NCBI RefSeq assembly: GCF_003367235.1
Contig: NZ_QRGP01000002.1
Coordinates: 573,501-637,500 of the forward strand
Direction: 5' to 3'
Source of the DNA: Sphingorhabdus pulchriflava
GTDB taxonomy: Bacteria; Pseudomonadota; Alphaproteobacteria; Sphingomonadales; Sphingomonadaceae
Length of the DNA stretch: 64,000 nt
Numbering within the stretch: the stretch's first letter is position 1; every line of letters starts with the position of its first letter. Both the position numbers and the translations under genes were made by a program. Under the pieces are notes generated by a model that was not told where the DNA came from, made no database searches, and saw nothing but the letters and a program-made list of their open reading frames with translations. This document shows positions 1 to 64,000 of this stretch, one piece after another.

Positions 1-306
1 ACGCAGAATTATTATGCTGCGGCGCTTTTCGCTGTGGCGGCTATCGGTGTGCAGCAAGGGGCGGAGATTGATTTGCTCGCTTATTTTGTCGCCAGCCGTT
101 TCGGAATGGATCGCTATGGCACCATCTATGGCTGGGTGCAGGTTGCAGGCTGGACCGGCACGTTGTGCGGCGTGCTGCTGTTCGGCAAAATTCACGACTG
201 GACTGGTGACTATTCGCTGTTCCAGGCCGGTGCGGTCTTTTCCTATGTCATTGCCGCGACAGGTTTCCTGTTCATCCGGTTAAAGCCTCAGCGTGTCTTT
301 ACATAG
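1..306 (+). CDS. MFS transporter, C-terminal fragment
   Basis: Only the last 101 codons are in the window; the reading frame is open from base 1 to the TAG at 304-306. The peptide holds about three hydrophobic segments (near residues 5-20, 45-62 and 78-95) separated by short polar turns. A G-K-I-x-D turn before a transmembrane helix is typical of the last helices of major facilitator transporters. The substrate cannot be told. Its last 19 bases overlap the 3' end of the convergent PHA synthase gene. The family call rests on hydrophobic pattern and turn motifs, so it is good but not specific. Confidence 0.7.
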   Translation, partial: TQNYYAAALFAVAAIGVQQGAEIDLLAYFVASRFGMDRYGTIYGWVQVAGWTGTLCGVLLFGKIHDWTGDYSLFQAGAVFSYVIAATGFLFIRLKPQRVFT

Positions 307-1931
307 CTTCCCGGGGCTTCTTCCAGCGCCTTTAATTTGCCTTCACCCGGCTGGCGCGCGCCTTTGGCCGCGATCTGCTTTGGTGCCTGAGCCGACAGCC
401 AGTTGAGCCAATCGGGCCACCAGCTGCCCTTGGTTTCGACAGCACCCTCGATATACTCGTCGAGGCTTGAAACCGTGGGGTCTTCGTTGAGCCAATATTG
501 ATATTTGCCCTGCGCAGGCGGGTTGACCACACCGGCGATATGGCCGCTGCCTGCCAGCACAAAGCGTATCGGGCCCTGGAAATGGTCGCGGATTTTCCAG
601 ACGCTGCCGACAGGGGCGATATGGTCCTCGCGGCCTGCTTGTACATAGGTCGGTGTTGTGACTTTGCGGAGGTCGATGGGTGTGCCCAACGCGGATAGCG
701 CACCGGGTTCGACCAGCTTGTTGTCGCGATACAGATCGCACAGATAGTCTTTGTGCCATTTGGCCGGCAGGTTGGTAACGTCGCCATTCCAGTGGAGCAG
801 GTCAAACGCAGGATAGTCTTCGCCGAGCAGATAATGCTTGTTCACCGTCGACCAGATCAGGTCGTTGCCGCGCAACAGGTTGAAGGTCAGTGCAAGGTAG
901 CGGCCATCGAGAAAACCCTGCTGCGATGCTAGCGACTCGATCATCTTCAACTGATGCTCGTCGATGAAGTTGAGCAATTCGCCGCTGCGGGTGAAATCGA
1001 CCTGCGCGGTAAAGAAGGTCGCGCTCTTCACCTTGGCGTCTTCGCCGCGAGCAGCAAGGATGGCGAGCGTTGCCGCTAGCGTTGTGCCCGCAACACAATA
1101 GCCGATGGCGTGGACGCTATCGACGTCAAGCGCGTCGCGGATCGTATCGATCGCTTCGATCTGCGCGGCGATATAATCGTCCCACACCACATCGCGCATC
1201 GACGCATCGGCCGACTTCCATGATACGACGAACACAGTAATGCCTTGGTCGACGCACCATTTGATGAAGCTTTTCTCGGCGGTCAGATCGAGAATGTAGA
1301 AACGGTTGATCCAGGGCGGGAAGATGACCAGCGGAGTTTCGAAAACCTTATCGGTGGTCGGCGTGTACTGTACAAGCTGATAAAGCGGGGTCTGGTGCAC
1401 CACCTTGCCGGGGGTGCAGGCGATATTTTCGCCCAGCCGGAAGGCCTGCGGGTCGGTATGGGTCAGCTGCCCGCGCTGCATATCCGCCAGCATGTGGCTG
1501 ACACCCGTCATCAGGCTCTGTCCCTTGGTCTCGATCGCCTTTTCGAGAGCGACCGGGTTGGTCAGTGGCGAGTTGGCGGGACTCATCGCCTCGACAACGG
1601 TGCGTACGGCGAATTCGAGCTTAGCCTTATCCGCTTTCGACAGATGCTCCATCTCGTGCGCCGCGCCGATCATATAATCGGACATCAGCTGATACCCCTG
1701 CCGCATCAGGTCGAATACAGGATGCTCCCATTGCGGGGCGGCGAAGCGGCGATCCTTGGCATTGAGTTTGTCGTGCCCGGCCTTCGCCAGCGGTGCCAGC
1801 ACTTCACCCCATGCATCGAGCGCATGCTTGTAAGCAGTGAGCGGGTCGGCCGCGCCAGCCCCGAAAGTTTCGGCCATTTTGGCGATCTGTTCGGGGTCCA
1901 TAAGGGGCGGAGTGGTGGATGAATCGGCCAT
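288..1931 (-). CDS. phaC: Class I poly(3-hydroxyalkanoate) synthase
   Basis: Polymerises (R)-3-hydroxyacyl-CoA into PHA granules in the cytoplasm. The 547-residue length fits class I PhaC. The N-terminal 170 residues match the PhaC N domain. The alpha/beta-hydrolase part carries the lipase-like box GYCVAG at residues 277-282 with the nucleophile Cys279. The remaining triad residues appear as Asp in GREDHIAP and His in GSGHIAGVV. I chose ATG at 1931 over an in-frame TTG six codons upstream (1949); neither has a clear Shine-Dalgarno. No phaA, phaB or phasin gene is adjacent. The 3' end overlaps the convergent transporter by 19 bases. Confidence 0.95.
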   Translation of the reverse strand: MADSSTTPPLMDPEQIAKMAETFGAGAADPLTAYKHALDAWGEVLAPLAKAGHDKLNAKDRRFAAPQWEHPVFDLMRQGYQLMSDYMIGAAHEMEHLSKADKAKLEFAVRTVVEAMSPANSPLTNPVALEKAIETKGQSLMTGVSHMLADMQRGQLTHTDPQAFRLGENIACTPGKVVHQTPLYQLVQYTPTTDKVFETPLVIFPPWINRFYILDLTAEKSFIKWCVDQGITVFVVSWKSADASMRDVVWDDYIAAQIEAIDTIRDALDVDSVHAIGYCVAGTTLAATLAILAARGEDAKVKSATFFTAQVDFTRSGELLNFIDEHQLKMIESLASQQGFLDGRYLALTFNLLRGNDLIWSTVNKHYLLGEDYPAFDLLHWNGDVTNLPAKWHKDYLCDLYRDNKLVEPGALSALGTPIDLRKVTTPTYVQAGREDHIAPVGSVWKIRDHFQGPIRFVLAGSGHIAGVVNPPAQGKYQYWLNEDPTVSSLDEYIEGAVETKGSWWPDWLNWLSAQAPKQIAAKGARQPGEGKLKALEEAPGSYVKTR

Positions 1932-2044
1932 GTCTGTTGCATAACCCAAGCGGCCGCATTGTCTAAGCTTCTATTTGTTGTGCGGCGCAACATAGACATT
2001 GCAGCAAAATGCGCCTATGGAGGGGTTTGAAAACTGGAACCCCA

Positions 2045-3829
2045 ATGACAATTGAAAAACTTCCCGCGCTTCTTGGTGAAGCGCTTACCGCGCGTGGCTA
2101 TACCACGCTGACCCCTGTGCAATCCGCTGTCATCGCCGAAGAGGCCGTTGGTCGTGACCTTGTTGTTTCGGCGCAAACCGGCTCCGGCAAGACCGTTGCT
2201 TTCGGTCTCGCCATGGCGCCAGAGATTCTCGATGGCGGGCTGGTCAGCCTGGCGCGCGATCCCGCCGCCCTGATTATCGCGCCGACTCGCGAACTGGCTT
2301 TGCAGGTCAGCCGCGAATTGATGTGGCTTTATGGGAAGGCCGGTGTGCGCATCGCCACCTGTGTCGGCGGCATGGATGCTTCGAAAGAACGCCGCAACCT
2401 CCAGACCGGCCCGCAAATCGTGGTCGGCACGCCGGGGCGTTTGCGCGACCATCTGGAACGCGGAGCACTGAACCTGTCGGCGTTGAAAGTCGCGGTGCTC
2501 GATGAGGCCGACGAGATGCTCGACATGGGTTTCCGGGAAGAGCTGGAGGATATCCTCAACGCCACGCCCGAAGGCCGCCGCACTTTGCTGTTCTCGGCAA
2601 CGATGCCCAAGCCGATTGTCGCGCTTGCCAAACGCTATCAGCATGATGCGCTGCGCATATCGACCGTCGGCGAAGATCGCGGCCATGGCGATATCAGCTA
2701 TCAGGTCGTGACGGTCGCGCCGCCAGACATTGAAAACGCCGTGGTAAACCTGCTCCGCCTGCATGAAGCCGATACAGCAATCCTGTTTTGCGCGACGCGC
2801 GAAAGCGTGCGGCATCTCTATTCGAAACTGACCAATCGGGGCTTCAACGCCGTGGCGCTATCCGGCGAGCATAGCCAGAGCGAGCGCAACCAGGCGCTGC
2901 AGGCACTGCGCGACCGCCGCGCCCGCGTCTGCGTCGCAACCGACGTTGCCGCGCGCGGGATCGATTTGCCCAACCTGTCGCTGGTCATCCATGTCGAGCT
3001 GCCGCGCGACGCCGAAGGCTTGCAGCACCGTTCGGGCCGCACCGGTCGGGCAGGCAAGAAGGGCACAGCTGTTCTGGTGGTTCCCTATCAGCGGCGCAAG
3101 CGCGTCGAATCGATGCTGCGCGGGGCGCGGATCGAGGCCGAATGGATCAAGGTCCCGACCGCCGAGGATATTCGCGCGAAAGACCATGAACGGCTGCTCG
3201 AAATGCTGTTGACTCCGGTCGAGGCCGAAGAGGAAGACCGTGCATTGGGCGCCCGTCTGCTCGAGACGATGAGCGCAGAAGATGTGGCGGCAGCCCTCGT
3301 CCGCGCGCACCGCGCAAAAATGCCGGCACCTGAAGAGCTGCTCGACAATGGCAGCGGAGAACGGATGCAGGATGATCGCCGCGCCGGATTCGACGATTCG
3401 GTCTGGTTCAAACTCAATATCGGTCGCCGAAATAACGCCGATCCGAAATGGCTGTTGCCGTTGCTCTGCCGCAGGGGCGGGGTGACCAAGAATGATATTG
3501 GCGCGATCCGCATTGCCGCCGACGAAACCTATGTCGGCATTGCAGCTGCGGCCGCCCGCCACTTCGCCAAGGCAGTGGCGCAACGCGGACATGATGAAGA
3601 CAATGATGTCGAAATTATCGAGGCTGAAGGTCCACCGCGTCAGGCTGCGCGCGAGAACAAGCGCAAGGGCAGGGGTAATGAGTCAACGCCGCGCCATAGC
3701 CCGCGTCCCTTTCAGGGCCCGCGCGGTGACGGACCAGCTGGTGATGGCAAACGCCCCTTCCGCAAAGCCGGACCTCCGCCGTCCAAACACGGTGTGAAGC
3801 ACAAGGCAAAGGGCAACCGACCACGCTAA
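2045..3829 (+). CDS. DEAD-box ATP-dependent RNA helicase with DbpA-type RNA-binding domain
   Basis: Unwinds RNA, probably during ribosome assembly or mRNA turnover. The order of motifs is canonical: Q motif (TPVQ), motif I AQTGSGKT, Ia PTRELAL, TPGR, motif II DEAD, motif III SAT, and motif VI HRSGRTGR. Around residues 450-520 lies a DbpA-like RRM-type domain (WFKLNIGRR... through ...IGAIRIAADETYVGI), and the last 70 residues form a basic, disordered tail rich in R, K, G and P. The length, about 594 residues, fits DeaD/CsdA-like enzymes. Start taken at ATG 2045; an in-frame ATG at 2009 would add 12 residues. It is divergent from phaC. Confidence 0.9.
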   Translation: MTIEKLPALLGEALTARGYTTLTPVQSAVIAEEAVGRDLVVSAQTGSGKTVAFGLAMAPEILDGGLVSLARDPAALIIAPTRELALQVSRELMWLYGKAGVRIATCVGGMDASKERRNLQTGPQIVVGTPGRLRDHLERGALNLSALKVAVLDEADEMLDMGFREELEDILNATPEGRRTLLFSATMPKPIVALAKRYQHDALRISTVGEDRGHGDISYQVVTVAPPDIENAVVNLLRLHEADTAILFCATRESVRHLYSKLTNRGFNAVALSGEHSQSERNQALQALRDRRARVCVATDVAARGIDLPNLSLVIHVELPRDAEGLQHRSGRTGRAGKKGTAVLVVPYQRRKRVESMLRGARIEAEWIKVPTAEDIRAKDHERLLEMLLTPVEAEEEDRALGARLLETMSAEDVAAALVRAHRAKMPAPEELLDNGSGERMQDDRRAGFDDSVWFKLNIGRRNNADPKWLLPLLCRRGGVTKNDIGAIRIAADETYVGIAAAAARHFAKAVAQRGHDEDNDVEIIEAEGPPRQAARENKRKGRGNESTPRHSPRPFQGPRGDGPAGDGKRPFRKAGPPPSKHGVKHKAKGNRPR

Positions 3830-3913
3830 ACGTTTAGATCCTAACCCTAAAGTCTGTTCCACTTTCGTGGAGGTGGCGTGCGCCAGACCGTTTCAGCTCT
3901 GCCCAAGCAAACT

Positions 3914-4369
3914 CTAGCGCAGCCTTTCGAGGGCTTGCCTGATTTCGTGCAGACTTTCGGTTAGCTCGATGAGCTGCGCCTGATCGTGGGTTTTCAGCAT
4001 CGGCGATGCCAACGCCCCAGCTTTGCTGACACACGCTTCGCGCACATCACGCCCTTTTTGGGAGAGCCGAACCAGCTTTGCTCTCCCGTCTTCGGGATCC
4101 TGCTCGACCCGGATTAGCCCGTGCATTTCCATACGCTTCAATGTGCTCGACATTGTCGCCCGGGTCACTTGCATCACATCGGCAAGTTCGGCTGGTGACC
4201 GCACATCTAAATCCAGGCGAACGAAATGGTTCAGGATGGCGAACTGCGCTGAAGTAATACCCTTGGGTAGCATGCGTTCGAGCGCGGTTGTGGCAAGCTG
4301 GTCGATTATCCCGACCTCTGTGAAGAAGCGGAAAACCAGCAATTCGGCATCGTCGCGAGTGCCTGTCAT
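3914..4369 (-). CDS. MarR family transcriptional regulator
   Basis: About 151 residues with the MarR winged helix-turn-helix: recognition segment near residues 55-80 (SPAELADVMQVTRATMSSTLKRM) and a wing with the D-x-R-x-K/A-K-L pattern (PEDGRAKLVRLSQKGRD). The ATG at 4369 overlaps the TGA of the upstream nitroreductase-like gene as ATGA, which implies translational coupling; an in-frame ATG at 4396 would add nine residues. It is the second gene of a two-gene leftward operon whose promoter region holds a perfect 16-bp palindrome (5512-5527), the expected operator type for autoregulation. The inducer is unknown. Confidence 0.88.
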   Translation of the reverse strand: MTGTRDDAELLVFRFFTEVGIIDQLATTALERMLPKGITSAQFAILNHFVRLDLDVRSPAELADVMQVTRATMSSTLKRMEMHGLIRVEQDPEDGRAKLVRLSQKGRDVREACVSKAGALASPMLKTHDQAQLIELTESLHEIRQALERLR

Positions 4370-5493
4370 GCGATGATATGTTTCGTCAACGGCCATCTGG
4401 GCGCCGGGCCAGACGGCTCGGCATAGCCGATCCGTGCGAGCATCTGAATCCGCTCCCCTGCCGCTGCACCCAATGTGTCATGTATGACCCGATATTGCGC
4501 TGCCATTTCGGGATATTCCTGCAATGACTGGCTCATCGGATGCATCGCAATTCCGCGCGCGGTGGCTTCGAGATTGGCACGGACATATCGGCGTCCTGCT
4601 TCAAGCTGATCAGCCCGACTGTTGCCCGGCGTTTTGATCCACAGGATCGCAGAAGCTGAATTGTGGCTTTCGATCATTATTGCCTTGCCAGACTGGAACG
4701 CACTGCTGGCCGGGTCTGCCAATGCTGCTTTGTCGAGCAGACCTGCGGTGGCTAGCATTTCCGCCATTGGGCCTTGTATCGCGATACCATCAGGGTTTTG
4801 GTCTATAGCGGCCCTGCCGATCCGCATCAGATCAACACTTTCGCGATGTGTTCTTTCGAGATCCATTTCCAATAACATCGATGCGACCGCAATCTCGCGG
4901 ATTTGGCGGAGCAAGCTAGGGTCGTTACTGGCCCCATCCGGAGTTCGCACGGCATAGAGCACATTGGGCGGCACCGGGCGACTGGTGTCGTATACAGCCT
5001 TGTTCGATCTACGCCGTGCTATCATCGGGAACAGCGGGTCCTTTTCGACCGCCGCGTCGGCGAAAAATTCGAGCCTGGCAACAGGTCTCTCATCTAGGCG
5101 GAGTTGCGGCTCCCCCTCGGGAAAGGGCGTCATCGCCATCCGATAACCAAGCTCGGCCGCGGCGATCCGTGCAAGTTCGATGAAGGTGCCAAACCCAATA
5201 ACTGTCTGACGATCGAAGGGGTCTGTTTGCGGCAGTCGTTTGTTCAGATCGCAATACAGCAAGGCGGATTTGTCATCGACCAGCCGGATCAGCCAAGGCT
5301 GGCGATTGTGCGGATTGGGGGCAAGGATGGCCCAGCGAAAGGAATCGAGCCGAATCTCCCCACTTGATTGCCCCGCAGTAGCCCATGGCTTCGTGGCCGT
5401 TTCGGGCTTGCGGGTGACGTGCCAGACGCCACCCCAGCAGGCGAGAACGGATGCTCCCGCAGCGCCTGCCGCGAAAAACTGTCTGCGATCCAC
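4366..5493 (-). CDS. Nitroreductase-fold (Acg-like) FMN oxidoreductase with Tat signal
   Basis: A 375-residue protein starting at GTG 5493, chosen because AGGGAG lies about six bases upstream and the product then begins VDRRQFF, a twin-arginine signal followed by a hydrophobic AAGAAGASVLACWGG stretch. The mature part has the flavin-binding segment ILAPNPHNRQPW (about 55-67) and a late RIGY segment, both typical of the Acg/Rv2032-like branch of nitroreductases. The family is predicted to bind FMN; its substrate is not established. The Tat signal suggests export of a folded flavoprotein. It is cotranscribed with a MarR repressor (4-base overlap), so expression probably responds to a small ligand. 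Confidence 0.8.
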   Translation of the reverse strand: MDRRQFFAAGAAGASVLACWGGVWHVTRKPETATKPWATAGQSSGEIRLDSFRWAILAPNPHNRQPWLIRLVDDKSALLYCDLNKRLPQTDPFDRQTVIGFGTFIELARIAAAELGYRMAMTPFPEGEPQLRLDERPVARLEFFADAAVEKDPLFPMIARRRSNKAVYDTSRPVPPNVLYAVRTPDGASNDPSLLRQIREIAVASMLLEMDLERTHRESVDLMRIGRAAIDQNPDGIAIQGPMAEMLATAGLLDKAALADPASSAFQSGKAIMIESHNSASAILWIKTPGNSRADQLEAGRRYVRANLEATARGIAMHPMSQSLQEYPEMAAQYRVIHDTLGAAAGERIQMLARIGYAEPSGPAPRWPLTKHIIA

Positions 5494-5511
5494 ATCCGAC
5501 TCCCTATTTAA

Positions 5512-5527
5512 AGTTAGATATCTAACT
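5512..5527. promoter_or_regulatory. Palindromic operator, probable MarR site
   Basis: AGTTAGATATCTAACT is a perfect 16-bp palindrome 18 bases upstream of the GTG start at 5493. Size, symmetry and AT-rich core fit MarR-family operators, and a MarR gene is the second gene of the operon it precedes. Binding is inferred. Confidence 0.65.
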
Positions 5528-5635
5528 AAATGATCGAAGCGATAACACAAGCTTTTGTGGTCATCTTTCGCTGGCATCGCCGCGCGCTTTCGCGCATGAA
5601 GGTCGTCCCGACAATTTTTACCGGAAACAGGAGTT

Positions 5636-6847
5636 ATGTCCGAAGAATTCTACCGCATGAAGCGCTTGCCGCCCTATGTCATCGCTGAAGTGAATGCGAT
5701 GCGAGCGGCCGCCCGTGCGGCGGGTGAGGACATTATTGACCTCGGCATGGGCAATCCCGACCTGCCTCCGCCCCAGCATGTGATCGACAAGCTGGTCGAA
5801 GTGGCGCAGAAACCCGATGCGCATGGCTATTCGGCGTCAAAGGGTATTCCGGGTCTCCGCCGTGCGCAGGCGAACTATTATGGCCGCCGTTTTGGCGTCG
5901 ATGTCGATCCCGAAACCGAAGTGGTGGTGACTATGGGGTCGAAGGAGGGGCTTGCCAGCCTTGCGACCGCGATCACCGCGCCGGGCGATGTAGTGCTTGC
6001 ACCCAATCCCAGCTATCCGATCCACACATTTGGATTCATTATTGCCGGTGCGACAATCCGGTCGGTTCCTACCTCGCCTGACGAGAATTATTTCCGCGCG
6101 CTCGACCGCGCCATGGCCTTCACCGTGCCGCGTCCGTCGATCCTGGTGGTCAACTATCCGTCGAATCCGACCGCCGAAACGGTCGATCTTGCTTTCTACG
6201 AACGGCTGGTTGCCTGGGCAAAGGAAAACAAGGTCTGGATCTTGTCCGACCTTGCCTATTCCGAGCTCTATTTCGACGGCAACCCGACGGTGTCTATCCT
6301 GCAGGTCAAGGGCGCGAAGGACGTCGCCATTGAATTCACCTCGCTGTCGAAAACCTATTCGATGGCTGGTTGGCGCATCGGCTTTGCCGTTGGCAACAAG
6401 CAGCTTATCGCGGCGATGACGCGGGTGAAAAGCTATCTCGATTATGGTGCCTTCACCCCGATCCAGGCAGCGGCCTGCGCGGCGCTCAATGGCCCGCAGG
6501 ATATCGTCGAGAAGAACCGCGAACTGTACCACAAGCGTCGCGACGTTCTGGTCGAGGCCTTTGGCCGTGCCGGTTGGGAAATTCCGGCACCGCGGGCGTC
6601 AATGTTCGCTTGGGCTCCACTTCCGCCCGCGCTCGCGCATTTGGGCAGCCTCGAATTTTCAAAGCAATTGCTGACCGAGGCCAAGGTCGCGGTCGCCCCG
6701 GGCGTGGGTTATGGCGAGGACGGCGAAGGCTTTGTCCGCATCGCGATGGTCGAAAATGAGCATCGCCTGCGGCAGGCCGCGCGCAACATCAAACGCTATC
6801 TGCAGTCGATGGGCGTGAATACACCGACGCAGGCGAAGGCGATTTAA
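5636..6847 (+). CDS. Class I/II PLP aminotransferase, probable alanine transaminase (AlaC type)
   Basis: A 403-residue fold-type I aminotransferase. It starts at ATG after ACAGGAGTT. The N-terminal region (MKRLPPYVIAEV, then DLGMGNPDLPPP) is typical of AlaC/YfdZ-like enzymes rather than aspartate transaminases. The PLP-binding lysine lies in SLSKTYSMAGWR near residue 238, with NYPSNPTA (about 171-178) and YGEDGEGFVRIA further on, giving the usual substrate-carboxylate arginine. The likely reaction is pyruvate plus glutamate to alanine plus 2-oxoglutarate; methionine or LL-diaminopimelate specificity cannot be excluded. It is monocistronic, followed by an inverted repeat. Confidence 0.85.
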   Translation: MSEEFYRMKRLPPYVIAEVNAMRAAARAAGEDIIDLGMGNPDLPPPQHVIDKLVEVAQKPDAHGYSASKGIPGLRRAQANYYGRRFGVDVDPETEVVVTMGSKEGLASLATAITAPGDVVLAPNPSYPIHTFGFIIAGATIRSVPTSPDENYFRALDRAMAFTVPRPSILVVNYPSNPTAETVDLAFYERLVAWAKENKVWILSDLAYSELYFDGNPTVSILQVKGAKDVAIEFTSLSKTYSMAGWRIGFAVGNKQLIAAMTRVKSYLDYGAFTPIQAAACAALNGPQDIVEKNRELYHKRRDVLVEAFGRAGWEIPAPRASMFAWAPLPPALAHLGSLEFSKQLLTEAKVAVAPGVGYGEDGEGFVRIAMVENEHRLRQAARNIKRYLQSMGVNTPTQAKAI

Positions 6848-6864
6848 CAAAAGCAGAACCGCAG

Positions 6865-6926
6865 CCCTGAGCTTGTCGAAGGGCGCTTTTCTGCGAGGCG
6901 TGCTTCGACAGGCTCAGCACTACGGT
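6865..6926. repeat. Sphingomonad-type inverted repeat, copy 1
   Basis: Left arm CTGAGCTTGTCGAAG (from 6868) and right arm CTTCGACAGGCTCAG (about 6904-6917) pair with one mismatch. The right arm is followed by CACTACGG. The same arrangement recurs at 9269-9345. Such intergenic hairpins are widespread in sphingomonads and probably behave as non-autonomous palindromic repeats. Confidence 0.85.
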
Positions 6927-6933
6927 GACTAGT

Positions 6934-8526
6934 CTACGGCAACGCCGCCTCGATACTGGGCTTGAAGGCCGGTTCCACCCGTGCCTTCGAAGCCTGTTCA
7001 TAGGCATAGCCTGCTTGCAGCACGCGCTCGTCATCCCACGCCGTCCCGACAAAGCTAATACCTAGTGGCAAACCTTCGATCAGGCCCATAGGAACCGTCA
7101 AATGAGGGTATCCGGCAATGGCGGGCAGCGCGCTCGCGCTTGGTCCGGAATATTGGTCGCCATTCACAAGGTCGGTCTTCCATGCCACCCCTGTGGTCGG
7201 TGATACCAGCAGGTCGACCTTGTTTTCGCGCAGCAATCGATCAATGCCTTCCGTCCCTGCCATCCGCTTCGACTTGGCGAGCGCTTCCTTATAGGCAGGA
7301 TCGTCGAGGCCATTTTTCGATTGGGCGAGCTCGAATGTTTCCTGCCCGAACCAGCGCAATTCGGCTGGCTCGGCCTTGTTGAAGGCGATGACCTGTTCGA
7401 GCGTGCGCATTTTTACTGTAGGCGGCGTAGAAGCCAGATAGGCGTTGAGGTCGGCTTTGAGTTCGAACATCAGCACCTCGAACTCGGCTTCGCCCAGCCC
7501 GTCGAAACCCTTTCGGCTGTCCGCGATATCGACAATTTCTGCACCCTGGTTGCGCATCACATCGAGCGCTGAGTCAAAGCGTGCCTTGATGGCTGGATTG
7601 TCGCCAATGCGATCGCGCGCGACGCCGAGGCGCATGCCTTTGAGTGCATGGGCGTTGAGATTTGCGGCATAGTCTTTCTTACGTTGATCCGCCTCTGCCG
7701 TTGCAGGATCGGTCGGATCACTCCCAGCCATAGCGGTCAACAGCAGCGCCGCATCGCGTACCGTACGTGTCATCGGCCCAGCCGTGTCCTGGCTATGCGA
7801 AATCGGCACGATCAGGCTGCGGCTGACAAGGCCGAGTGTGGGTTTGAAGCCGACAATTCCGTTGACCGAAGACGGGCAGACGATCGATCCGTCCGTTTCA
7901 GTGCCAATGGTCAGCGGCGCAAGGTTCGCAGTTGCTGCTGCACCACTGCCCGCTGACGAGCCGCAAGTATTGCGATCAAGCACATAGGGGTTGCGCGTAA
8001 GGCCTCCCACCGCGCTCCAGCCACTGGTCGAGCCGCCCGAGCGGATATTGGCCCATTCGCTGAGATTGGTTTTGCCGAGGATGATGGCCCCAGCTTTGCG
8101 GAGCCGTGCAATCATCGGCGCATCGCGATGGGTGATATTGTCTTTGAGCGCCAGCGATCCGGCGGTGGTCGGAACTGGCCCCGCCACCTCGATATTGTCT
8201 TTCACCAGCACCGGAATGCCATGCAACGGTCCGCGCACCTTGCCCGCTTTGCGCTCCTCATCGAGCTTGCGCGCTTGGTCGATGACATCTGGAAAAGTTG
8301 CGATCACCGCATTCAGATGCGGCCCGTTATCGTCGATCTCGGATATGCGATTGAGATAGCGACGAACGATGTCCTCGGCAGATGAAATTTGATTCATTTG
8401 CTCAAATAACAATTGTTCGACGTCTGAACTGTAGAGTGGTGGCAGAGGATCTACACGTAAAGGTGACCGTGCTTCGACCGCCGAGCCTATGGTAATCGCT
8501 ACAGTTAGGATGAGAGCTTTCTTCAT
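6934..8526 (-). CDS. Exported amidase (amidase signature family)
   Basis: About 530 residues with an N-terminal signal peptide (MKKALILTVAITIGSAVEA). The amidase-signature Ser-cisSer-Lys triad is visible: lysine in VLVKDNIE (about residue 108), the Gly/Ser-rich NTCGSSAGSGAA stretch (about 190), and the nucleophile region GTETDGSIVCPS. These hydrolases cleave carboxylic amides. Secretion argues against the GatA role in Glu-tRNA amidation and for a periplasmic amide or peptide substrate. ATG at 8526 was chosen; an in-frame GTG two codons upstream is possible. It sits between the two inverted repeats with the small gene at 8673. Confidence 0.88.
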   Translation of the reverse strand: MKKALILTVAITIGSAVEARSPLRVDPLPPLYSSDVEQLLFEQMNQISSAEDIVRRYLNRISEIDDNGPHLNAVIATFPDVIDQARKLDEERKAGKVRGPLHGIPVLVKDNIEVAGPVPTTAGSLALKDNITHRDAPMIARLRKAGAIILGKTNLSEWANIRSGGSTSGWSAVGGLTRNPYVLDRNTCGSSAGSGAAATANLAPLTIGTETDGSIVCPSSVNGIVGFKPTLGLVSRSLIVPISHSQDTAGPMTRTVRDAALLLTAMAGSDPTDPATAEADQRKKDYAANLNAHALKGMRLGVARDRIGDNPAIKARFDSALDVMRNQGAEIVDIADSRKGFDGLGEAEFEVLMFELKADLNAYLASTPPTVKMRTLEQVIAFNKAEPAELRWFGQETFELAQSKNGLDDPAYKEALAKSKRMAGTEGIDRLLRENKVDLLVSPTTGVAWKTDLVNGDQYSGPSASALPAIAGYPHLTVPMGLIEGLPLGISFVGTAWDDERVLQAGYAYEQASKARVEPAFKPSIEAALP

Positions 8527-8672
8527 CCCCACAGCCTAGCATCGGCGCAACGGCATTCAATCTATCATTGTAACTGCGCCGCCAAAAACAAATCGGATAC
8601 GATGCGCAAAAAACGCAGACCTGTCTATCAAATCGCTGTCCTACATGTTCATTTTCTGTTCCAACCCAGATC

Positions 8673-9227
8673 ATGGAACAACCAGAATCATCCTCCCCTT
8701 CCCAAATCCTATCCTTCCACCCAGTACCCGGTCGTCTGCGCCATGATGGCTGGACGCCGAGGAAGCAGGTCGAGTTTATCGAGGCGTTGGCTGGTAGCGG
8801 CTGTGTCGAAGAAGCCTGTCGCCGCGTCGGCAGGTCGCGGCAGTCGGCCTATGATTTGCGCGCTCGGCCAGAGGCGGGGCCATTTCGGGAGGCTTGGGAA
8901 GCTGCACTCGAACATGGCGTCAAGCGTATGGCCGACGCCGCCTTTTCGCGCGCGATCCACGGCGTCGCCATCCCCATCTATTACAAGGGCGAGCAGGTGG
9001 GCGAACGCCGCCATTATGATGAGCGGCTGACGATGTTCATGCTGCGCTATTATGATCCGCTGCGCTTTGGCAAATGGCTTGACCGGCAAAGATTCGAACG
9101 CGCCGAAGATGGGGCTGCGCGATTGCTCGCGATGCGGATCAGTGTTCTGTTGGAAGCGGCCTATGACTGGCTGTTCCGCAAAATTGATGTGCGCCGCGCG
9201 TTACGGCAGCAGGAAAGGGAGGGATGA
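8673..9227 (+). CDS. Small helix-turn-helix protein, terminase-small-subunit-like
   Basis: 184 residues, function not known. Residues about 28-55 (TPRKQVEFIEALAGSGCVEE, then ACRRVGRSRQSAYDLR) form a helix-turn-helix like that of phage terminase small subunits and transposase N-termini. The rest is helical with an aromatic-rich FMLRYYDPLRFGKWLDR patch and a charged C-terminus. Similar orphan proteins are common in sphingomonad chromosomes outside prophages. No phage genes are near. There is no clear Shine-Dalgarno before ATG 8673. DNA binding is inferred from the motif only. Confidence 0.7.
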   Translation: MEQPESSSPSQILSFHPVPGRLRHDGWTPRKQVEFIEALAGSGCVEEACRRVGRSRQSAYDLRARPEAGPFREAWEAALEHGVKRMADAAFSRAIHGVAIPIYYKGEQVGERRHYDERLTMFMLRYYDPLRFGKWLDRQRFERAEDGAARLLAMRISVLLEAAYDWLFRKIDVRRALRQQEREG

Positions 9228-9268
9228 AGGGAGGTGTCTAACTTGTTCCGTGCTATAAAACACCGAAG

Positions 9269-9345
9269 CCCTGAGCATGTCGAAGGGCGCTTCTCAGCCT
9301 TACGCTGGTCTTCGAGGCGTGCTTCGACAGGCTCAGCACTACGGT
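9269..9345. repeat. Sphingomonad-type inverted repeat, copy 2
   Basis: Arms CTGAGCATGTCGAAG (9271-9285) and CTTCGACAGGCTCAG (about 9322-9336), followed by CACTACGGT as in copy 1. The spacer is longer than in copy 1 and contains GGTCTTCGAGGCGTG. The two copies flank the amidase and small HTH gene. Confidence 0.85.
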
Positions 9346-9473
9346 TTCATTTTAATGAAGTCGGCGCAACAATCTTGCGCGACATAGCGTCAGCTTTGTC
9401 AACTTCCGCGCCATTCCAAACACCTCGCCATCCACCGCTTGCTTAACGCGTTTCAATTTGCCATCGAAATAGC

Positions 9474-9944
9474 ATGTCGAAAAAAGATTTTGCATTCCGC
9501 TACCCCTTACGTGTCCGCTGGGCAGAGACCGACGCACAGGGTGTTGTCTTCAACGCGCGCTATCTCGATTATGCCGATGTCGCCGTGACCGAATATTGGC
9601 GCGCCTGTGGATTGCGACTGGTGAATCCAGACGAACCTCTCGAGTTCCACGTGAAGAAGGCCACCGTGCTATGGAATGCGCCGATCTTCCCTGATGAGTT
9701 GATAGAAGTGATGTGCCGCACCACCAAGATGGGACGCAGCAGCATCACCAAAATCGTCGAAATCCACGGAGCAACCGAGGATGGTTCCGACGATCTGCGT
9801 GCCGAGGTGGAACTGGTCAGCGTTTTCGTCGATCTGGAAAGCCACCGGCCGATGCCATTCCCCGAATGGATCAAGGATGTGTTCCTGAAGTTCGATGCGA
9901 AGGCGGAAAATGCGCCGTTGCTGGAGGAGGTACCCGCTGAATGA
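9474..9944 (+). CDS. Acyl-CoA thioesterase, 4HBT hotdog fold
   Basis: 156 residues. Near residues 15-31 it has WAETDAQGVVFNARYLDY, the active-site signature of 4-hydroxybenzoyl-CoA thioesterase-like (YbgC/FadM) enzymes, with the catalytic Asp in the D-x-x-G-V-V-x-N/H pattern. It hydrolyses an acyl-CoA, substrate unknown. It begins a three-gene rightward operon: its stop overlaps the next start as ATGA at 9941, so it is translated together with a DsbA-fold isomerase and a crotonase. This context points to acyl-CoA processing in fatty or aromatic acid breakdown. Confidence 0.85.
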   Translation: MSKKDFAFRYPLRVRWAETDAQGVVFNARYLDYADVAVTEYWRACGLRLVNPDEPLEFHVKKATVLWNAPIFPDELIEVMCRTTKMGRSSITKIVEIHGATEDGSDDLRAEVELVSVFVDLESHRPMPFPEWIKDVFLKFDAKAENAPLLEEVPAE

Positions 9945-10558
9945 GCGCGCGCGTCGAGTTTTTCTACGACCTTTCCAGCCCCTGGACTTATCTGGCCTTC
10001 ACCAATTTGTGGCCGATGCTCGAGCGGACCGGTGAACAGGCGGTGCTGCGTCCGATCCTCGTCGGCGGAGTATTCAACGCGGTGAACCAATCAGTCTATG
10101 CCGCGCGCGAGATGACTGACAATCGCAAGCTCAAACATAGCTGGAAGGTTTTGCTCGATTGGGCCGCGCTGGCCAGGGTGGAGATGAACTTCCCGTCCAA
10201 ATGGCATCCAGCCAAGAGTGTGAATGCGATGCGCTTTGCCTGTACGCTGGAAGAGAATCAGGATGCGCTCCGCCGATTTTCAAAGGCTGCGTTCGAAAGC
10301 TATTTTGGCGCTCAGGAAAATCTGGACGACGCAGATGTTTTGGCTTCGGTCGCTGACAGCATTGGCCTTGATGGCGCGGTGCTGAAGGCGGCTGCCCAAA
10401 GCGATGACGTGAAAGCACGTCTGCGCACCAACACCGAAGAGGTGATAGCGCGCGGCGGCTATGGATCGCCCTCGATCTTTGTCGACGGCACCGACATGTA
10501 TTTTGGCAATGATCAGCTGCCCTTGGTTGAGGCGGCGCTTGGGAGAGAGAAGCAATGA
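9941..10558 (+). CDS. DsbA-fold 2-hydroxychromene-2-carboxylate isomerase-like protein
   Basis: 205 residues with the thioredoxin/kappa-GST fold of HCCA isomerases. The N-terminus VEFFYDLSSPWTYLAF carries the S-P-W-x-Y motif that replaces the CxxC of true DsbA and binds glutathione in this family. The C-terminal GGYGSPSIFVDGTDMYFGNDQL holds the conserved cis-proline loop and the F-G-N-D signature. Family members isomerise aromatic degradation intermediates or act as glutathione-dependent isomerases. It overlaps both neighbours by four bases (ATGA). The specific substrate is unknown. Confidence 0.85.
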   Translation: MSARVEFFYDLSSPWTYLAFTNLWPMLERTGEQAVLRPILVGGVFNAVNQSVYAAREMTDNRKLKHSWKVLLDWAALARVEMNFPSKWHPAKSVNAMRFACTLEENQDALRRFSKAAFESYFGAQENLDDADVLASVADSIGLDGAVLKAAAQSDDVKARLRTNTEEVIARGGYGSPSIFVDGTDMYFGNDQLPLVEAALGREKQ

Positions 10559-11358
10559 ACGACCGTATTTCAATCACCATGCTTGAAGACGGCATCGCCG
10601 ACGTCCGCATGACCCGCGTCGACAAGATGAACGCACTCGACGGCGCGCAATGGAATGCGCTGGTTGAGGCGATTGACCAGTTGAAGGTAACCCCCGGCCT
10701 GCGCGTCGTTGTGCTGTCCGGCGAAGGCCGCGCATTTTGTGCCGGTCTTGATCTTGCCAGCCTGCAAAGCGAACGTGATCCGGGTGCTAGCAGTGCGGGT
10801 GGGTCGCTAGCCGATCGCACCAAGGGCATTTCGAACAATGCGCAATATGCTGCTTATGGCTGGCGTGAGTTGCCGGTACCGGTGATTGCGGCTGTGCATG
10901 GCGTTGCCTTTGGCGCGGGCAGCCAGATTATGGCGGGTGCCGACATCCGTATCGTTCATCCCGACACGCGCATTGCGATCATGGAGATGAAATGGGGCCT
11001 CGTCCCCGATGTCGGCGGCATGCCGCTATGGCGCACGCAGGTTGCCGACGATGTGCTGCGTGAAATGATCTACACCAACCGCGAATTCAACGGTGTCGAG
11101 GCCAAGGAAATGGGCTTTGCTACCCATGTCTCCGACGATCCGCACGCCAAGGCGATGGAACTGGCGCGGGTAATCGCAAACAAGAACCCGCACGCCATTC
11201 GCGGTGCCAAGCGCATGTGCAACGCGCTGGCGACATCAAGCGATGCGGTGTTGCTGCAGATGGAAAGCGACGAGCAGTTGAAGGTTATTCGCACGCCTAA
11301 CCAGATGGAAGCCGTGGTGTCTGAAATGCAGAAGCGGAAACCGAATTTCGCGGACTAA
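10555..11358 (+). CDS. Enoyl-CoA hydratase/isomerase (crotonase) family protein
   Basis: 267 residues with the crotonase fold. The oxyanion-hole segments are visible: GEGRAFCAGLDL (about 57-68) and HGVAFGAGSQIMAGADIRI (about 113-131). Crotonases hydrate or isomerise enoyl-CoA esters. The second catalytic glutamate of classical EchA hydratases is not evident at its usual place in the KWGLVPDVGG segment, so isomerase or hydrolase activity is possible. It is the last gene of the 9474-11358 operon. Its stop codon interlocks with that of the convergent thioesterase (shared bases 11355-11358). Confidence 0.85.
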   Translation: MNDRISITMLEDGIADVRMTRVDKMNALDGAQWNALVEAIDQLKVTPGLRVVVLSGEGRAFCAGLDLASLQSERDPGASSAGGSLADRTKGISNNAQYAAYGWRELPVPVIAAVHGVAFGAGSQIMAGADIRIVHPDTRIAIMEMKWGLVPDVGGMPLWRTQVADDVLREMIYTNREFNGVEAKEMGFATHVSDDPHAKAMELARVIANKNPHAIRGAKRMCNALATSSDAVLLQMESDEQLKVIRTPNQMEAVVSEMQKRKPNFAD

Positions 11359-11795
11359 GCTGCAGGTTTCGCCATCATCTCTTCTAACTCCGCGACCACC
11401 TCGGCGCGCAGTGGCTTGGCCTCATTATCGGTACGGCAGACGATCACGCTGTCGCAGGTACCAATGCATTGACCTTTCTGGAACATTGCCTGCACTACAA
11501 CCCAGCTTGAATTACCGATGCGACCGATGCCTGAGCCGATGGTTACTGGCGCAGGAAAGTTACCCTCGCGCAGATAGTTGATTTCGACCGAGGCGACCAT
11601 CGTGCGTTCGTTTTCGGGGCGATCAGACCATGGCCGCGCTTTGCGGTGCAGCTGGACACGGGCATTCTCGAACAACGACGCGAAGGCGACATTGTTGAGG
11701 TGCCCGTTGATGTCCATGTCCTGAAAGCGTGTGTCGCTTTCGAGGATGATGGGGTAAGCGGCCAGGTTCAGCCGCCACCCTTCGGGTTTCGCCAT
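11355..11795 (-). CDS. Acyl-CoA thioesterase, 4HBT hotdog fold
   Basis: 146 residues. The segment TRFQDMDINGHLNNVAFASLFE-like near residues 20-41 matches the D-x-x-G-H-x-N-N motif of hotdog-fold thioesterases, with the Asp and Asn-rich loop at the active site. Its start shares one base with the stop of the upstream acyl-CoA dehydrogenase, so the two form an operon. It probably releases a free acid from an acyl-CoA produced or consumed by the dehydrogenase. It differs from the thioesterase at 9474, so the locus carries two hotdog enzymes on opposite strands. Confidence 0.85.
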   Translation of the reverse strand: MAKPEGWRLNLAAYPIILESDTRFQDMDINGHLNNVAFASLFENARVQLHRKARPWSDRPENERTMVASVEINYLREGNFPAPVTIGSGIGRIGNSSWVVVQAMFQKGQCIGTCDSVIVCRTDNEAKPLRAEVVAELEEMMAKPAA

Positions 11796-12949
11796 TAGAG
11801 CTTGCGTCCGATCAGTTCTTTCATGATCTCGCTGGTGCCACCAAAAATGCGGGTCACGCGTGCGCCGCGGAACTGCTTGGCGATTGGATATTCATTCATA
11901 AAGCCAGCACCGCCGTGCAACTGGAGGCACTTGTCGACGACTTCACCCTGCAGCTCGGTGTGCCACAGCTTAGCCGCCGAAGCTTCTTCCGGAGTCAGTT
12001 CCTTTTTCATGTGGCGGGCGAGCGCCCAGTCGATATGCGCCCAGCCGACTTGCAGCTTGGTCTTGAGGTCTGCCAGTACGAAACGGGTGTTCTGGAAATC
12101 GAGGATCGGTTTGCCAAATGCCTTGCGTTCGCGGACAAACTCGACCGTCTGGTCGAAACTGCGCTGCGCGCCGGTCTGCGCGCCGATCGCAATCGAAAGC
12201 CGTTCCTGCGGCAATTCGCTCATCAGATAGATGAAGCCCATGCCTTCCTGACCGAGGCAGTTGGTGATCGGAACGCGGACATCTTCGAAAAACAGTTCCG
12301 AAGTGTCGGCAGCGTCGAGGCCGACCTTATCGAGATTGCGGCCGCGTTTGAAACCTTCACGATCGGCTTCGACGAGAACGATCGATACGCCCTTATAGGC
12401 GGGGTTCGCATCCGGATCGGTCTTGCAGCATACGAGGATCAGGTCGGCATTCTGGCCATTGGTGATATAGGTCTTGGCACCATTGACGACATAATGATTA
12501 CCGTCTTTCTTCGCCGTGGTGCGCATACCCTGAAGGTCGGAACCCGTTCCGGGTTCGGTCATCGCGATGGCGGTGATCACTTCACCCGAAACCATCTTGG
12601 GAAGCCACTGCTTCTTCTGTTCTTCGGAGCCATATTGGATGATGTAATTTGCAACGATATCGGTTTGGAGCGAGAAACCGGTTGCGACATCGGTGTTATA
12701 ACCGAATTCTTCATTGATGATGGCGTTGTAGCCAAAATCGAGGCCGAGGCCGCCAAATTCTTCGGGGACGGTCGGGCAGAGTAGGCCCAGCTCACCTGCC
12801 TTGGGCCAGACTTCGCGCGGAACGAGGCCTTCGGCGTCCCACTTATCCGCATTGGGCTCGATCTCTTTTGCGACAAACTGGCGGACCGTCGAGCGGAAGG
12901 CTTCATGGTCTTCGTTATAGGCGGTGCGGTGCAATGCATCGAGCGACAT
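11795..12949 (-). CDS. Acyl-CoA dehydrogenase
   Basis: 384 residues with the full three-domain acyl-CoA dehydrogenase layout. The FAD/substrate signature AMTEPGTGSDLQGM lies near 130-143, the middle beta-domain ends in LFFEDVRVP, and the C-terminal helical domain has the LHGGAGF and GGTSEIMKELIGR signatures. It oxidises an acyl-CoA to the 2-enoyl-CoA and passes electrons to ETF. The Y/I-E-G-T glutamate used by medium-chain enzymes is absent (IFGGTSEI), so the catalytic base may be elsewhere, as in isovaleryl- or long-chain enzymes. It heads an operon with a thioesterase; two inverted-repeat motifs lie upstream. Confidence 0.92.
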   Translation of the reverse strand: MSLDALHRTAYNEDHEAFRSTVRQFVAKEIEPNADKWDAEGLVPREVWPKAGELGLLCPTVPEEFGGLGLDFGYNAIINEEFGYNTDVATGFSLQTDIVANYIIQYGSEEQKKQWLPKMVSGEVITAIAMTEPGTGSDLQGMRTTAKKDGNHYVVNGAKTYITNGQNADLILVCCKTDPDANPAYKGVSIVLVEADREGFKRGRNLDKVGLDAADTSELFFEDVRVPITNCLGQEGMGFIYLMSELPQERLSIAIGAQTGAQRSFDQTVEFVRERKAFGKPILDFQNTRFVLADLKTKLQVGWAHIDWALARHMKKELTPEEASAAKLWHTELQGEVVDKCLQLHGGAGFMNEYPIAKQFRGARVTRIFGGTSEIMKELIGRKL

Positions 12950-12993
12950 GGCGTGAGTCTCCTGAGGATGTTCTGGCCGCCAGAAACAGCAAG

Positions 12994-13009
12994 TTTACGC
13001 AAGCGTCAA
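12994..13009. promoter_or_regulatory. Shared 16-bp motif TTTACGCAAGCGTCAA, copy 1
   Basis: Imperfect inverted repeat 45-60 bases upstream of the acyl-CoA dehydrogenase start at 12949. The identical 16 bases occur at 55160-55175, upstream of another leftward acyl-CoA dehydrogenase. Its form resembles MerR-type LiuR operators known for branched-chain acyl-CoA genes; on the minus strand it begins TTGACG, which could serve as a -35 box. Confidence 0.6.
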
Positions 13010-13016
13010 GCGAGAA

Positions 13017-13034
13017 TTTAACTGCATGATTAAA
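13017..13034. promoter_or_regulatory. Shared inverted-repeat operator, copy A
   Basis: TTTAACTGCATGATTAAA, with TTTAA and TTAAA arms eight bases apart, lies upstream of the acyl-CoA dehydrogenase at 12949 and overlaps the stop codon of the MFS gene. The same spacing and similar half-sites occur at 37233-37250 and 57580-57597. Probably a TetR-type operator. Confidence 0.55.
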
Positions 13035-14646
13035 CTGGCTCACCCGCTTCGCGCGCCCGAGCGACCAAGGTGCGCTCTGCTGAGGGAACCATGCGGTAGG
13101 CCGCAATCAGCAATCCGAGCGCGATCGGGGCTACGGCGATAAGCGACAATATGCCAACGCGCAGGTCGCCAACCAGTTTGCCGTCGACCATTGTACCCGC
13201 AAGGTCGGAAATTTGCCCGACCATATAGGGGCCAAAGGACAGGCCAACCAAAGTCGTGCCAAGGAAGAAGGCAGCCGTCGCTGTGCCACGCATACGGGGC
13301 AAAACCAGATCCTGCGTGGTTGCTGCGGCGGCACCCAGCGCGGTAGCACCCAGCATGCCGGCAACAAAATTCATCGTGTAGAACAGCGTCGAATTTTCAG
13401 TGGTATAGCCGATCCAGATCGGGATGATCGGGCCAACCACGCCCAAGATGATCATCAATATCCGGCCTGCGGGATTTCTCATCCGCAACGCATCGGCCAT
13501 CCGGCCGCCGATGATGACGCCCAGGAAACCGCTCAATGCGCCATTGGCGCCCAGGATGAAAGCCAGTTCCGCCTTGGGCAGCTTCAGAACGATTTCGGCA
13601 TAGGGCGCTGACCAGAAGCTCAACGCATAAGCCGCCAGCGAGACAAGGCCATAACCCAGCGTGGTACAGATAAAGGCGGGCGTACCCCAGATCAGCTTGA
13701 ATGTCGCCGGGTCACGCGCGCGCAGCGCCGAGGCCCATGAGAACACCGCATAATAGCCAAAGCCGACCGCCGACCATTGTGGCAAATTGCCGGTCAACTT
13801 GATCATCCACCAGGCAAAAGCGGCAATCGCGCTGCCCGTTGCAATGTTGATCAGGAAAGCGGCGGGGCCGCGCTGCCATGCACCCCAGATTGTGAAAGGC
13901 GGGACGATCATCGACAGATCGCTGACGAAGGCGCGGAAGGGCGTAGGCGAGCTTGCGGTCGCAACGCCATCCATCGCGCCGCGGACCGGCTCGCGCAGAC
14001 TGGCAACCCAAAGTGCAAGCAGCACGCCTGGAATGCCGACCGCCAGAAAGGCTGCTTGCCATCCAACCAGCCCCATCGGGGCATCGACGGGATAGGCATC
14101 GTTCCAAGCCTTGACGATCAGGGCACCAATGAACAGCGAAACGCCGCCGCCCAGATACAGACCCGACGAATAGATGGCGAGCGCGGTGGCGCGTTGGCGC
14201 TTGGGGAAATAATCTGAAATCAGTGAGTACGCAGTGGGGCTCGCGGTTGCTTCACCGACACCGACGCCCATGCGCGCCAGCGTTAGTTCAACCTGATTGC
14301 GTGCAAATCCCGATAAAGCCGTCATCAGCGACCATAGAGCCAGCCCGATCGAGAGCAATTTCACCCGATTCCAATTGTCGGCCAAGCGACCAAGCGGAAT
14401 GCCAAACAGCGCGTAGAAGACCGCAAAGGCGGCCCCGCCCAGAAAGCCCATATCGGAATCGGTCAGGCCCAGATCGGCCTTGATATCAACGGCGAGGATG
14501 CTGACGATCTGCCGGTCGATGAAGTTGAGGATATAGACGATGACAAGGACGGTGAGGACATACCAGCTATAACCCGTCGCTGACTTTCCCTCCTGGGCGC
14601 TGGCGTTTTCGATCGACTCTGCATCGCCTGCTGCGCTCAACGTCAT
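13030..14646 (-). CDS. Spinster-like MFS transporter
   Basis: 538 residues with about twelve hydrophobic helices. The N-terminal NFIDRQIVSILAVDIK and LGRLADNWNR segments are characteristic of Spinster-like major facilitators, with the A-motif-like GxLADxxxR between helices 2 and 3. ATG 14646 follows AGAGGAG closely. The central extension of roughly 90 residues, with an FAWWMIKLTGNLPQW segment, makes it longer than the usual 430 residues. The substrate is unknown; its place upstream of the acyl-CoA dehydrogenase operon on the same strand suggests uptake or export of a catabolic substrate. Confidence 0.88.
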   Translation of the reverse strand: MTLSAAGDAESIENASAQEGKSATGYSWYVLTVLVIVYILNFIDRQIVSILAVDIKADLGLTDSDMGFLGGAAFAVFYALFGIPLGRLADNWNRVKLLSIGLALWSLMTALSGFARNQVELTLARMGVGVGEATASPTAYSLISDYFPKRQRATALAIYSSGLYLGGGVSLFIGALIVKAWNDAYPVDAPMGLVGWQAAFLAVGIPGVLLALWVASLREPVRGAMDGVATASSPTPFRAFVSDLSMIVPPFTIWGAWQRGPAAFLINIATGSAIAAFAWWMIKLTGNLPQWSAVGFGYYAVFSWASALRARDPATFKLIWGTPAFICTTLGYGLVSLAAYALSFWSAPYAEIVLKLPKAELAFILGANGALSGFLGVIIGGRMADALRMRNPAGRILMIILGVVGPIIPIWIGYTTENSTLFYTMNFVAGMLGATALGAAAATTQDLVLPRMRGTATAAFFLGTTLVGLSFGPYMVGQISDLAGTMVDGKLVGDLRVGILSLIAVAPIALGLLIAAYRMVPSAERTLVARAREAGEPV

Positions 14647-14723
14647 TCTCCTCTTGCTTGTCTCTCGGTCGGGCTTTGGGCTAGCAGAGGATTTGCAAAT
14701 CGCAAGCGGGTAAAGGATTTTGC

Positions 14724-15185
14724 ATGGCTGTTTCGGTGTTGATGGTGTGCCTGGGCAATATCTGCCGTTCGCCGCTGGCAGAGGCGGCCTTGCGTTATCA
14801 TGCTAACCGGTTGGGGCTCGACCTCCATGCCGATTCCGCTGGGACTGGCGACTGGCATGTCGGCCATCCACCCGACCCAAGAGCGCAAGAGGTGGCATTG
14901 CGGCTGGGCGGGATCGATATTTCCGGATTACGGGCGCGACAGGTTTCGCACGACGATTTCCATCGCTTCGATCATGTGATTGCAATGGATCATAGCAATT
15001 TCCGCAACCTGACTGATTTGTCGCCGCGGCAGCCAAAAGCGCAGCTGTCGCTTCTGCTCGATCACCTGCCGGGAAACGAAGGCCGGGCCGTTGCCGACCC
15101 GTATTATGGCAATCTTGCAGACTTTGAGGCCTGCTGGCGGGAGGTTGAAGCTGCGACGCGGAGATTGGCAGGGAAGTTGGTCTGA
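14724..15185 (+). CDS. Low molecular weight protein-tyrosine phosphatase
   Basis: 153 residues. The P-loop CLGNICRSP (residues 9-17) carries the nucleophile Cys9 and the phosphate-binding Arg15. The general-acid aspartate is in the C-terminal VADPYYG motif near residue 123. These enzymes remove phosphate from tyrosine, or from arginine in some bacteria. AAAGGA lies eight bases before ATG. No tyrosine kinase or exopolysaccharide gene is adjacent. It is divergent from the MFS gene. Confidence 0.93.
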   Translation: MAVSVLMVCLGNICRSPLAEAALRYHANRLGLDLHADSAGTGDWHVGHPPDPRAQEVALRLGGIDISGLRARQVSHDDFHRFDHVIAMDHSNFRNLTDLSPRQPKAQLSLLLDHLPGNEGRAVADPYYGNLADFEACWREVEAATRRLAGKLV

Positions 15186-15230
15186 TGTGAGTGCGTTCTG
15201 AGACACACCGCTATTCTAGAAGGCTCTAGC

Positions 15231-15461
15231 ATGCGCGACTCTGCTTACTTGATTGAAAAAATATTCCAAGAAATTGAAAAATTGGTACTTCTTTCATATG
15301 AAAGTGAAGAAGAAATGCGTCGTTCGTGCTTTGAAATAATGATAAACGATTATGAGGGTTTTGATATTGTGGAAGTCATTTGCAGGGAGGCTGCGTATAT
15401 TTCGGTATATGAAAATCTTGAGAGCGTATTTCGACAAGAAATAGGGTATTTTCGGCACTAA
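15231..15461 (+). CDS. Hypothetical small AT-rich protein
   Basis: A 76-residue acidic, helix-rich protein that I do not recognise (MRDSAYLIEKIFQEIEKLVL...). The codon use is AT-rich (AAA, GAA, ATA, TAT), unlike its GC-rich neighbours, which suggests recent acquisition. AGAAGG lies about eight bases before the ATG. It is followed by 277 bases of similarly AT-rich DNA. It could be an immunity-like small protein of a defunct module, but no partner is visible. It might also be a chance frame, though its length and start signal favour a gene. Confidence 0.5.
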   Translation: MRDSAYLIEKIFQEIEKLVLLSYESEEEMRRSCFEIMINDYEGFDIVEVICREAAYISVYENLESVFRQEIGYFRH

Positions 15462-15738
15462 TATTTATCAGAATTGGTTGAGTCAGCTGAAAAATACTCG
15501 AAAAGTGAAAATTGGCCAGCGGTGGAAACGACAAGAGCTAAGGCCTTCGGTGAGTATGCACGCAGCATTAAATGTTAGCTTGATGGACTGAAGCCTCGAA
15601 AAAGAAATGGCATGATCTGGAGGGTTTACAGGCTCTTCATGAGCTAGTGCACATTTTGCGTTGTTGTTTTGATGCTTCGCCATAGATTCAACAACTTGGG
15701 CTTACTGGGTTATTCGGCTGTGCAGATATTCGCCGAAT
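15462..15738. other. AT-rich intergenic region
   Basis: 277 bases with no convincing gene. A 66-codon minus-strand frame (15483-15683) has no start signal or recognisable motif. The composition matches the small gene at 15231 and differs from the surrounding chromosome. Confidence 0.5.
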
Positions 15739-16383
15739 ATGGGAAAGGGTTTGTGGGTGCGACTTCAACGCTATCTTCTAGTTATCATCGCGTCATTTTT
15801 TGCGTCAATCGTGTTTCCGGAATCGGCGAACGCCGCATTCCCGTGCACATGGGCACCTGGCGAAGTGCAAGTCGGGGAAGATAACGGGGTTCCGCTTTGT
15901 GAACAACGCGGGCCGACTCAGCCGACTTCGGGAGGCGCTGCAGCCGATGCCCCGCGATTTCCAAGCCCGCTTCGCTTGGTCGATACCTATTTTGCAGTCG
16001 CCTTCCATCCCGGCGCTAACGATCCTTGGGCAATCTGGAAAAATCAGATTTCACTGCAAAATGCAGAGGAGCGCGTTCTTGCGGCCTGCAACGCAGTTAT
16101 GGGCATTGGATGCAAGATCGTCGGGTCAGGTGCAAATTCCTTTGTGGTGCTTGGGTATCAGATGGATCAATCTGCCGGGCCACAATTGGTTGAGCTTGGC
16201 GTTGGCACGAGCCTGAAGAAGGCCAGGCAAAACTTGAAGGAAAAGTGCAAGAGTAGAGGCTACAAATGCAATCCGCTGGATTTTTTCGGAACAACACCAG
16301 AATCCGACAATACGGGAATTGATTTTTCAACTACATATTACCCGACCGAAGCCACCGTGCGCCGCCGCTCACAGGTGAAGTGA
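15739..16383 (+). CDS. Exported protein with DUF4189-like domain
   Basis: 214 residues. The N-terminus has a signal peptide (RLQRYLLVIIASFFASIVF, cleavage after ANA near residue 32). The mature part contains a segment about 80-140 (YFAVAFHPGANDPWAIW, then a Cys-containing AACNAVMGIGCKIV stretch) that resembles DUF4189 domains, which are small disulfide-containing secreted modules. A following Lys/Cys-rich helix (KKARQNLKEKCKSRGYKC) ends the fold. Function unknown. It lies at the end of an AT-rich patch and has no operon partner. Confidence 0.6.
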   Translation: MGKGLWVRLQRYLLVIIASFFASIVFPESANAAFPCTWAPGEVQVGEDNGVPLCEQRGPTQPTSGGAAADAPRFPSPLRLVDTYFAVAFHPGANDPWAIWKNQISLQNAEERVLAACNAVMGIGCKIVGSGANSFVVLGYQMDQSAGPQLVELGVGTSLKKARQNLKEKCKSRGYKCNPLDFFGTTPESDNTGIDFSTTYYPTEATVRRRSQVK

Positions 16384-16712
16384 TCGTTGCACTGCCCATT
16401 GCGGATTGTGGAATAGCGGCGGCCACTAGTTTTGGTGACAATTTGGATTATCGCCGATCAATTGTCTGAACACTACACGCAGGTAGTGACCTATCTGCGA
16501 TAAGATGAAGCTGCGGACAGCCGGTTTGTATAGCGATGGATTGATGCGGTCGCGGACCAATTGGGCTGGTATTGGTACCGAATTAGGGAGGTGTTCATGC
16601 AACACATAATTCCAAGTCAGAGCTACCATCCTCGATAGTATCCCGTTGTTGTTTATGGCATTCGGATCCTAAAGCTACCTTGGCACAAGGCGTGCGGCGA
16701 AAGGATTTTTGT
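16384..16712. other. Intergenic region without recognisable gene
   Basis: 329 bases between the DUF4189-like gene and the PepSY gene. A 67-codon minus-strand frame (16426-16629) gives an unremarkable sequence with no start signal. AAAGGA at 16700-16705 is the ribosome-binding site of the next gene. Otherwise nothing seen. Confidence 0.5.
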
Positions 16713-17267
16713 GTGAACAAATCGAAACTTCGGAACCTTTTGGTGAAACTCCACCTCTATGGAGCTGCTTTGCTTGCGCCGTTTTTCCTCTTGGTTGCAA
16801 TCACGGGCGGACTGAAAATGGCCGGCGTCGAAGGTGGTACCCAGGAAACGCCTTTGACCGTCCCTGCCGGAACCAGTTTTGATGCCAAAAGTCCGCAATT
16901 CGAAGACGATGTCCGCACTTTCCTGAAAGCGCAGAAAGTGAATGTCGATTTTGAATATATCCGGGCACGGGGAAACAGCTTCACGACGCGTCCAACATCG
17001 CGCCCTCACGTCGCTTTTGAAGAAAAGGACGGCCAGCTTACGGCCAAATATGTCGAGCCTGATACGATCAACGCTTTGATGGAAATCCATAAAGGCCATG
17101 GTCCGCGCATCTACAAGACACTGGGATGGGTTGCAGGTTTGACCCTGTTTTTCGTTGTGCTTGGTGGCCTTTTCATCGGCCTGCTGAGCCCTGCATATCG
17201 CAAACCGACGATTATAAGTTCGCTGTTCGGCAGTTTGGTATTTGTGTGGGCAGCATTTTTTGCTTGA
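16713..17267 (+). CDS. PepSY-associated membrane protein
   Basis: 184 residues from GTG 16713, chosen because AAAGGA ends seven bases upstream; an upstream TTG at 16680 is less likely. One transmembrane helix near residues 12-32 (LHLYGAALLAPFFLLVAITG) follows a Lys-rich N-terminus. A periplasmic part of about 100 residues follows, then one or two helices near 142-184. The pattern of a helix ending in ITG, a periplasmic PepSY-like segment, and IHKGHG-x-x-x-Y-K before the last helices is typical of PepSY-TM proteins. It is shorter than the usual 370 residues or more. Function unknown. Confidence 0.65.
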   Translation: MNKSKLRNLLVKLHLYGAALLAPFFLLVAITGGLKMAGVEGGTQETPLTVPAGTSFDAKSPQFEDDVRTFLKAQKVNVDFEYIRARGNSFTTRPTSRPHVAFEEKDGQLTAKYVEPDTINALMEIHKGHGPRIYKTLGWVAGLTLFFVVLGGLFIGLLSPAYRKPTIISSLFGSLVFVWAAFFA

Positions 17268-17427
17268 AGCTTTTGTCACTCGCGGGGATGCGGCTCACCG
17301 CCGGTCTCCTTGGCGGATACTGCAAACAGGCCAGCCCGAGTCCGGTTTCACTTGAAATTGGAACGATTTCATCCAATATTACGAGCTTAGGCGGCTATGG
17401 TGCCGCCCTTTTGAGGAGACGTTTGAA

Positions 17428-18165
17428 ATGGCTGAATGGTCTGATCCGCGGGTAACGCAAACCGGCGCGGGCGTTACCATTGATGGCAAGCCGATTGCCT
17501 CAACGGCAGTCGACGCCGGGCTACGCGCCCATATGCTCAAGGTTTACAATTACATGGCGTCGGGCGTTTTGCTCACTGGCATCGTCGCGATGCTGTTCGC
17601 CAATAGCGGTATGGCCGCTCAAGTGATGGCAACACCGCTGCGCTGGCTGATCATCCTGTCACCGCTCGCCTTCATCATGGTGATGAGCTTTGGCATGAAC
17701 AAGCTTTCGACCGGAGCGCTGCAGGCCATGTTCTGGGCGTTCGCAACGGTCATGGGCCTGTCGATGTCGACGATTTTCCTTGTTTATTCCGGGGAATCGA
17801 TCGCGCGCACTTTCTTCGTGACGGCAGCGGCCTTCGCTTCGCTCAGCCTATGGGGCTACACCACCAAAAAGGATCTGACCGGTTGGGGCAGCTTCCTGAT
17901 TATGGGTGTGGTCGGTCTGTTGCTCGCGTCGATCGTCAACATCTTCCTGGGATCGAGCACGATGGGCTGGGTGATCAGCTTCCTCGGCGTGTTGATCTTC
18001 GCAGGGCTGACGGCTTATGATACGCAGCGTATCAAAAGCGAATATTTCTACTTCGCTGGCCATGAGGCACTCGGCAAGATCGCGATCATGGGTGCGCTGA
18101 ACCTGTATCTCGACTTTGTGAACATGTTCCAGTTCCTGCTGAGCTTCCTAGGCAACCGCGACTAA
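17428..18165 (+). CDS. Bax inhibitor-1/YccA family membrane protein
   Basis: 245 residues with seven transmembrane helices after a 35-residue polar N-terminus. The C-terminal helices carry the family pattern with conserved aspartates (TAYDTQRIK near 192-200 and YLDFVNMFQFLLSFLG at the end). Members are pH-sensitive calcium-leak channels or YbhL/YccA-like proteins that modulate FtsH. GGAG lies nine bases before ATG. A strong hairpin terminator follows, so the gene is monocistronic. Confidence 0.92.
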   Translation: MAEWSDPRVTQTGAGVTIDGKPIASTAVDAGLRAHMLKVYNYMASGVLLTGIVAMLFANSGMAAQVMATPLRWLIILSPLAFIMVMSFGMNKLSTGALQAMFWAFATVMGLSMSTIFLVYSGESIARTFFVTAAAFASLSLWGYTTKKDLTGWGSFLIMGVVGLLLASIVNIFLGSSTMGWVISFLGVLIFAGLTAYDTQRIKSEYFYFAGHEALGKIAIMGALNLYLDFVNMFQFLLSFLGNRD

Positions 18166-18192
18166 TTGCATTAAGTTCATATAATCTAGAAG

Positions 18193-18226
18193 ATGGCCCG
18201 GCGGATTCCGTCGGGCCATTTTCTTT
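18193..18226 (+). terminator. Rho-independent terminator after the Bax-inhibitor-1 gene
   Basis: ATGGCCCGGCGGA pairs with TCCGTCGGGCCAT (one G-U pair), followed by TTTTCTTTG. It begins 28 bases after the stop at 18165. Confidence 0.85.
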
Positions 18227-18319
18227 GTCGGTTCACCGATGCGTACTTTATTTTCGTCCGTTAATCGTGTTGACAGGTTTAAAGCGCAAAAAGCAGCTAT
18301 TCGGGAGCGAGACGTTACA

Positions 18320-19033
18320 ATGTGGACAGTGGGTAAAGGGTTAGGCAGTGTTTTCCTGATTGGCGCGCTGGCGGCCTGTGGCCCCAAGGCCGCACCTAAG
18401 CCCATTCCTGTTCCGCCCCCGGTTGTTGTCGCCCCGCCGCCGACGCCATCTATGCCGCTGCCGCCAGGTGGTGCTGCCGTAACGATGAAAATTCCACCCT
18501 TTGGCGCAGATGGTGTCCGTATCACCCCCAACCGCAACCTGTCGCGTGAGGAATATATCTGGCATTTGCGTTCGGGCATTAATGTTGCCGCGCTTAACTG
18601 CCAAGGCCCCGTGTGGGGCGAAATCGCCCAGAACTATAACCGTTTTCTGCAAATCCACAAAAGCCGATTGGCGCAGACCAACAAGGCGGTCGATGCAGAG
18701 TTTGTGAAGCGGTTTCCGGGACAGAATGCGTTGCGCGTCCGCGATACGCGCACCACCGATCTCTATAACTATTTCGCGCTGCCGCCAGTACGTGCGGAAT
18801 TCTGTGACAAGTCATTGCAGAAGTCGCGTGAGCTGCTCACGATACCGAGCAATACACTGCCCGAATATTCGTTCGGTGCGTTGAACGACCTCGATGCCGT
18901 GTTTATCAATTTCTACAACGCCTTCGTGCAATATGAGCGCGATCTGGCGGATTGGAATGCGCGTTACGGCCCGAAATCGACGGCAACTATGGCGACGACT
19001 TCCCCGGCTCCGACGGCTATTTCTACCAAATAG
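18320..19033 (+). CDS. Hypothetical lipoprotein
   Basis: About 237 residues from ATG 18320. The signal peptide ends in a lipobox (IGALAAC, Cys near residue 18), so it is probably lipidated. A proline-rich linker (APKPIPVPPPVVVAPPPTPS) follows and then a helical globular domain of about 170 residues that I do not recognise. The reading frame extends upstream to 18239, but that start would bury the signal peptide. The Pro-rich tether suggests a periplasmic-facing or outer membrane lipoprotein. Its ending (TSPAPTAISTK) is low in complexity. Confidence 0.75.
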   Translation: MWTVGKGLGSVFLIGALAACGPKAAPKPIPVPPPVVVAPPPTPSMPLPPGGAAVTMKIPPFGADGVRITPNRNLSREEYIWHLRSGINVAALNCQGPVWGEIAQNYNRFLQIHKSRLAQTNKAVDAEFVKRFPGQNALRVRDTRTTDLYNYFALPPVRAEFCDKSLQKSRELLTIPSNTLPEYSFGALNDLDAVFINFYNAFVQYERDLADWNARYGPKSTATMATTSPAPTAISTK

Positions 19034-19102
19034 GCGTGGTCTGATCTGCGCCACCTGCTTGGTACGCTTTGCCATTTGTTTTTGGAATTATGCAGCGACC
19101 CG

Positions 19103-19531
19103 TCAGGCCATCTGGATATAATCGCGCATTGCCGATGCTTCAGCTTCGATCTTTTCGATGCGATATTTGACCAGATCGCCGATCGACACAAATCCGGAAA
19201 TGCGGCCATCATCAACAACCGGCAAGTGCCGAATGCGGCGTCGCGACATGAGTGACAGTGCCGAAAGGACTGGAGTGTCGGCGGTTACAGTAATCGCAGG
19301 TGCCGTCATGACTTCGGATACTTTTTTCTGCAACATTCCCGATCCATGCAGCGCCAGACCGTAAATGACATCGCGTTCGGAAAATATCCCGATAACCCGC
19401 TGACCATCAACGACCGGTAGGGCACCGATGCGTTGCTCTGCGAGTCGCGCGGTAACCTGTTCAACCAATTCGTCCGCCGATGCTGTGAAAACCGCGCCTG
19501 TGCGGCTTTGCAGTATAGTCGCAATAGTCAT
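19103..19531 (-). CDS. CBS-domain protein
   Basis: 142 residues made of two CBS motifs (about 5-60 and 73-130), each ending in the G-I/F-x-S-x-x-D pattern (GIFSERDVIYGL and GFVSIGDLVKYR). CBS pairs bind adenosyl ligands such as AMP or ATP and usually act as energy sensors. There is no fused catalytic domain. A good ribosome-binding site (GGGAGGAAAGCG) precedes ATG. It is divergently placed from the gene at 19593. Confidence 0.9.
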   Translation of the reverse strand: MTIATILQSRTGAVFTASADELVEQVTARLAEQRIGALPVVDGQRVIGIFSERDVIYGLALHGSGMLQKKVSEVMTAPAITVTADTPVLSALSLMSRRRIRHLPVVDDGRISGFVSIGDLVKYRIEKIEAEASAMRDYIQMA

Positions 19532-19592
19532 CGCTTTCCTCCCAATAATCTTGCTCTCTCGATAGTGATAGCATAGACGCGCTTTGGATAAA

Positions 19593-19892
19593 ATGACTCG
19601 CCCCTCCCGCCTTGATGATCCCGAATATGCGGCCTTTGCCTGGGCACGCTATTGGCGGTTGATGCGCTGGATGCTCGCGTTCACTCTGACCGTCACGGTT
19701 GCAGCGCTTGGCTCCTTCTGGTGGACCTATGGGATGCTCTCTATCCACTTTTTCATAGCTATCGGGGGCGCGATTATTGGCGCGATAATGCTGACCGCCG
19801 CTTTGATGGGGCTTGTGTTTCTATCCAGCGGAACCGGCCATGACGAGGCGGTCGAGGATCCGTTTGCAGATCTGGCCGATGACAGTAAATGA
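19593..19892 (+). CDS. Small membrane protein
   Basis: About 99 residues from ATG 19593, with two transmembrane helices (about 25-45 and 50-75) and an acidic tail (DEAVEDPFADLADD). I do not recognise a family. Its stop overlaps the start of the YciA-like thioesterase as ATGA (19889-19892), so the two are co-translated. The first in-frame start is a TTG at 19584, but the ATG is preferred. Confidence 0.75.
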   Translation: MTRPSRLDDPEYAAFAWARYWRLMRWMLAFTLTVTVAALGSFWWTYGMLSIHFFIAIGGAIIGAIMLTAALMGLVFLSSGTGHDEAVEDPFADLADDSK

Positions 19893-20278
19893 CCAGCACC
19901 GTTCATAACCTGCCGTCGCGCAACGACCCTATCCTGCGCGTTGTCCCGCGTCCTGCAGACATCAATGCCAATGGACATATATTCGGCGGCTGGGTGTTGG
20001 CGCAGATGGACATTGCGGGCGGCATCGTAGCCGGACGAATTGCCGAGGGGCCATGTGCCACCGTAGCCATCGACAAGATGGAGTTTATCGCGCCGATCCT
20101 GCTCCGCGATATTATTTCGGTCTACGCATCGCTTGAGCGCAAAGGGCGGACGTCAATGGCTATTAAAATTGAAGTCATTGCGACCCGTGACCGGGGCGAA
20201 CAGGAGGTTAAGGTAACCGAAGGGCTCTTCACCTTTGTCGCGCTGGATGAACAGCATAAGCCAAGGCCGTTGCCCTAG
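19889..20278 (+). CDS. yciA: Acyl-CoA thioesterase, YciA type
   Basis: 129 residues with the hotdog-fold acyl-CoA thioesterase pattern of YciA/ACOT enzymes: DINANGHIFGGWVLAQMD near residues 24-41, where the N-x-x-G-x-x-F/I-G-G-W signature and the catalytic aspartate of the following helix lie, and ATVAIDKMEFIAP near 58-70. YciA enzymes cleave a broad range of acyl-CoAs and are thought to buffer the CoA pool. It is co-translated with the upstream membrane protein. It converges on the LytTR gene with only three bases between the stops. Confidence 0.88.
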   Translation: MTSTVHNLPSRNDPILRVVPRPADINANGHIFGGWVLAQMDIAGGIVAGRIAEGPCATVAIDKMEFIAPILLRDIISVYASLERKGRTSMAIKIEVIATRDRGEQEVKVTEGLFTFVALDEQHKPRPLP

Positions 20279-20281
20279 AAT

Positions 20282-21112
20282 TTAGTGGTCTTTACCCAGA
20301 ATTTGCTCTTCTACAGCCTTTCGATAGGCTGCTGAAACCGGTACACGGGTCCCATCTGACATCAGCAGTTCGATTTTCCGGCCGGTGCGGCTGACTTTTT
20401 CGACCGCATCACGCGCTACCCACCATGATCGGTGGACCTGCAGCCCATCATAATCCGAAAGCTCCTGTAAGGCATCGCGGAACCGGATAAGGATCAGGTC
20501 CGCACCCTTGTCAGTCGTCGCGCGCAAATAATGGTCTTCCATCTGCAAATGCAGCAACTTTGTCCCCAGATGATCGTGCAGTCTGGACAGAAAGCGAATG
20601 CCTGCGGCCGGTGTTTTGGGTGTTTCCGGCTGCAAACCATGTAGCGCTATGATGAAGAGGGAGTTTACGCCGATCGCGAGCAGATTGATTGCCAACAACT
20701 GCGTGAACAGCACCATTAATCCCGCTGCGTCACGCGAAGGCCGCATCGGTGCAGCAGCATCTCCGATCCGGGCGATAGCGATCGACCACCCCCAATACTC
20801 AATGGCATGGACGATGAAAGTCATCGGAATGGTTGCAAATAGCACGCATCCGAAGATTCCACTCCATCGGCTGAAATCGTCAAATGCTCCGGTCGACCGG
20901 ATGATCTTGGCGGTCATCGGCATCATCGCCATGCCGAATATGGCAAGTATCGCAAACCAATAGCTGAGCCGTACCACAGGTTGATCGGGCAGCATTCCAA
21001 AGGGGGCAACAAAGCCCAGCAGCATCGCAATCAACAGATATTGCGCCAAATGCCGCAACTGGTGACGCCAGTGCAATGAGCACCAATAATCGAGAAATCC
21101 GTGCAGCGTCAT
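20282..21112 (-). CDS. Membrane-anchored LytTR-type transcriptional regulator
   Basis: 276 residues. Four predicted transmembrane helices occupy about residues 22-160. A LytTR DNA-binding domain follows at about 180-275 (LLHLQMEDHYLRATTDKG, then RFRDALQEL and VHRSWWVARDAV). LytTR domains bind direct repeats, and in this membrane-bound class the sensor is the helical part rather than a response-regulator receiver. No histidine kinase is near. Target genes are unknown; the adjacent intergenic region has inverted repeats. A sphingomonad role in envelope or density sensing is possible but not shown. Confidence 0.85.
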   Translation of the reverse strand: MTLHGFLDYWCSLHWRHQLRHLAQYLLIAMLLGFVAPFGMLPDQPVVRLSYWFAILAIFGMAMMPMTAKIIRSTGAFDDFSRWSGIFGCVLFATIPMTFIVHAIEYWGWSIAIARIGDAAAPMRPSRDAAGLMVLFTQLLAINLLAIGVNSLFIIALHGLQPETPKTPAAGIRFLSRLHDHLGTKLLHLQMEDHYLRATTDKGADLILIRFRDALQELSDYDGLQVHRSWWVARDAVEKVSRTGRKIELLMSDGTRVPVSAAYRKAVEEQILGKDH

Positions 21113-21217
21113 TTCGCGTGCCCCCTCAACTCACAATTTAGCAGCTTCGACGGCCGCTCACAAGCCGCGGCATACAATGCTAACAAATCGACGTTTCGTG
21201 AATTTGCACGCATCATT

Positions 21218-21250
21218 CGCGAATACTTGGTCGGATTTCGCGTATTCGCG
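21218..21250. repeat. Inverted repeat upstream of the LytTR gene
   Basis: CGCGAATAC and GTATTCGCG are perfect 9-base arms separated by 15 bases, in the 265-base gap between the LytTR gene and the DUF4139 operon. Possible regulator site; nothing else was recognised in the gap apart from the terminal hairpin. Confidence 0.45.
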
Positions 21251-21348
21251 ATTGCGCACGCGAATGGTCGATGGCAGGTTTGAGGTCGACGCGAAGCTTC
21301 ACTTTGAACCTTGGCGCCTCTTTTTTCGATTTGAGAGTCGAATGACTT

Positions 21349-21380
21349 TGAAGCGGACGAAGCCGCCTTCGTCCGCTTCA
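21349..21380 (-). terminator. Hairpin at the end of the DUF4139 operon
   Basis: TGAAGCGGACGAAG and CTTCGTCCGCTTCA form a perfect 14-bp stem with a four-base loop. The minus-strand TGA stop of the gene at 21378 lies inside it. A strong T tract is lacking, so it may act as a processing or 3'-stabilising hairpin as much as a terminator. Confidence 0.6.
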
Positions 21381-22985
21381 GTTTTCCAGCTTCAGTTCAT
21401 AATGAAGATTGGCTTCGCCATTGGCGGGCACAGTGGCTTTCCAGGTCGGCATGCCGTCAATTTTTGGGATATGCTTATGGCTACCCTTCAACTCATATGG
21501 AATTTCGATTTCGACATTGACCGGTTCGTTGCGTGCATTGGTGATAACGACCTTGAGTTTTTGCCGCGCCTTTGTGCGGGCGATCGTTGTGAGGCTATAG
21601 CGAACGTCGCTTGACGAGCCGATCCCCAGATCGATTTCATCGCCAACGGCGCGATCGGCCAATACCGACTCTCCGGCAAGCAGCGGGCCGAATTGGCTGT
21701 CCTCGAAAAGCAGGAGTTGACCCGATGGCATTGGCAGGCCCAATCCCTTTTCGGTCTTGTTGTCGCTGCGCAGCTGGATCGACATAGGTATCGAGACACC
21801 ATAGTCTTCATAGAAATTATCGACATTGGCGGAATAGACCCGGTCAAAAACCGCATCCGGTTTGACAATCATCGCGACCTGTTTCTGACCCTTGGCGTTG
21901 ATGGTGACCGGCTCGGGGATGCGATAGAGTTTCAGGTCGCCCAGATTTTCCTGTTCGGCGACAATAACAGCCTTTGGCTGTGCCATTTTCACAGCTCGCA
22001 AATGGGAACCCGAGACAATTATATTTTCCTCGTCAATGGCTGAAACCGCGACAGCCGAATCGTACATGACGCCGCCACGGTTATCCTCTCCGAAATCTTG
22101 GTCCGGGTTGAAGGCTGGTCTGAATGGCACCTGATGCGTGCGCTGCGCGGGCCAGCAACGGAGCGACAGTCCACTACCCGTTGGTCGCGCCTGTTCGGCC
22201 CGCCTTTCGCGATTGGGCTCCCCGGCAATGGCCATGCTGTTGGCGTTGACGAAGCTTTGATTGCCGCCATTGGCTATGGTCAACCAAGCGAACACATCGA
22301 CCTTCCCCTTGCCCACACTGCCGGCGTCGAGCGGTTTGGCATGGGCAATATAATTGGCCTGCCAGTCGAACCCTGATGCCATGTATGTGAGGGTCAGTTT
22401 CGCCGTGACCGGTTGGTCGCTGTGCGTGATGACTGAAAGGGTGGGCTTGGCCGATAGGTCTTGCGGCAGTTGGCCATAGGACATGCGTTCGGGCAGACCC
22501 GTGCAGCGCAACGCTTCATACCCATCCGCCGTCTGCAATATCACTCCGCCATTCGGACCCGCAGTAATCACGGCCGCCTGCTGGCGAACCTTTCCGGTCG
22601 CCCGGTCGGTGCGGGTCAGTGAAACCTGTCGCTTCAAATAGGAATCGACTAGGCCTGAAGGGGACAGAAGCCGGGCATCGCGGTTCTTCTCACGCACACC
22701 CTTGGGCAGCCCTGTGACAATTGCGCTTTCGGGAAACATGCCCTCGGCCACACCCTCAAAGCGGAGCAGGCTTTCGCCAGCAGGGATCGCGACCGTTCGA
22801 GTCTCGGTAATCAGCGCATAGCCTTGCGGCCAGTTTTTGTTGATTGGCTGCTCTCCCCGGTCAAGAGCGCGGTAAACGGTGAGCGATACAGTCTCGGGTC
22901 CGTTTGATGAAACCAACGATTGGGCAAAGATCGGCGCTGGCAGCGCAAATGACGCCAAAACGGCAATCGCGCCGCGCTTGATCAC
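21378..22985 (-). CDS. Exported DUF4139-like protein, paralog 1
   Basis: 535 residues with a Sec signal (MIKRGAIAVLASFALPAPIFA). The N-terminal part contains ETRTVAIPAGESLLRFEGV and GVREKNRDARLLS, shared almost word for word with the next gene. The C-terminal part is the beta-rich DUF4139 region (YRIPEPVTINAKGQKQVAMI, then VITNARNEPVNVEIEIP). Such proteins are envelope-associated with unproven function. Unusually it also contains EENIIVSGSHLR near residue 325, which looks like the start of a TonB-receptor plug. It is the third gene of a leftward run, with a four-base overlap with its upstream neighbour. Confidence 0.8.
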   Translation of the reverse strand: MIKRGAIAVLASFALPAPIFAQSLVSSNGPETVSLTVYRALDRGEQPINKNWPQGYALITETRTVAIPAGESLLRFEGVAEGMFPESAIVTGLPKGVREKNRDARLLSPSGLVDSYLKRQVSLTRTDRATGKVRQQAAVITAGPNGGVILQTADGYEALRCTGLPERMSYGQLPQDLSAKPTLSVITHSDQPVTAKLTLTYMASGFDWQANYIAHAKPLDAGSVGKGKVDVFAWLTIANGGNQSFVNANSMAIAGEPNRERRAEQARPTGSGLSLRCWPAQRTHQVPFRPAFNPDQDFGEDNRGGVMYDSAVAVSAIDEENIIVSGSHLRAVKMAQPKAVIVAEQENLGDLKLYRIPEPVTINAKGQKQVAMIVKPDAVFDRVYSANVDNFYEDYGVSIPMSIQLRSDNKTEKGLGLPMPSGQLLLFEDSQFGPLLAGESVLADRAVGDEIDLGIGSSSDVRYSLTTIARTKARQKLKVVITNARNEPVNVEIEIPYELKGSHKHIPKIDGMPTWKATVPANGEANLHYELKLEN

Positions 22986-24538
22986 TGGAGTGGCACCTCG
23001 ACTGTAATATCCGAGCTATCATTGGCCGGGACTGTGACAAACCAGGTGGGAATACCATCGTCGCGCCGCATTCCTTTGGGCAGGTTGCGAAGTGTATCGG
23101 GGAATTTGATCTCTGCGCTCACCGCAAAGGGATTGGAATTAGAAAGGACGAGCCTATAGCTGCGTGACTTCTTGGTCTGCGTCGCAAGCGTCGTGTTGAC
23201 GCGGACAGCAGGAGTGGCTGGCAAGAACCAGTCGATATCGTCGCCTATAGCGCGATCCTTCACCGTGATTTCACCGACGAGTTGGTTACCCATGTCGGCA
23301 TTCTCAAAAACCATGCCTTGTCCCGAAGGCAACGGCAGGCCAAGCCCCTTCTCCTTTTTATTTTCCCCGACCAGGGCGGGACTGAGGTTTAGCAGCGGCT
23401 GGTGCCAGCCATTATAGATGGATTGTCCCTTGTACACGCGGCGAAAACCAGCCTTGGGCTGAACGATCATTGCAACCTGCTTTTGCCCCTTGGCGTTCAC
23501 ATCAACGCGTTCGGGGACGCGGTATAGCTTTAGATCACCCAAATCTTCCTGCTCGGCGACGACCGCAGCCACTGGTGCAGGAGGAGGTGGAGGGGCGGCC
23601 ATGGGCAATGCAAATAGCCGCGCCGACTCAACCTGTATTTCTTCGTCATAGGCAAAATCTTCGTCGGCATATTCGGTATAGGGCAGGGTGAAAGGCACCT
23701 CATGCGTGCGCTGCGCAGGCCAGCATTTGAGAACCAACTGCGGTAGGGGTGCTTTGGGAAGTGCGGCATTGCCGACACGATTGGGTTTTCCTGCAACTGC
23801 CATCAAATTGGTGCCGGGAAAGCTTTGAGCACCACCATTGGCGATGGTCAGCCAGCCGAAAACGTCCATGTCAATCTGGTGGTCATCGGCAAATTTGCCT
23901 GCGTTCAGCACATAGTTGGCCTGCCAGTCGAAGCCGCCGGCTATGTAGCTGAGCGTCACCGTAGCTTTTACTGCACGGGTGCTGTTGGTGATGACTGAAA
24001 GCGTCGGCTTTGCCGACAAATCCTTTGGCAATCCGCCATAACGCATACGTTCCGGCAGGCCGGTGCAGCGCAGCGCCTCCACACCACCTTCGGTTTCCAA
24101 TATCACGCCACCATCAGGACCCGATGTGACGAGTGCAGTTTGTTCACGCACCTTGCCTGTCGCCCGGTCGGTGCGGGTCAATGTGACTTGCCGCTTGAGA
24201 TAGGCGTCGACGAGTCCTGCGGCGGACAGCAATCGCGCATCCCGGTTTTTTTCCCTTACGCCATTCGGCAGGCCGGTGACGATGGCCGTTTCAGGAAACA
24301 GTCCTTCCGACACGCCTTCGAACCGGATGACCGATTCTCCCGCCGGTATGTTGATCGTCCGCGTTTCGGTAATCAGTGCATATCCACCCGGCCAGTTGCG
24401 GTTGATTGAACCTTCGCCCCGATACGGATCACGATAGACCGTCATCGAAATCGTCGCTGCCGATGGCGAAACAACAACGCTTTGCGCCGCGACCGGGGTC
24501 GCGACTACAAATGCAATCAAGGCGAGCAACGCCCGCAA
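22982..24538 (-). CDS. Exported DUF4139-like protein, paralog 2
   Basis: 518 residues with a Sec signal (MRALLALIAFVVATPVAAQS). It shares long near-identical blocks with paralog 1 (GYALITETRT, PAGESVIRFEGVSEG, LRCTGLPERM, LSAKPTLSVIT). Where paralog 1 has the TonB-plug-like segment it has an acidic and proline-rich linker (PMAAPPPPPAPVAAV). DUF4139 C-terminal half as in the paralog. Its stop overlaps paralog 1's start (22982-22985), and seven bases separate it from paralog 3 upstream, so the three are one operon. Probably the product of tandem duplication. Confidence 0.8.
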   Translation of the reverse strand: MRALLALIAFVVATPVAAQSVVVSPSAATISMTVYRDPYRGEGSINRNWPGGYALITETRTINIPAGESVIRFEGVSEGLFPETAIVTGLPNGVREKNRDARLLSAAGLVDAYLKRQVTLTRTDRATGKVREQTALVTSGPDGGVILETEGGVEALRCTGLPERMRYGGLPKDLSAKPTLSVITNSTRAVKATVTLSYIAGGFDWQANYVLNAGKFADDHQIDMDVFGWLTIANGGAQSFPGTNLMAVAGKPNRVGNAALPKAPLPQLVLKCWPAQRTHEVPFTLPYTEYADEDFAYDEEIQVESARLFALPMAAPPPPPAPVAAVVAEQEDLGDLKLYRVPERVDVNAKGQKQVAMIVQPKAGFRRVYKGQSIYNGWHQPLLNLSPALVGENKKEKGLGLPLPSGQGMVFENADMGNQLVGEITVKDRAIGDDIDWFLPATPAVRVNTTLATQTKKSRSYRLVLSNSNPFAVSAEIKFPDTLRNLPKGMRRDDGIPTWFVTVPANDSSDITVEVPLQ

Positions 24539-24545
24539 TTCGGCC

Positions 24546-25955
24546 TCAATACCGGCTGTCGAAAGTCGCGGTCAGCGTCGCCTTGCCATTGGCTGGAACG
24601 GCAACGCTCCACTCGACACGGTCCGCAGACACACGTTTCCCTTCCTGACTTTGCTCGGGGATACGGACATCTCCCCACAGGCCTGACTGGCCAAGGTCGA
24701 CTGTTATCGCCTCGTTGCGCGCATTGGTGAATTCATAGCGCATCTTCGTTTTCCAGCGGCTGGAATTGACACGTGTGCGCTCCTCGACAACGGTCTTCAC
24801 CTTCACGTCGAACGCCTCACCGGTACGGATCGACATGGCGCTGCCCATCGGGGTAGCTTCGATCCGGCTTTCGCCGATAAATTGCGGGTCACCGCGCTTG
24901 TCGCGCATATAGACGCGCATCGTTCCCGCCGGCAGCTGGTCACCCAAGCCGCCAGCGCGCGAAGTTGAAAATTTGAGAACCGATGAGGCACTGGCTGCCT
25001 CGTTGGTCGCGAGCCAACCATTGTTGAATTCATAGGCTTTGCGTGCGGGTGCCGCCTTCACATCAAGGAAGCTCACCTGTTTTTGCTGCGCATTGGCAAT
25101 CGTCGTGCGTTCGGCAAGCGGGTAGAGATAATAGTCGCCCAGCCGTTCGCGGTCGTTGCTCTCGGTTCCTGCTTCGTCGATGGTTCCGGTTGAGCCATTC
25201 CACGGGGTAGTCATATTGCGTCGCCCCCCGCCGCCATTGGTGTTGCCTGCGACTAGCAGCACATCGGCTTTGGTATAGTCCGTGCCCGTATTGTTGGTCA
25301 GTGTCACCCAGCCCTGGACGTCGATTGTCTGCTTTGCATCGTCGAACAGCGTGACATAGTCGGATGTCCAGCCAAGGCCGGGGGTAAGATATGTCAGCGT
25401 CGTCGGCGTCACACCGCCTTTGGATTCGAGCGTTACCGACAGGGTCGGGCGGGCGCGCAGATTGGGCGGCACCTTGTCGAAAATAACGCGGACGGGTAGC
25501 CCATCGTCGCGCAGCACTTCGATGGTATTGCCGATTTGCAGGACAACACCACCATTGGCCGCCAGTACTTTAGCCTGAACGCGCGCTTCGGCACCGGTCG
25601 CTGGGTTGGTGCGGATCAGGGTAACAGTCTGTCCGACCGCCTTTTCCATCAGTTTGGCGGGGGTGAGCAGATCGTAGTCGAAATTCTGCTCGACAATCCC
25701 GATGCCCGGGCCGGTCAGGGTGACGGTTTCTGCACGGATCTGGGCCGAAACGTCGGGGAATTCCTGTTTTGACCGCCCCGCAGGCATGTTGAGACGGCGT
25801 GTGTCCTGAACTAAGCTCTGGCCATTCTGATATATGGTGACCGCGACGTCACCCTGCGCGGTTTCGCCGCCGGGAACAGCAACTGTTGTCGCGTCCTGAG
25901 CCAATATAGGCGCTGCCATCGCGCCTCCCAATGCCAAAAGCCAGGCTGCACGCAT
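24546..25955 (-). CDS. Exported DUF4139-like protein, paralog 3
   Basis: 469 residues with signal peptide (MRAAWLLALGGAMAAPILAQ). It is the most divergent of the three: same layout (RRLNMPAGRSKQEFPDVSAQ, then IRAETVTLTGPG; mid-region DWT/YVTLF; C-terminal FTNARNEAITVDLGQS) but little identity. It lacks the block GVREKNRDARLLS. It is first in the operon, with GGGGGAG before ATG. The ancestral copy may be this one, with paralogs 1 and 2 arising by a later duplication; that is inference from similarity only. Function unknown. Confidence 0.8.
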   Translation of the reverse strand: MRAAWLLALGGAMAAPILAQDATTVAVPGGETAQGDVAVTIYQNGQSLVQDTRRLNMPAGRSKQEFPDVSAQIRAETVTLTGPGIGIVEQNFDYDLLTPAKLMEKAVGQTVTLIRTNPATGAEARVQAKVLAANGGVVLQIGNTIEVLRDDGLPVRVIFDKVPPNLRARPTLSVTLESKGGVTPTTLTYLTPGLGWTSDYVTLFDDAKQTIDVQGWVTLTNNTGTDYTKADVLLVAGNTNGGGGRRNMTTPWNGSTGTIDEAGTESNDRERLGDYYLYPLAERTTIANAQQKQVSFLDVKAAPARKAYEFNNGWLATNEAASASSVLKFSTSRAGGLGDQLPAGTMRVYMRDKRGDPQFIGESRIEATPMGSAMSIRTGEAFDVKVKTVVEERTRVNSSRWKTKMRYEFTNARNEAITVDLGQSGLWGDVRIPEQSQEGKRVSADRVEWSVAVPANGKATLTATFDSRY

Positions 25956-26056
25956 AATGAAACTCCCCCGATAGTGGTCGCTATCGGATGGATTATTTTT
26001 CTCAACCTGACCAGAGCCTTAATGAACCGGTGCGATTCGCATCCGACGAGACTAGC

Positions 26057-26746
26057 TCACTCTGCAGCGACGGTTTCGTCTTCGGTTGCCTTCGGCTTGC
26101 GCGCACGCGGCTTGCGCGCAGGCTTTGCTTCCGCAACCGATACGTCCTCGTCATTGGCGGGGCCAATGGCAGGCGGCAGTACGGCGAGATCGAGGCCGGA
26201 TTCTACAACCTCTGTTTCGCGCGGCTGTTGGCGGTCATTCCGTTCATAGCGGTCATTGCGATCGCGACGGTTGCGATTGTTGTTACGGTCGTTGCGATCA
26301 CTGCGCTGATTCCGGTCGCGATTTTCATTGCGCTGCGGGCGACGGTCTTCGTCGGCATTGCCTTGATCGACATCGGCTTCGACGTCGGCATTTTCGCTTT
26401 CGTTTTCGCTGCCTTCGTTGTCACGATCTTCATCGCGCCAATCGCCGCCTTCGCGGTCGTCATTGCGCCATTCGCTACGCTGAGGGCGGTTTTCGTCCTG
26501 ACGGCTGCGGAAATCGGCGAGCACGCGGAAATAATGGTCGGCAAATTGCAGATAATATTCCGCTTGCACACGATCACCGTTCAATTGGGTATCTTGCGCC
26601 AGCTTTTTATATTTTTCGAGCATCTGAGCAGCGTTTCCGCGCGCGCGATTGTCGATACGATTCTGGTGATCGTAGCCATTGCGGTTATTATTTTGCGTGC
26701 GATTATTGCTCCGGCCGCGGCGGCGGCTGGTCTGCCGATTATTCAT
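26057..26746 (-). CDS. DUF4167 family protein
   Basis: 229 residues. The N-terminal RRRGRSNNRT... basic stretch and residues about 30-80 (NRARGNAAQMLEKYKKLAQD, then AEYYLQFADHYFRVLADF) form the DUF4167 signature, which is nearly confined to alphaproteobacteria. The remainder is a disordered region of R/N/D/E repeats and a basic KPARKPRARKPKA tail. The composition suggests RNA binding or phase-separating behaviour; this is inference. It lies beside prmC, a common neighbourhood for this family. A long hydrophobic antisense frame on the plus strand is a shadow of the repeat-rich codons. Confidence 0.9.
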   Translation of the reverse strand: MNNRQTSRRRGRSNNRTQNNNRNGYDHQNRIDNRARGNAAQMLEKYKKLAQDTQLNGDRVQAEYYLQFADHYFRVLADFRSRQDENRPQRSEWRNDDREGGDWRDEDRDNEGSENESENADVEADVDQGNADEDRRPQRNENRDRNQRSDRNDRNNNRNRRDRNDRYERNDRQQPRETEVVESGLDLAVLPPAIGPANDEDVSVAEAKPARKPRARKPKATEDETVAAE

Positions 26747-26858
26747 AAAGACGAACCTGTCCTGTAATAAAGCAACCCAATTTCCGTGTGTTGTGCCCGT
26801 AACGCGACCGCCCTGTGCGGTCCCCCTCTATGTCGTCGATGCGTTGGGGCAGCTTCCC

Positions 26859-26879
26859 AAAAAGGGCCGGTTTCCGGCC
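26859..26879 (-). terminator. Terminator of the prmC operon
   Basis: On the minus strand GGCCGG-AAA-CCGGCC is followed by CTTTTT, about 60 bases after the prmC stop. Short stem but standard form. Confidence 0.7.
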
Positions 26880-26937
26880 ACATCGCTGTGAAGCTGTAGC
26901 TGCCCTAGCCCGCCTATCCGGCGATTCCAAGCTAAAT

Positions 26938-27789
26938 TTATCCACTGTGGGGTTTAGATAGACTTAATGCGCGTATAATGTCGGCCAGATCGCGATGTGG
27001 CGAAACGACGAAACCTTGCTGCGTCGCCAGCCGCGTAATCGCTTCATGCTGGCCTAGCCCTATCTCGAATATCGCGACGCCGCTTGGCTTTAGCAGTGCT
27101 GGAATTCGCGGAATCAACAGCTTGTAATCATCCAGACCATTTGCACCCGCGAACAGCGCAGAGGCCGGTTCATATGCCCGCACCTGCGGTGCCAGCTCGG
27201 CGTCGGTTTCAATATAAGGTGGGTTGCACAGGATCAGGTCGAATTGCCCGAGATCGTCTGTCCAGCCTGCATCTCGCCAGTCCCTATGAAAAAAGGCGGT
27301 GCTGCCGGCAAAGCCTAATCGCTCGGCATTGCCCTGTGCTACCGCCAGCGCCGCCGCACTTGCATCAATGGCGACGCCCTGTGCCTCTTTAAAAATTGAC
27401 AACGAAGCGAGGAGTAGCGCGCCCGAACCCGTGCCCAGATCGAGTATCCGGAGCGGCAGAGGTGAACCCGCAAAGTGCTTTTGTGCAGCTTCTATCAAGG
27501 TCTCGCTATCTCCGCGCGGAATCAGGACATCGGGCGTCACGGCCAAAGTCAGATCCCAGAATTCCTGATAGCCACGAATATAGGCGACAGGCTCATGCGC
27601 CAGCCTCCGTTGCAATAGCGCATCAAATTCAGCTGGAGGGGTCAGATCGCGTGCGCGCAACAAAAGGTTGTTTCGGCTCAGGCCCAAAGCATGCGCCATC
27701 AGCAGTTCGGCATCGAGCCGGGGTGTGTCGCTCACTCTTTCCAGCAGCTGCGTGGCCGCGACCAGTTGTTGAGAGGCCGAGATGCTCAT
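26938..27789 (-). CDS. prmC: Peptide chain release factor N5-glutamine methyltransferase
   Basis: 283 residues. Methylates the GGQ glutamine of release factors 1 and 2 with S-adenosylmethionine. The N-terminal helical RF-binding region (about 1-90) precedes the Rossmann methyltransferase domain: motif [14 protein letters not shown] near 114-126 and the N-P-P-Y motif (ILCNPPYIE near 187-195). The usual prfA neighbour is not present on either side. It is the second gene after a small lipoprotein (four-base overlap). Its C-terminus ends in an atypical [11 protein letters not shown] tail. Confidence 0.95.
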
Positions 27790-28115
27790 CTGGCGCGCGA
27801 CCTTTGCTCCAAGGTTCCACCCAGACGCTCACACTCACCGACAGCAACATATTTCCAGCGTTCAGGCAGATAGTCTTTGGTGGCCGTTCCCGCACAATCG
27901 GTTCCCGGGCCCGCCGCGCAATCATTATATTGGGCCAGTGCGACACCATAGCATTTTTCCCGGTCGGCTTTCTGCGGCTCGGGCATCACGAGGCCGCGGC
28001 CATTCATGTCATATTGGATGTCGGTGGTCGCGGGGCGTTCGCACGCCGAAAGGCTTGCCGCAGCGGCGAGCAGCCCAGCATAGTGCAACAATTCCGGTTG
28101 TTTGTCGGGCCCCAT
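27786..28115 (-). CDS. Lipoprotein with BufA1/DUF2282-like Cys motif
   Basis: 109 residues from ATG 28115, preceded by a G-rich stretch. A short signal ends in a lipobox (AAASLSAC), so the protein is probably lipidated. Residues about 50-95 have [20 protein letters not shown] and CAG...DY...W..VA.GEC, closely matching the four-cysteine core of DUF2282/BufA1 bufferin precursors. BufA1 proteins are normally signal-peptide precursors made with BufB and BufC; neither is here. The frame extends upstream to 28346 against tgt, but those starts are implausible. Its stop overlaps prmC by four bases. Confidence 0.7.
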
Positions 28116-28128
28116 GCGCCCCCAATAG

Positions 28129-31989
<3,861 letters not shown>

Positions 31990-31997
<8 letters not shown>

Positions 31998-32451
31998 TGT
32001 CAACGACACCCTCCCCGCCGTCACCGTGAAAGACAGCGCTGGTAATGATGTCGCGCTAGGCGCGATCAAGGGACCGCTTGTGCTCTATTTCTATCCGAAG
32101 GCGGATACGCCGGGATGCACCAACGAGGCGAAAGACTTTACGGAGTTGCACGCCGACTTCGCCAAGGCTGGCGCAACTGTTTATGGCATGTCGAAGGACA
32201 AGCCCGCGAAACTCGCGAAATTTGCGGACAAATATGGTCTGAAAGTGACGTTGCTGTCCGACGAAGAAAGCGATGCGACCGAGCAGATGGGTGCATGGGT
32301 CGAAAAGTCGATGTACGGCAAAAAATATATGGGCATCGAACGTTGCACCTTCCTGATAGGTAAGGACGGCAAGGTCGCGCGCGTCTGGCACAATGTGAAG
32401 GTCAAGGGGCACGCGGCGGAGGTGCTGGAGGCTACCAAAGCCCTCGCTTGA
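31990..32451 (+). CDS. bcp: Peroxiredoxin, Bcp/PrxQ type
   Basis: 153 residues. Reduces peroxides via the peroxidatic cysteine in YPKADTPGCTNEAKDF (Cys near residue 45). The resolving cysteine five residues downstream, found in many PrxQ proteins, is replaced (K in EAKDF), so the protein is 1-Cys like or uses the later Cys in IERCTFLIG. It overlaps glnE by eight bases, and its stop shares a base with the next start (TGATG). Translation coupling with glnE and the TSUP gene is likely. Confidence 0.93.
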
Positions 32452-33197
32452 TGTCGTCCGCTACCGCCGCTTTCCTCGTCTTCACAGCTTTCCTGACAGC
32501 CCTGCTGTCGGGGATTTTCGGGATGGCTGGCGGGCTGGTGCTAATGGGCGCGCTGGCGTTTGCCTTGCCAGTGTCGGCGGCATTCGTGACCCACGGATTG
32601 CTGCAGCTTGTCGCCAATGGCTGGCGCGCGGTGCTGCACCGCCAGCACATCGCCTGGCCAATCCTATGGAACTATGCGCTGGCGTCCGCGGTTGCTGCGG
32701 GTGTGGTGCTGGCCATCGGCTTCATGCCTTCAAAGCCTGTCTTGTTTCTGTTGCTGGGGCTCGTCCCTATGCTGGTGTGGCTGCCCAAAAGCTGGTTGCA
32801 GCTTGATGCTTCCAGAACGCCGCATGCGCTGACATCCGGATTTCTGGTGACCGCATTGAACCTGAGCGCGGGCGTGGCTGGGCCGTTGCTCGACATCTTT
32901 TTTGTGCGAACCGAGTTGAACCGCCACCAGATCGTCGCGACCAAAGCGGCAACGCAAGTGTTCAGTCATCTGGCGAAGATCATAGTCTATGGCACACCAT
33001 TGCTGGCTGTCGGCAGCAGCGGCGTACCGCCTTGGTGGGTGTTTGCTTTGGCGATCCCTGCATCCATGCTGGGCACAACCGCTGGCGGTTGGGTGCTCGA
33101 TCGGTTGAGTGACGCCAATTTCAAGCGCTGGACGGCATGGATCGTCACTGCCATTGGCGTCTTCTATCTCTGGAAGGCTTGGAATTTATGGTTTTGA
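32451..33197 (+). CDS. TSUP (TauE/SafE) family membrane permease
   Basis: 248 residues with seven or eight transmembrane helices. The N-terminal GIFGMAGGLVLMGAL and the mid-protein FLVTALNLSAGVAGP repeat are the two halves of the TSUP fold. Members carry sulfite, sulfoacetate or other organic anions. The start is ATG 32451, sharing one base with the bcp stop; the end overlaps the DUF455 gene by ten bases. No sulfur-metabolism gene is near, so the anion is not indicated by context. Confidence 0.88.
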   Translation: MSSATAAFLVFTAFLTALLSGIFGMAGGLVLMGALAFALPVSAAFVTHGLLQLVANGWRAVLHRQHIAWPILWNYALASAVAAGVVLAIGFMPSKPVLFLLLGLVPMLVWLPKSWLQLDASRTPHALTSGFLVTALNLSAGVAGPLLDIFFVRTELNRHQIVATKAATQVFSHLAKIIVYGTPLLAVGSSGVPPWWVFALAIPASMLGTTAGGWVLDRLSDANFKRWTAWIVTAIGVFYLWKAWNLWF

Positions 33198-33985
33198 CGC
33201 TGGGTGAAGCGTGCAAATCGGTGCTTGAAACCGCTGACCCGAAGGCAAAGCTGATGCAGGCGCGGGCGGTTGCGCGCGACTGGCGGCTGGGTCGGCTAGA
33301 ACATAGTTTCGACACCCAAATGCCAGACCATCCGGCTCGGCCCGATCATCCCGAACTGCTGGCCCCGCGGTTCATGCCAAAGCGCCGCAAGGCCGGATCC
33401 GATCGGGCGCGGATCGCCATGTTGCATGCGCTGGCGCATATCGAATTTGTCGCGATTGACCTCGCGTTCGATTTGGTGGGGCGGTTCGGCGAGCAATTCT
33501 CGCGCGATTTTGCCGATGACTGGCTCCGCGTTGGCGCCGATGAGGCGATGCACTTTGCATTGCTCGACCGAAGGCTCAAACAGTTGGGCAGTCACTATGG
33601 CGCGATGCCCGCACATGATGGCCTGTGGGAGGCGGCTTATACTACACGCGACGATGCGCTGGCGCGCTTGGCAATCGTCCCGATGGTGCTCGAAGCCCGT
33701 GGCCTCGATGTCACGCCAGCGACGGTGGAGCGATTCGAGGCGCAGGGCGATTCGGCCTCGGCACGCATCCTCCAGCGCATTTTTACCGACGAAATCCGCC
33801 ATGTTTCGGCAGGGACGAAATGGTTTGAATCGGGCTGTCGCGATGCCGAACTATTACCAAAGTATTACTGGAAAGTGCTGGTAAACCGCCACTTCCGAGG
33901 GGCCGTTAAGCCTCCGTTCAACGACTCGGCGCGTTCGAAGGCCGGTTTAACGCGGGATTATTACATGCAGGTTGCATTGTCCTGA
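33188..33985 (+). CDS. Ferritin-like DUF455 protein
   Basis: 265 residues from ATG 33188, inside the end of the TSUP gene. The four-helix core carries the di-iron-type ligands: HALAHIEFVAIDLA (E near 90), ADEAMHFALLDRRL (ExxH near 125) and RIFTDEIRHVSAGTKWF (ExxRH near 205). DUF455 proteins (MiaE-like fold) are linked to ferritin-like oxidation but have no assigned substrate. It ends the tgt-glnE-bcp-TSUP-DUF455 chain. Confidence 0.85.
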   Translation: MVLTLGEACKSVLETADPKAKLMQARAVARDWRLGRLEHSFDTQMPDHPARPDHPELLAPRFMPKRRKAGSDRARIAMLHALAHIEFVAIDLAFDLVGRFGEQFSRDFADDWLRVGADEAMHFALLDRRLKQLGSHYGAMPAHDGLWEAAYTTRDDALARLAIVPMVLEARGLDVTPATVERFEAQGDSASARILQRIFTDEIRHVSAGTKWFESGCRDAELLPKYYWKVLVNRHFRGAVKPPFNDSARSKAGLTRDYYMQVALS

Positions 33986-34095
33986 CGGCCCCGCCAGACC
34001 CAATGGCACATAAGGGGTAGGCAAATAATTGCCGCAATTTTGGGGATCAATTCCGGGTAAAAATCCGGGTTGCAACAAAAGGGTCGTAAAAACAC

Positions 34096-34812
34096 ATGGT
34101 ACACAGCGTTTTGGCTTCGGGCCAATCACTGATGGGAAAAGTGTTACTTGCAGCTAGCCTCGTCGCTTCGGCTTCGGTTGCTACACCTGCACTTGCCAAT
34201 TCCGCCGCAGCTGCATCGGATGCCTTCCGCGTCAAGCCGGAAGATGTCGCTTCGAACAAGACTGCACTCGGCGTTTCTGATCCCGAATTTCGCGCTCTTC
34301 ACGATGGCTGGGGCCAGGTGAATGGAACTGCCCGCAAGTCGCAGGTTGCCGTTCCTTCGATCAATCCCGTCGAATCGATGCGCATGACCAGCCAATATGG
34401 CTATCGCACTGATCCGTTCCAGGGTCGCCGCAAGAATCACAAGGGCCTCGACATTGCAGGCCCGATCGGTACGCCGATCTACGCAACCGCCGATGGCGTC
34501 ATCGGTCGCGCACAATGGGTTTCCGGCTATGGCAAATATGTCGAAGTCGAACATGGCAATGCCATCCAGACCCGTTATGGCCATCTTTCTGCAATGAATG
34601 TCTATTCGGGCCAGCGCGTCCGCAAAGGTGACATTATTGGTTTCATGGGTTCGACCGGCCGTTCGACCGGCAGCCATCTGCATTATGAAGTCCGCATCGC
34701 TGGCGAGCCGGTGAATCCGACCAGCTTCCTCGAACCTGCAACAAAAGTGTCAAATATCTTGATTGCGGCGAAAGATGCTGATAGCAAATCTTTAGGCGGT
34801 CCTGCTGAGTAA
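34096..34812 (+). CDS. M23 (LytM) family metallopeptidase
   Basis: 238 residues. A signal peptide (LLAASLVASASVATPALA) is followed by a short linker and the peptidase domain at about 95-215. The zinc ligands of a functional LytM domain are all present: His115 and Asp119 in KNHKGLDIAG, and His196 in SHLHYEV, with the catalytic His163 in RYGHLS. It should cleave peptidoglycan cross-links or act as a periplasmic endopeptidase. It is monocistronic. Confidence 0.93.
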   Translation: MVHSVLASGQSLMGKVLLAASLVASASVATPALANSAAAASDAFRVKPEDVASNKTALGVSDPEFRALHDGWGQVNGTARKSQVAVPSINPVESMRMTSQYGYRTDPFQGRRKNHKGLDIAGPIGTPIYATADGVIGRAQWVSGYGKYVEVEHGNAIQTRYGHLSAMNVYSGQRVRKGDIIGFMGSTGRSTGSHLHYEVRIAGEPVNPTSFLEPATKVSNILIAAKDADSKSLGGPAE

Positions 34813-34880
34813 GCACTTCGGCCGTAAACGCATCACCTTTGGGAGAGGGTGTAATCTGGGGCTGGCATCGTGGAGACACC

Positions 34881-34915
34881 TTGCCGCCCTTTTTGTTTGT
34901 CCCTACATATAGGAC
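34881..34915 (+). promoter_or_regulatory. Promoter of the erpA gene, possibly leaderless
   Basis: TTGCCG (34881-34886), a 17-base spacer and TACATA (34904-34909) form a good sigma-70-type promoter whose start would fall at or within a few bases of the ATG at 34916. AGGA at 34911-34914 would otherwise serve the in-frame ATG at 34922. Confidence 0.55.
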
Positions 34916-35251
34916 ATGACCATGGCTCCCGACATCCAGCTTTTGCCAAATGCCGCGAAACGCGTAGCGGAAATCGCGCATAAACTCGGCAAGGCACCTT
35001 TGCTGCGGCTGTCGGTTGAAGGTGGTGGCTGTTCCGGATTCCAGTACCGTTTCGGTCTTGCCGACGCTGTCGAAGCCGATGATGTTATCGCCGAATCGGG
35101 CGAAGCCAAGCTGGTGGTCGATTCGGTCAGTCTCGATCTGGTGCGTGGCTCTGCGGTCGATTTTATCGAATCGCTCGGCGGGAAAAGCTTTCAGGTCACC
35201 AATCCCAACGCCCAGTCAGGCTGCGGTTGCGGATCCAGCTTTTCGGTTTGA
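34916..35251 (+). CDS. erpA: A-type iron-sulfur cluster carrier/insertion protein
   Basis: 111 residues. The three cysteines of the A-type carriers are present in GGGCSGFQY (about 39-47) and SGCGCGSSF near the C-terminus. It delivers Fe-S clusters to apoproteins. The length and the SGCGC ending fit ErpA/HesB. It is not in an isc or suf operon; a good promoter ends just before ATG 34916, and an in-frame ATG at 34922 gives an alternative start. Confidence 0.92.
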   Translation: MTMAPDIQLLPNAAKRVAEIAHKLGKAPLLRLSVEGGGCSGFQYRFGLADAVEADDVIAESGEAKLVVDSVSLDLVRGSAVDFIESLGGKSFQVTNPNAQSGCGCGSSFSV

Positions 35252-35282
35252 TGCGCGGCTGACCCCTCGCTAGGGTCGCAGC
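35248..35282 (+). promoter_or_regulatory. Promoter of the xth gene, possibly leaderless
   Basis: TTGATG (35248-35253, overlapping the erpA stop), a 17-base spacer and TAGGGT (35271-35276), then six bases to ATG 35283. No Shine-Dalgarno is present, and the geometry equals that before erpA. Confidence 0.5.
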
Positions 35283-36056
35283 ATGCGTATCGCTACATAT
35301 AACATCAACGGCATAAAGGCTCGGCTCCCGCGGCTGCTTGAATGGCTCGACGAAACCCGGCCCGACATCGCCTGCCTGCAGGAAATCAAGACGCAGGACG
35401 AAGGCTTTCCGGCGGACGAATTCGAACGTCTTGGCTATGGTGCGATCTGGCACGGGCAGAAAAGCTTCAACGGTGTGGCCATCCTGGCGCGTGACGCCCA
35501 GCCGGTCGAGACTCAACGCGGCTTGGCAGGTGACCCAGAGGATGAGCAGTCGCGCTATCTTGAGGCAGAGGTGCATGGCATCCGCGTTGCCAGCATCTAC
35601 CTGCCCAATGGCAACCCCCAGCCGGGGCCGAAATTCGATTACAAGCTGAAATGGATGCAACGGTTGCGCGCGCACGCGGCGAAGCTTGCTACGCTTGAAC
35701 TGCCGGTCGTGCTTGCTGGCGACTATAATGTCATCCCGCACGATCATGATATCTGGTCGACCAAAGCGCTTCTCGACGATGCGCTGCGCCAGCCGGAAAG
35801 CATCGCGGCCTATCGCACTTTGCTCGCCGACGGCTGGACCGACGCGCTGGCGACGCACTATCCGCAAGGCCGCGTCTGGACCTATTGGGATTATCAGGCA
35901 GGCGCCTGGCAGCAGGATCATGGTTTTCGTATCGACCATCTACTGCTCAGTCCGGTTGCAGCAGACCGGCTGTACGCTTGCGGTGTCGACAAGGATCATC
36001 GTGGGCGTGAAAAGGCCAGCGACCACGCGCCGACGTGGATTGAGCTGGGCGACTGA
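35283..36056 (+). CDS. xth: Exodeoxyribonuclease III / AP endonuclease
   Basis: 257 residues of the exonuclease-endonuclease-phosphatase fold. Motifs in order: ATYNINGIKARL, CLQEIKTQ (Glu ligand), YLPNGNPQPG, AGDYNVIPHD (Asp-Asn), and the C-terminal RIDHLLLS with SDHAPTWIEL. It cleaves at abasic sites and trims 3' ends in base excision repair. The next gene begins 25 bases later with its own GGGAGGGG site. Confidence 0.94.
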   Translation: MRIATYNINGIKARLPRLLEWLDETRPDIACLQEIKTQDEGFPADEFERLGYGAIWHGQKSFNGVAILARDAQPVETQRGLAGDPEDEQSRYLEAEVHGIRVASIYLPNGNPQPGPKFDYKLKWMQRLRAHAAKLATLELPVVLAGDYNVIPHDHDIWSTKALLDDALRQPESIAAYRTLLADGWTDALATHYPQGRVWTYWDYQAGAWQQDHGFRIDHLLLSPVAADRLYACGVDKDHRGREKASDHAPTWIELGD

Positions 36057-36080
36057 AATCACAAAAAAGGGAGGGGATTT

Positions 36081-37223
36081 ATGACCAGCAGACAGGTGCT
36101 TGAAACGGCCTTTGCCGAATCCGGACTGCCGGGCGCAGTAGCGTTAATCGCGGACCGCGACGGCGTTCGCCTGATCGAGGCATTCGGCCATGCCGACGCC
36201 ACGAGCAGTGCGCCGATGGAAGTCGACACGGTCTTTCAGATCGCCTCGATGACCAAGGCGATCGTTTCGGCAGGGGCTATGCAACTGGTGGAAAGCGGCG
36301 CACTCGATCTGGACGCACCGATTGGCGACCTGCTCCCGCAATTGGCGGATCCGCAAGTGCTCACCGGTTTTTCCGACAGCGGAGAACCGCAATTGCGCCC
36401 TGCATCGCGCCCGATCACGCTCCGCCATTTGCTGACGCACACGGCGGGGCTCGGCTATTTTTTCATCCGCCCGGAAGTGCTGCGCTATTTCGCCGCGACC
36501 GGAATGCCGGCACCGGGTTCGCTTGCTTCGATACAGATGCCGCTGCTGTTCGATCCTGGAGAGAATTGGGAATATAGCGTCGCGACCGATTGGGTCGGGC
36601 TGGCGGTAGAGGCTGCATCGGGCAAGCGGCTCGGTCAGTATCTGCAATCCAACCTGCTTGATCCACTCGGCATGTCATCGACCGCATTTCTCGATGCACT
36701 TCCCGACGATGCAGCCAAGGTGCATGCCCGCACATCGGAGGGCGATCTCGCCATCCAGCCGATGTTCCTTGGCGGCGGCGAATTCGAAATGGGCGGCGGC
36801 GGGCTGTCGTCGACCGCGCATGATTATGGCCGCTTCGTGCGCATGATGCTGCGCGGTGGCGAGTTGGACGGACATCGTGTGCTGGCAGAAGCAACGGTCG
36901 CTGAAATGGCGCGCAACCAAGTCGCGCCGCTGCGCGCAGGCTTTATGGGTTCAGCGATGCCCGATCTCGCTCAACCCTATGACACTTTCCCCGACCAGCA
37001 CACCGGCTGGGGCCTCGGCTTTCTAATCAATCCGGAGCAGGGCCCCAATGGTCGCGCGCCCGGCAGCTTGGCCTGGGCTGGTATCTTTAACAGCTATTAT
37101 TGGATAGATCCGGCAAATGGCGTTGGCGGGGTGATGATGAGCCAGCTCACGCCCTTTGGCGATGCGGGCGCTTTGGGTTTCTTTGGCGCGCTGGAAAGAA
37201 CGGCTTACGGGATTGAAGCTTGA
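36081..37223 (+). CDS. Serine hydrolase, beta-lactamase/EstB fold
   Basis: 380 residues without a signal peptide. The active-site S-x-x-K tetrad is in QIASMTKAI (Ser near residue 54), the Tyr is in WEYSVATDW, and the third motif GGGGLSSTAHDY is present. Cytosolic enzymes of this fold are EstB-like esterases or lactone and amide hydrolases rather than beta-lactamases. Two further paralogs lie at 50898 and 62762 in the catabolic island. GGGAGGGG before ATG gives strong initiation. The substrate is unknown. Confidence 0.88.
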   Translation: MTSRQVLETAFAESGLPGAVALIADRDGVRLIEAFGHADATSSAPMEVDTVFQIASMTKAIVSAGAMQLVESGALDLDAPIGDLLPQLADPQVLTGFSDSGEPQLRPASRPITLRHLLTHTAGLGYFFIRPEVLRYFAATGMPAPGSLASIQMPLLFDPGENWEYSVATDWVGLAVEAASGKRLGQYLQSNLLDPLGMSSTAFLDALPDDAAKVHARTSEGDLAIQPMFLGGGEFEMGGGGLSSTAHDYGRFVRMMLRGGELDGHRVLAEATVAEMARNQVAPLRAGFMGSAMPDLAQPYDTFPDQHTGWGLGFLINPEQGPNGRAPGSLAWAGIFNSYYWIDPANGVGGVMMSQLTPFGDAGALGFFGALERTAYGIEA

Positions 37224-37231
37224 CAAGCTGC

Positions 37232-37251
37232 ATTTAATCACGCGATTAAAT
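37232..37251. promoter_or_regulatory. Shared inverted-repeat operator, copy B
   Basis: ATTTAATC-ACGC-GATTAAAT has perfect 8-base arms, 24 bases before the MpaB oxygenase start. Same form and spacing as sites at 13017 and 57580. Confidence 0.6.
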
Positions 37252-37274
37252 CAGTCGATCCATAGGAGGGATCG

Positions 37275-38183
37275 ATGATGAACGCACCGATCCGCAAGCC
37301 GCTTCCGCCCTTCGATTACAGCCAGCCCGCTGGTGCGCCTGCCTTTCTGGGGCCAGATTCGGTCGCCTGGCGTGTATATAAGAACCAGATTGCACTGGGC
37401 ATTGGCGGGGTTGCGGCGGTGCTGCTCGAATTTGCCGATCCGCGCATCCGTTCGGGAGTGTGGGACCATTCGATCTACAAGGTCGACCCGATCGGTCGTT
37501 CCGAAAGGACCGGCTATGCCGCGATGATCGGTGTTTACGGGCCCCAGGCTGCTGCCCGCCGCGTGATTGAAGGGGTCAATCGCATGCATGCCAAGGTTGA
37601 AGGGGAGACCCCAGGCGGCATCTCCTATTCAGCCAAGGATCCGGAACTGCTCGACTGGGTGAGTGCGACCGCAGGCTATGGCTTCCTGACTGCTTACGAC
37701 AGCTTTGTTGCGCCTCTGTCGGTCGAGGATCAGGAGCGCTTCTATCACGAAGGAACCGCTGTTGCCGAACTTTACGGCGTGCAGAACAAGGTGAACAGCC
37801 GTGCCGATTTCTTCGCCATGATGGAAAAGCTGGCCCCACGGTTCGAACCGCATCCAATCAACAAGGAGTTTCTCGACATCATCCAGTCGGGCAAAGCTGC
37901 ACCGCAAATCCCGCGTTTCCTGCACCGGGCACTGGCGCGCGCCGCCGTTTCAATCCTCCCGCCGCTGGTGCGCGACCGGTTGGAACTGGGCCGAGAATAT
38001 GATCTGACCTTTGCCGACCGCATCGCCATCAAGCTGGTAGCGCGAGCAGCGGAGCGCAAGCATGATCCTGAATCCCCGCCCGCAAGGGCCTGTTTGCGTT
38101 TGGGCCTGCCAAGCAACTTCCTTTATTTGAAGCCAGCAGAGCAGCAGCGATTGTTGCGCAACAACGAATTGGCTGCTGCTTAG
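37275..38183 (+). CDS. Oxygenase MpaB family (DUF2236) protein
   Basis: 302 residues. The MpaB/Lcp-like DUF2236 domain spans about 20-260, with the family segments WDHSIYKVDPIGR and RVIEGVNRMHAKV that supply heme ligand candidates, and a following FLTAYDSFV. Relatives include the latex-clearing protein and mycophenolic acid side-chain oxygenase, which cleave or oxidise isoprenoid chains. A strong ribosome-binding site (GGAGGGAT) precedes ATG. An inverted-repeat operator matching other acyl-CoA genes lies just upstream. The stop interlocks with the convergent protease. Confidence 0.85.
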   Translation: MMNAPIRKPLPPFDYSQPAGAPAFLGPDSVAWRVYKNQIALGIGGVAAVLLEFADPRIRSGVWDHSIYKVDPIGRSERTGYAAMIGVYGPQAAARRVIEGVNRMHAKVEGETPGGISYSAKDPELLDWVSATAGYGFLTAYDSFVAPLSVEDQERFYHEGTAVAELYGVQNKVNSRADFFAMMEKLAPRFEPHPINKEFLDIIQSGKAAPQIPRFLHRALARAAVSILPPLVRDRLELGREYDLTFADRIAIKLVARAAERKHDPESPPARACLRLGLPSNFLYLKPAEQQRLLRNNELAAA

Positions 38184-39082
38184 CCCGGTCGACAGATAGC
38201 GATCCGTTTCGATCGCTGGTCAATTAGGATTCTGTGGTATTGCAGCACGCGGGCACCCACTAGAAGTTCCGGGAAACGGTCGGAAATGCGTACATTGACG
38301 TCCGAAACCTCTGCCCCGCCAAAACGGAATGGGCCCGGTACCTTCGCCGTTTGCGTCTCAAGACTGCTATTGGTCAGCGTCGCATTTTCGGCGGCTTGCA
38401 CCGGCCCGGCTTCGACTTTGTCAAACAGCGATTGGGGCATCACAAATTCGACATTCGCACCCGTATCCATATTGCCTTCGGTTACCACAGTGCCAATCGA
38501 GACAGGGATACGGAACGGTCGTTCATAGGCGACGACCCGAGCATCATCTGCGGGCAGATCCATCGACCGGCTGAATGACAGTGTCTTTGCGGGATAATCG
38601 ATAATCAGCACGCCATCGGCGAAAAAGTCACGACCAATAATACCTGATATCGCGGCCTCAGCAGAGAGGCGGCTGCTATAGTCGCGGGTGATGACTTCCA
38701 GATTGTCGCGTCGGAGTCCGCCAATTTCGAGCGAATCAAATCGTGTCATTTCCACGCTGGCAGTTGCGACACCGTCGCTTGAAAGGCCGTCATTGGTGAT
38801 GGGCAGCGCGAGAGTTTTTGTTAGGCTGGCATCCGAGCGACCCAGCCCGCTGGCGCCAGTGTCGATTGCAAATACGAAAGGCCCTTTTTCATTGACCATG
38901 ACATCGACGTAGATGCGACCATCGACTACCCGAAAGGGCACTTTGAATAGAGCGTCAACATCGGCGTCGGCACGACAGACATCGGTATCTTGAGTAGTAG
39001 TATGCGCGCAAGCAGTGGTCGCTGTGGTCGCAGCGAACAGACTGGTCGCCAGCAACAGGACTTTTGACAAGGACTCGGACAA
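38180..39082 (-). CDS. Retropepsin-like aspartyl protease family protein
   Basis: 300 residues. A signal-like hydrophobic N-terminus (LLLATSLFAATTATTACAH) is followed by two pepsin-like lobes: AIDTGASGLG (about 72-81) and NMDTGANVEFVMP (about 205-217). Each lobe has the DTG motif, so a monomeric two-lobe protease is predicted in the periplasm or outer membrane. Substrate unknown. The 3' end shares four bases with the oxygenase stop (38180-38183). Confidence 0.82.
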   Translation of the reverse strand: MSESLSKVLLLATSLFAATTATTACAHTTTQDTDVCRADADVDALFKVPFRVVDGRIYVDVMVNEKGPFVFAIDTGASGLGRSDASLTKTLALPITNDGLSSDGVATASVEMTRFDSLEIGGLRRDNLEVITRDYSSRLSAEAAISGIIGRDFFADGVLIIDYPAKTLSFSRSMDLPADDARVVAYERPFRIPVSIGTVVTEGNMDTGANVEFVMPQSLFDKVEAGPVQAAENATLTNSSLETQTAKVPGPFRFGGAEVSDVNVRISDRFPELLVGARVLQYHRILIDQRSKRIAICRPG

Positions 39083-39093
39083 AATGGGGTTCT

Positions 39094-39115
39094 CCGTATT
39101 ATCGTATTAATACGG
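39094..39115. promoter_or_regulatory. Inverted repeat upstream of the aspartyl protease gene
   Basis: CCGTATTA-TCGTAT-TAATACGG: perfect 8-base arms, 12 bases from the start at 39082. Also contains the palindrome GTATTAATAC. Candidate operator. Confidence 0.5.
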
Positions 39116-39158
39116 TGATGGAATTGAATGTCTCTGTCAATTCCTTGAGGAAACTAGT

Positions 39159-40283
39159 TCATGTCGGGAAATCAGGAAAAACTGTGCGTTGAAGCTGTTT
39201 GGGGTCGATACCATAATGCGAAGAAAGGGCAGCGATGACCATCGATTCGAACCGAGTAGTTGGCTTCAGGTCACGGCCTTCATAAAGCTGGCTGTCAGCC
39301 AACCCCGGCCAGTCGGCAACGATCTTACCGCCTATCGAGAGACCACCACCAAACAACATCGCGGCAGATGCGGTGCCATGATCGGTGCCACGCGTGCCAT
39401 TTGCATGAACCGTTCGGCCGAATTCAGTAGCCACCAAAACCAATGTCTTGCTCCACGCCTGGCCCAATTCGGTGCATAAGGTTTCGATCATTTCATCAAC
39501 CCCCTTTAGCGCCGTTCCAAGCCGTCCTTCCTGATTGATGTGCGTATCCCAGCCTCCGGTTTCGACCATTGCGACGCGCGCGCCGTCCGCACCTGCCATA
39601 AGGCTGGCGACCATCTTGCCTGCGGCAACGCCACCGCGACCGGCGCTCGGGTCGATACCGCCAGCCATTGCTTCGGTCTGCGCTGCGCTCGCCCATAAAG
39701 GCGCCAATTGGGCGTCTTCGGCGTACAGCATCGCCACGCGCTCCATCAACGCGGCGTCTGCGTCGGGAAGGCGGGAGGGAGCGTAGCTACTGACGCTGAC
39801 AGGGCCGCGCAAGGCTGGCGGGATCGCAGTAGCCAAGGCCAGCGCTTTGCTCTCGGTCTTTGGAAGCATGCCGAGCAGTCGGTTGATCCAGCCATCGTCG
39901 CGACCGTAGGGCCGGGTGCCAGCGGTCTCGAGCAGATTTTGGCCGTCGAAATGCGATCGCTCACGATAGCCCGAGGCAATGGCGTGATAAAAGGCCGCCT
40001 GCTTTTGCCGAAACAGGGCTGCGCTTGCCGTCATCTGCGGATGCAGGGCGAACAGGCCGTCCAGTTTCGCACCACTCAACGCATTGGCGGCGAGGTCACC
40101 CCGCGCCGAGGCGAATGCCGGGTCGCCAACCGGGGCCAATATGCCAAGCCCGTCTGCTGCTCCACGCTGGATGATAAATATGAAGCGCCGGTCGGTATCC
40201 GCTGTGGCAAAGGCGAAGCGCGGAGTGAGCGCCAGCGAGGTTCCGGCAAGCCCGGACAGGATCAGTCTGCGACGGTCGATCAT
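39159..40283 (-). CDS. DUF1501 protein with Tat signal
   Basis: About 374 residues from ATG 40283 (GGAG upstream). It starts MIDRRRLILSGLAG, a twin-arginine signal. The body carries the DUF1501 pattern: FIFIIQRGAADGLG (about 33-46), GGWDTHINQEG near 245, and EFGRTVHANGTRGTDHGTAS near 290, akin to an alkaline-phosphatase/sulfatase fold. It is always paired in operons with DUF1800, as here; the biochemical role of the pair is not known. The gene starts four bases after the DUF1800 stop. Confidence 0.88.
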   Translation of the reverse strand: MIDRRRLILSGLAGTSLALTPRFAFATADTDRRFIFIIQRGAADGLGILAPVGDPAFASARGDLAANALSGAKLDGLFALHPQMTASAALFRQKQAAFYHAIASGYRERSHFDGQNLLETAGTRPYGRDDGWINRLLGMLPKTESKALALATAIPPALRGPVSVSSYAPSRLPDADAALMERVAMLYAEDAQLAPLWASAAQTEAMAGGIDPSAGRGGVAAGKMVASLMAGADGARVAMVETGGWDTHINQEGRLGTALKGVDEMIETLCTELGQAWSKTLVLVATEFGRTVHANGTRGTDHGTASAAMLFGGGLSIGGKIVADWPGLADSQLYEGRDLKPTTRFESMVIAALSSHYGIDPKQLQRTVFPDFPT

Positions 40284-40287
40284 CACA

Positions 40288-41712
40288 TTATCTCCGCAAA
40301 AATTCTGGGGACACGAGCAGCAGCGCAAGACCCTGTTCGGGGCTTTCGGCACGGGCGATATGTTCGGCTGTGGTGGCTGTCATAGAGCCCGGTAGAATAG
40401 CCGTAGCAAGAGTGCGCGCATCGACGCGGTTGGCTGCCAGTTTGGCAAACCGCCCCGCCGTTTCCACCCTTCGCATCAGGCCTGCAGGTCCAGCCCAGTC
40501 AGCGGTAATATCACCATAGCCTTTGGGCGATCCGGGTTTCCACACCGGCTGCCCCATCTGGTTGAACAGTGCGACCGCAGCCTGTGCCTTGCCCGGAATT
40601 GCGGTTATCGAAAGGGCGCGCAAGGCCGATATGGTCCATTCCCAGGGGCTTTTGAACTTGGCCTGCTGCGGCACCCAGCTTTCGGGTGCCTCGACAAGCG
40701 TGCGGTAAAGTGCCGGAAGGTCACCGCCGGTTTTGAGGAAATTGGCTTCCAGCTTGGCCACCAGCGAAGCCGGCGGATCGTCGGCAATAAAATGCCGCGC
40801 CAGTTTGATTGCTATATGTCGCGCTGTGGCGGGATGTCGAGCAAGGTCTGAAATGATTGCGGACAACGCCTTGGCACCGTTTTGCGCATATGTGCGGCCG
40901 ACAATGCGGCGCGTGCCGGGTTCGTGCAACGCTTCGACGAATATCGCCTCGCCAGGTTTGGCATCGCTGCCGACCAACCTCTGAATGCGCGCTCGACCGA
41001 GCCCTCCAACCGTCAACCCGGTCATCGCACGAGCGAATTCGGTGACATCGGCTTGGCTATAGGCGCTGCGATCGCCTAGCGTGTGCAACTCCAATATTTC
41101 GCGCGCCAGATTTTCGTTCAAACCAATCTCGCGGTTGCTCCGCGCGCCAACCCGTTTGGCGAGCGGACTGTTGGGCCCGATTGACTGGGCTTGGTCGAGA
41201 TAGAGCAACATAGCCGGATGCCAGGTCGAGGCGCGCAAAAGGTCCGCAAGATTGCCAAGGATATGCGGCCGGATTGCCTCAAATTCGAAACTTCCGGCAA
41301 GCCCGACAATGGCTATTTTGTCGATCGACAGCGCGAAATGGTTCGCCCAGAAATGCACCAGCCGCTCAGCAAAGCTGTTCGTAGAAGCAAGCGCTACGCC
41401 CATACGTGCGTCGACTGCCTTTACATATTGGTCACGCACCGCTTTGCGATAGCCATTGAGCTGCTTTTCGGCCGTTTCAGCTTGCGCGTCCTGTGTCGCG
41501 GCCTTTGACTTGCGCTCACGCCGCTCCATCCCAAGCTCGCGCACCGCCAGCACCAGTTCGCGCGATGGCGGTAGCGCGCCGATGGGGGTGGGAGTGGAGT
41601 CAAACTTCTCCAACTGGTCAAGCAGCGAATATTTCGGATTGGCGGCAACCGGAATCCCGGGAATTGCCCCCAACCCGAAGCGGTTCAAAGCAATTGCAGC
41701 ATCCACAGCCAT
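40288..41712 (-). CDS. DUF1800 protein
   Basis: 474 residues from ATG 41712, preceded by AAAGGAGAG. No signal peptide is evident, which is common in this family. The segments ALNRFGLGAIPG, FWANHFALS (about 125), LGNLADLLRAS, and NREIGLNENLAREILELHTLG (a conserved DUF1800 motif) are present, and GYGDITADW later. Forms an operon with the Tat-exported DUF1501 protein. The pair may build or modify exported proteins or surface structures; unproven. Confidence 0.88.
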   Translation of the reverse strand: MAVDAAIALNRFGLGAIPGIPVAANPKYSLLDQLEKFDSTPTPIGALPPSRELVLAVRELGMERRERKSKAATQDAQAETAEKQLNGYRKAVRDQYVKAVDARMGVALASTNSFAERLVHFWANHFALSIDKIAIVGLAGSFEFEAIRPHILGNLADLLRASTWHPAMLLYLDQAQSIGPNSPLAKRVGARSNREIGLNENLAREILELHTLGDRSAYSQADVTEFARAMTGLTVGGLGRARIQRLVGSDAKPGEAIFVEALHEPGTRRIVGRTYAQNGAKALSAIISDLARHPATARHIAIKLARHFIADDPPASLVAKLEANFLKTGGDLPALYRTLVEAPESWVPQQAKFKSPWEWTISALRALSITAIPGKAQAAVALFNQMGQPVWKPGSPKGYGDITADWAGPAGLMRRVETAGRFAKLAANRVDARTLATAILPGSMTATTAEHIARAESPEQGLALLLVSPEFLRR

Positions 41713-41781
41713 TGGGGGCTCTCCTTTGCAAAGGACGCCCCGGTCAACATGGGGCAATACGCCCTTAACGCAGCAGGCTGC

Positions 41782-43104
41782 TTAACCCTTCGCGCGCACC
41801 CGCCAAATAATGTTGCCGACATCGTCGCTGACCAGAAGTGCTCCGGTCTTGTCGATTGCAACCATAGATGGGCGGCCCTGTGCCTTTTCGGCTTTGTCGA
41901 GGAAGCCTGTCAGCACATTGACCGGCATTCCGCTCGGTTGGCCATTTTTGAATGGCACAAAGATGACGTCATATCCGGCCTTGGGCTTGCGGTTCCACGA
42001 ACCGTGCCGAGCAATGAAAGCGCCGCTGGCAAAGCGTTCGCCCAATTTCGCCTTGTCGGCAAATGCCAGTCCCAAGGGAGCGGTATGTGCGCCAAGTGCA
42101 TAGTCCGGTCGGCGTTCATATTCCCGTTTCTCGGGCTTGCCTGGCTGGACGCGGTGGTCGGTATAGCCGCCCCAATAATGGTGCGGCCAGCCATAGTCGG
42201 CACCGAATTCAACGACTGCCAGATAGTCTGGAACGAGATCCGACCCCAGCATGTCACGCTCATTGACCACAGTCCACAAAACGCCTGAACTGTCCCATGC
42301 CAGACCGACGGGATTGCGAAGACCCGAGCTGTATGCACCGCTTTTACCAGTGACCAGGTCAAGTTCGATCACCCGCGCACGCCCGACTTCTTTGTCGAGA
42401 CCATTTTCGGCGATATTGCTGTTCGATCCGACCGCAATATACAGCTTCTTCCCATCCGCACTTGCAACAAGGTTGCGAGTCCAATGGTTGTTGGGCGCCA
42501 TAGCATTGAGCGCTAGGATCTTGTTCCCCTTTGCCGTGATTTGGGTATCGCCATCCTTATAGGGAAAGGCCAGAACGGCGTCGGTGTTGGCGACATAAAG
42601 GATGTCTCCCACCAGAACCATGCCAAAGGGTGAGTTTAACCCTTCAAGGAATTTGCTCCGCAGTTCGGGCTTTCCATCGCCATCGGTATCGCGCAACAGG
42701 GTAATACGGTTCGCTGAGGGCACGCCAGCACCAGCCTTGGTGAACAGCCATTCGGCAATCCAGCCTTCTATGCCTTCCATTCGCCCGGGAGGGGCATTGG
42801 TTTCGGCCACCAGCACATCGCCATTGGGCAACACATACATGTTACGCGGATGTTCGAGATCCTCGGCAAAGCGTTCCACGACCAAGCCGTCAGCGGCGGT
42901 TGGGGCTTCGCCTGCTTTCCAACGGTCGACCTCCGCAATGCTGACCGTCGGGATGCGCTGTTCACGCGGTTCAGTGATTTCGGGTTTTGGTCCGGTCAGT
43001 CGCTCAATGGAAACCCGGGCTTCGTCGGGCCGAGACATATACCACAGCCCGCCACCCACGAGCAAAAGGACGAAGGCCGTAAAGCCGAGTATATGTTTCC
43101 ACAT
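41782..43104 (-). CDS. Sorbosone/PQQ-dependent sugar dehydrogenase family protein
   Basis: 440 residues. A single hydrophobic segment near 5-22 anchors the protein in the membrane. The rest is a beta-propeller of the PQQ-glucose dehydrogenase-B/sorbosone dehydrogenase group, with YVLPNGDVLVAET (about 90), GLRNPVGLAWD (about 265) and GSWNRKPKAGYDV. The likely reaction is sugar or alcohol oxidation with PQQ; no PQQ synthesis gene is near. AGGAGA precedes ATG. Downstream of the small membrane protein at 43116 in the same direction. Confidence 0.85.
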   Translation of the reverse strand: MWKHILGFTAFVLLLVGGGLWYMSRPDEARVSIERLTGPKPEITEPREQRIPTVSIAEVDRWKAGEAPTAADGLVVERFAEDLEHPRNMYVLPNGDVLVAETNAPPGRMEGIEGWIAEWLFTKAGAGVPSANRITLLRDTDGDGKPELRSKFLEGLNSPFGMVLVGDILYVANTDAVLAFPYKDGDTQITAKGNKILALNAMAPNNHWTRNLVASADGKKLYIAVGSNSNIAENGLDKEVGRARVIELDLVTGKSGAYSSGLRNPVGLAWDSSGVLWTVVNERDMLGSDLVPDYLAVVEFGADYGWPHHYWGGYTDHRVQPGKPEKREYERRPDYALGAHTAPLGLAFADKAKLGERFASGAFIARHGSWNRKPKAGYDVIFVPFKNGQPSGMPVNVLTGFLDKAEKAQGRPSMVAIDKTGALLVSDDVGNIIWRVRAKG

Positions 43105-43115
43105 TATAGTCTCTC

Positions 43116-43316
43116 CTAAGCCTTGCGGCGATCCATCAGCCAGACTGCAATCGCGATTGCGCTGCCGATCGCAAATCCGGACATCATTCCGATTGAAGCC
43201 TCGTTAAAATAGACGCCAGCTATGACGCCAATCAAAAGGCCAAGAAAAATGAAAATGCCGCCCGCCATGCGCGGTTTGTCTTCCTGGGGCAGCGGTTTTG
43301 GTTCGGGACTGTTCAT
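43116..43316 (-). CDS. Small two-helix membrane protein
   Basis: 66 residues: a proline-rich N-terminus (NSPEPKPLPQEDKPR) and two transmembrane helices (about 18-38 and 41-60) ending in a basic DRRKA. No family recognised. It lies 11 bases upstream of the PQQ-type dehydrogenase on the same strand, so the two are probably cotranscribed. Confidence 0.72.
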   Translation of the reverse strand: MNSPEPKPLPQEDKPRMAGGIFIFLGLLIGVIAGVYFNEASIGMMSGFAIGSAIAIAVWLMDRRKA

Positions 43317-43514
43317 CGCGCCCTAATGCCATCGACAGGGGCGCCGTAGCAAGCAGGATATACTCCCTAACCGCCTTTCGAAAAACTACCTAACAATCGG
43401 GTAACCAAAGGCCGTCAGCCTTCTTCCATGCCTGCTCATTATCAGGGTTCGGGCAGGCGAGCCTCACCCCGGTTCGCTTGCGATCAAACACTTAAAAAGG
43501 TCGCACGCTCCGCC

Positions 43515-43724
43515 ATGTATTTTCCGCTTTATGTCCAACCGCACGATGTCAATGAAGCAGAGGCGCTCATCGCCCGCTTCGGTCGGGAGGCCGGGCTTGA
43601 AGCGGCAGAGAGGGCGGAAGCAAGCCGCAACATCGGCAATCATCTGCACTATTGTCGCTGGCGCCAGATTGAACGGCTGGTGGTGCTGCTGAGTCTTGAG
43701 ACCACACTCGGCACAGTGCATTGA
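43515..43724 (+). CDS. Conserved small sphingomonad protein
   Basis: About 69 residues from ATG 43515, the most likely start within a longer frame from 43428. The sequence (EAEALIARFGREAGLEAAER, then RNIGNHLHYCRWRQIERLVV) resembles a short orphan family I have seen annotated as hypothetical in sphingomonads. It is helix-rich and ends in TLGTVH. Function unknown. Confidence 0.65.
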   Translation: MYFPLYVQPHDVNEAEALIARFGREAGLEAAERAEASRNIGNHLHYCRWRQIERLVVLLSLETTLGTVH

Positions 43725-43802
43725 CGCTATGGCCATCTTGCTTCGGTAAGGTGGCCATCAGCGCTCTTCCCTTTCAGAAACAAACTGCCTAACAGAGCGG
43801 CC

Positions 43803-44474
43803 ATGTGGCAGCTTCTGCAATTCCCCCTTTGTCCATTCTCTCGCAAGGTTCGCCTGCTTATGGGCGAAAAAGGCATTGCCTACAGCCTCGTCCGTGAAAA
43901 TCCGTGGGAATATCGCGACGAATTTCTGCATATGAACCCAGCTGCGCGGACGCCCGTATTGGTGGATAGTGCGCGCAATCTGACGTTATCGGATTCGGTC
44001 GCGATTACAGAATTCATTGAGGAAACGAGCGATACAGCGCCGATGATCAGCGGCTCTGCCACCTATCGTGCTGAAATCCGCCGTCTGGTCGCTTGGTTCG
44101 ATCAACAATTTTACGGCGATGTCACAGCACCGTTGCTGCACGAACGGATGAAGAAGCGGCTCGTGCACCGTCAGCCGCCCGACAGTTCTGTTCTGCGAGA
44201 GGCGATGCGGCTGGCCAACGGGCATCTCGACTATATCGACTATCTGATTGATCACCGTTCCTGGATGGCAGGCAGCACGATGAGTATGGCCGATCTTGCG
44301 GCCGCGGCACAGCTTTCGGTTGCCGACTATCTCGGTGGCATTGACTGGAGCGGTCATGAACAGACTAAGGCTTGGTACTCGATGTTCAAATCACGCCCCA
44401 GTTTTCGCCCTCTGCTGTCGGAACGGATGGAGGCGATTACGCCCCCATCTTATTATGAGCAGGTTGATTTTTAG
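43803..44474 (+). CDS. Glutathione S-transferase family protein
   Basis: 223 residues. The N-terminal thioredoxin-like domain (LLQFPLCPFSRKVRLLMGEK, then NPAARTPVLVDSARNLTLSDS with the cis-Pro and the E/D-S glutathione site) precedes an all-helical C-terminal domain with SMADLAAAAQLS. Conjugates glutathione or reduces a substrate. The catalytic Ser/Cys candidate lies in the CPFS start of helix 1. The stop overlaps the convergent membrane gene by four bases. Confidence 0.88.
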   Translation: MWQLLQFPLCPFSRKVRLLMGEKGIAYSLVRENPWEYRDEFLHMNPAARTPVLVDSARNLTLSDSVAITEFIEETSDTAPMISGSATYRAEIRRLVAWFDQQFYGDVTAPLLHERMKKRLVHRQPPDSSVLREAMRLANGHLDYIDYLIDHRSWMAGSTMSMADLAAAAQLSVADYLGGIDWSGHEQTKAWYSMFKSRPSFRPLLSERMEAITPPSYYEQVDF

Positions 44475-44905
44475 GCTTTCCCTTTACCGCTCAACATTCC
44501 GCTGCCCAACAGCGGAATAAGCAGCATCACAAGCAACAACGTATTCGAAACCGCATTCATCCAGAATCCGGTTGCGACCGAAATCCATGAATCGATAGCG
44601 TACCAGACAAAGCTCGCGAAAAGGATGAAGCGCCATGCAGGGGCGGCATGGTCGGATTGCAGCGCGTGTAATGCCTTGAAGGTTGCGAAATAGGTCAGCC
44701 CCCAACCCATCGTTACAGCGCCCATCAAGCCAATCGCAAAGCGGTGATGGGCATCGGGCTGTGCCGGAATCGGCATTCCGAAAAGCTCGAATAACATGCG
44801 CGTCAGTCCGTCGGTCGCAGCAAAGGCTCCACCTGCCAGAACAAGCCCGAAAATGGTGACGCCTGCTGCCCAAATAGTCAGCCAATTCTGCCAGAACCTG
44901 TTCAT
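44471..44905 (-). CDS. Hypothetical membrane protein under TetR-like control
   Basis: 144 residues from ATG 44905 with four transmembrane helices (about 12-32, 50-75, 82-102 and 110-135). I do not recognise the family. It is divergent from the TetR gene at 44997, and the 91 bases between them hold two tandem operators, so it is the likely target of that repressor. Its stop interlocks with the GST gene. Confidence 0.75.
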   Translation of the reverse strand: MNRFWQNWLTIWAAGVTIFGLVLAGGAFAATDGLTRMLFELFGMPIPAQPDAHHRFAIGLMGAVTMGWGLTYFATFKALHALQSDHAAPAWRFILFASFVWYAIDSWISVATGFWMNAVSNTLLLVMLLIPLLGSGMLSGKGKA

Positions 44906-44933
44906 GCTATATCCTTTCGCATTCGATTTTCTA

Positions 44934-44969
44934 TGTAGCATATGCTACATTAATGTAGCGGTCGCTACA
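44934..44969. promoter_or_regulatory. Tandem TetR operators
   Basis: TGTAGCATATGCTACA (44934-44949, perfect palindrome) and TGTAGCGGTCGCTACA (44954-44969, perfect seven-base arms) are 20 bases apart centre to centre, about two helical turns on the same face. They lie in the gap between the membrane gene and the TetR gene. Confidence 0.75.
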
Positions 44970-44996
44970 AGACCTTTTTGTATCTAAGGCGAAACT

Positions 44997-45533
44997 GTGG
45001 AAAGCCCGAGTAAATCTGATGTCCGCCGACTGGCGCTGGTCGACAAGCTGGCGGACCATGTGCTGGCGCACGGCCTTGTCACCGCCAGCCTGCGCCCTTT
45101 GGCCAAGGCTGCGGGGACGAGCGACCGGATGTTGCTTTATTATTTTCCCGACAAGTCGGAAATTATCGCGGCGACGCTACAATGCATTGCGGCGCGGATG
45201 GTGGCTGCCATGTCGGAGCATGTGTCGCCCGAGCCGTTGTCGCTAGATGCGCTTTCGCAACGCCTATCAGCATTTCTGTTCGAAGACCGTTTCTGGCCCT
45301 ATATGTGCGTCTGGCTCGAACTGGCTAGTCGCGCGGGAAGAGGGGATCCGCTCTACACACCGATTGCCGCTGCAATAGGTCACGGCTTTCTGGAATGGGG
45401 GGAAGCACAACTGGCGGCGCCCGATCCCGAAACGCGCGCGCGTGACGCGGCAAAATTGCTGGTGCGGATCGAGGGGATGGTGCTGGTCCGCGCAATTGGT
45501 TTGCGCGCGGTTGTTGAGAGGAGCTTGAGCTAG
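44997..45533 (+). CDS. TetR family transcriptional regulator
   Basis: 178 residues from GTG 44997. The helix-turn-helix lies at about 27-52 (TASLRPLAKAAGTSDRMLLYYFPDKSE), the TetR pattern with Y-Y-F-P-x-K, followed by an effector-binding helical domain. The effector is unknown. Two 16-bp palindromes upstream are its probable operators, giving autoregulation and control of the divergent membrane gene. The stop interlocks with the convergent gene at 45530. Confidence 0.9.
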   Translation: MESPSKSDVRRLALVDKLADHVLAHGLVTASLRPLAKAAGTSDRMLLYYFPDKSEIIAATLQCIAARMVAAMSEHVSPEPLSLDALSQRLSAFLFEDRFWPYMCVWLELASRAGRGDPLYTPIAAAIGHGFLEWGEAQLAAPDPETRARDAAKLLVRIEGMVLVRAIGLRAVVERSLS

Positions 45534-45967
45534 CCGACAGGTTCTGAATTCTTTTTGCGGTACCAGAAAAGAGCGGCAGCAATCCCGGCAAGTAATAGCG
45601 ACTGAAGCCCAAGGATCGGGAACAGCAATGCCGCCATTACCAGCAGCCAGAATATCCAACCTGTCTTGCTGTTCTTGGATGGATCTTCGCGTCCGCGCAC
45701 CAAATTGATGAAGCCTGCTACAGCGAAGGCAACTGCCACCGGCAAATAGAGCGCGGTCAGGATAAACATCCAAAATGCAACACCCATGGTGTAGAGAGTC
45801 TCGCCATAATCGCGCCCTGCAATGATGCACTTATGCGCCGAGCCTTCGTCGAGTTGGCACCCATATGCTTGCGCGATTCCAGCGGCGATAAAAGTCAAAA
45901 GTACCGGAGCAATCGCCATCAGCAGCGCCAGACCTGCGCTTAGGAAGAGCGATGTGGACAGCTTCAT
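45530..45967 (-). CDS. Hypothetical membrane protein
   Basis: About 145 residues from ATG 45967 with a signal-anchor helix (about 5-35) and two or three further helices. Two cysteines (YGCQLDEG and HKCII) in the loop after the first helix could form a disulfide in the periplasm. No family recognised. Upstream frame to 46009 has no better start. Confidence 0.7.
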   Translation of the reverse strand: MKLSTSLFLSAGLALLMAIAPVLLTFIAAGIAQAYGCQLDEGSAHKCIIAGRDYGETLYTMGVAFWMFILTALYLPVAVAFAVAGFINLVRGREDPSKNSKTGWIFWLLVMAALLFPILGLQSLLLAGIAAALFWYRKKNSEPVG

Positions 45968-46056
45968 GCGATAGTCTCGATGCAAGTCATGAGGGCAATC
46001 TAATGGCATCCCGCAGCAAAGCTACGCTACTGCGGACCTAGTACATTGTAATCCGG

Positions 46057-48357
46057 TTATGGCTCGTGTTTGCTGGCTTTCACTGGTTTCACCATGCCAG
46101 GACTGACAAACCCCATGCCTTCGGGAACGAGCGCGGCTTGTTTGAGCTTGGTTTCCATCGTGCGGTATTCCTCCTCCATTTCAGGGGAGACCGTGGCACG
46201 GCTCGCATTCAGGGCTTGGCTGAAATGGCTCATGCGCACTTCATTTGCGTCGCTACCATCCTCGCGGAGCGCGAACAGACCGGCGCGACGGACAAGGTCT
46301 TCCAAATCCGCACCGGTGTAGCGGTCGGTGCGCTCGGCGATTTCGTCGAGGTCGACATCCTTGCCGAGTGGCATTTTCGATGTGTGTATGCCCAATATCC
46401 GCCGTCGCCCGCCTTTGTCGGGCACGGTGACATAGACCAACTCGTCGAACCGGCCCGGCCGCAACAGCGCGGCGTCCATCAGGGTGGGCCGATTCGTCGC
46501 GCCGATCACGACGACCGATTGCAGCTCTTCCAGTCCGTCCATTTCGGCGAGCAAGGTGTTGACCACACGTTCGGTCGCTTGTGGTTCACCCATGCCCTTG
46601 CCCCGCGCAGGCGCCAGACTGTCGATTTCATCGATGAAGATAATCGTCGGTGCCACCTGCCGCGCGCGGGCGAACAGGCGGGCAATCTGCTGCTCGCTCT
46701 CGCCATACCATTTGCTGAGCAAATCAGAGGATTTTGTGGCGATGAAATTGGCCTCGCTTTCGCGCGCAACCGCCTTGGCAAGCAAGGTCTTACCCGTCCC
46801 CGGCGGGCCATAGAGTAGAAAGCCCTTGGCCGGGCGAATGCCCAACCGACGAAACGCATCGGGGTTTCTCAAGGGAAGTTCGATGCCCTCTTTCAACTTG
46901 GCCTGCGCTTCGTCGAGCCCGCCAACATCTTCCCAGCGCACATCGGGGGCCTGCACCATCACCTCGCGCATCGCCGAAGGCTGAACCCGTTTTAGTGCCT
47001 CCAGAAAGTCGTCGCGCGTCACCTTCAGATTTTCGAGCACTTCGGGCGGAATAGTTTGGCTGGCCAAATCCAGCTTCGGCATAATTCGGCGCACAGCTTC
47101 AATTGCCGCCTCGCGTGTGAGCGCCGACAGGTCGGCACCAACAAAGCCATAGGTGGTGCGCGCCAATTCTTTGAGGTCGACCCGCGCACCCAGCGGCATG
47201 CCACGCGTGTGGATCGCCAGGATTTCGCGCCGTCCGCTCTCGTCGGGTACGCCAACAATGATCTCGCGATCAAACCGGCCGGGGCGCCGCAACGCTTCGT
47301 CAATCGCCTCGGGGCGGTTGGTCGCTGCGATCACGACCAGGTTGGTCCGCGGCTCCAGCCCGTCCATCAGCGTCAGCAATTGCGCAACCAGGCGCTTTTC
47401 GGCTTCGCCATGCACCTTGTCGCGCGACGGTGCGATCGAATCGATTTCATCGATGAACAGGATCGAGGGTGCGGCCTTGGTTGCTGCGGCAAATATCTCC
47501 CGCAGTTTCTTTTCGGATTCACCGTAAGCGGAGCCCATGATTTCGGGACCGTTGACGACGAAGAATTCGGCTTCGCTCTCGTTCGCCACAGCGCGTGCCA
47601 ACCTGGTTTTTCCGGTTCCTGGCGGCCCATGCAGCAAAACGCCGCGCGGTGGATCGACGCCAAGCCGGGTGAACAATTCGGGATAGCGCAAGGGAAGCTC
47701 GACCATTTCCCGCAATTGGCGGATGGTGTCCGACATGCCACCAATGTCGTCATAGGTCACATCGGCACGGCGCGCTTCGCCGACTTCCGTAAATTCCGCG
47801 CGCATTTCGACTTCGGTATCGGCGTCGATGTGCACGATTCCCTTGGGCGTTGTCGAAACAACCGTCAGCCGGATTTCGGCAAGCGCAAAAGCAGGCGCAG
47901 CCAGCATCTGGCGCAACTGCGGCGGCATGTCATCGGGGGCAACGCGTTGTTGCCCATGCGTTGCGACGACATCGCCGGCGACAAACACACGCCCGACAAA
48001 ATTCCGTTTCAGGGCATCTCCCGTTCCCTCCAACCGAATTTCTTTTTGTGCAGGGGCGAAAATCACGCGTTTTGCGGCGACAGAATCAGTCTTGCGAACT
48101 TCGACCTGTTCGCCGGCGCCGACGCCAGCATTGGCGCGCTGCAGGCCATCGAGGCGGACCAGTTCCAGCCCTTCATCCTCAGGATAGGGGTCGACTGCGC
48201 GCGCGGCGGTTGTTCTTTTGCCGGCGATTTCGATCACATCGCCCTGCTGCAGCCCATGGAGAGCCATGAACTCGCGGGAAAGGCGGGCTAGGCCACGGCC
48301 TGAATCTTCAGGCCGCGCATTGGCCACCTGCAATTTTGCGGATTTCTGTTTTGCCAT
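46057..48357 (-). CDS. CDC48/VAT-type AAA+ ATPase
   Basis: 766 residues, full-length for CDC48 with an N-terminal double-psi-barrel-like region (about 5-190), D1 (Walker A GPPGTGKT at 244-251) and D2 (second GPPGTGKT near 520), each with ILFIDEIDS or IIFIDEIDS Walker B and an arginine-finger NRP region. The second-region-of-homology sequences are intact, so both rings should hydrolyse ATP. This is the archaeal VAT/eukaryotic p97 family, which is scattered in bacteria. It probably unfolds proteins; the adaptor is unknown. The short tail has a MxFVSPG segment. Confidence 0.92.
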
Positions 48358-48448
48358 CCGACCCTACCTTTGCACCAAGCCCATGATTTTCAAGATAGGG
48401 TGTTGGAATGGCGGGGGCAATGCTTGGCTTCTCGCACCCGGAATGCAT

Positions 48449-48476
48449 AAAAAAAGGCCGACGCGAACGTCGGCCT
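48449..48476 (-). terminator. Terminator of the candidate sRNA
   Basis: AGGCCGACG-TTCG-CGTCGGCCT on the minus strand, followed by seven T. Perfect 9-bp stem with a TTCG loop. Confidence 0.8.
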
Positions 48477-48545
48477 GAAAAAGTCTTTAGGAGAGGATGC
48501 CTGTTAGGCATGCTCTTTCTGACCCGAAACCATTTTTTGTGCAAG
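48449..48545 (-). ncRNA. Candidate small RNA with anti-SD-like CCTCTCCT loop
   Basis: No gene fits the 321-base gap 48358-48678, but the minus strand carries a good promoter (TTGCAA at 48575-48580, 18-base spacer, TATTCT at 48551-48556), a short hairpin ATGCCT-AAC-AGGCAT (48497-48511), CCTCTCCT right after it (complement of 48489-48496), and a strong terminator (48449-48476). The transcript would be about 97 nt. The CU-rich segment is the reverse complement of a ribosome-binding site and could pair with AGGAGAGG in mRNAs, as CcsR-type RNAs do. Predicted from signals only. Confidence 0.6.
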
Positions 48546-48550
48546 TGCGA

Positions 48551-48580
48551 AGAATAAAAAAGTGGTTGCAGTTTTTGCAA
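48551..48580 (-). promoter_or_regulatory. Promoter of the candidate sRNA
   Basis: Minus-strand TTGCAA (48575-48580), 18-base spacer, TATTCT (48551-48556). Expected start near 48545. Confidence 0.5.
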
Positions 48581-48678
48581 TCCGAATTAGCTTTCAACTC
48601 AACCAAAACAGGCGCGATTCACGAAAATTACACATTTTCTGAAAAATATTGCGTCGCACAAAGTAGAGAGTCCTCCCC

Positions 48679-49554
48679 ATGCGTCGATTGCCACCCTTGC
48701 GGTCGCTGGAAGCCTTTGTCCGAATTGCCAAGCTGGGTTCGGCCAAAGCAGCAGCCAGTGAATTGTCACTCTCGCCGCCGGCTCTCAGCAGGCGGGTAAA
48801 GGCGCTTGAAGATTTTATGGGCAAACCGCTGTTTGACCGAAAGGCGCAAGCGATGGTCCTGAACGCAGATGGGCAAGCGTTGCTTATCGCGATCGAGCCC
48901 GCCCTTGACGCCATGGCGGATGCTGTGGACGAATTGGCTGGGCAGGGGGGCGAATACCGCTTGCGACTCGGCGTGCTGCCGCTGTTCGGATCCCAACGGT
49001 TGATCCCGAAACTGCCGGAACTGCGCAAGCTGTTTCCCAAATTGCACATCGACGTCGATACCTCGGCACATGCTGAAAATCTGTTGGGTGATGTGGTCGA
49101 TGCCGCGATTATCATAGCCGATCAGGTTGATCCCCGACTATATGCGGTGCGGCTTGATCGCAACAATGTCTATGCCATCGCATCCGAAACTGCGGCGCGC
49201 GAACAATCATTGAAAAAGCCTGCTGATCTGAAAAACCAGACCGTTTTGGTGCACAGCGATATGCCGCTGATTTTCGATGCTTGGCGGGTGGCGGTGGGCG
49301 AACCCAAGTTGAAGCCTGCTGCCATTGACCATATCGATAGCGGGCCGCTCATGCTGGAGGCGGCAGCCAATGGGCTGGGCGTCGCCATCATGCACGGCAG
49401 CCATTTCTCCGACGCCAAAGACCCAAGACTGGTCCGCCTTTTCGATTTAGAGGTCGAAAGCCCTTACAGCTATTGGTTTGTCTGCCGACCCCGTGCGCTC
49501 AAGCAACGCGCGGTGCGTATCTTCCACGACTGGCTGTTAAAATCCGGGGTCTGA
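48679..49554 (+). CDS. LysR family transcriptional regulator
   Basis: 291 residues. The winged helix-turn-helix at about 1-65 (LRSLEAFVRIAKLGSAKAAA, then SELSLSPPALSRRVKALED) is of GcvA type, followed by the periplasmic-binding-like effector domain with AANGLGVAIMHGS. The effector is unknown; no divergent target gene is adjacent, though the sRNA candidate lies divergently upstream. The short leader before ATG (AGAGAGTCCTCCCC) has no strong Shine-Dalgarno. Confidence 0.9.
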   Translation: MRRLPPLRSLEAFVRIAKLGSAKAAASELSLSPPALSRRVKALEDFMGKPLFDRKAQAMVLNADGQALLIAIEPALDAMADAVDELAGQGGEYRLRLGVLPLFGSQRLIPKLPELRKLFPKLHIDVDTSAHAENLLGDVVDAAIIIADQVDPRLYAVRLDRNNVYAIASETAAREQSLKKPADLKNQTVLVHSDMPLIFDAWRVAVGEPKLKPAAIDHIDSGPLMLEAAANGLGVAIMHGSHFSDAKDPRLVRLFDLEVESPYSYWFVCRPRALKQRAVRIFHDWLLKSGV

Positions 49555-49730
49555 AGAAAAAGCCGAGAAGCAGGGGGGTGTGTTCCCCTGCCCTCGGCAG
49601 GATGTTGGCATAGGGAGAACCTTGCCAACCGGGTCGCAACCCGTAATTGGCATGTGAATCGGAATGAAACGCGTGACGCCCGTCACGCAGACCAAATGAT
49701 TCCGAAATTTGCTGGGGGGTATCGCCGCGA

Positions 49731-50090
49731 TTATCGCCAAACCGCCGTAGCGTGGGCCAGACTGTTATGCTCATGTGCTGTGGCATGTTCGACAATCCAG
49801 CGGACGCGCTCAAATTCCCGGATCGCCAGAGGGTCAGGAAACCTGACCCCGCATCGATTACCACGAACCCAAGCCACGATACCCATGGCCTCGATCCGTT
49901 CGACGCGGATCAGCACAGTCGCGCCAATGCGCGGCGGTTCGCTAAGCTGCAGACGGCAGCCAGTGCGGGAGATGTTTTCCAAGCTGCAGCGCTCGGATCG
50001 CTCGAGCAGCACCATTCCGGCGTCTATTTCTGTCGCCAGCCGCGCCATTTTGCGATTGCCCAATTTGCCAAAGGGTTTGGGATTCATCAT
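49731..50090 (-). CDS. PilZ domain protein
   Basis: 119 residues, a single PilZ domain. The segment NRKMARLATEIDAG near 12-25 has an R-x-x-R-like start, and LENISRTGCRLQL (about 38-50) matches the D/N-x-S-x-x-G c-di-GMP signature in a variant form. It may bind cyclic-di-GMP and influence motility or envelope processes, or be a non-binding variant because the D/N-x-S-x-x-G position has N for D. The gap 49555-49730 on its left holds no gene. Confidence 0.8.
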   Translation of the reverse strand: MMNPKPFGKLGNRKMARLATEIDAGMVLLERSERCSLENISRTGCRLQLSEPPRIGATVLIRVERIEAMGIVAWVRGNRCGVRFPDPLAIREFERVRWIVEHATAHEHNSLAHATAVWR

Positions 50091-50196
50091 CGCATACCGG
50101 ATAGCATAACGGCGGTGAAGAATTGGTTAGGCCTTCCGTTTCAAGTTGACGGAAAATCTCTTAACGAGCCAGTTTTTGGTCTTACCCCAAAATAAA

Positions 50197-50224
50197 TGGG
50201 CGCTGGTATTGCTACCAGCGCCCA
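50197..50224 (-). terminator. Hairpin terminator at the left end of the gene-free region
   Basis: TGGGCGCTGGTA-GCAA-TACCAGCGCCCA on the minus strand: perfect 12-bp stem, followed by TTTATTTT. Implies that a minus-strand transcript crosses the region. Confidence 0.75.
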
Positions 50225-50833
50225 CTGCGCCTGATCTTGGAAGTCCTTGGCCACTAGGGCCATTCTTTCCGCTTTCCGGCGTCCGGCTCGCTGGCGGCCC
50301 CGAAGGGTCGCCAGTTTGCCTGACTGCTTTCGGTATCCTGCCCGGCGTTGGCTTTTGGCGGTGAGGCCTTGGCCCGCACATGGCGTTCGTTGTCCGGCAG
50401 CAACCTCTGCTTTCCTGCTTCTTCCACTTTCGTTTCTGAAACGCTCTGGCGAGGTATCTGGCAGTTCGCCCGTTCCGCTCTGCTTTCCGTTTCCGTTCCG
50501 CTTCGCTTTCCGGCTTCCCTGCCTGACAATTGAAAGGTCTCATCGAACCCTGAGTCGGGCAATGCGAATCTTTCGACTTATCCACAGGCGGAGGGGTTTG
50601 CGGTGGACAAAATGGAGAACAAGAAGATGCATGTCGCGGGGAAGAAATAATACATCGCTGCTGCGACATTAAGCCACAAACGAATACGGCCTCCACGCTG
50701 TGCATGAAGGCCGTTCGTCTTGATCAGCGAGCGGGGGAGAGGAGGAGGAGATGCTCGCCGGTCAGAATGTGTTTCGAAAGTTTCGCTTTCGGTGACCCGC
50801 ATTTGGCGATTGGGGGTTCATTGTGCAATTGCG

Positions 50834-50871
50834 AAAAGAAAAAGGCCAGTTGCATGAAATGCAACTGGCCT
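50834..50871 (-). terminator. Terminator of the leftward catabolic operon
   Basis: AGGCCAGTTGCAT pairs with ATGCAACTGGCCT around a three-base loop, followed on the minus strand by TTTTTCTTTT. It is 26 bases past the stop of the serine hydrolase at 50898. Confidence 0.85.
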
Positions 50872-50897
50872 AAATTGCGTCCTTTGCACTTATAGAT

Positions 50898-52022
50898 CTA
50901 CGCGTCCATCGCCTGCCATGTCGCCATGACCAGCGCGAATCCCCGGGCATCGCCTGTAGTGGTGCCCTCCATCCGGTTCATCACATAGGAGAATGTCGTC
51001 TGTGCATCCATGTCGACGATAGCGATCGATCCACCATAGCCACCCCAATAGCAGCTATTGGGATTGGGCAACGGTACCATGCCGCCTGGCAGGCCAAAAC
51101 CCATGCCGAACCGCACGGGGATGCCAAGGACAAGATCGGTGCCCTCAACCTGACATTCGAATGCGCGGCGACACCCGGCTTCTGACAGGAAGCGCTTGCC
51201 CTTGGCCATGCCGCCATTTGCAAGGATGGCATGGATTTCCGCTACTGAGCGTGCATTGCCCGTGCCGCCAGCTGCTGGAATTTCCGCCCCGCGCCATGCC
51301 CTTTTTGCGGTTTCACCGACATCGATGCCGGGATTGGTCGCCATATTCTTTTGCAGATCCGATGCCGCTTGCGCGGCAACGGCAATGGGAGGTGGTTGCA
51401 GTGTTGCGACCCTGCCGTCTTCTGATGCCGGAAGGCCGATATGGAAATCAGCGCCCAAGGGCTCGGCAATTTCCTCACGGAAAACAGTGCCGATGGTTTT
51501 ACCCGTTGCACGTCGCACAACTTCACCGACCAGATAGCCCTGGGTCAGCGCATGATAGCCCGGTGCAGTACCCGGTGCCCAAAACGGGGCTTGCTGTGCG
51601 AGCAAATCAACGCATTTGGACCAGTCATAGAGATCCTCACGTTGTAGCGGTTCCTTCCAACCGGAAAGCCCGGCGGAATGGCTCAGCAGTTGGGCAATGG
51701 TGACGTCGTCCTTGCCCTCGGCAGCAAATTCCGGCCAGAATTTTGCTACCCGGTCGTGGAGGTCGAAAACACCACGGTCGGCAAGCAGCAGCGCAGTGAG
51801 TGCTGCCATCGTCTTGGTCGTCGAATAGACGTTGACGATGGTATCGCGATCCCAACTGCTGGTCTTATCAGGGTTGGCATGCCCACCCCAGATATCGACC
51901 ACAGTTTCACCGTCGCGGGTTACGCAGAACGAAGCCCCGATATCGGCGCCACTTGCGAGGCTGGCCTCCATCACGGACTTTACGCCCGCAAATTTGCCCT
52001 CCGCAACGCCGTGGACGCTCAC
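50898..52022 (-). CDS. Serine hydrolase, beta-lactamase/EstB fold
   Basis: 374 residues from GTG 52022 (GTGA overlaps the SDR stop). The S-x-x-K tetrad is in VYSTTKTM (Ser near 68), with GYHALTQGYLVGEV supplying the Tyr and a late GGYGGSIAIVD. Likely a cytosolic esterase or lactonase. It ends the leftward operon of two acyl-CoA dehydrogenases and an SDR, so it probably opens an ester or lactone in the same pathway. The paralogs at 36081 and 62762 share SMTK in place of STTK. Confidence 0.86.
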   Translation of the reverse strand: MSVHGVAEGKFAGVKSVMEASLASGADIGASFCVTRDGETVVDIWGGHANPDKTSSWDRDTIVNVYSTTKTMAALTALLLADRGVFDLHDRVAKFWPEFAAEGKDDVTIAQLLSHSAGLSGWKEPLQREDLYDWSKCVDLLAQQAPFWAPGTAPGYHALTQGYLVGEVVRRATGKTIGTVFREEIAEPLGADFHIGLPASEDGRVATLQPPPIAVAAQAASDLQKNMATNPGIDVGETAKRAWRGAEIPAAGGTGNARSVAEIHAILANGGMAKGKRFLSEAGCRRAFECQVEGTDLVLGIPVRFGMGFGLPGGMVPLPNPNSCYWGGYGGSIAIVDMDAQTTFSYVMNRMEGTTTGDARGFALVMATWQAMDA

Positions 52023-52810
52023 GCGTCGATGCTCGGTGAACCGATATTGGCGTGCGCCACGCCGCCATCGACGGTGATAGTATCGCCAATAACATAGTTG
52101 CCGGCATCTGACGCAAGATAGATCGCCGCCGCCGCCATATCTTCGGCAACGCCGATGCGCTTGTTCGGGATGTTGCTGGCGACCGCTTCGCCATGGTCGC
52201 GCGCTGCCTTGTTCATATCAGAGGCAAAGGCACCCGGGGCGATCGCAGTGACATTGATCTGATCCTGAACCAACCGCGCAGCCATGCGTTTTGTAAGATA
52301 CAGGATCGCCGACTTGGATGCGTGATAGCTATAGGTTTCCCAGGGGTTGAGACGGATACCGTCGATTGAGCCGATATTGATAACCTTCGCCGGATGCGCC
52401 TTGGTCGCCGCAGCCTTCAGCAGCGGGTATAACGCCTGCGTCAGGAAGAAGGGGCCCTTGACATTGAGGTCCATGACCTTGTCCCAGCCCGCTTCAGGGA
52501 ATTCCTCGAACGGTGCGCCCCAGGCGGCTCCTGCGTTGTTGACCAGGATATCGAGTTTCGACTCGCGTTCGGCGAATGCAGCCGCCAACGCCTTGCAGCC
52601 CTCAACCGACGAGACATCCATTGGCAGCGGAATGCAGTTGGGGCCCAGTTCGGCTGCTGTTGCTTCACAGGCGTCCGCTTTGCGCGAGCTGATATAGACC
52701 TTGGCACCAGCGGCGATGAAGCCTTCGGCCATATGGCGGCCGAGATTCTTGGAACCACCGGTGACGAGCGCGACACGGCCTTCAAGGCTGAAAAGTTTCT
52801 GCAAGTCCAT
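52019..52810 (-). CDS. SDR family oxidoreductase
   Basis: About 263 residues from ATG 52810, two bases after the acyl-CoA dehydrogenase stop. Nucleotide motif TGGSKNLG (about 15-22), NNAGAAWG (about 90), active-site YSYHASKSA (Tyr-x-x-x-Lys), and a C-terminal IGDTITVDGG. The variant TGxxxxxG start is common in SDRs related to gluconate or 3-oxoacyl reductases. It is likely the alcohol or hydroxyacyl-CoA oxidation step in the leftward operon. Confidence 0.9.
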   Translation of the reverse strand: MDLQKLFSLEGRVALVTGGSKNLGRHMAEGFIAAGAKVYISSRKADACEATAAELGPNCIPLPMDVSSVEGCKALAAAFAERESKLDILVNNAGAAWGAPFEEFPEAGWDKVMDLNVKGPFFLTQALYPLLKAAATKAHPAKVINIGSIDGIRLNPWETYSYHASKSAILYLTKRMAARLVQDQINVTAIAPGAFASDMNKAARDHGEAVASNIPNKRIGVAEDMAAAAIYLASDAGNYVIGDTITVDGGVAHANIGSPSIDA

Positions 52811-52812
52811 GA

Positions 52813-53949
52813 TCAATATCCGTTCAACTGGGCCACGCGGTCGGCGTGGAAATAGATGTCGCCCATATATTCGGCGAGCGCGCGGTCGCGCTTCATATAG
52901 AGGCCGATGTCATATTCGTCGGTCATGCCGATGCCGCCATGCATCTGCACGCCTTCGCGGACAGAAAGGCTGCAGGCAAGACCTGCCTTGGCCTTGGCGA
53001 CCGAGGCGTAAAGCTCTGCACGCGGATCTGCCTCGTCGAGGAAGTTCTGCGCCTTGAGCACAGCGGAGCGCGCCATTTCCATTTCGCCATAAAGATGCGC
53101 GGCACGATGCTGCAGCGCCTGGAACTCGCCGATGACGCGGCCAAACTGCTTGCGCTGTTTGAGATAGTCAAAGGTCAGGTCCATCGCGCCGGTGCCAACG
53201 CCAACCATTTCGGCGGCGGAACCGGTGCGTCCGGCGTTGAGCATTTTGGACAAGACAGCCCAGCCGCCGTCGACATCGCCAATCACGGCGTCGGCGGTTA
53301 CTTCGACACCATCAAATGCGACACGAGCAGCCATTGCTGAGTCAACGGTGCGCGCGGCATCCATCGACAGGCCGGCTGCGTCTTTCTCAACCGCAAACAG
53401 CGTCAAGCCTGCCGTCTCGCCAATAGCACCTCCGGTACGGGCTGCAACAATCAGCATGTCGGCAGAGCTACCCTGCACGACAAACTGCTTTGCACCGCTC
53501 AGCTTGAAGCCATTGCCGCTGCGTTCGGCCTTGAGCGCGATCTTTTCCGGATGGTGCTTTTTGCCCTCTTCAAGTGCGATGCCGATCACCGTTTCACCAG
53601 CGAGAATGCCGGGGAACCAACGGTCGCGCATTGCCTTGTCGGCAGCCTTCAATGCTTCAACAGCAACCACCGAGGTTGAAAGGAAGGGCGAGGGCGAGAG
53701 GTTGCGTCCAATTTCTTCCAGCACGATGCCAGCTTCGACATGGCCCATGCCCAGCCCGCCATCGGCTTCGGGGATCAGGATGCCGGTGAAACCCATTTCG
53801 GAAAATTGCTTCCACAGATCGTGGCTGAAGCCATCCTTGCAATCCATGTCCCGATATTTGCGCAGATGCGCGACGGGCGCTTCGGTTTTCATGAAGTCGC
53901 GTGCGCTATCGCGCAGCATCGACTGGTCTTCATTATAGGTCATGGCCAT
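52813..53949 (-). CDS. Acyl-CoA dehydrogenase subunit lacking the catalytic glutamate
   Basis: 378 residues with the acyl-CoA dehydrogenase fold but without the E-G-T/S signature; the corresponding end reads MHGGIGMTDEYDIGLYMKRD. Mid-domain QFVVQGSSADMLIV is degenerate. The neighbouring gene at 53953 has an intact IEGGTSEV motif. A catalytic plus a non-catalytic acyl-CoA dehydrogenase side by side is the hallmark of heterotetrameric enzymes in steroid and isoprenoid side-chain degradation. Three bases separate the two genes, so one operon is likely. The call as non-catalytic partner is inference. Confidence 0.86.
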   Translation of the reverse strand: MAMTYNEDQSMLRDSARDFMKTEAPVAHLRKYRDMDCKDGFSHDLWKQFSEMGFTGILIPEADGGLGMGHVEAGIVLEEIGRNLSPSPFLSTSVVAVEALKAADKAMRDRWFPGILAGETVIGIALEEGKKHHPEKIALKAERSGNGFKLSGAKQFVVQGSSADMLIVAARTGGAIGETAGLTLFAVEKDAAGLSMDAARTVDSAMAARVAFDGVEVTADAVIGDVDGGWAVLSKMLNAGRTGSAAEMVGVGTGAMDLTFDYLKQRKQFGRVIGEFQALQHRAAHLYGEMEMARSAVLKAQNFLDEADPRAELYASVAKAKAGLACSLSVREGVQMHGGIGMTDEYDIGLYMKRDRALAEYMGDIYFHADRVAQLNGY

Positions 53950-53952
53950 TGG

Positions 53953-55113
53953 TCAGGCTCCCGGCATGTCGAGAATGCGTTTTGCGACGACGTTGAGCAT
54001 CACTTCGCTCGTGCCGCCTTCGATCGAATTGGCTTTGGTGCGCAGCCAGTCGCGTGCACGCTTGCCGCCATTCGAGCGTTCGCTTTCCCATTCCAGATAG
54101 TCTGAACCACCAGCCGCCATCACCAGTTCGTGGCGCTTCTTGTTCAGTTCCGTCCCGATATATTTCATCAGGTTCGAATAGGCTGGATGCGCGGTGCCGG
54201 TTTTCCATTCGTCCATGAAGCGTTCGCTGTGCGCGCGGAAGGCAAGGCTTTCGACGTCAAACATCGCAAGCTGCGCGCGCAGTATCGGTTCATCACCCAG
54301 CGCATCCTTGAAGCCGCCGCCGAGCGAGGCGGTGCCGCCATCGCCGCCCATGCCCGAAATCATTTCGCGCTCATGGCCGAGCAGATATTTGGCGACATCC
54401 CAACCGCGGTTGAGCTCGCCGACAATCTGATGCTTGGGCACCACGACATTGTCGAAGAAGGTTTCGCAGAAGGGCGAGTTGCCCGAAATCAGCTTGATCG
54501 GCTTGGTGGTAACGCCCGGTGTCGTCATATCGAACAACAGGAAGCTGATGCCCTGATATTTGTTTTCCTTATCCGTGCGGACAAGGCAGAAAATCCAGTC
54601 GGCCTTGTCGGCATAGCTCGTCCAGATTTTCTGGCCGTTGACGACCCAATGGTCGCCCTTGTCTTCGCCAAAGGTTTGCAGCGAAACGAGGTCCGAACCT
54701 GATCCCGGTTCTGAATAGCCCTGACACCAGCGGATTTCGCCGCGCGCGATCTGCGGCAGGTAATGGCGCTTCTGCTCTTCGGTGCCGAATTTCAGCAGTG
54801 CGGGGCCAAGCATCCAGATGCCAAAGCTGTTGAGCGGCGAACGTGCGCCGGCGCGTGCCATTTCCTGACGGAAAATTTTGGTTTCAGCAGGCGACAGTCC
54901 TGCGCCGCCATAGTCCTTTGGCCAATCGGGCACGGTAAGGCCTGCCGCTGCGCAGCGCTCCATCCATTGTTTTTGCGCTTCGCTTTGGAAAACGAAGTTA
55001 CGACCGCCCCAGCAGGTGTCGTCGTCGCTTTTGATCGGGGTTTTCATTTCGGGCGGGCAGTTTGCCTCTATCCACGCCCTGATTTCCGTCCGGAATGCCT
55101 CCAGTTCGCTCAT
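53953..55113 (-). CDS. Acyl-CoA dehydrogenase, catalytic subunit
   Basis: 386 residues from ATG 55113 (MSELEAFRTE). The substrate-side motif QGYSEPGSGSDLVSL (about 130-145), beta-domain INGQKIWTSY-like stretch, and IEGGTSEVMLNVVAKRIL near the end, with the catalytic Glu in IEGGT. The reading frame runs far upstream of 55113, but that part is intergenic. First gene of the leftward operon, immediately before the non-catalytic partner. A shared 16-bp motif lies at 55160-55175. Confidence 0.9.
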   Translation of the reverse strand: MSELEAFRTEIRAWIEANCPPEMKTPIKSDDDTCWGGRNFVFQSEAQKQWMERCAAAGLTVPDWPKDYGGAGLSPAETKIFRQEMARAGARSPLNSFGIWMLGPALLKFGTEEQKRHYLPQIARGEIRWCQGYSEPGSGSDLVSLQTFGEDKGDHWVVNGQKIWTSYADKADWIFCLVRTDKENKYQGISFLLFDMTTPGVTTKPIKLISGNSPFCETFFDNVVVPKHQIVGELNRGWDVAKYLLGHEREMISGMGGDGGTASLGGGFKDALGDEPILRAQLAMFDVESLAFRAHSERFMDEWKTGTAHPAYSNLMKYIGTELNKKRHELVMAAGGSDYLEWESERSNGGKRARDWLRTKANSIEGGTSEVMLNVVAKRILDMPGA

Positions 55114-55159
55114 CGGGATTCTCCTAAAAAGTGCCGAATCACTATGTCTCTTTGTGCGC

Positions 55160-55175
55160 TTTACGCAAGCGTCAA
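55160..55175. promoter_or_regulatory. Shared 16-bp motif TTTACGCAAGCGTCAA, copy 2
   Basis: Identical over 16 bases to 12994-13009 and about 47 bases before the start at 55113. See that entry. LiuR-like regulator site is the working guess. Confidence 0.6.
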
Positions 55176-55276
55176 CTTGTGAGGCGCGCTTTCCGTAACG
55201 GCAATTTTGCGCCCGTTGACCGAGCCATTTAATCGGCACAGGATAGCGGGGAGAGAGTCGGGATGAGGAGAGGAAT

Positions 55277-56122
55277 ATGAGATTCGCTGGGAAGACGGCT
55301 GTCGTCACCGGGGCTGCATCGGGCATTGGCAAGGCCACCTGCCTTCGATTGGCCGAAGAAGGTGCGACCGTAATCGCTGCCGACATTGATGAAGAGGGCG
55401 GCAGCGAACTTGCCGCCACTTCAAACGGCAAGATTTTCTTCAAACGCACCGACGTGTGCAACGTCGCCGAGATCAAGGCACTGATGGATTTCGCCGCCGA
55501 AAAGACTGGCGGCATCGACATTGTGTTCAACAATGCAGGCGCAGCCGGTGACCGGGCACCTATTGACGAGATTGAACCCGAAGGCTGGGACCGGACGATG
55601 GACCTGCTGTTGCGCTCGGTCGCTATGGGCATCCGTTATGCCGTGCCGCATATGAAGGGCCGCAAGGGCGCTTCGATTGTGAACACCGCGAGCATTGCCG
55701 CGCTTGGTGCGGGATATTCGCCTTCGGCTTATGCGGTGGCAAAGGTTGGCGTGCTGCATCTTTCAAAAATGGCGGCAGCAGAGCTTGCCAAATTTGACAT
55801 TCGGGTCAACGCGATCTGCCCCGGCTTCATCAAAACGAACATTTTTGCATCGGCACTCGAAGTCCCGGCTGATCAGCGCGATGCGGCCAATGCCGTCATT
55901 TATGAAGTGGCCAATGCGGCGCAACCGGTGAAAGGCGGCGGCAATCCAGAGGACATTGCCTCGATGGTTGCCTATCTCGCCAGTTCTGAAGCGCGCTTCA
56001 TCACGGGCACGCATATGGTGGTCGACGGTGGGATTACAATCGGCCCGCGCCACAGCTGGGATGAAAATGCCCCGGCGATGTTCGATTCGGTTGAGAGCTT
56101 CGCCGGCGCGGCTCAGGAATGA
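55277..56122 (+). CDS. SDR family oxidoreductase
   Basis: 281 residues. Cofactor motif TGAASGIGKA (about 12-21), FNNAGAAGD (about 85), the active-site Tyr-Lys in SAYAVAKVG, and TGTHMVVDGG at the C-terminus. It probably oxidises a secondary alcohol or 3-hydroxyacyl intermediate with NAD. Head of the rightward set, followed by the MelB-like transporter with a four-base overlap (56119-56122). A half-site like the shared operator (TTTAATCGGC, near 55228) is upstream but weak. Confidence 0.9.
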   Translation: MRFAGKTAVVTGAASGIGKATCLRLAEEGATVIAADIDEEGGSELAATSNGKIFFKRTDVCNVAEIKALMDFAAEKTGGIDIVFNNAGAAGDRAPIDEIEPEGWDRTMDLLLRSVAMGIRYAVPHMKGRKGASIVNTASIAALGAGYSPSAYAVAKVGVLHLSKMAAAELAKFDIRVNAICPGFIKTNIFASALEVPADQRDAANAVIYEVANAAQPVKGGGNPEDIASMVAYLASSEARFITGTHMVVDGGITIGPRHSWDENAPAMFDSVESFAGAAQE

Positions 56123-57564
56123 CGATCACCTCGGACGGGCGCGTTCCAACGCGGATCAAATTCTTTCACGGCTTTGGCAGCATGGCCTATGGCGTGAAGG
56201 AGAACGGCTTTTCGACGTTCCTTTTGCTGTTTTACAATCAGGTCATCGGGATGGATGCCCGGCTGGTTGGCGCAGCATTGGCGATTGCGATGGTCGTTGA
56301 CGCTTTTGCCGATCCAATCATCGGGCATATGAGTGATCGCACCTATTCGCGATGGGGGCGGCGTCTGCCCTGGCTGTATCTGGCCGCGGTTCCGCTAGCG
56401 GCGTCGTGGATGCTGCTCTGGCACCCACCGGGGCTGGAGGGATGGCAGGCCTTTGGCTATCTCGTCGTCACAGCGATTCTCGTCCGAACGCTGGTATCGG
56501 CTTGCGAGGTGCCTTCAGTCGCGATCCTGCCAGAACTGACGCAGGATTATGATGAGCGAACCAGCCTGATGCGGTTGCGCTATCTGTTCGCATGGGCGGG
56601 CGGATTGCTGATGCTGTTCCTTGCCTATGGCGTGTTTCTGGTTTCGGACAAGGAAGGCGAAGTCGGGCAGCTGCTGGCTGAAGGCTATTGGATGTACGGT
56701 ATCACCGGTGCCTGCCTGATGGCGTTCACCGTCCTTCTGTCTGCCATCGGGCAGCATAAGCGGCTCGCCCATTTGCCTGCGACACAACCTGACCGCACGA
56801 CGGTGCGTGAAGCGATACGCGAGATCTGGCACTCGGTTTCGCATCCGACCTATCTGGTACTGATTTCCGCCGTCGCCTTTGCTGCAGTCAGCACGCAGGT
56901 CACCTATGTCCTGTCCAACTATCTCTACATATTTGTATGGCGTTTTCCCGAACGCTGGTTCCAGGCATATCCCTGGTTGCTGTTCGGCAGCGTCATCATC
57001 GCCTTTTTCCTCGTCACCTATTTCAACAAAAAATGGGGCAAAAAGGACTCAGCCTTCCGTTTCATTTTCATCAATGCTGGATTCTGGATCACCCCGTTCC
57101 TGCTGTTTCTTGGCGGATTTTGGCCGCAGACGGGCAGTAATCTCTCCACCGCGATGGTGTTCGCTTTCTTCTTCATCGCCAATTGCTCCGGCGTGATCAT
57201 CCAGATTTCGGTCGCTTCAATGATTGCGGATGTGGTCGAGGTCACCGAGGAGCGTACAGGACGACGTTCGGAAGGGCTGCTCTATGCCGGCAATTTGTTC
57301 GTGCAGAAATGTGCGACTGGTGCAGGCATATTGATCGGCGGTTTCATCATATCGATGGCCGGGCTTCCGGAGAAGGCCAACCCGGCCAATGTGCCTGCCC
57401 CTGTTATCGACAGTCTGGTAATTGCGTATATCAGTACAATCGTGTTGTTGGGGCTCGGCACCATATGGCGGATCCGGAAATTCCCGATCACCCGCGCCGA
57501 TCATGAGGAACGTGTTCGGCGTCTCGCCGAGGGTGAAAAAACAGTTGAAGCAGGGGCCGGATAG
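56119..57564 (+). CDS. MFS transporter, GPH/MelB-like
   Basis: 481 residues with twelve helices. The N-terminus (FGSMAYGVKENGFSTFLLLF) and DPIIGHMSDRTYSRWGRRLPW (the A-type loop with D and R) are typical of the MelB/GPH sodium-symporter group. Many sphingomonad members lie inside catabolic clusters and take up aromatic, terpenoid or steroid-like compounds. It is co-translated with the upstream SDR, which supports a role in uptake of the island's substrate. A weak GGGCC-GGATA-GGCCC hairpin overlaps its stop. Confidence 0.88.
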   Translation: MTITSDGRVPTRIKFFHGFGSMAYGVKENGFSTFLLLFYNQVIGMDARLVGAALAIAMVVDAFADPIIGHMSDRTYSRWGRRLPWLYLAAVPLAASWMLLWHPPGLEGWQAFGYLVVTAILVRTLVSACEVPSVAILPELTQDYDERTSLMRLRYLFAWAGGLLMLFLAYGVFLVSDKEGEVGQLLAEGYWMYGITGACLMAFTVLLSAIGQHKRLAHLPATQPDRTTVREAIREIWHSVSHPTYLVLISAVAFAAVSTQVTYVLSNYLYIFVWRFPERWFQAYPWLLFGSVIIAFFLVTYFNKKWGKKDSAFRFIFINAGFWITPFLLFLGGFWPQTGSNLSTAMVFAFFFIANCSGVIIQISVASMIADVVEVTEERTGRRSEGLLYAGNLFVQKCATGAGILIGGFIISMAGLPEKANPANVPAPVIDSLVIAYISTIVLLGLGTIWRIRKFPITRADHEERVRRLAEGEKTVEAGAG

Positions 57565-57579
57565 GCCCAAGGAAATCAA

Positions 57580-57597
57580 GTTAACCGGACGATTAAA
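57580..57597. promoter_or_regulatory. Shared inverted-repeat operator, copy C
   Basis: GTTAACCGGACGATTAAA, arms spaced as in copies A and B (13017 and 37233), 16 bases before the ACAD10/11-like start at 57613. Possible repressor site of the rightward operon. Confidence 0.55.
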
Positions 57598-57612
57598 AAG
57601 AGGACGACTCGC

Positions 57613-58902
57613 ATGGACTTTACCTTCACCGAACGCGAAACCTATTGGCGCGACCGCATCAAGAGCCACATCGACACCTACCTCCGTCCGCGTGTCGGTG
57701 ACTATAAAAAGGAAATGGAAAGCGGCGACACCCGCTGGAAAGTCCTGCAAGTCCTTGAAGAGGAAAAGGCTCGGGCCAAGGCCGCTGGCCTTTGGAACCT
57801 GTTCATGCCACCACAGGGTGCCAATCCGCACCTCGACACCTCTGTCGAATTCGAAGGTCCGCAACTGACCAACGTCGAATATGCACTGTGTGCTGAAGAA
57901 ATGGGTCGGCTCGGATTTTCCTCCGAAGTGTTCAACTGCTCGGCCCCTGACACCGGCAATATGGAAGTCTTCCACCGCTATGGCACGGCCGAACAGAAGA
58001 AGAAGTGGCTTGTGCCGCTGATGAATGGCGAAATCCGTTCGGCCTTCCTGATGACCGAACCTGCCGTGGCTTCGTCCGATGCCACCAACATTGAAACCCG
58101 CATGGTTCGCGATGGCGACGAATATGTCATCAACGGTACCAAATGGTGGTCGTCGGGTCTGGGCGATCCGCGCTGCAAGGTTGCGATCGTGATGGGCAAG
58201 ACGGACACTGGCGCGCAAAAGCACCAGCAACAGTCGCAGATTATTGTGCCGATGGACGCTCCCGGCGTGAACATCCTGCGCCACTTGCCGGTCTTCGGTT
58301 ATGATGATGCCCCGCATGGCCATATGGAAGTTGAACTGAAGGACGTTCGCGTCCCGGTTGAAAACGTTATCCTCGGCGAAGGCCGCGGCTTTGAAATTGC
58401 GCAGGGCCGGCTTGGACCTGGCCGTATCCACCACTGCATGCGGACGATTGGCGTCGCTGAAGAAGCGCTGGAAAAGATGTGCCGCCGCCTCACCAGTCGC
58501 GTCGCTTTCGGCAAGACGATTGCCGAACATAGCGTCTGGCATGAACGTATCGCGCGCGCCCGTATCGACATCGAAATGACTCGTCTGCTCTGCCTGAAGG
58601 CAGCACAGATGATGGACACCGTCGGCAACAAGGCCGCGGCCAATGAAATCGCGATGATCAAGGTTCAGGCACCGAATATGGCACTGAAAATTATCGACGA
58701 CGCCATTCAGGCGCATGGCGGTGGCGGCGTGTCCGAAGATTTCGGTCTGGCTTCGGCCTATGCACATCAGCGTACCCTGCGTCTCGCCGATGGCCCCGAT
58801 GAAGTGCACAGCCGTTCGATCGCTCGGATGGAACTGGGCAAATATGGCGGCGTTCGTGGCGGCGTTGAACTGACAAGCGGCAATCTGGCGGTGACACGCT
58901 GA
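57613..58902 (+). CDS. ACAD10/11-like acyl-CoA dehydrogenase
   Basis: 429 residues. The N-terminal start ([16 protein letters not shown]) and the [13 protein letters not shown] segment (about 61-73) and the C-terminal [20 protein letters not shown] are the hallmarks of the ACAD10/11 branch, where the catalytic Glu of other dehydrogenases is replaced (ADGPDEVH). In these enzymes the dehydrogenase part works with a kinase on a 4-phosphoacyl-CoA. Here the kinase is separate, two genes downstream (59987). The next start shares one base with its stop (TGATG). Confidence 0.9.
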
Positions 58903-59990
58903 TGAAAGCTGCAGTCCTCATTGAACCGGGCAAACCGCTCGAAATCGAAACCCTGCAAATCTCGAATCCGGGTCCGCATGAGGTGCTGATCCGCAATGCA
59001 GCTTGCGGGCTGTGCCATTCGGATCTGCATTTCATCGAAGGTACCTATCCGCATCCGTTGCCCGCTGTGCCGGGCCACGAAGCGGCTGGTATTGTCGAGG
59101 CAGTCGGATCCGAAGTGCGCACTGTGAAGGTCGGCGATGCCGTGATCACCTGCCTGTCAGCTTTCTGCGGGCATTGTGAGTTCTGCGTCACCGGGCGGAT
59201 GTCGCTGTGTCTAGGAGCCGATACCCGTCGTTCGCCGGAAGATCCATCGCGGCTCTCGCGCCCAGATGGCTCGCCGGTGAATCAGATGCTCAACCTTTCG
59301 GCTTTCGCCGAAATGATGCTGATCCACGAACATGCGTGCACCCGTATCGACCCCGAAATGCCGCTCGATCGGGCGGCGGTGATCGGTTGTGCGGTGACCA
59401 CGGGTGCGGGGACAATCTTCAACGCCTGCAAAGTGACACCGGGCGAGACTGTCGCGGTTGTCGGCTGCGGCGGGGTTGGTCTGGCGACGATCAATGCAGC
59501 GAAGATTGCGGGTGCTGGGCGCATCATCGCCTGCGATCCGATCCCCGAAAAGCGTGAACTGGCGAAGAAGCTGGGCGCGACCGATGTGGTTGACGCTTTG
59601 GCCGATGATGCTGCAGCACAGGTAATCGAGCTGACCAAGGGCGGTGTCGATCATGCGATTGAAGCTGTGGGACGTCCGGCCTCGGGCGATCTGGCGGTCA
59701 AGTCGCTGCGCCGTGGCGGAACAGCAACGATCCTTGGCATGATGCCGCTGACCCACTCGGTAGGCCTGTCTGCTATGGACCTGCTGTCGGGCAAGAAGCT
59801 GCAAGGTGCGATCATGGGTGGCAACCGCTTCCCGGTAGATATGCCGCGTCTGGTCGATTTCTATATGCGCGGGCTGCTTGATCTCGACAGCATCATCGCT
59901 GAGCGAATCCCGCTTGAGCAGATCAACGAAGGCTTTGAGAAGATGAAGAAGGGCGATAGCGCGCGCAGCGTTATCGTATTCGATCAATGA
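58902..59990 (+). CDS. Zinc-dependent alcohol dehydrogenase
   Basis: 362 residues of the MDR family. Catalytic zinc ligands are in GLCHSDLHF (Cys near 38) and PGHEAAG (His near 62); the structural zinc four-Cys loop is FCGHCEFCVTGRMSLC. Nucleotide motif VVGCGGVGL (about 185-193), then IACDPIPEKRE with the NAD-favouring aspartate. Class III-like general alcohol oxidation is likely, with the pathway intermediate as substrate. It is overlapped at both ends by its neighbours. Confidence 0.92.
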   Translation: MKAAVLIEPGKPLEIETLQISNPGPHEVLIRNAACGLCHSDLHFIEGTYPHPLPAVPGHEAAGIVEAVGSEVRTVKVGDAVITCLSAFCGHCEFCVTGRMSLCLGADTRRSPEDPSRLSRPDGSPVNQMLNLSAFAEMMLIHEHACTRIDPEMPLDRAAVIGCAVTTGAGTIFNACKVTPGETVAVVGCGGVGLATINAAKIAGAGRIIACDPIPEKRELAKKLGATDVVDALADDAAAQVIELTKGGVDHAIEAVGRPASGDLAVKSLRRGGTATILGMMPLTHSVGLSAMDLLSGKKLQGAIMGGNRFPVDMPRLVDFYMRGLLDLDSIIAERIPLEQINEGFEKMKKGDSARSVIVFDQ

Positions 59991-61069
59991 GCGATAATGC
60001 AGCCATGAATGCTGATGAGGCTTTTGTCGGTACGGTCGAACCCGAGGGTGCAGACAAACTCGACGAAGGCCGCCTTACCGAGTGGATGCAGGCAAATGTG
60101 GAGGGCTTCAAAGGCCCTCTGCACCTGACCAAGTTCAAAGGCGGGCAATCGAATCCGACTTACAAGATCGAAGCGGAGTCGGGCAATTATGTGCTCCGGC
60201 GCAAACCCTTTGGGCCGTTGCTCCCTTCGGCGCATGCCGTGGACCGCGAGTATAAGGTGCAGGCGGGGATGTATAAGACCGGTTTCCCTGTGGCGCGCCA
60301 ATATGGTCTGTGCACCGACGACAGTGTGATCGGCAGCTGGTTTTATGTCATGGGCATGGTCGATGGCCGCACCATCTGGAACGGTGCCATGCCGGGTAGC
60401 ACTCCGGAGGAACGCCGTGCGGTCTATTTCGAGATGTTCGATGTCCTCGCCAAATTGCACAACACCGATATCGAGGCTGCGGGCCTTTCCGATTTCGGCA
60501 AGCCGGGCAATTATTTCGGTCGTCAGGTTGATCGCTGGACGAAGCAGTATCGCCTGTCGGAAACCGAAACCATGCCTGGCATGGAAAAGCTGATCGAATG
60601 GCTGCCCGCGACCTTGCCCGAACAGACCCGCACCAGCGTGGTCCATGGCGATTTCCGCATCGATAATGCGATTTTCGATCGCAACAGCCCGAAATGCCTC
60701 GCCGTTCTCGATTGGGAATTGTCGACCATCGGCGATCCGCTGGCAGATTTCTCCTATGTCGCAATGGCATGGGTGACCGAAAATGGCGGCCGTTCAGGCG
60801 TCAAGGATCTGGACCGCAAGGAACTCGGCATCCCGGAACTGGAAGAAGTCGTCGAGCGCTATTGCGCGGCAACTGGTCGCGACAGCATTCCCGATCTCAA
60901 CTGGTACCTTGCCTATAACTTCTTCCGCCTTGCGGGGATCATGCAGGGCATCAAGAAGCGTGTGATCGATGGCACCGCCAGCTCGGCGCATGCCAAGGCC
61001 ATGTCTGATCGCGTGACCCCGCTAGTCGATCGGGCTTGGGAATTTGCGGTAAAGGCGGGAGCGGCATAA
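59987..61069 (+). CDS. ACAD10/11-like kinase, aminoglycoside-phosphotransferase fold
   Basis: 360 residues. The APH fold has FKGGQSNPTY (nucleotide loop), YVLRRKPFG (Lys for ATP), HGDFRIDNAIFD (Asp catalytic, Asn metal) and LDWELSTIGDP (Asp metal). The segment LLPSAHAVDREYKV is typical of the kinase domain of ACAD10/11 and of LvaA, which phosphorylates the 4-hydroxy group of 4-hydroxyacyl-CoAs. It follows the ADH with a four-base overlap (ATGA). In one operon with an ACAD10/11-like dehydrogenase and SDRs, this recreates the split form of the pathway. Confidence 0.88.
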   Translation: MSDNAAMNADEAFVGTVEPEGADKLDEGRLTEWMQANVEGFKGPLHLTKFKGGQSNPTYKIEAESGNYVLRRKPFGPLLPSAHAVDREYKVQAGMYKTGFPVARQYGLCTDDSVIGSWFYVMGMVDGRTIWNGAMPGSTPEERRAVYFEMFDVLAKLHNTDIEAAGLSDFGKPGNYFGRQVDRWTKQYRLSETETMPGMEKLIEWLPATLPEQTRTSVVHGDFRIDNAIFDRNSPKCLAVLDWELSTIGDPLADFSYVAMAWVTENGGRSGVKDLDRKELGIPELEEVVERYCAATGRDSIPDLNWYLAYNFFRLAGIMQGIKKRVIDGTASSAHAKAMSDRVTPLVDRAWEFAVKAGAA

Positions 61070-61078
61070 ATTGGCGTA

Positions 61079-61098
61079 GCCCCGGCGCAGGCCGGGGC
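61079..61098. repeat. GC-rich hairpin, sphingomonad repeat-like
   Basis: GCCCCGGC-GCAG-GCCGGGGC: perfect 8-bp arms just after the kinase gene, followed by CGCTTTT, so possibly a terminator or a short palindromic repeat inside the operon's gap. Confidence 0.6.
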
Positions 61099-61180
61099 CG
61101 CTTTTGCTAGGCTAAAGCGCGCTGCGCAAATTTCCTGCAGCCCCTACCATCGCAGGGGCGATGACATTGGAGGATGGAGA

Positions 61181-61954
61181 ATGTCCCTTTTCGACATGAG
61201 CGGGCAGGTTGCCCTGATAACCGGTTCGTCGCGCGGCATTGGCAAGGCGATTGCCGAGGAAATGGCAGAGCATGGCGCAAAGGTGGTCATTTCCAGCCGC
61301 AAGCAGGATGCCTGTGATGCAGTCGCGGCCGAAATCAACGCGAAATATGGCGCTGGCACTGCAATCGCGGTCGCAGCCAACATTTCCTCGAAAGAAGATT
61401 TGCAGCATTTGGTCGATGAAACGCGCAAGGCATTCGGCAAGATAACCGCCTTGGTCTGCAATGCGGCATCCAACCCCTATTACGGTCCAAGCGCCGGGAT
61501 CAGCGACGATCAATTCCGCAAGATCATGGACAACAACATCCTGTCCAACCACTGGCTGATTCATATGGTCGCACCCGAAATGTGCGAACGTGGGCAGGGG
61601 TCGGTCACCATCGTTTCGTCGGTCGGCGGTTTGAAGGCTTCGACCGTCATCGGTGCCTATTGCATTTCCAAGGCTGCCGACATGCAGATGGCGCGCAATC
61701 TGGCCGATGAATTCGGGCCAAAGGGTGTGCGCGTCAACTGCATCGCACCGGGCCTGATCAAGACCGACTTTGCCCGTGCGCTTTGGGAGAATCCCGATAC
61801 GTTGGAAATTTCAACCCGTCGCTCGTCGCTGCGCCGCATTGGCGAGCCGTATGAAATCGCCGGGGCAGCGGTATTCCTTGCCAGCAAGGCAGGCGGCTTT
61901 ACCACAGGACAAACGATCGTCATCGACGGCGGCAATACAATTTCAGGAGGATGA
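61181..61954 (+). CDS. SDR family oxidoreductase
   Basis: 257 residues. Cofactor motif TGSSRGIGKA (about 13-22), CNAASNPYYG (about 92), active-site GAYCISKAA (Tyr-x-x-x-Lys), and TTGQTIVIDGG. A good ribosome-binding site (GGAGGATGGAGA) precedes ATG. SDRs of this type (LvaD-like) act in the lva pathway as 3- or 4-hydroxyacyl-CoA oxidoreductases. Stop overlaps the next start. Confidence 0.9.
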   Translation: MSLFDMSGQVALITGSSRGIGKAIAEEMAEHGAKVVISSRKQDACDAVAAEINAKYGAGTAIAVAANISSKEDLQHLVDETRKAFGKITALVCNAASNPYYGPSAGISDDQFRKIMDNNILSNHWLIHMVAPEMCERGQGSVTIVSSVGGLKASTVIGAYCISKAADMQMARNLADEFGPKGVRVNCIAPGLIKTDFARALWENPDTLEISTRRSSLRRIGEPYEIAGAAVFLASKAGGFTTGQTIVIDGGNTISGG

Positions 61955-62760
61955 GCATGGGCGCACTCGCAGGCAAAGTTGCAATCATAACAGGCGCGGG
62001 TTCGGGCATCGGCCGTGCATCTGCCAGGCGGTTCGCTGCTGAAGGCGCGAAGCTCGTCATAGGTGACAAGACCGAAGCGGTTTTCGAAACGGCAAAGATG
62101 GTAGAGGAAGCTGGCGGAACCGTCACCGCGCTGCAGATCGATGCCGGTGTTGAGGCCGATGTGGCGAAACTCGTCGAGACCGCGAAGGCCAATTATGGCG
62201 GCGTCGATGTTGCCTTCGCCAATGCCGGTATCATCGGCGATATGGGCGGAATCTTCGAAATTGATCCTGCCACCATGGCCGAAACCTTCCGCGTCAACGT
62301 CATTGGCCCCGCCTTGATGGTGAAACATGCGGGCAAGGCGATGGTCGATCAGGGACGTGGCGGGTCCATTGTGCTGACCGCGAGCGTCGCTGGCCTCAAT
62401 TCGGGCGCTGGCCCGCTAACTTATTCGGCATCGAAGGCAGGCGTCATCAACCTCGCCAAGACAGCGGCGCAGCAGCTGACGACCTCGGGCGTGCGCGTGA
62501 ATGCGATCTGCCCGGGCCTCACCGAAACCGGCATGACCAAGCCGACATTTGATTATGCTCGTTCAAAGGATGTGATGCACAAGGTGGGGCAGTTGAACCC
62601 GCTGAAGCGCGCGGCCCAGCCGGAGGAGCTGGCCAATGTCGCATTGTTCCTCGCCTCTGATCAGGCAAGCTATGTCAACGGGCAGGCGATTGCGGTCGAC
62701 GGTGGTTTGACCAGCTCGCATCCGGTTACGCGGCAACTTCTCGGACAGACGGCACACTGA
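61951..62760 (+). CDS. SDR family oxidoreductase
   Basis: 269 residues. [10 protein letters not shown] (about 15-24), FANAGIIGD, the active site TYSASKAG, and [13 protein letters not shown] near the end. It follows the previous SDR with a four-base overlap. The two SDRs differ in sequence, so they probably work on different intermediates. ATG 61951 or 61957 (MGALAGK) are both possible. Confidence 0.9.
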
Positions 62761-62761
62761 C

Positions 62762-63964
62762 ATGAGCGACGACAACGCAGCACTCGGACTTGGCTTCCTG
62801 CCTGATCGGCTCGCCCGCATCGGCGCGCACATTCAGGAGAAATATCTCGACAGCGGCAAACTGCCCTTTGGCGCGCTGCTCATCGGGCGCGGCGACGACG
62901 TCGCGCACACATGGGCGTCGGGCGTCGATCATGATGCCATTTTCCGCATCGCCAGCATGACCAAGCCGATCACCTCGATCGTTTTCATGCAACTGGTCGA
63001 GCAGGGCAAGGTCGCGTTGAGCGAGCCGGTCGCCAAATATATTCCGGAATTCGCCGATCTGGGCGTGTTCATGGCTGGCGGCGGCAATGTGCCCTTCACA
63101 AGCCGCCCGCCCACGACACGGCTCAATATCATCGACGTGCTGCGCCACACCACCGGCTTCACTTACAGCTTTCAGGAACGCACGCCGGTCGACGCCGCCT
63201 ATCGCAAGACTGAGCTTGAGCACTGGATGAAGAATGACAGCCAGAGCTTCATCAACCACCTGTCGCAGATTCCGCTCGAATTCGATCCGGGCACTTGCTG
63301 GAATTACTCGGTTTCAACTGACGTATTGGGCGTATTGGTAGAGCGCATTTCGGGCCAGTCGCTGGGCGATTATTTCCGCGAGCATATTTTCGAACCGCTC
63401 GGCATGAAGGATACCGGCTTCAAGGTGGCCGCCGACCAAGCACATCGCATTCCGCCCTGCTATGCCTTCCATCCCAAGGACAAGATGGTGCAGACTGACA
63501 AGGCAGGGGCCGACAGCCTGTGGGCGCAAGGTTGGAAGTTTGAATCGGGTGGCGGCGGCCTTGCCTCGACCGTCCACGATTATCATCGTTTCTGCCGGAT
63601 GTTGCTCAATGGCGGCGCACTTGATGGTGTCCAGATTGTCAGCCCTAAGACATTGGAGCTGATGACTGCCAACCATCTGCCTGGCGGCGGCGATTTGACC
63701 CAGCATTCGAAATCGCTGTTCAGCGAAGCGGAAAATGCAGGCATCGGTTTCGGGCTTGGCTTCGCCTGCAATATCGATCCTGCAGCCACGATGCTCGCGG
63801 GATCGAAGGGTGAATTCTACTGGGGCGGCATGTATTCGACCGCCTTCCTCGTCGACCCGGTCGAGGATCTGATCATGGTTTTCATGACCCAACTCGCGCC
63901 CTCATCGACCTATCCGATCCGGCGTGAAATTCGCACGATGATGTATGCGGCTTTGGCGGCTTAG
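62762..63964 (+). CDS. Serine hydrolase, beta-lactamase/EstB fold
   Basis: 400 residues. S-x-x-K in RIASMTKPI (Ser near 63), Tyr in [11 protein letters not shown], and the third motif [12 protein letters not shown]. It shares the SMTK and STxHDY forms with the hydrolase at 36081 and is the closest of the three to it. Position at the end of the rightward operon suggests a hydrolase acting on an ester or lactone of the pathway; no signal peptide. It starts two bases after the SDR stop. Confidence 0.87.
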
Positions 63965-63970
63965 AATATT

Positions 63971-63997
63971 CCTCCCCATCGACTAGCGATGGGGAGG
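63971..63997. repeat. Palindromic hairpin at the window edge
   Basis: CCTCCCCATCG-ACTAG-CGATGGGGAGG: perfect 11-bp arms just after the last gene, of the sphingomonad short-palindrome kind; a terminator function is possible. Confidence 0.65.
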
Positions 63998-64000
63998 TGG

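What the first reader, a model, noticed from the sequence alone, without database searches (positions are those of the whole stretch)
57613..61069. Split ACAD10/11-type kinase and dehydrogenase: a phosphorylating 4-hydroxyacyl-CoA route
One operon holds a dehydrogenase with ACAD10/11 signatures ([19 protein letters not shown] in place of the usual Glu motif) and, two genes on, an APH-fold kinase with the LLPSAHAVDREY segment and intact catalytic Asp and metal residues. In the P. putida lva operon and in mammalian ACAD10/11 these two activities convert a 4-hydroxyacyl-CoA by phosphorylation. Here the pair is joined by a zinc ADH, two SDRs, a MelB-type transporter and a lactonase-like hydrolase, which suggests catabolism of a lactone or 4-hydroxy side chain. 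The substrate is inference.
Basis: partly seen in the sequence, partly recalled or inferred. Interest (0 to 1): 0.78.

Follow-up and report, generated by a model that had tools for sequence, protein, structure and literature searches.

The report
Bacterial kinase–dehydrogenase pair for 4-hydroxy acids
A sphingomonad-type bacterium carries, as two separate genes in one conserved catabolic cluster, the same two enzyme parts that mammals fuse in ACAD10/11 to break down 4-hydroxy fatty acids through a phosphate intermediate; the chemistry is known, but this cluster and its natural food source are not.

Summary
The dehydrogenase (57613-58902) and kinase (59987-61069) match mammalian ACAD11 far better than ordinary acyl-CoA dehydrogenases or antibiotic kinases, and carry the tested catalytic and phosphate-pocket residues of ACAD11; one modelled CoA contact (R86) could not be mapped. 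In 299 sampled genomes of the phylum, 87 have both genes, 2 only the dehydrogenase, 0 only the kinase; the two exceptions have a diverged kinase beside a related dehydrogenase. So the core reading, phosphorylation of a 4-hydroxyacyl-CoA and then flavin-dependent phosphate elimination to a 2-enoyl-CoA, is well supported by inference.

The pair sits in a catabolic island kept in 35 of 40 chosen family loci. It differs from the P. putida lva operon: no acyl-CoA ligase, no LvaB-sized gap, a Zn alcohol dehydrogenase between the two genes, a GPH transporter, and a divergent two-gene dehydrogenase resembling heteromeric (recalled: steroid-type) enzymes. A FadB-like gene follows just past the window. 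Levulinate is unlikely; a bulky or branched 4-hydroxy acid or lactone is plausible but unproven.

The genome holds two more split pairs and a fourth dehydrogenase with the same pocket signature, which suggests that phosphate-eliminating dehydrogenases are a wider group than ACAD10/11 and LvaC.

The parts
57613..58902 (+). ACAD10/11-type acyl-CoA dehydrogenase (proposed 4-phosphoacyl-CoA eliminase), 429 aa
   Evidence: PDB best hits ACAD11 449/448 bits; R266, R271, H274, R277, D393 and H237 align with ACAD11 R626, R631, H634, R637, D753 and H597
59987..61069 (+). APH-fold kinase of ACAD10/11 type (proposed 4-hydroxyacyl-CoA kinase), 360 aa
   Evidence: PF01636 167 bits; 3dxp 388 bits, ACAD11 248 bits; D222, N227 and R179 align with ACAD11 D220, N225 and R176; trees
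58902..59990 (+). Zn-dependent alcohol dehydrogenase between the two
   Evidence: PF00107/PF08240; best NCBIfam TIGR03989 318 bits, below its cut-off 440; in 36 of 40 family loci
56119..57564 (+). GPH/MelB-type transporter (MFS_2)
   Evidence: PF13347 358 bits; in 33 of 40 family loci
55277..56122 (+). SDR oxidoreductase (sdr1), first gene of the plus-strand operon
   Evidence: in 19 of 40 family loci
61181..61954 (+). SDR oxidoreductase (sdr2)
   Evidence: best PDB DHRS4 178 bits; in 17 of 40 family loci; 74-75% identical a few kb from the pair in three Bradyrhizobium loci
61951..62760 (+). SDR oxidoreductase (sdr3)
   Evidence: in 18 of 40 family loci
62762..63964 (+). PF00144 serine hydrolase, esterase-like (blaP)
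   Evidence: best PDB 7pp3 'Esterase' 368 bits; in 13 of 40 family loci
53953..55140 (-). acdC, predicted catalytic subunit of a heteromeric acyl-CoA dehydrogenase (start codon uncertain)
   Evidence: best PDB 4x28_A 153 bits, then 6wy8_B 150; in 36 of 40 family loci, on the opposite strand to the ACAD in 35 of the 35 that have both
52813..53949 (-). acdD, predicted partner subunit without a Glu at either usual base position
   Evidence: best PDB 4kto 138.8 bits (isovaleryl-CoA dehydrogenase), second 6wy8_A 137.4; motif rows; in 35 of 40 family loci
52019..52816 (-). SDR oxidoreductase (sdrM)
   Evidence: in 34 of 40 family loci
50898..52022 (-). PF00144 serine hydrolase (blaM); hardly conserved with the island in the fetched stretches
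   Evidence: in 1 of 40 family loci (many stretches end near this position)
55160..55175 (.). palindrome-like candidate operator TTTACGCAAGCGTCAA between the divergent operons
   Evidence: TTNACGNNNNCGTNAA exact in 9 of 33 island promoters (the window's included), within one mismatch in 16 of 33; letter-shuffled means 0 and 0.1, maxima 0 and 2 (pattern chosen after seeing these promoters); narrower form 4 times in the genome, 0 in the backward control

Best explanation
The two genes encode the two halves of an ACAD10/11-type route. A 4-hydroxyacyl-CoA is phosphorylated on its 4-OH by the kinase (base D222). The dehydrogenase then uses FAD and the base D393 to remove an alpha proton, eliminates the phosphate held by R266/H274/R277 and returns the hydride, giving a 2-enoyl-CoA with no net oxidation. 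The FadB-like enzyme encoded just past the window then hydrates and oxidises it. The neighbouring SDRs and Zn-ADH probably make the 4-hydroxy compound from a 4-oxo, diol or related form, and the esterase and transporter bring the substrate in. Shown here: family, residues, gene linkage and co-occurrence. Inferred: the reaction, from the published ACAD10/11 and Lva enzymes; the roles of the neighbours; and a substrate that is bulkier or more branched than levulinate.
For: Sequence scores. Residue map to those published for ACAD11 in PMC12440821 (sections 7 and 10, and part 1 of 2 of section 6, read; map). In the host genome, 4 of the 24 distinct ACADs examined carry the Arg..Arg..His..Arg plus Asp signature, and the three APH genes near an ACAD are near three of these four; the other six APH matches lie more than 5 kb from any ACAD match. 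Family: 37 of 40 kinase loci have a signature ACAD in the same 20-kb stretch. Phylum: 87 genomes with both, 2 ACAD only, 0 kinase only, 210 neither, against 62/4/25/208 for the control gene acdC with the kinase. FadB-like gene downstream. B. pseudomallei orthologues replace each half of ACAD10 in vitro (PMC11342911, passages).
Against: No biochemistry on these proteins. No acyl-CoA ligase among the 13 island genes and no LvaB-sized gap, although lvaB is needed in P. putida (PMC6692424 passages). ACAD11 R86 (modelled CoA contact) fell on Tyr89 in my map. Away from this family the genes are often unlinked: kinase found in 11 of 20 chosen 15-kb ACAD stretches, and within 6 kb of 61 of the 124 ACAD matches entered. 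3 of 40 family kinase loci have no signature ACAD nearby. The genomes in the co-occurrence count are related, so its Fisher P overstates the case; each search scored only the first 5-6 candidates a genome.
Confidence: 0.83

Rival explanations
1. The island is a levulinate / 4-hydroxyvalerate (lva) operon in another arrangement.
For: Same two key enzymes; SDRs that could act like LvaD.
Against: The window island lacks ligase and LvaB and has a two-gene ACAD, Zn-ADH and GPH transporter that are not among the lva genes named in the passages I read. The genome's second split pair (C2:453-456 kb), with kinase, SDR, ACAD, SDR and an AMP-forming ligase in one row, fits lva better.
Confidence: 0.08
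2. The pair handles linear mid-chain hydroxy fatty acids or gamma-lactones, whose beta-oxidation stalls at 4-hydroxyacyl-CoA.
For: ACAD10/11 do this in mammals (PMC12440821). The candidate operator recurs just upstream of another acyl-CoA dehydrogenase and of an SDR gene, and between the end of a PHA synthase gene and the next gene, an alpha/beta hydrolase. Six relatives carry an SGL-type gene (lactonase family) in the fetched stretch (Pfam run on one copy).
Against: The conserved acdC/acdD pair resembles heteromeric ACADs. No SGL gene among the window's island genes.
Confidence: 0.35
3. The pair handles a bulky alicyclic or polycyclic (steroid- or terpenoid-like) 4-hydroxyacyl-CoA or its lactone.
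For: acdC best matches 4x28_A and then 6wy8_B; acdD's second-best match is 6wy8_A, the partner chain. The pair stands opposite the ACAD in 35 of 35 loci that have both. That these PDB enzymes act on steroids is recalled.
Against: acdD's best match is an isovaleryl-CoA dehydrogenase, by one bit; all these matches are distant (about 140-150 bits). No ring-opening enzyme or P450 among the 13 island genes.
Confidence: 0.35
4. An ordinary acyl-CoA dehydrogenase beside an unrelated antibiotic- or choline-type kinase.
For: Database names such as 'aminoglycoside phosphotransferase'.
Against: Scores, residues, trees and co-occurrence.
Confidence: 0.02

Closest known systems
Mammalian ACAD10/ACAD11
   Same: Both halves homologous to ACAD11; catalytic Asp in each half; R626/R631/H634/R637 equivalents present
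   Different: Two separate genes with a Zn-ADH between them; no fusion
P. putida KT2440 lva operon (LvaA/LvaC)
   Same: Split kinase and ACAD with an SDR; LvaC shares the catalytic Asp and pocket residues with ACAD10/11 (PMC12440821)
   Different: No LvaB, no LvaE-type ligase in the island; extra two-gene ACAD, Zn-ADH, GPH transporter and FadB-like gene. Direct comparison with LvaA/LvaC was not possible
B. pseudomallei LvaA/LvaC orthologues
   Same: Split bacterial pair shown to stand in for each half of ACAD10 (PMC11342911 passages)
   Different: Not compared in sequence here
3dxp and 4hr3 (both 'putative acyl-CoA dehydrogenase')
   Same: Closest bacterial solved chains of kinase and dehydrogenase: 388 and 433 bits
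   Different: Named only as putative; function not looked up
Two-chain ACADs 4x28 and 6wy8/6wy9
   Same: acdC and acdD match different chains of 6wy8
   Different: Distant; heteromer formation is predicted, not shown

Membership tests
ACAD10/11-LvaC dehydrogenase | Best match to ACAD11 rather than to ordinary ACADs | tested here: met
   449/448 bits against at most 137 for ordinary ACADs
ACAD10/11-LvaC dehydrogenase | Catalytic Asp (ACAD11 D753) in place of Glu | tested here: met
   D393
ACAD10/11-LvaC dehydrogenase | Phosphate pocket R626, H634, R637 | tested here: met
   R266, H274, R277
ACAD10/11-LvaC dehydrogenase | FAD-dependent phosphate elimination from 4-phosphoacyl-CoA | not testable with these tools
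   needs an enzyme assay
ACAD10/11-LvaA kinase | APH fold with catalytic Asp and its Asn (D220, N225) | tested here: met
   PF01636; D222, N227
ACAD10/11-LvaA kinase | CoA-contact Arg residues R86 and R176 | tested here: inconclusive
   R176 maps to R179; position 86 mapped to Tyr89, though an Arg (R87) lies two residues before it beside Glu88
ACAD10/11-LvaA kinase | Groups with ACAD11 kinase, apart from other APH proteins | tested here: met
   28 rows against two other APH of the genome, 97/93. Weaker points: within the 28 the 22-row group holding the window and ACAD11 kinases has 91/88, under the tool's mark, with five other APH rows, the fork was open; no antibiotic or choline kinase included
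lva operon | LvaB, 12-kDa partner of LvaA | tested here: not met
   gaps between plus-strand genes are at most 111 bp up to blaP and 132 bp before the FadB-like gene; one published lva-type cluster also lacks it
lva operon | Acyl-CoA ligase (LvaE) in the operon | tested here: not met
   none among the 13 island genes
lva operon | Growth on levulinate | not testable with these tools
   needs a culture

The most novel reading that the evidence does not exclude
Kinase-coupled, phosphate-eliminating dehydrogenases are a broad bacterial group with several uncharacterised classes, not only ACAD10/11 and LvaC. One genome carries at least three split pairs, and this island turns the chemistry on a bulky, perhaps polycyclic or terpenoid, 4-hydroxyacyl-CoA or lactone. 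In support, a class with ARLTHCMR and DGA-x-E-V/I-H keeps the four pocket residues and the Asp and has a kinase next door in 9 of 12 loci, of two unlike kinase kinds.
Probability: 0.35. Interest if true: 0.72.

Novelty: new variant of a known kind. Interest (0 to 1): 0.5.

Why it matters
It extends a recently solved mammalian pathway to a conserved bacterial cluster in which each half is a separate gene, so each step can be deleted and assayed alone. The four-residue signature plus an APH neighbour gives a simple rule for finding other kinase-dependent dehydroxylations that annotation now calls 'aminoglycoside phosphotransferase' and 'acyl-CoA dehydrogenase'.

Tried and rejected
Kinase/ACAD fusions: five kinase matches, most with unusually long open frames, were fetched. 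Four have a long N-terminal extension with no ACAD match and no Pfam domain other than APH and one sub-threshold match to a kinase-like family, so probably read-through; in the fifth the kinase ORF is of ordinary length. Third pair as a fixed unit: rejected, since a kinase lies in the 1.5-kb flanks of this ACAD type in only 4 of 22 loci, one of them weak, some loci cut short. A first count of linked kinases used a gene filter that dropped real genes and was replaced. My Asp pattern missed 4 of the 20 phylum ACADs there and one; aligned, all five have the Asp. Looser operator pattern: 11 sites against 7 in the backward control, so only the narrower form (4 against 0) is used. An early reading that the operator precedes the PHA synthase gene was wrong: it lies at that gene's end, before an alpha/beta hydrolase gene. 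Steroid literature: the words kinase and phosphotransferase do not occur in the estradiol paper's main text (PMC7793797). The name LiuR for the MerR-type gene near one site is not claimed; the passages of PMC5343134 that I saw gave no motif. L012 and L113 are one gene and were counted once among 24 ACADs; one row there (L111) aligned poorly and may not be an ACAD.
Full report
OBSERVATION. The two genes are at the stated coordinates. The dehydrogenase (57613-58902) matches ACAD11 at 449 and 448 bits and 4hr3 at 433; the next ACAD is at 137 bits. The kinase (59987-61069) matches 3dxp at 388 bits, mouse ACAD11 at 248 and 9o56 at 183 (deposited as 'Aminoglycoside phosphotransferase'); the next chains are at 30 bits, and capreomycin and viomycin kinases at 19-20. 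The quoted motifs are present.

RESIDUES. I copied the printed alignments into a script and mapped the residues that PMC12440821 reports as important in ACAD11 (section 7, section 10 and part 1 of 2 of section 6 read). R626, R631, H634, R637, D753 and H597 fall on R266, R271, H274, R277, D393 and H237; kinase D220, N225 and R176 fall on D222, N227 and R179. The modelled CoA contact R86 fell on Tyr89 and is therefore not confirmed.

KINASE KINSHIP. In a first tree of 33 rows the fork joining the ACAD11-type kinases stayed open, with long-branched APH proteins of the genome in and around it. Without the three longest of these, the 28 kinases of this type (window, its orthologues, pairs 2 and 3, ACAD11, 3dxp, 9o56) split from the two remaining APH proteins with support 97/93. 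Within them the window, ACAD11 and 3dxp fall in a group of 22 (91/88, under the tool's mark), and pairs 2 and 3 with 9o56 in a group of 6 (97/86). No choline or antibiotic kinase was included.

SPECIFICITY WITHIN THE GENOME. Of 24 distinct ACADs aligned (the 22 matches plus acdC and acdD, which that search did not list, so others may be missing too), four carry the full signature: the window ACAD; pair 2 at C2:453.5 kb; pair 3 at C1:769 kb; and a fourth at C1:277.9 kb. The genome has nine PF01636 matches. Three lie within about 2 kb of ACADs, namely the first three signature ACADs; the other six lie more than 5 kb from any ACAD match. Pair 2 is accompanied by two SDRs and an AMP-forming ligase, a more lva-like make-up than the window island.

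ISLAND. The plus-strand row runs SDR, GPH transporter, ACAD, Zn-ADH, kinase, SDR, SDR, PF00144 esterase and, just outside the window, a FadB-like enoyl-CoA hydratase/3-hydroxyacyl-CoA dehydrogenase at 64097-66133. The divergent row holds acdC, acdD, an SDR and another PF00144 hydrolase. Of 298 family genomes searched, 242 have a kinase match at E 1e-40. I chose 40 of those loci by hand, 20 from the closest matches and 20 from lower down the listing, and fetched 20 kb of each. Of the 40, 37 have the ACAD, 36 the Zn-ADH, 36 acdC, 35 acdD, 34 sdrM, 33 the transporter, but only 19, 17, 18, 13 and 15 have sdr1, sdr2, sdr3, blaP and fadB; 35 keep acdC+acdD+ACAD+ADH+kinase. The choice favours near relatives. 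The host itself is unnamed; I infer a sphingomonad from these neighbours.

CO-OCCURRENCE. In 299 genomes of the phylum, 89 have the ACAD (E 1e-60) and 87 the kinase (E 1e-30); all 87 are among the 89. The two exceptions carry a related ACAD class with the signature RLxxARLTHCMR and the catalytic Asp, each beside a diverged APH gene. As a control, acdC and the kinase give 62 both, 4 acdC only, 25 kinase only, 208 neither. Shared ancestry means the Fisher P overstates the case, and each search scored only the first 5-6 candidates a genome. Linkage is weaker than co-occurrence: of 112 kinase matches, 61 have an ACAD (E 1e-100) within 6 kb, in 55 of 87 genomes; of 20 ACAD stretches chosen across families, 11 hold a kinase, and all 20 have the pocket residues and the Asp.

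OTHER CLASSES. Of 12 loci of the ARLTHCMR class (the query and 11 at 64-73% identity), 9 have a kinase directly beside the ACAD, three of ACAD11-kinase type and six of a diverged type with H-R/C/N-D in place of HGD. The HMM used included two of those kinases. One ACAD class paired with two unlike kinases argues for real functional coupling. Against a simple rule: pair-3-type ACADs have a kinase in the flanks in only 4 of 22 loci, and the own fourth ACAD has no APH match near it.

TWO-GENE ACAD. acdC best matches 4x28_A and then 6wy8_B; acdD matches 6wy8_A at 137 bits, just under 4kto. acdC has a Glu in its GHER motif, and acdD lacks Glu at both usual base positions; that GHER is the base position of isovaleryl-CoA-type enzymes, and that 4x28 and 6wy8 act on steroids, is recalled. 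This is the main hint that the substrate is bulky or branched.

REGULATION. TTTACGCAAGCGTCAA at 55160-55175 lies between the divergent operons. The pattern, chosen after looking at these promoters, occurs exactly in 9 of 33 and within one mismatch in 16 of 33, against shuffled means of 0 and 0.1. Its narrower form occurs four times in the genome and not at all in the backward control: at the island; just upstream of another ACAD at window 12994; about 100 bp upstream of an SDR gene; and between the end of a PHA synthase gene and an alpha/beta hydrolase gene. A looser match lies just upstream of a MerR-type gene that is followed by an ACAD. The looser pattern itself is near noise (11 against 7). 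Co-regulation with acyl-CoA catabolism is thus likely but unproven.

LITERATURE. Seen: PMC12440821 (outline, sections 7 and 10, section 6 part 1); PMC11342911, PMC6692424, PMC9628823, PMC7793797 and PMC5343134 (passages only). Rand et al. 2017 was not held and is known only through these. Ten full-text searches listed no paper that, from its title or abstract, describes this island; the lists were capped and the library lacks most subscription journals.

VERDICT. The chemistry is a known kind; the split pair is a new, clearly qualified member; the island is a new variant of a 4-hydroxyacyl-CoA catabolic locus whose substrate is open.

Noticed in passing
G000 C1:769102-771426 (L004, L011, L087): Third split pair: ACAD 42% identical to the window's, motif RLGGGRVHHAMR with ADGPTEVH, directly beside an APH kinase; this ACAD type is in 21 of 149 family genomes (E 1e-100) but has a kinase in the flanks in only 4 of 22 loci.
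   Followed up: partly
G000 C2:453527-456531 (L003, L010, L086): Second split pair with two SDRs and an AMP-forming ligase, more lva-like than the window island.
   Followed up: partly
G000 C1:277.4-279.3 kb (L113): Fourth ACAD with the full pocket signature (RLSPARLSHCMR, YDGPTEVH); no APH match lies near it.
   Followed up: partly
L283-L294: ACAD class with ARLTHCMR, a kinase beside it in 9 of 12 loci, of two unlike kinase types.
   Followed up: partly
L091 10001-11239 (plasmid pISP1, Sphingomonas sp. MM-1): An ACAD10/11-like gene without a kinase beside it sits between linX and gorA in the IS6100-flanked hexachlorocyclohexane region.
   Followed up: no
window 12994-13009: A second copy of the island's candidate operator lies just upstream of an acyl-CoA dehydrogenase (11795-12949, minus strand).
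   Followed up: partly
L047, L049, L050, L051, L057, L065: Six relatives carry an SMP-30/SGL (lactonase-family) gene in the fetched stretch; the Pfam match was run on the L065 copy only.
   Followed up: partly
window 57217-58809 (-): A 530-aa open frame runs antisense through the ACAD; it looks like a by-product of codon bias.
   Followed up: no
L173 4125-4886 and L219 13548-14246: A gene whose product has ITNDDG near its start (SurE-like, recalled) and one that looks like a histidine phosphatase (recalled) lie next to kinase/SDR genes of the same kind in other bacteria; a histidine phosphatase is also in the P. citronellolis lva-type cluster.
   Followed up: no
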